Assembly: GCA_023819365.1 (NCBI GenBank)
Contig: JAMWBP010000037.1
Location: 1 to 6,573 of the forward strand
Direction: 5' to 3'
DNA from: Candidatus Omnitrophota bacterium
GTDB lineage: Bacteria; Ratteibacteria; UBA8468; B48-G9; JAFGKM01
DNA length: 6,573 nt
Part shown: positions 1 through 6,573 of the stretch, piece by piece
How the letters are laid out: each line of letters begins with the position of its first letter
Numbering within the stretch: position 1 is the stretch's first letter
Program-made: the position numbers and the translations under genes
Notes under the pieces: model-generated
Database searches by the model: none
The model's input: only the letters and a program-made list of their open reading frames with translations
What the model was told of the DNA's origin: nothing

Positions 1-371
1 TCGCTGCGGATGACATTATCGAACACAGAATGAAAGAAGGAATCAATTGGGCTTCAATGGGGCCGCAGCAGTTCGCTGCGGATGACGTCGCATCGAGCAG
101 GGCCCCGGTAAGGTAGCGAAGAGCTTCAATGGGGCCGCAGCAGTTCGCTGCGGATGACACCATAGCGTCATTTACCGTGTTATGATCACGCGGCTGCTTC
201 AATGGGGCCGCAGCAGTTCGCTGCGGATGACTTGCCATGCGGTTAGCAGGATTCAAAAGAAACCATCGCTTCAATGGGGCCGCAGCAGTTCGCTGCGGAT
301 GACCGCAGAAGCTATAACCCACAATCCCGCACAATAAATGCTTCAATGGGGCCGCAGCAGTTCGCTGCGGA
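1..371 (-). CRISPR. CRISPR array, right end: one partial, four complete and one truncated 36-bp repeat, five spacers
   Basis: The four complete repeats lie at 51-86, 123-158, 196-231 and 268-303 and are identical. The window opens in the last 14 bases of another repeat (1-14), and a truncated copy is at 340-371. Spacers are 15-50, 87-122, 159-195, 232-267 and 304-339: lengths 36, 36, 37, 36 and 36, all unrelated. Inside the repeat, CCGCAGC and GCTGCGG form a 7-bp stem around the 5-base loop AGTTC (repeat positions 13-31). Read on the minus strand the repeat starts GTCATCCGC and ends ATTGAAGC, which resembles the 8-base crRNA 5' handle of many class 1 systems (ATTGAAAC/G), so I infer minus-strand transcription. 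In that orientation the leader should lie to the right, where acs begins instead. No cas gene is in the window, so the subtype is not assignable. The array continues off the left edge. Confidence 0.97.
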
Positions 372-2368
372 GGTTGGAACGGACATTTATTGAAAAAGTG
401 CCCGAATGGAAAGAATCTAAGAAAAAGGATACAGGAGAGTTAACTGTTTTATTAGAAGAAGAACGCACAATCCCTCCAAAACCACATTTCACAAATAAAG
501 CAAATATAAAAGATGAAAGTATCTATGAATCTGCAAGTAAGGACCCAGAGAAATTTTGGGAAAATTTTGCCAACCAACTATACTGGTTTAAAAAATGGAA
601 TAAAGTTTTGGAGTGGAACCCACCTTATGCAAGGTGGTTTGTAGGAGGTAGGTTAAATATTTCTTATAATTGCATTGATAGGCATATCCATACAGGAAAA
701 AGAAACAAAGCAGCACTCATCTGGGAAGGAGAACCAGGAGAGGAAAGATGTTTAACTTATTGGGACCTTTATCGTGAGGTAAATAAATTTACTAATGTTC
801 TTTATAATCTTGGAGTGAGAAAAGGCGATGTAGTCACAATTTATATGCCTATGATTCCAGAACTTCCTATAGCAATGCTTGCCTGTACAAGATTAGGTGC
901 TATTCATTCAGTTGTATTTGGTGGTTTCAGTGCAGAAGCATTATCTGACAGAATTAACGATGCAGAAGCAAAACTTTTAATTACAGCAGATGGTGGTTAT
1001 AGAAGGGGAAATTTTTTGACTCTTAAGCATATAGCAGATGAAGCGTTACAAAAAACTCCTACAATTAAAAATGTAATTGTGGTTAGAAGAGGGAACTTTC
1101 CAGTGAAGATGAAAGAAGGGAGAGACCACTGGTACCATGAATTGATGCAAGACGCTCCCTCTTATTATCGGCCAGAACCAATGGATAGTGAAGATATACT
1201 TTATATACTTTATACATCAGGAACAACAGGAAAACCTAAAGGTATCATTCATACAACTGGTGGATATCTGACAGGTGTATATGCAACAACTAAATGGGTT
1301 TTTGATTTAAAAGATGATGATGTTTATTGGTGTACTGCGGATATCGGTTGGGTGACTGGACACAGTTATATTGTTTATGGGCTATTGGCACTTGGTGCAA
1401 CTGTAATTATGTATGAAGGCGCACCTGACTGGCCAGAAAGAGATAGATTCTGGGCTATAATAGAAAAATATGGAGTAACAATCTTTTATACAGCGCCTAC
1501 TGCAATCCGAGCCTTTATGAAATGGGGAGAAGAACTTCCTAAAAAACACAATCTTTCATCTTTACGTCTACTTGGAACAGTGGGTGAACCGATAAATCCT
1601 GAAGCATGGATGTGGTATTACAAAAATATTGGGCAGGAAAGATGTCCTATTGTTGATACATGGTGGCAAACAGAAACAGGTATGATTTTGATTACACCAT
1701 TACCAGGTTTGACTACTTTGAAACCTGGTTCTGCCACAAAACCCTTCCCAGGTATTATTGCCGATGTTTTGGACGAAAAAGGTAATTCCATTTCAGTTGG
1801 AGGTGGGTATTTAGCAATAAAAAAACCATGGCCAGCAATGTTGCGTGGAATTTATAAAGACCTTGATAGATATGTTAAACAGTACTGGTCAAAATGGAGC
1901 AAAGATATATATTTTACCGGCGATGGTGTAAAGCGTGATGAGGATGGTTATTTCTGGCTACTTGGAAGAGTTGACGATGTAATGAATGTTGCAGGTCATC
2001 GGATAAGTACTATGGAGGTTGAAAGTGCCCTTATTAGCCATCCTATAGTGGCAGAATCTGCTGTTGTTGGTATTTTTCATGAAATTAAAGGGCAGGCAAT
2101 AGTTGCCTTTGTTATTCTTAAGGAAGGGAATAAACCGTCATTGGAGAAAGAAGAAGAACTGAAAGAACATGTGGTGAAAAAAATTGGAAAGATTGCTCGT
2201 CCAGAAAAAATAATTTTTACACCAGAACTTCCAAAAACAAGAAGTGGAAAAATTATGCGGCGTTTATTAAGAGATATAGCAGAAAGTAGAGTTCTTGGTG
2301 ATGTCACTACACTGGCTGATCCTGGCATCATTGAAGAATTAAAAAAGAAGTACGAAGGGAAAGAATAA
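338..2368 (+). CDS. acs: Acetyl-CoA synthetase, AMP-forming (EC 6.2.1.1); 5' end uncertain
   Basis: Cytoplasmic enzyme that converts acetate, ATP and CoA to acetyl-CoA, AMP and pyrophosphate through acetyl-adenylate. The ANL-family motifs are all present: the P-loop-like [11 protein letters not shown] at residues 292-302, DTWWQTETG at 440-448 with the Trp pair of the acetate pocket, YFTGDG at 525-530, the hinge [13 protein letters not shown] at 543-555, and [11 protein letters not shown] near the C-terminus, where Lys638 is the adenylation lysine that is acetylated in characterised Acs. The N-terminal Acs region (EEERTIPP at 40-47, then [12 protein letters not shown] at 101-112) is intact. 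Residues 1-12 are encoded by the CRISPR repeat and are unlike any Acs N-terminus. A TAA stop at 335-337 sits just before the ATG, so no in-frame start exists further left. The alternatives TTG at 374 and GTG at 398 have poorly placed ribosome sites. At 676 aa (656 from GTG) the length suits the family's roughly 650. The native start was probably lost at the array junction. tatA follows 16 bases later. Confidence 0.96.
340..371 (-). repeat. Truncated terminal CRISPR repeat, fused to the acs reading frame
   Basis: The first 32 of 36 repeat bases are present and identical to the other copies, including the whole stem-loop. The final TGAC is absent: the sequence goes from GCTGCGGA straight into GGTTGGAACGG and then acs coding sequence. 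On the inferred minus-strand orientation, the missing bases are the 5' end (GTCA) of the leader-proximal repeat. On the + orientation, it would be the decayed 3' end of the last repeat, which is common at the trailer end of arrays. The cut is clean, with no graded mismatches, which fits a recombination or assembly junction better than slow decay. Confidence 0.9.
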
Positions 2369-2372
2369 AAGT

Positions 2373-2380
2373 GGAGGTGA
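2373..2380 (+). promoter_or_regulatory. Strong ribosome binding site for tatA
   Basis: GGAGGTGA lies 4 bases before the ATG at 2385 (7 from the GGAGG core). It is the best Shine-Dalgarno match in the window, and it fixes the tatA start. It fills most of the 16-base gap after the acs stop, leaving no room for a promoter or terminator there. Confidence 0.9.
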
Positions 2381-2384
2381 AAAA

Positions 2385-2570
2385 ATGAGAATTTTAGGTA
2401 TGGGAATGCCTGAGATATTATTAATTCTTTTTATCTGTGCTTTAATTTTTGGTGCAAATAAGTTACCGGAGATTGCCCATTCTATTGGAAGAAGTATTAA
2501 AGAACTCAAAAAAGGCTTTAAGGAAATAGACACTGACGAAGGGAAAGCAGAAGATAATCTGAAACAATAA
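2385..2570 (+). CDS. tatA: Twin-arginine translocase subunit TatA/TatE family
   Basis: Pore-forming or membrane-thinning component of the Tat pathway, which moves folded proteins across the cytoplasmic membrane. The 61-residue protein has the TatA layout. It begins with a short N-terminus carrying a polar residue at the membrane edge (Glu10 in GMPEILLIL). One transmembrane helix follows at about 9-22, then the FG hinge (Phe22-Gly23) followed by NKLPE. An amphipathic helix runs from about 26 to 46 (IAHSIGRSIKELKKG), and the tail is short and acidic. It is shorter than E. coli TatA (about 89 aa) but normal for minimal TatA proteins. No separate TatB is seen, so a two-component TatA-TatC system, as in many Gram-positive and deep-branching bacteria, is the simplest reading; a tatB elsewhere is possible. 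tatC starts 8 bases after the stop codon. Confidence 0.93.
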   Translation: MRILGMGMPEILLILFICALIFGANKLPEIAHSIGRSIKELKKGFKEIDTDEGKAEDNLKQ

Positions 2571-2578
2571 ATTATAAT

Positions 2579-3322
2579 ATGGATAAAGAGATGAACTTTT
2601 GGGAGCATATAGAAGAATTACGCCGTAGAATTATAGTGTGTCTGATAACCCTCACAGTTGGTATGATGGTAGGTTTTCCTTTTAGCAGGTATGTTCTTAG
2701 AATTTTAAAATTACCGGGTTGCTCAGTGATAGATAAACTTGTATTCTTTAGTCCACAGGAAGGATTTTTAATTTATCTTCGTATATCTTTTTTAATTGGT
2801 TTGGTTCTGGCTTTTCCTGTTATTCTATATCAGGTCTGGGCATTCATTGCACCTGCAATAGAAAAGAAATTCAGGAGATATATTCTGAACTTTGTCTTTT
2901 CTGGCACAATTTTTTTTGTTATCGGTATGTGTTTTATCTATTTTATTCTTTTACCACCGGCATTTAAATTTTTGTTATCTTTTGCTTCTACGGAGATGGA
3001 ACCAGTAATTTCTGCCACTAGATATATCTCTTTCGTTATTGCCCTTCTTGTTGCTGGTGGTTTGGTTTTTCAGATGCCTGTCTTAAGTTTCCTTTTTACA
3101 AGGATAGGATTGATTAACTGGAGATTTCTTAAGGATAAATTCAAGTATGCAGTAGTCATAATTTTCATTTTAGCGGCACTCATCACTCCAACAGTTGATA
3201 TTTTTAATTTATTACTTCTGGCTATACCTATGATTTTTTTATATGGTGCAAGTATTTTTGTTTCTTTTCTTGTTCGTCCTAAAATAAGATATGAGCATAC
3301 TAAAGCATTACAGAACATTTAA
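2579..3322 (+). CDS. tatC: Sec-independent protein translocase TatC
   Basis: Polytopic membrane receptor for twin-arginine signal peptides; it recruits TatA. Of 247 residues, the family signatures are WEHIEELRRR at 8-17 (Glu13 matches E. coli Glu15), FPVILYQVWAFIAPA at 79-93 (Phe89 matches E. coli Phe94), and ITPTVDIFN at 202-210 followed by LLAIPM. About six hydrophobic helices are visible. Two residues differ from E. coli: Phe98 replaces Glu103 of the signal-peptide binding loop, and Gln165 replaces Glu170 (Gln is fairly common there). The ATG at 2579 has no Shine-Dalgarno match. A second ATG at 2591 would give MNFWEHIEELRRR, a very typical TatC start, with AAAGAG just upstream, so the protein may be four residues shorter. 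The last 32 bases overlap nqrA, which implies translational coupling. Confidence 0.95.
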   Translation: MDKEMNFWEHIEELRRRIIVCLITLTVGMMVGFPFSRYVLRILKLPGCSVIDKLVFFSPQEGFLIYLRISFLIGLVLAFPVILYQVWAFIAPAIEKKFRRYILNFVFSGTIFFVIGMCFIYFILLPPAFKFLLSFASTEMEPVISATRYISFVIALLVAGGLVFQMPVLSFLFTRIGLINWRFLKDKFKYAVVIIFILAALITPTVDIFNLLLLAIPMIFLYGASIFVSFLVRPKIRYEHTKALQNI

Positions 3323-4781
3323 AGGTGGGTATAAGTTTTTTAATTTCACTGGACAGCCCCAGGATATTATTATTGACCTCGGGGTTCCTAAGGTAATATT
3401 TATTCCTCTAAGGCAGGGTTTTGGAGTGGAAGTGAAGCCAGTTGTTAAAGTTGGAGACCAAGTCAAAACAGGACAAATAATTGGGAGAGACGATGAAAAT
3501 GTCTCTTCTCCTGTCCATTCAAGTATAAGTGGTAAAGTAAAAGAAATAGTTAAGAAAAATTATTTTGGTAGAGAAGTAACATTTATAGTTGTTGAAGGAG
3601 ATGGGAAAGATGAATTGGAAAAACTTCCTTTCTCTGAAAAAAACTGGGAAAAACTTACTGAAGAAGAACTTGAAACAAAGTTGTATCTTTCTGGAGTAAC
3701 TTCCCTTGGGCCATCCGGTATTCCTACAAGATATAGAAGTTCAGTCATAGGACTTAAAGAAGTGGAAAATTTGATAATCCATGGACTTGGTTCAGAGCCT
3801 TACAATATCTGTTTAAAAACTTTATTGAAGGGAAAAAATATCTTTTACTTTATCGAAGGTTTGAAGATTCTAAAAAAATTGTTGCCAAATGCAAAGATAT
3901 ATCTCTGTTTAAACTCGGAAGAGAAAAGGATAATTGAAGAAATAGGGAAATTAACCTCTGATATCCAATGGCTTGAAATTTCACTACTTGAGTCAAAATA
4001 TCCTCAGGGTTATGATGAAATGTTAATACCAATAGTTTTGGGCAAAAAGTTTCCTTATGGTTATTCAGCAGCAAACATTGGTATTATCAGTTTAAATATC
4101 AGTGCAGTACTACATGTATATGAAGCAATAGTTGATGGAAAACCATTAATTGACAGAATAATAACTTTAAGTGGCCCTTGCTTTAAAGAAAATCCACATA
4201 TTAAAGTCCGTATTGGAACTCCCATTGGTGAAATTGTTAAAGATTATCTTAAGTCCGAAGTAAAGGTGCGTCTTATAATGAATAGTTTGATGCGAGGTTA
4301 TGAATTAAAGGATTATTCTTTACCTATGGATAGAACATATACACATATCATTGCTATCCCTGAAAATACAGAAAGAAAATTATTTTCATTTTTAAGGTTG
4401 GGGTTGCATTCTTATTCTTACTCATCTTGTTTTTTGACCTTTAATAAATTGGAAAAATATCCAGATACAAATATTCATGGAGAGGAAAGACCATGTATTT
4501 CCTGCGGATATTGCGAAGAAGTTTGTCCGGTACGAATCATTCCACATTTATTAAGTAAAATTGTAGTGAAACATCTGGTTAATGAGAAACTTATGCATTA
4601 TGGAATTTTTAATTGTATTGAATGTAATCTTTGCAGTTTTGTATGTCCATCAAAAATACCTATTACAAAATATATCAAGGAAGGCCAGGAAAAACTTATT
4701 ATTCAAGGATGTGATAGAAGTCGGTGTATCTTACCATATTTTAATTTGAAAGGCCTTGAAGAGTATCAGGGTATAAAGTGA
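3291..4781 (+). CDS. nqrA: NqrA-like subunit of sodium-translocating NADH:quinone reductase, with RnfC-type 2[4Fe-4S] domain
   Basis: Peripheral cytoplasmic subunit of the Nqr complex, homologous to RnfC. The N-terminal biotinyl-like domain (FKGGYKF at 10-16, VKVGDQVKTGQIIG at 52-65, SSPVHSSISGKVKEI at 72-86) and the SLBB-type region (GKPLIDRIITLSGP at 283-296, then RIGTPIGEIV at 307-316) are shared by NqrA and RnfC. The stretch at 324-380, with ERKLFSFLRLG at 361-371, aligns by eye with NqrA. The C-terminus has two intact CxxCxxCxxxCP motifs: Cys402/405/408/412 and Cys442/445/448/452. Classical NqrA keeps only a remnant (LCTFVCPGK) of the second. GVTSLGPSGIPT at 135-146 stands where RnfC has its GGAGFPT flavin/NADH motif. 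A further CxxxxC pair (474, 479) follows. At 496 aa it is longer than Vibrio NqrA (about 446). It starts inside tatC without a Shine-Dalgarno site, and no later in-frame start precedes the conserved FKGG. The neighbours nqrB, nqrC and nqrD favour the Nqr name; RnfC is the alternative. Confidence 0.87.
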   Translation: MSILKHYRTFKGGYKFFNFTGQPQDIIIDLGVPKVIFIPLRQGFGVEVKPVVKVGDQVKTGQIIGRDDENVSSPVHSSISGKVKEIVKKNYFGREVTFIVVEGDGKDELEKLPFSEKNWEKLTEEELETKLYLSGVTSLGPSGIPTRYRSSVIGLKEVENLIIHGLGSEPYNICLKTLLKGKNIFYFIEGLKILKKLLPNAKIYLCLNSEEKRIIEEIGKLTSDIQWLEISLLESKYPQGYDEMLIPIVLGKKFPYGYSAANIGIISLNISAVLHVYEAIVDGKPLIDRIITLSGPCFKENPHIKVRIGTPIGEIVKDYLKSEVKVRLIMNSLMRGYELKDYSLPMDRTYTHIIAIPENTERKLFSFLRLGLHSYSYSSCFLTFNKLEKYPDTNIHGEERPCISCGYCEEVCPVRIIPHLLSKIVVKHLVNEKLMHYGIFNCIECNLCSFVCPSKIPITKYIKEGQEKLIIQGCDRSRCILPYFNLKGLEEYQGIK

Positions 4782-5854
4782 ATATGATAAGGAAAATACT
4801 TAATTTGGGGTATCAGTTGTTAGAGAAAAATAAAAAACTTAAAAAGTTAAAACCAGTTTTAGAGGCAGTAGATGGTTTCTTTTTCGGAACTGATAAAGTA
4901 ACAACCTTTACTCCTTACATCCTTGACTACCTTGATATAAAAAGATTTATGGCAACTGTAATTTTAGCTCTTTTACCATCTGTTTTGGCATCTATTTACT
5001 TTTATGGTATAAGAGTCATTCTTATCATTCTTGTCTCTTATATTTTTGGTGGATTGTGTGAGATTGCTTTTGCTGTTATAAGGAAGAAAGAGATAGAAGA
5101 AGGTTTTCTTGTTACTGGCTTGATTTTCCCTTTGATTCTACCTCCTACTGTCCCACTTTGGGTTGTGGCTGTTGGAATTGTTTTTGGAGTAATTTTTGGG
5201 AAAGAGGTTTTTGGTGGAACAGGGAGAAACATTTTTAATCCTGCCCTTGCTGGCAGGGTATTTATTACAATCTCTTTCCCTAAAATAATGACCGTGGATT
5301 GGTATCAACCATTGGTAAGTGGATGGGCAGGCTTTAACAGATTTAAACCAGATACTGTAACTTCTGCTACACCTTTAATGTTATATAAAAGTGATAAAAT
5401 TCTCACATCTTTCAAAGATTTACTCTTGGGCCTTTCCCCTGGTTGTATAGGAGAGACATTTAGATTAGGTATAATTATTGGTGGAATTTTCCTTGTTTTA
5501 ACAAGGGTTGCTAACTGGCGTATCCCATTAACTTACTTAATTTCAGTCTTTTTCTTATCTTATTTTGGAAATCTTCTCTTCCCTGAAAAATTTGGTCCAC
5601 CTATTTTCCAGTTATTGACTGGAGGATTACTTTTTGGTGCTTTTTTTATGGCGACAGACCCTGTTACAAGCCCATTTACAAATTCTGGGAAGTTGATAGC
5701 AGGGGTCCTGTTAGGATTTTTAACAGTGATTATAAGAACTTTTTCTGGATATGTAGAAGGAGTAATGTTTTCAATTTTATTAATGAATGCTTTTACTCCT
5801 CTAATTGACTATTTAGTTGTTGAGAGAAGATATAAGCCAAATAATAAAAGATGA
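4778..5854 (+). CDS. nqrB: Na+-translocating NADH:quinone reductase subunit B
   Basis: Integral membrane subunit that carries covalent FMN and, in Vibrio, riboflavin and the quinone site; it is central to sodium transport. NqrB signatures are LDIKRFMATVILALLPS at 52-68, EEGFLVTGLIFPLILPPT at 107-124, GKEVFGGTGRNIFNPALAGR at 141-160, GLLFGAFFMATDPVTSPFTN at 283-302 and YLVVERRY near the C-terminus. Thr198 in TSAT is the expected phosphoester FMN attachment site (Vibrio SGAT). The soluble N-terminal stretch with GTDKVTTFTPYILD at 37-50 is NqrB-like and differs from RnfD, which lacks it. At 358 aa it is shorter than Vibrio NqrB (about 415) and close to RnfD length. The GTG start overlaps the nqrA stop as GTGA. 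An ATG six bases later (4784) would remove only two residues and is equally possible. AGGGT at 4768-4772 is a weak ribosome site. Confidence 0.95.
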   Translation: MNMIRKILNLGYQLLEKNKKLKKLKPVLEAVDGFFFGTDKVTTFTPYILDYLDIKRFMATVILALLPSVLASIYFYGIRVILIILVSYIFGGLCEIAFAVIRKKEIEEGFLVTGLIFPLILPPTVPLWVVAVGIVFGVIFGKEVFGGTGRNIFNPALAGRVFITISFPKIMTVDWYQPLVSGWAGFNRFKPDTVTSATPLMLYKSDKILTSFKDLLLGLSPGCIGETFRLGIIIGGIFLVLTRVANWRIPLTYLISVFFLSYFGNLLFPEKFGPPIFQLLTGGLLFGAFFMATDPVTSPFTNSGKLIAGVLLGFLTVIIRTFSGYVEGVMFSILLMNAFTPLIDYLVVERRYKPNNKR

Positions 5855-6429
5855 AAGAGAAAATAAAGATTATACTTTTTGTTATTGTTCTTGGCATGGT
5901 TAGTGGTTCTATCCTTTTAGGTGTAAACAGATATACGGAAAGCAGAATTCTACAAAACCAGCAATTAAAAATTAAAAAAGCAGTATTAGATGTTTTTGAG
6001 ATACCTTATACAAAAGAAAATATAGAAACAGTTTTTAATCAGAATGTGGAAATAGTTAAATTTGATGGTGTCTCTTTTTATATATCGAAAGAGAAAGCAG
6101 TTGCTTTTGAATTTTCTGGTTCAGGTCTATGGGGGCCTATCCATGGAGTTATTGCTCTAAATAATGATATGAATACACTCAAGGGTATAAGTATAATCCA
6201 TCAAGAAGAAACACCGGGACTTGGAGGAAGAAGTGCTGAAAAGGATTATCTTGCCCAGTTTAAAGGTAAAAAATTTTTGCCGGAGATTAAGATTGTTCCT
6301 GCTGGAAAATCTAAAGGAGAAAATGAAGTTGATGCAATCACAGGAGCAACAGGAACAAGTAAATCTTTTGAGACACTTTTAAATGCAAATATTCAAAAAA
6401 AATTGGATTTATTTAAACAAAGGAGATAA
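5851..6429 (+). CDS. nqrC: Na+-translocating NADH:quinone reductase subunit C
   Basis: Membrane-anchored FMN protein whose flavin domain faces the periplasm. One N-terminal transmembrane helix at about 6-25 follows a lysine-rich MKEKIK start. The FMN-binding domain contains FSGSGLWGPIHGVIAL at 88-103 and EETPGLGGR at 119-127, both typical of NqrC (RnfG proteins usually show GYxGxI and ETPGLG without the GLWGPI form). Thr167 in TGAT (164-167), preceded by Asp161, is the predicted covalent FMN site, normally loaded by ApbE; no apbE is in the window. At 192 aa it is clearly shorter than Vibrio NqrC (about 257) and near RnfG size. The ATG overlaps the nqrB stop as ATGA, indicating coupled translation. 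Its 3' end contains the ribosome site for nqrD. Confidence 0.95.
   Translation: MKEKIKIILFVIVLGMVSGSILLGVNRYTESRILQNQQLKIKKAVLDVFEIPYTKENIETVFNQNVEIVKFDGVSFYISKEKAVAFEFSGSGLWGPIHGVIALNNDMNTLKGISIIHQEETPGLGGRSAEKDYLAQFKGKKFLPEIKIVPAGKSKGENEVDAITGATGTSKSFETLLNANIQKKLDLFKQRR
6421..6425 (+). promoter_or_regulatory. Ribosome binding site for nqrD
   Basis: AGGAG within AAAGGAGATAAC lies 6 bases before the ATG at 6432 and inside the last codons of nqrC. It fixes the nqrD start and ties its translation to the upstream gene. Confidence 0.85.
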
Positions 6430-6431
6430 CT

Positions 6432-6573
6432 ATGCCCAAAAAAAGTTGGAAAAGATTATTATATACTAAAAATTTTAGAATCATAACTGGAGGGTTATGG
6501 CGGGACAATCCGATCTTCTGTATGATCTTAGGGATATGCTCATCTCTGGCAATTACAAACAAGGTAGAGAATG
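6432..6573 (+). CDS. nqrD: Na+-translocating NADH:quinone reductase subunit D, N-terminal part (cut by window edge)
   Basis: Only the first 47 codons are present; the gene runs off the right edge. The N-terminus is MPKKSWKRLLYTKNF, followed by GLWRDNPIFCMILGICSSLA and ITNKVEN. The DNP and LGICSxLAIT pattern is the start of the NqrD/RnfE membrane family. The Ser in LGICS favours NqrD, because RnfE proteins usually have LGLCPALAVT. NqrD is an integral membrane subunit that, with NqrE, holds an intramembrane iron-sulfur cluster ligated by cysteines; Cys36 in LGICS is the expected ligand contributed by this half. Two bases separate the nqrC stop from the ATG, so it belongs to the same transcript. 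In either an Nqr or an Rnf operon the next gene should be nqrE/rnfA; nqrF or rnfB after that would decide the type. Confidence 0.9.
   Translation, partial: MPKKSWKRLLYTKNFRIITGGLWRDNPIFCMILGICSSLAITNKVEN

Follow-up and report, generated by a model that had tools for sequence, protein, structure and literature searches.

The stretch of DNA analysed here (the window) is a complete contig (C22) of 6573 bases, one of 220 contigs in an assembly that is 54% complete. ORF calling and profile searches place on its plus strand, in this order, an acetyl-CoA synthetase-like gene, tatC, an nqrA-type gene, nqrB, nqrC and a partial nqrD. The A subunit carries eight cysteines of the RnfC cluster type and is called FeS-NqrA below. 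The genes, and the features within them that bear on what follows, are:

338–2368, + strand: acetyl-CoA synthetase-like gene (acs)
2579–3322, + strand: tatC
3291–4781, + strand: nqrA-type subunit with eight RnfC-type cluster cysteines (FeS-NqrA), 496 aa
3693–3743, + strand: loop at the site of the RnfC GxGGAxFPT FMN loop, residues 135–151, GVTSLGPSGIPTRYRSS (from the alignment)
3768–3824, + strand: loop at the site of the RnfC NxxECEPY FMN/NAD loop, residues 160–178, NLIIHGLGSEPYNICLKTL (from the alignment)
4494–4526, + strand: first [4Fe-4S] motif, C402-x2-C405-x2-C408-x3-C412-P, invariant in 121 of 121 aligned rows
4614–4646, + strand: second [4Fe-4S] motif, C442-x2-C445-x2-C448-x3-C452-P, invariant in 121 of 121 aligned rows
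4695–4778, + strand: C-terminal tail of FeS-NqrA, residues 469–496 (from comparison of tails)
4778–5854, + strand: nqrB, 358 aa (PF03116; NqrB/RnfD tree)
4778–4918, + strand: N-terminal extension of NqrB (from the alignment with RnfD)
5048–5062, + strand: GGLCE in NqrB, at the site of classic GGFWE (from the alignment)
5360–5377, + strand: TSATPL, predicted covalent FMN site of NqrB (sequence motif; function from the family)
5851–6429, + strand: nqrC, 192 aa (PF04205, FMN_bind)
6340–6360, + strand: TGATGTS, predicted covalent FMN site of NqrC (sequence motif; function from the family)
6432–6573, + strand: nqrD, first 47 residues, the rest cut by the contig end (complete in locus L040)

The nqrABCD order given in the original prediction stands as far as the contig reaches: nqrB and nqrC follow the A subunit and nqrD begins, but only its first 47 residues are present. 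The B and C partners are as clear as had been claimed, with PF03116 in NqrB and PF04205 in NqrC. Upstream, positions 51–382 hold a CRISPR-like array of five repeats of about 36 nt with a spacing of 72–73 nt, the last copy being degenerate at its end. The acs ORF start at 338 falls on this last repeat, and the true start of the gene therefore probably lies beyond 338.

The nearest relative of the locus, L040, comes from a 'Candidatus Omnitrophota' MAG from Tibet, and its FeS-NqrA is the same protein as that of genome G013, which belongs to the same family as the window's genome. Elsewhere in the window's own genome (G000), contig C27 (L006) carries a separate set in which genes resembling rnfD, G, E and A come after an ordinary rnfC, so that Rnf and the FeS-NqrA type of Nqr coexist in one genome. 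A further RnfC-like protein, cut at 399 aa (its kin have about 700 aa), lies on contig C55 (L007) and falls into a separate clade of longer RnfC-like proteins in the A-subunit tree. Its neighbours look like methylene-THF reductase and formate-THF ligase, as in acetogens.

Cluster motifs, flavin loops and the NqrB partner

The cysteines at 402, 405, 408, 412, 442, 445, 448 and 452 of FeS-NqrA, with codons running from 4494 to 4646, are the residues that had been predicted, and all lie in the ORF at 3291–4781; further cysteines are found at 174, 206, 297, 380, 474 and 479. Relatives were taken as the best 120 of 3301 database matches, the window's own protein (P0001) included. None of the 121 aligned rows (the window protein twice and each of the 119 relatives, which are 54–87% identical to it) lacks any of the eight cysteines; this invariance argues that the cysteine set is no product of chance. 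Two full CxxCxxCxxxCP motifs are present in all 120 proteins (best 120 of 3301), as against none of 13 classic NqrA rows. With the last position relaxed to CxxCxxCxxxC[PS], the two motifs occur in 35 of 35 RnfC-type rows (30 RnfC and five longer RnfC-like proteins) and 23 of 23 FeS-NqrA rows (including two identical pairs and the short L054, 403 aa, which was retained), but again in 0 of 13 classic NqrA rows. The latter have between zero and three cysteines at the eight columns; they represent 13 of 15 genomes, L073 and L074 being left out of trees and counts because wrong frames had been called. The vestige of the second motif that Vibrio NqrA was said to keep is visible in the alignment as its last part alone, LCTFVCPGK. 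Mis-assembly or a single-genome oddity is ruled out by the 119 relatives listed, which come from several sources, together with 15 loci in other genomes. A structure prediction, which had been proposed as a check, gives the window's NqrA an RnfC-type fold in the model, and its best PDB matches are RnfC. FeS-NqrA likely carries two [4Fe-4S] clusters, judging from these motifs.

The part of RnfC that binds flavin is a different matter. In RnfC, a pocket like that of NuoF is described as binding FMN and NAD (PMC9588780, PMC11889175), and the RnfC FMN-loop motifs GxGGAxFP and NxxECEP are found in all 35 RnfC-type rows, whereas they occur in 0 of 23 FeS-NqrA rows and in 0 of 120 proteins (best 120 of 3301, the window's included). 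The usual FeS-NqrA readings at the two loops are [ST]LDREGIPT and HGVGSEPYN (in the window, SLGPSGIPT and HGLGSEPYN). H164, S168 and E169 are invariant in the 121 rows, but not in the loci L048 (PAIGFDVYN) and L078 (HGIGSDVYS). In a set of 50 aligned rows, the residues Y132, G143, P145, T146, H164, S168, E169, Y237, G240, D242 and E243 of the old pocket are all invariant, and its second half, YPQG (residues 237–240), is retained. FMN would therefore have been lost or replaced in FeS-NqrA; the loss of the RnfC loop motifs argues against NAD(H) exchange at this subunit, and a different ligand in the old FMN pocket is possible because the YPQG half is kept. On the same reading, the clusters likely outlasted the FMN/NAD site.

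The C-terminal tail of FeS-NqrA extends further than those of the RnfC and classic NqrA rows inspected and carries a GCDRxxC motif; of 121 rows (window counted twice), 120 have C474 and 119 have C479. Neither cysteine is found in L048 or L091, or in the small number of RnfC and classic NqrA tails compared.

Against the curated NCBIfam models, the A subunit passes rnfC (285.7 versus a cut-off of 245.95 bits) and misses nqrA (130.5 versus 321.05), NqrB passes rnfD (284.5 versus 207.05) and misses nqrB (TIGR01937; 308.1 versus 349.9), and NqrC lies below both of its cut-offs, nqrC and rnfG. By these models the A and B subunits are in-between forms, neither standard NqrA nor standard NqrB, as would be expected of a lineage that split off early. 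The N-terminal extension of NqrB is missing in five of six RnfD rows, the sixth (L025, perhaps an over-long ORF) having unlike residues there. In the alignment, GGLCE of the window's NqrB stands at the column of GGFWE in most classic NqrB rows, and we take this column to hold quinone-site residues. At this column GGxxE occurs in 10 of 11 non-classic Nqr rows, L090 being the exception, and in none of the six RnfD rows. The window's NqrB does not have a stretch of some 20–50 residues found early in classic NqrB. In Vibrio cholerae NqrB, the quinone pocket is described as being formed by two N-terminal amphipathic helices (PMC12174285).

Downstream genes and the NADH front end

The contig ends in nqrD, and the question raised in the original prediction of whether nqrF or rnfB lies downstream was answered in relatives. 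Twelve operons of the FeS-NqrA type are readable past nqrE; all have the order nqrA-B-C-D-E followed by nqrF or an nqrF-like gene, and rnfB is found in none of the 12. The F gene is complete, of FAD type and 357–376 aa long in nine of the 12; that of L040 is cut at 242 aa with its FAD part visible. FAD-type F genes are those of L040, L041, L042, L044, L047 and L049–L053, and the product of the L053 gene, with ferredoxin, FAD and NAD domains, scores 311.2 bits (nqrF cut-off, 295). Among ten genomes queried (from 15 loci), NqrF is over the TIGR01941 cut-off in nine, and the tenth has a NuoE-fused form. The window's own assembly, at 54% completeness, contains no nqrF over the cut-off and two weak matches below it; by analogy with the relatives, its organism would be expected to have NqrF. 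The presence of an additional NqrA of classic type is ruled out, since none is over the cut-off in 16 FeS-NqrA genomes.

Two of the 12 operons with a readable F gene have a different front end. In these, a protein of 317 aa joins the N-terminus and ferredoxin domain of NqrF to a NuoE-type domain (PF01257), which stands in for the FAD/NADH part of NqrF:

L048, 14420–15373: NqrF–NuoE fusion in an Nqr operon with an eight-cysteine NqrA
L091, 11715–12668: NqrF–NuoE fusion in an Nqr operon with an eight-cysteine NqrA

A NuoF/HydB-like protein adjoins the fusion in both loci (in L048 as two ORFs, 135 and 603 aa), and in L091 a 201-aa protein resembling the N-terminus of HydA/NuoG also follows. The loci thus share a NuoE-type domain and a NuoF/HydB-like neighbour with the HydB/NuoF and NuoE/HydC modules; NuoE/NuoF modules are known from hydrogenases and complex I, whereas here they lie within an Nqr operon. 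The nearest relative of the window, L040, has no such front. A database search with the L091 fusion returned 1085 proteins at E 1e-30, and both domains are present in all of the best 120 of these, the query included. Among 242 genomes, a whole-length match to the fusion is found in G120 alone, the source of L091, and the NuoE part alone matches in seven more. Titles from a literature search on NqrF, NuoE and NuoF gave no pointer to such a fusion. L048 and L091 are also the loci in which loss of the tail cysteines was seen, but we claim no link with the NuoE-type front: P0090 and P0102, which lie on contigs of the same lengths as those of the NuoE fusions P0233 and P0122, keep both cysteines.

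Position between RnfC and classic NqrA

In a tree of NqrB and RnfD, 27 Nqr rows (15 of the FeS-NqrA kind, nine classic and three others) split from 28 RnfD rows at 100/100; the nine classic rows are those with NqrB inside the locus, L074 being left out. The order inside Nqr is less resolved, with genomes G035 and G178 placed loosely with the FeS-NqrA kind (95/76). A search of 242 genomes with the NqrA model found classic NqrA above the cut-off in 15, and intermediate scores in a few more. Among the latter, G035, G178 and G182 have all eight cysteines and a FAD-type nqrF, that of G035 lying slightly below the nqrF cut-off (286.7 versus 295). G035 retains a partial FMN loop, GKGGFPT, and in G178 and G182 the loop is erased. 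On contig C66 of G035 (L055, L056), an rnfCDGEAB-like set occurs together with a rearranged nqrBCDE-x-nqrA-nqrF set, the NqrA of which has the eight cysteines.

The tree of the A subunit, the comparison with RnfC and NqrA for which the original prediction had called, places the window protein outside RnfC, between RnfC and classic NqrA. With the root assumed on the RnfC side, the order is RnfC, G035, FeS-NqrA (100/98), G178, G182 and classic NqrA (100/100), and G178, G182 and classic NqrA group together at 100/94. A second tree, from which the trait columns (FMN loops and the entire cluster domain) were removed and L058 was left out, gives the same order, with G178, G182 and the classic group at 99/95 and the order of G178 and G182 weak (95/43). 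Both are long branches, and the NqrB of G178 is without GGxxE.

The claim that the complex is Nqr-like and yet keeps the RnfC cluster cysteines intact is borne out by nqrF in the relatives, by the NqrB tree and by the A-subunit tree. The feature is real and conserved, and it is other than ordinary RnfC. FeS-NqrA shares with RnfC (PDB 7zc6, 9eri, 8ahx) the two [4Fe-4S] motifs and a score over the rnfC cut-off. It differs in having no FMN-loop motifs, a longer tail with two more conserved cysteines, nqrF in place of rnfB in its relatives and a tree branch of its own. With classic NqrA (PDB 8a1y, 7xk3) it has in common the first place in nqrABCDEF, an NqrB partner with an N-terminal extension, and homology over its full length, the region ahead of the cluster domain included; it differs in having all eight cysteines, whereas classic NqrA, described as cofactor-free (PMC12174285), has at most three of the eight.

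The simplest reading of the tree is probably that the FMN site was lost first and the clusters last, once. RnfC has been proposed to lose its FMN/NAD sites and cluster cysteines on the way to NqrA (PMC4014512). The intermediate outlined there by Reyes-Prieto et al. (2014) has RnfB lost first, with NqrF recruitment next after that loss and eventual loss of the sites; in comparison with that scheme as outlined, NqrF is present in the relatives of the window while the cysteines are still intact. This suggests an order of steps from Rnf to Nqr: gain of NqrF and loss of the FMN/NAD site with the clusters still in place, and loss of the clusters at the end. The branch leading to classic NqrA would probably be where the clusters went, after the FMN/NAD site.

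Proposed electron routes and the possible role of NqrA

In the Rnf complex of C. tetanomorphum, electrons are described as passing from the riboflavin of RnfD to the near cluster of RnfC (11.7 Å), the other cluster, FMN and NAD+, and the RnfC clusters are placed downstream of the membrane steps (PMC9588780). Because the clusters follow the membrane steps in Rnf, electron exit at NqrA is at least as likely as entry; and because FeS-NqrA combines the cluster sites of RnfC with an Nqr-type input and has no FMN motif, it may be read as a one-electron branch off riboflavin, beside the quinone pocket of NqrB. Our leading reading, to which we give a little under an even chance, is that of an Nqr-type A subunit with both RnfC cluster motifs and no FMN motifs, in which the likely clusters would be a one-electron side port off the riboflavin of NqrB. 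By homology, electrons would pass from NADH to FAD and [2Fe-2S] in NqrF, on to the NqrD/E cluster, then to FMN in NqrC and to FMN and riboflavin in NqrB. Riboflavin would hand them either to a lipid quinone in the N-terminal pocket of NqrB or, by way of the cluster pair in NqrA, to a soluble protein that carries single electrons, and NqrA without FMN would provide no one-electron-to-two-electron step to NAD(H). In this scheme we infer the occupancy of the clusters, the loss of FMN, and the side port with its direction and partner. An obvious soluble partner gene beside nqrA was not seen in L040, L042, L052 or L053, the flanks of which were fully listed.

The quinone side of the scheme was followed in the same genomes. 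The menaquinone headgroup route finds little in them: MqnA/D is present in one of 14 genomes and MenD is over the cut-off in two of 16. Both are missing in 11 of 14 genomes searched for both; this counts against a simple quinone story, although as evidence the absence is weak because completeness is unstated for ten of the genomes and is 54% and 59% for two. A UbiA-family prenyltransferase is present in 14 of 16 genomes, and in L041, L042, L049 and L053 a UbiA-type gene adjoins nqrF or lies at most two genes away. That of L053 is closest to MenA models and is followed by a polyprenyl diphosphate synthase-like gene, both scoring below curated cut-offs. Within the window's phylum, FeS-NqrA is found in two of 35 genomes examined, the window's own included, which rules out a wide spread there.

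The same eight cysteines would also serve a second entry site, as the original prediction proposed, with ferredoxin or another one-electron donor feeding electrons through the clusters to riboflavin and quinone. A part for reduced ferredoxin is likely, since 13 of 16 FeS-NqrA genomes also have an rnfB over its cut-off, and a one-electron donor fits the missing FMN motif; judged by the Rnf pathway (PMC9588780), however, such electrons would join the chain past the membrane crossing and drive no forward pumping, and no donor gene is seen beside nqrA in the four fully listed loci. We regard this entry site as unlikely, though a serious contender. Clusters that are purely structural, pinning the C-terminal domain of NqrA to NqrB and carrying no electrons, are likewise unlikely. 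V. cholerae NqrA, described as cofactor-free, is presumed to have a structural role (PMC12174285, PMC4014512), the quinone exit at NqrB would already be enough, and a structural need could equally cause cysteine invariance. Against this stand that invariance itself, in the window and its 119 relatives (best 120 of 3301, P0001 included), and the retention of the cysteines in three more distant lineages, two with their FMN loops erased, which points to selection on the clusters.

The invariant residues of the old pocket loops in 50 aligned rows, the retained YPQG and the GKGGFPT loop of G035 would suit a pocket that binds an altered flavin, so that NqrA still traded electrons with a two-electron carrier such as NAD(H); given that the GxGGAxFP and NxxECEP motifs universal in the RnfC-type rows appear in none of the 120 proteins, we consider this improbable. 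A plain RnfC in an ordinary Rnf complex is hardly credible: it would account for the rnfC and rnfD cut-offs passed and for RnfC as the top PDB match, but it is contradicted by the nqrF or nqrF-like genes in place of rnfB in the 12 operons, by the missing FMN motifs, by the grouping of NqrB with Nqr at 100/100 and by the separate ordinary rnfC set on contig C27. Ordinary RnfC is rejected on the strength of the gene order, the missing FMN motifs and the NqrB tree. The one-electron side port off riboflavin has a bolder form, which we think doubtful: a third redox port in an undescribed, widespread Nqr class, in which riboflavin would split NADH electrons between quinone and a soluble low-potential carrier, or in which exit would be through NqrA alone without quinone.

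NqrA is described as being without cofactors (PMC12174285, PMC11889175, PMC9588780) and as having lost them, and the review text available gives it no direct function (PMC12174285, PMC11889175). No description of an NqrA with clusters was found in the literature searched, mostly open papers without preprints, as far as their accessible text goes; in an Antarctic-lake study, Nqr is tabulated for one Omnitrophota genus (PMC8542988). In databases, 10 of the 119 relatives listed (best 120 of 3301, P0001 included) bear the JGI name 'NADH:ubiquinone oxidoreductase A subunit', without remark on the clusters, and other relatives the NCBI name '4Fe-4S dicluster domain-containing protein'; beyond the JGI name, no description of such relatives as standard NqrA was found in this literature. 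The protein is best filed under a variant of the Nqr complex whose NqrA is of FeS type, rather than under standard NqrA.

An Nqr with both cluster sites in its A subunit offers a handle on the purpose of NqrA. It likely has two clusters where the Nqr pumps studied have none, and it would preserve an intermediate step from Rnf to Nqr. If the third-port reading were true, these organisms would hold a living and functional intermediate on the way from Rnf to Nqr, with an NADH front that can be swapped between an FAD-type NqrF and a NuoE/NuoF-type module.
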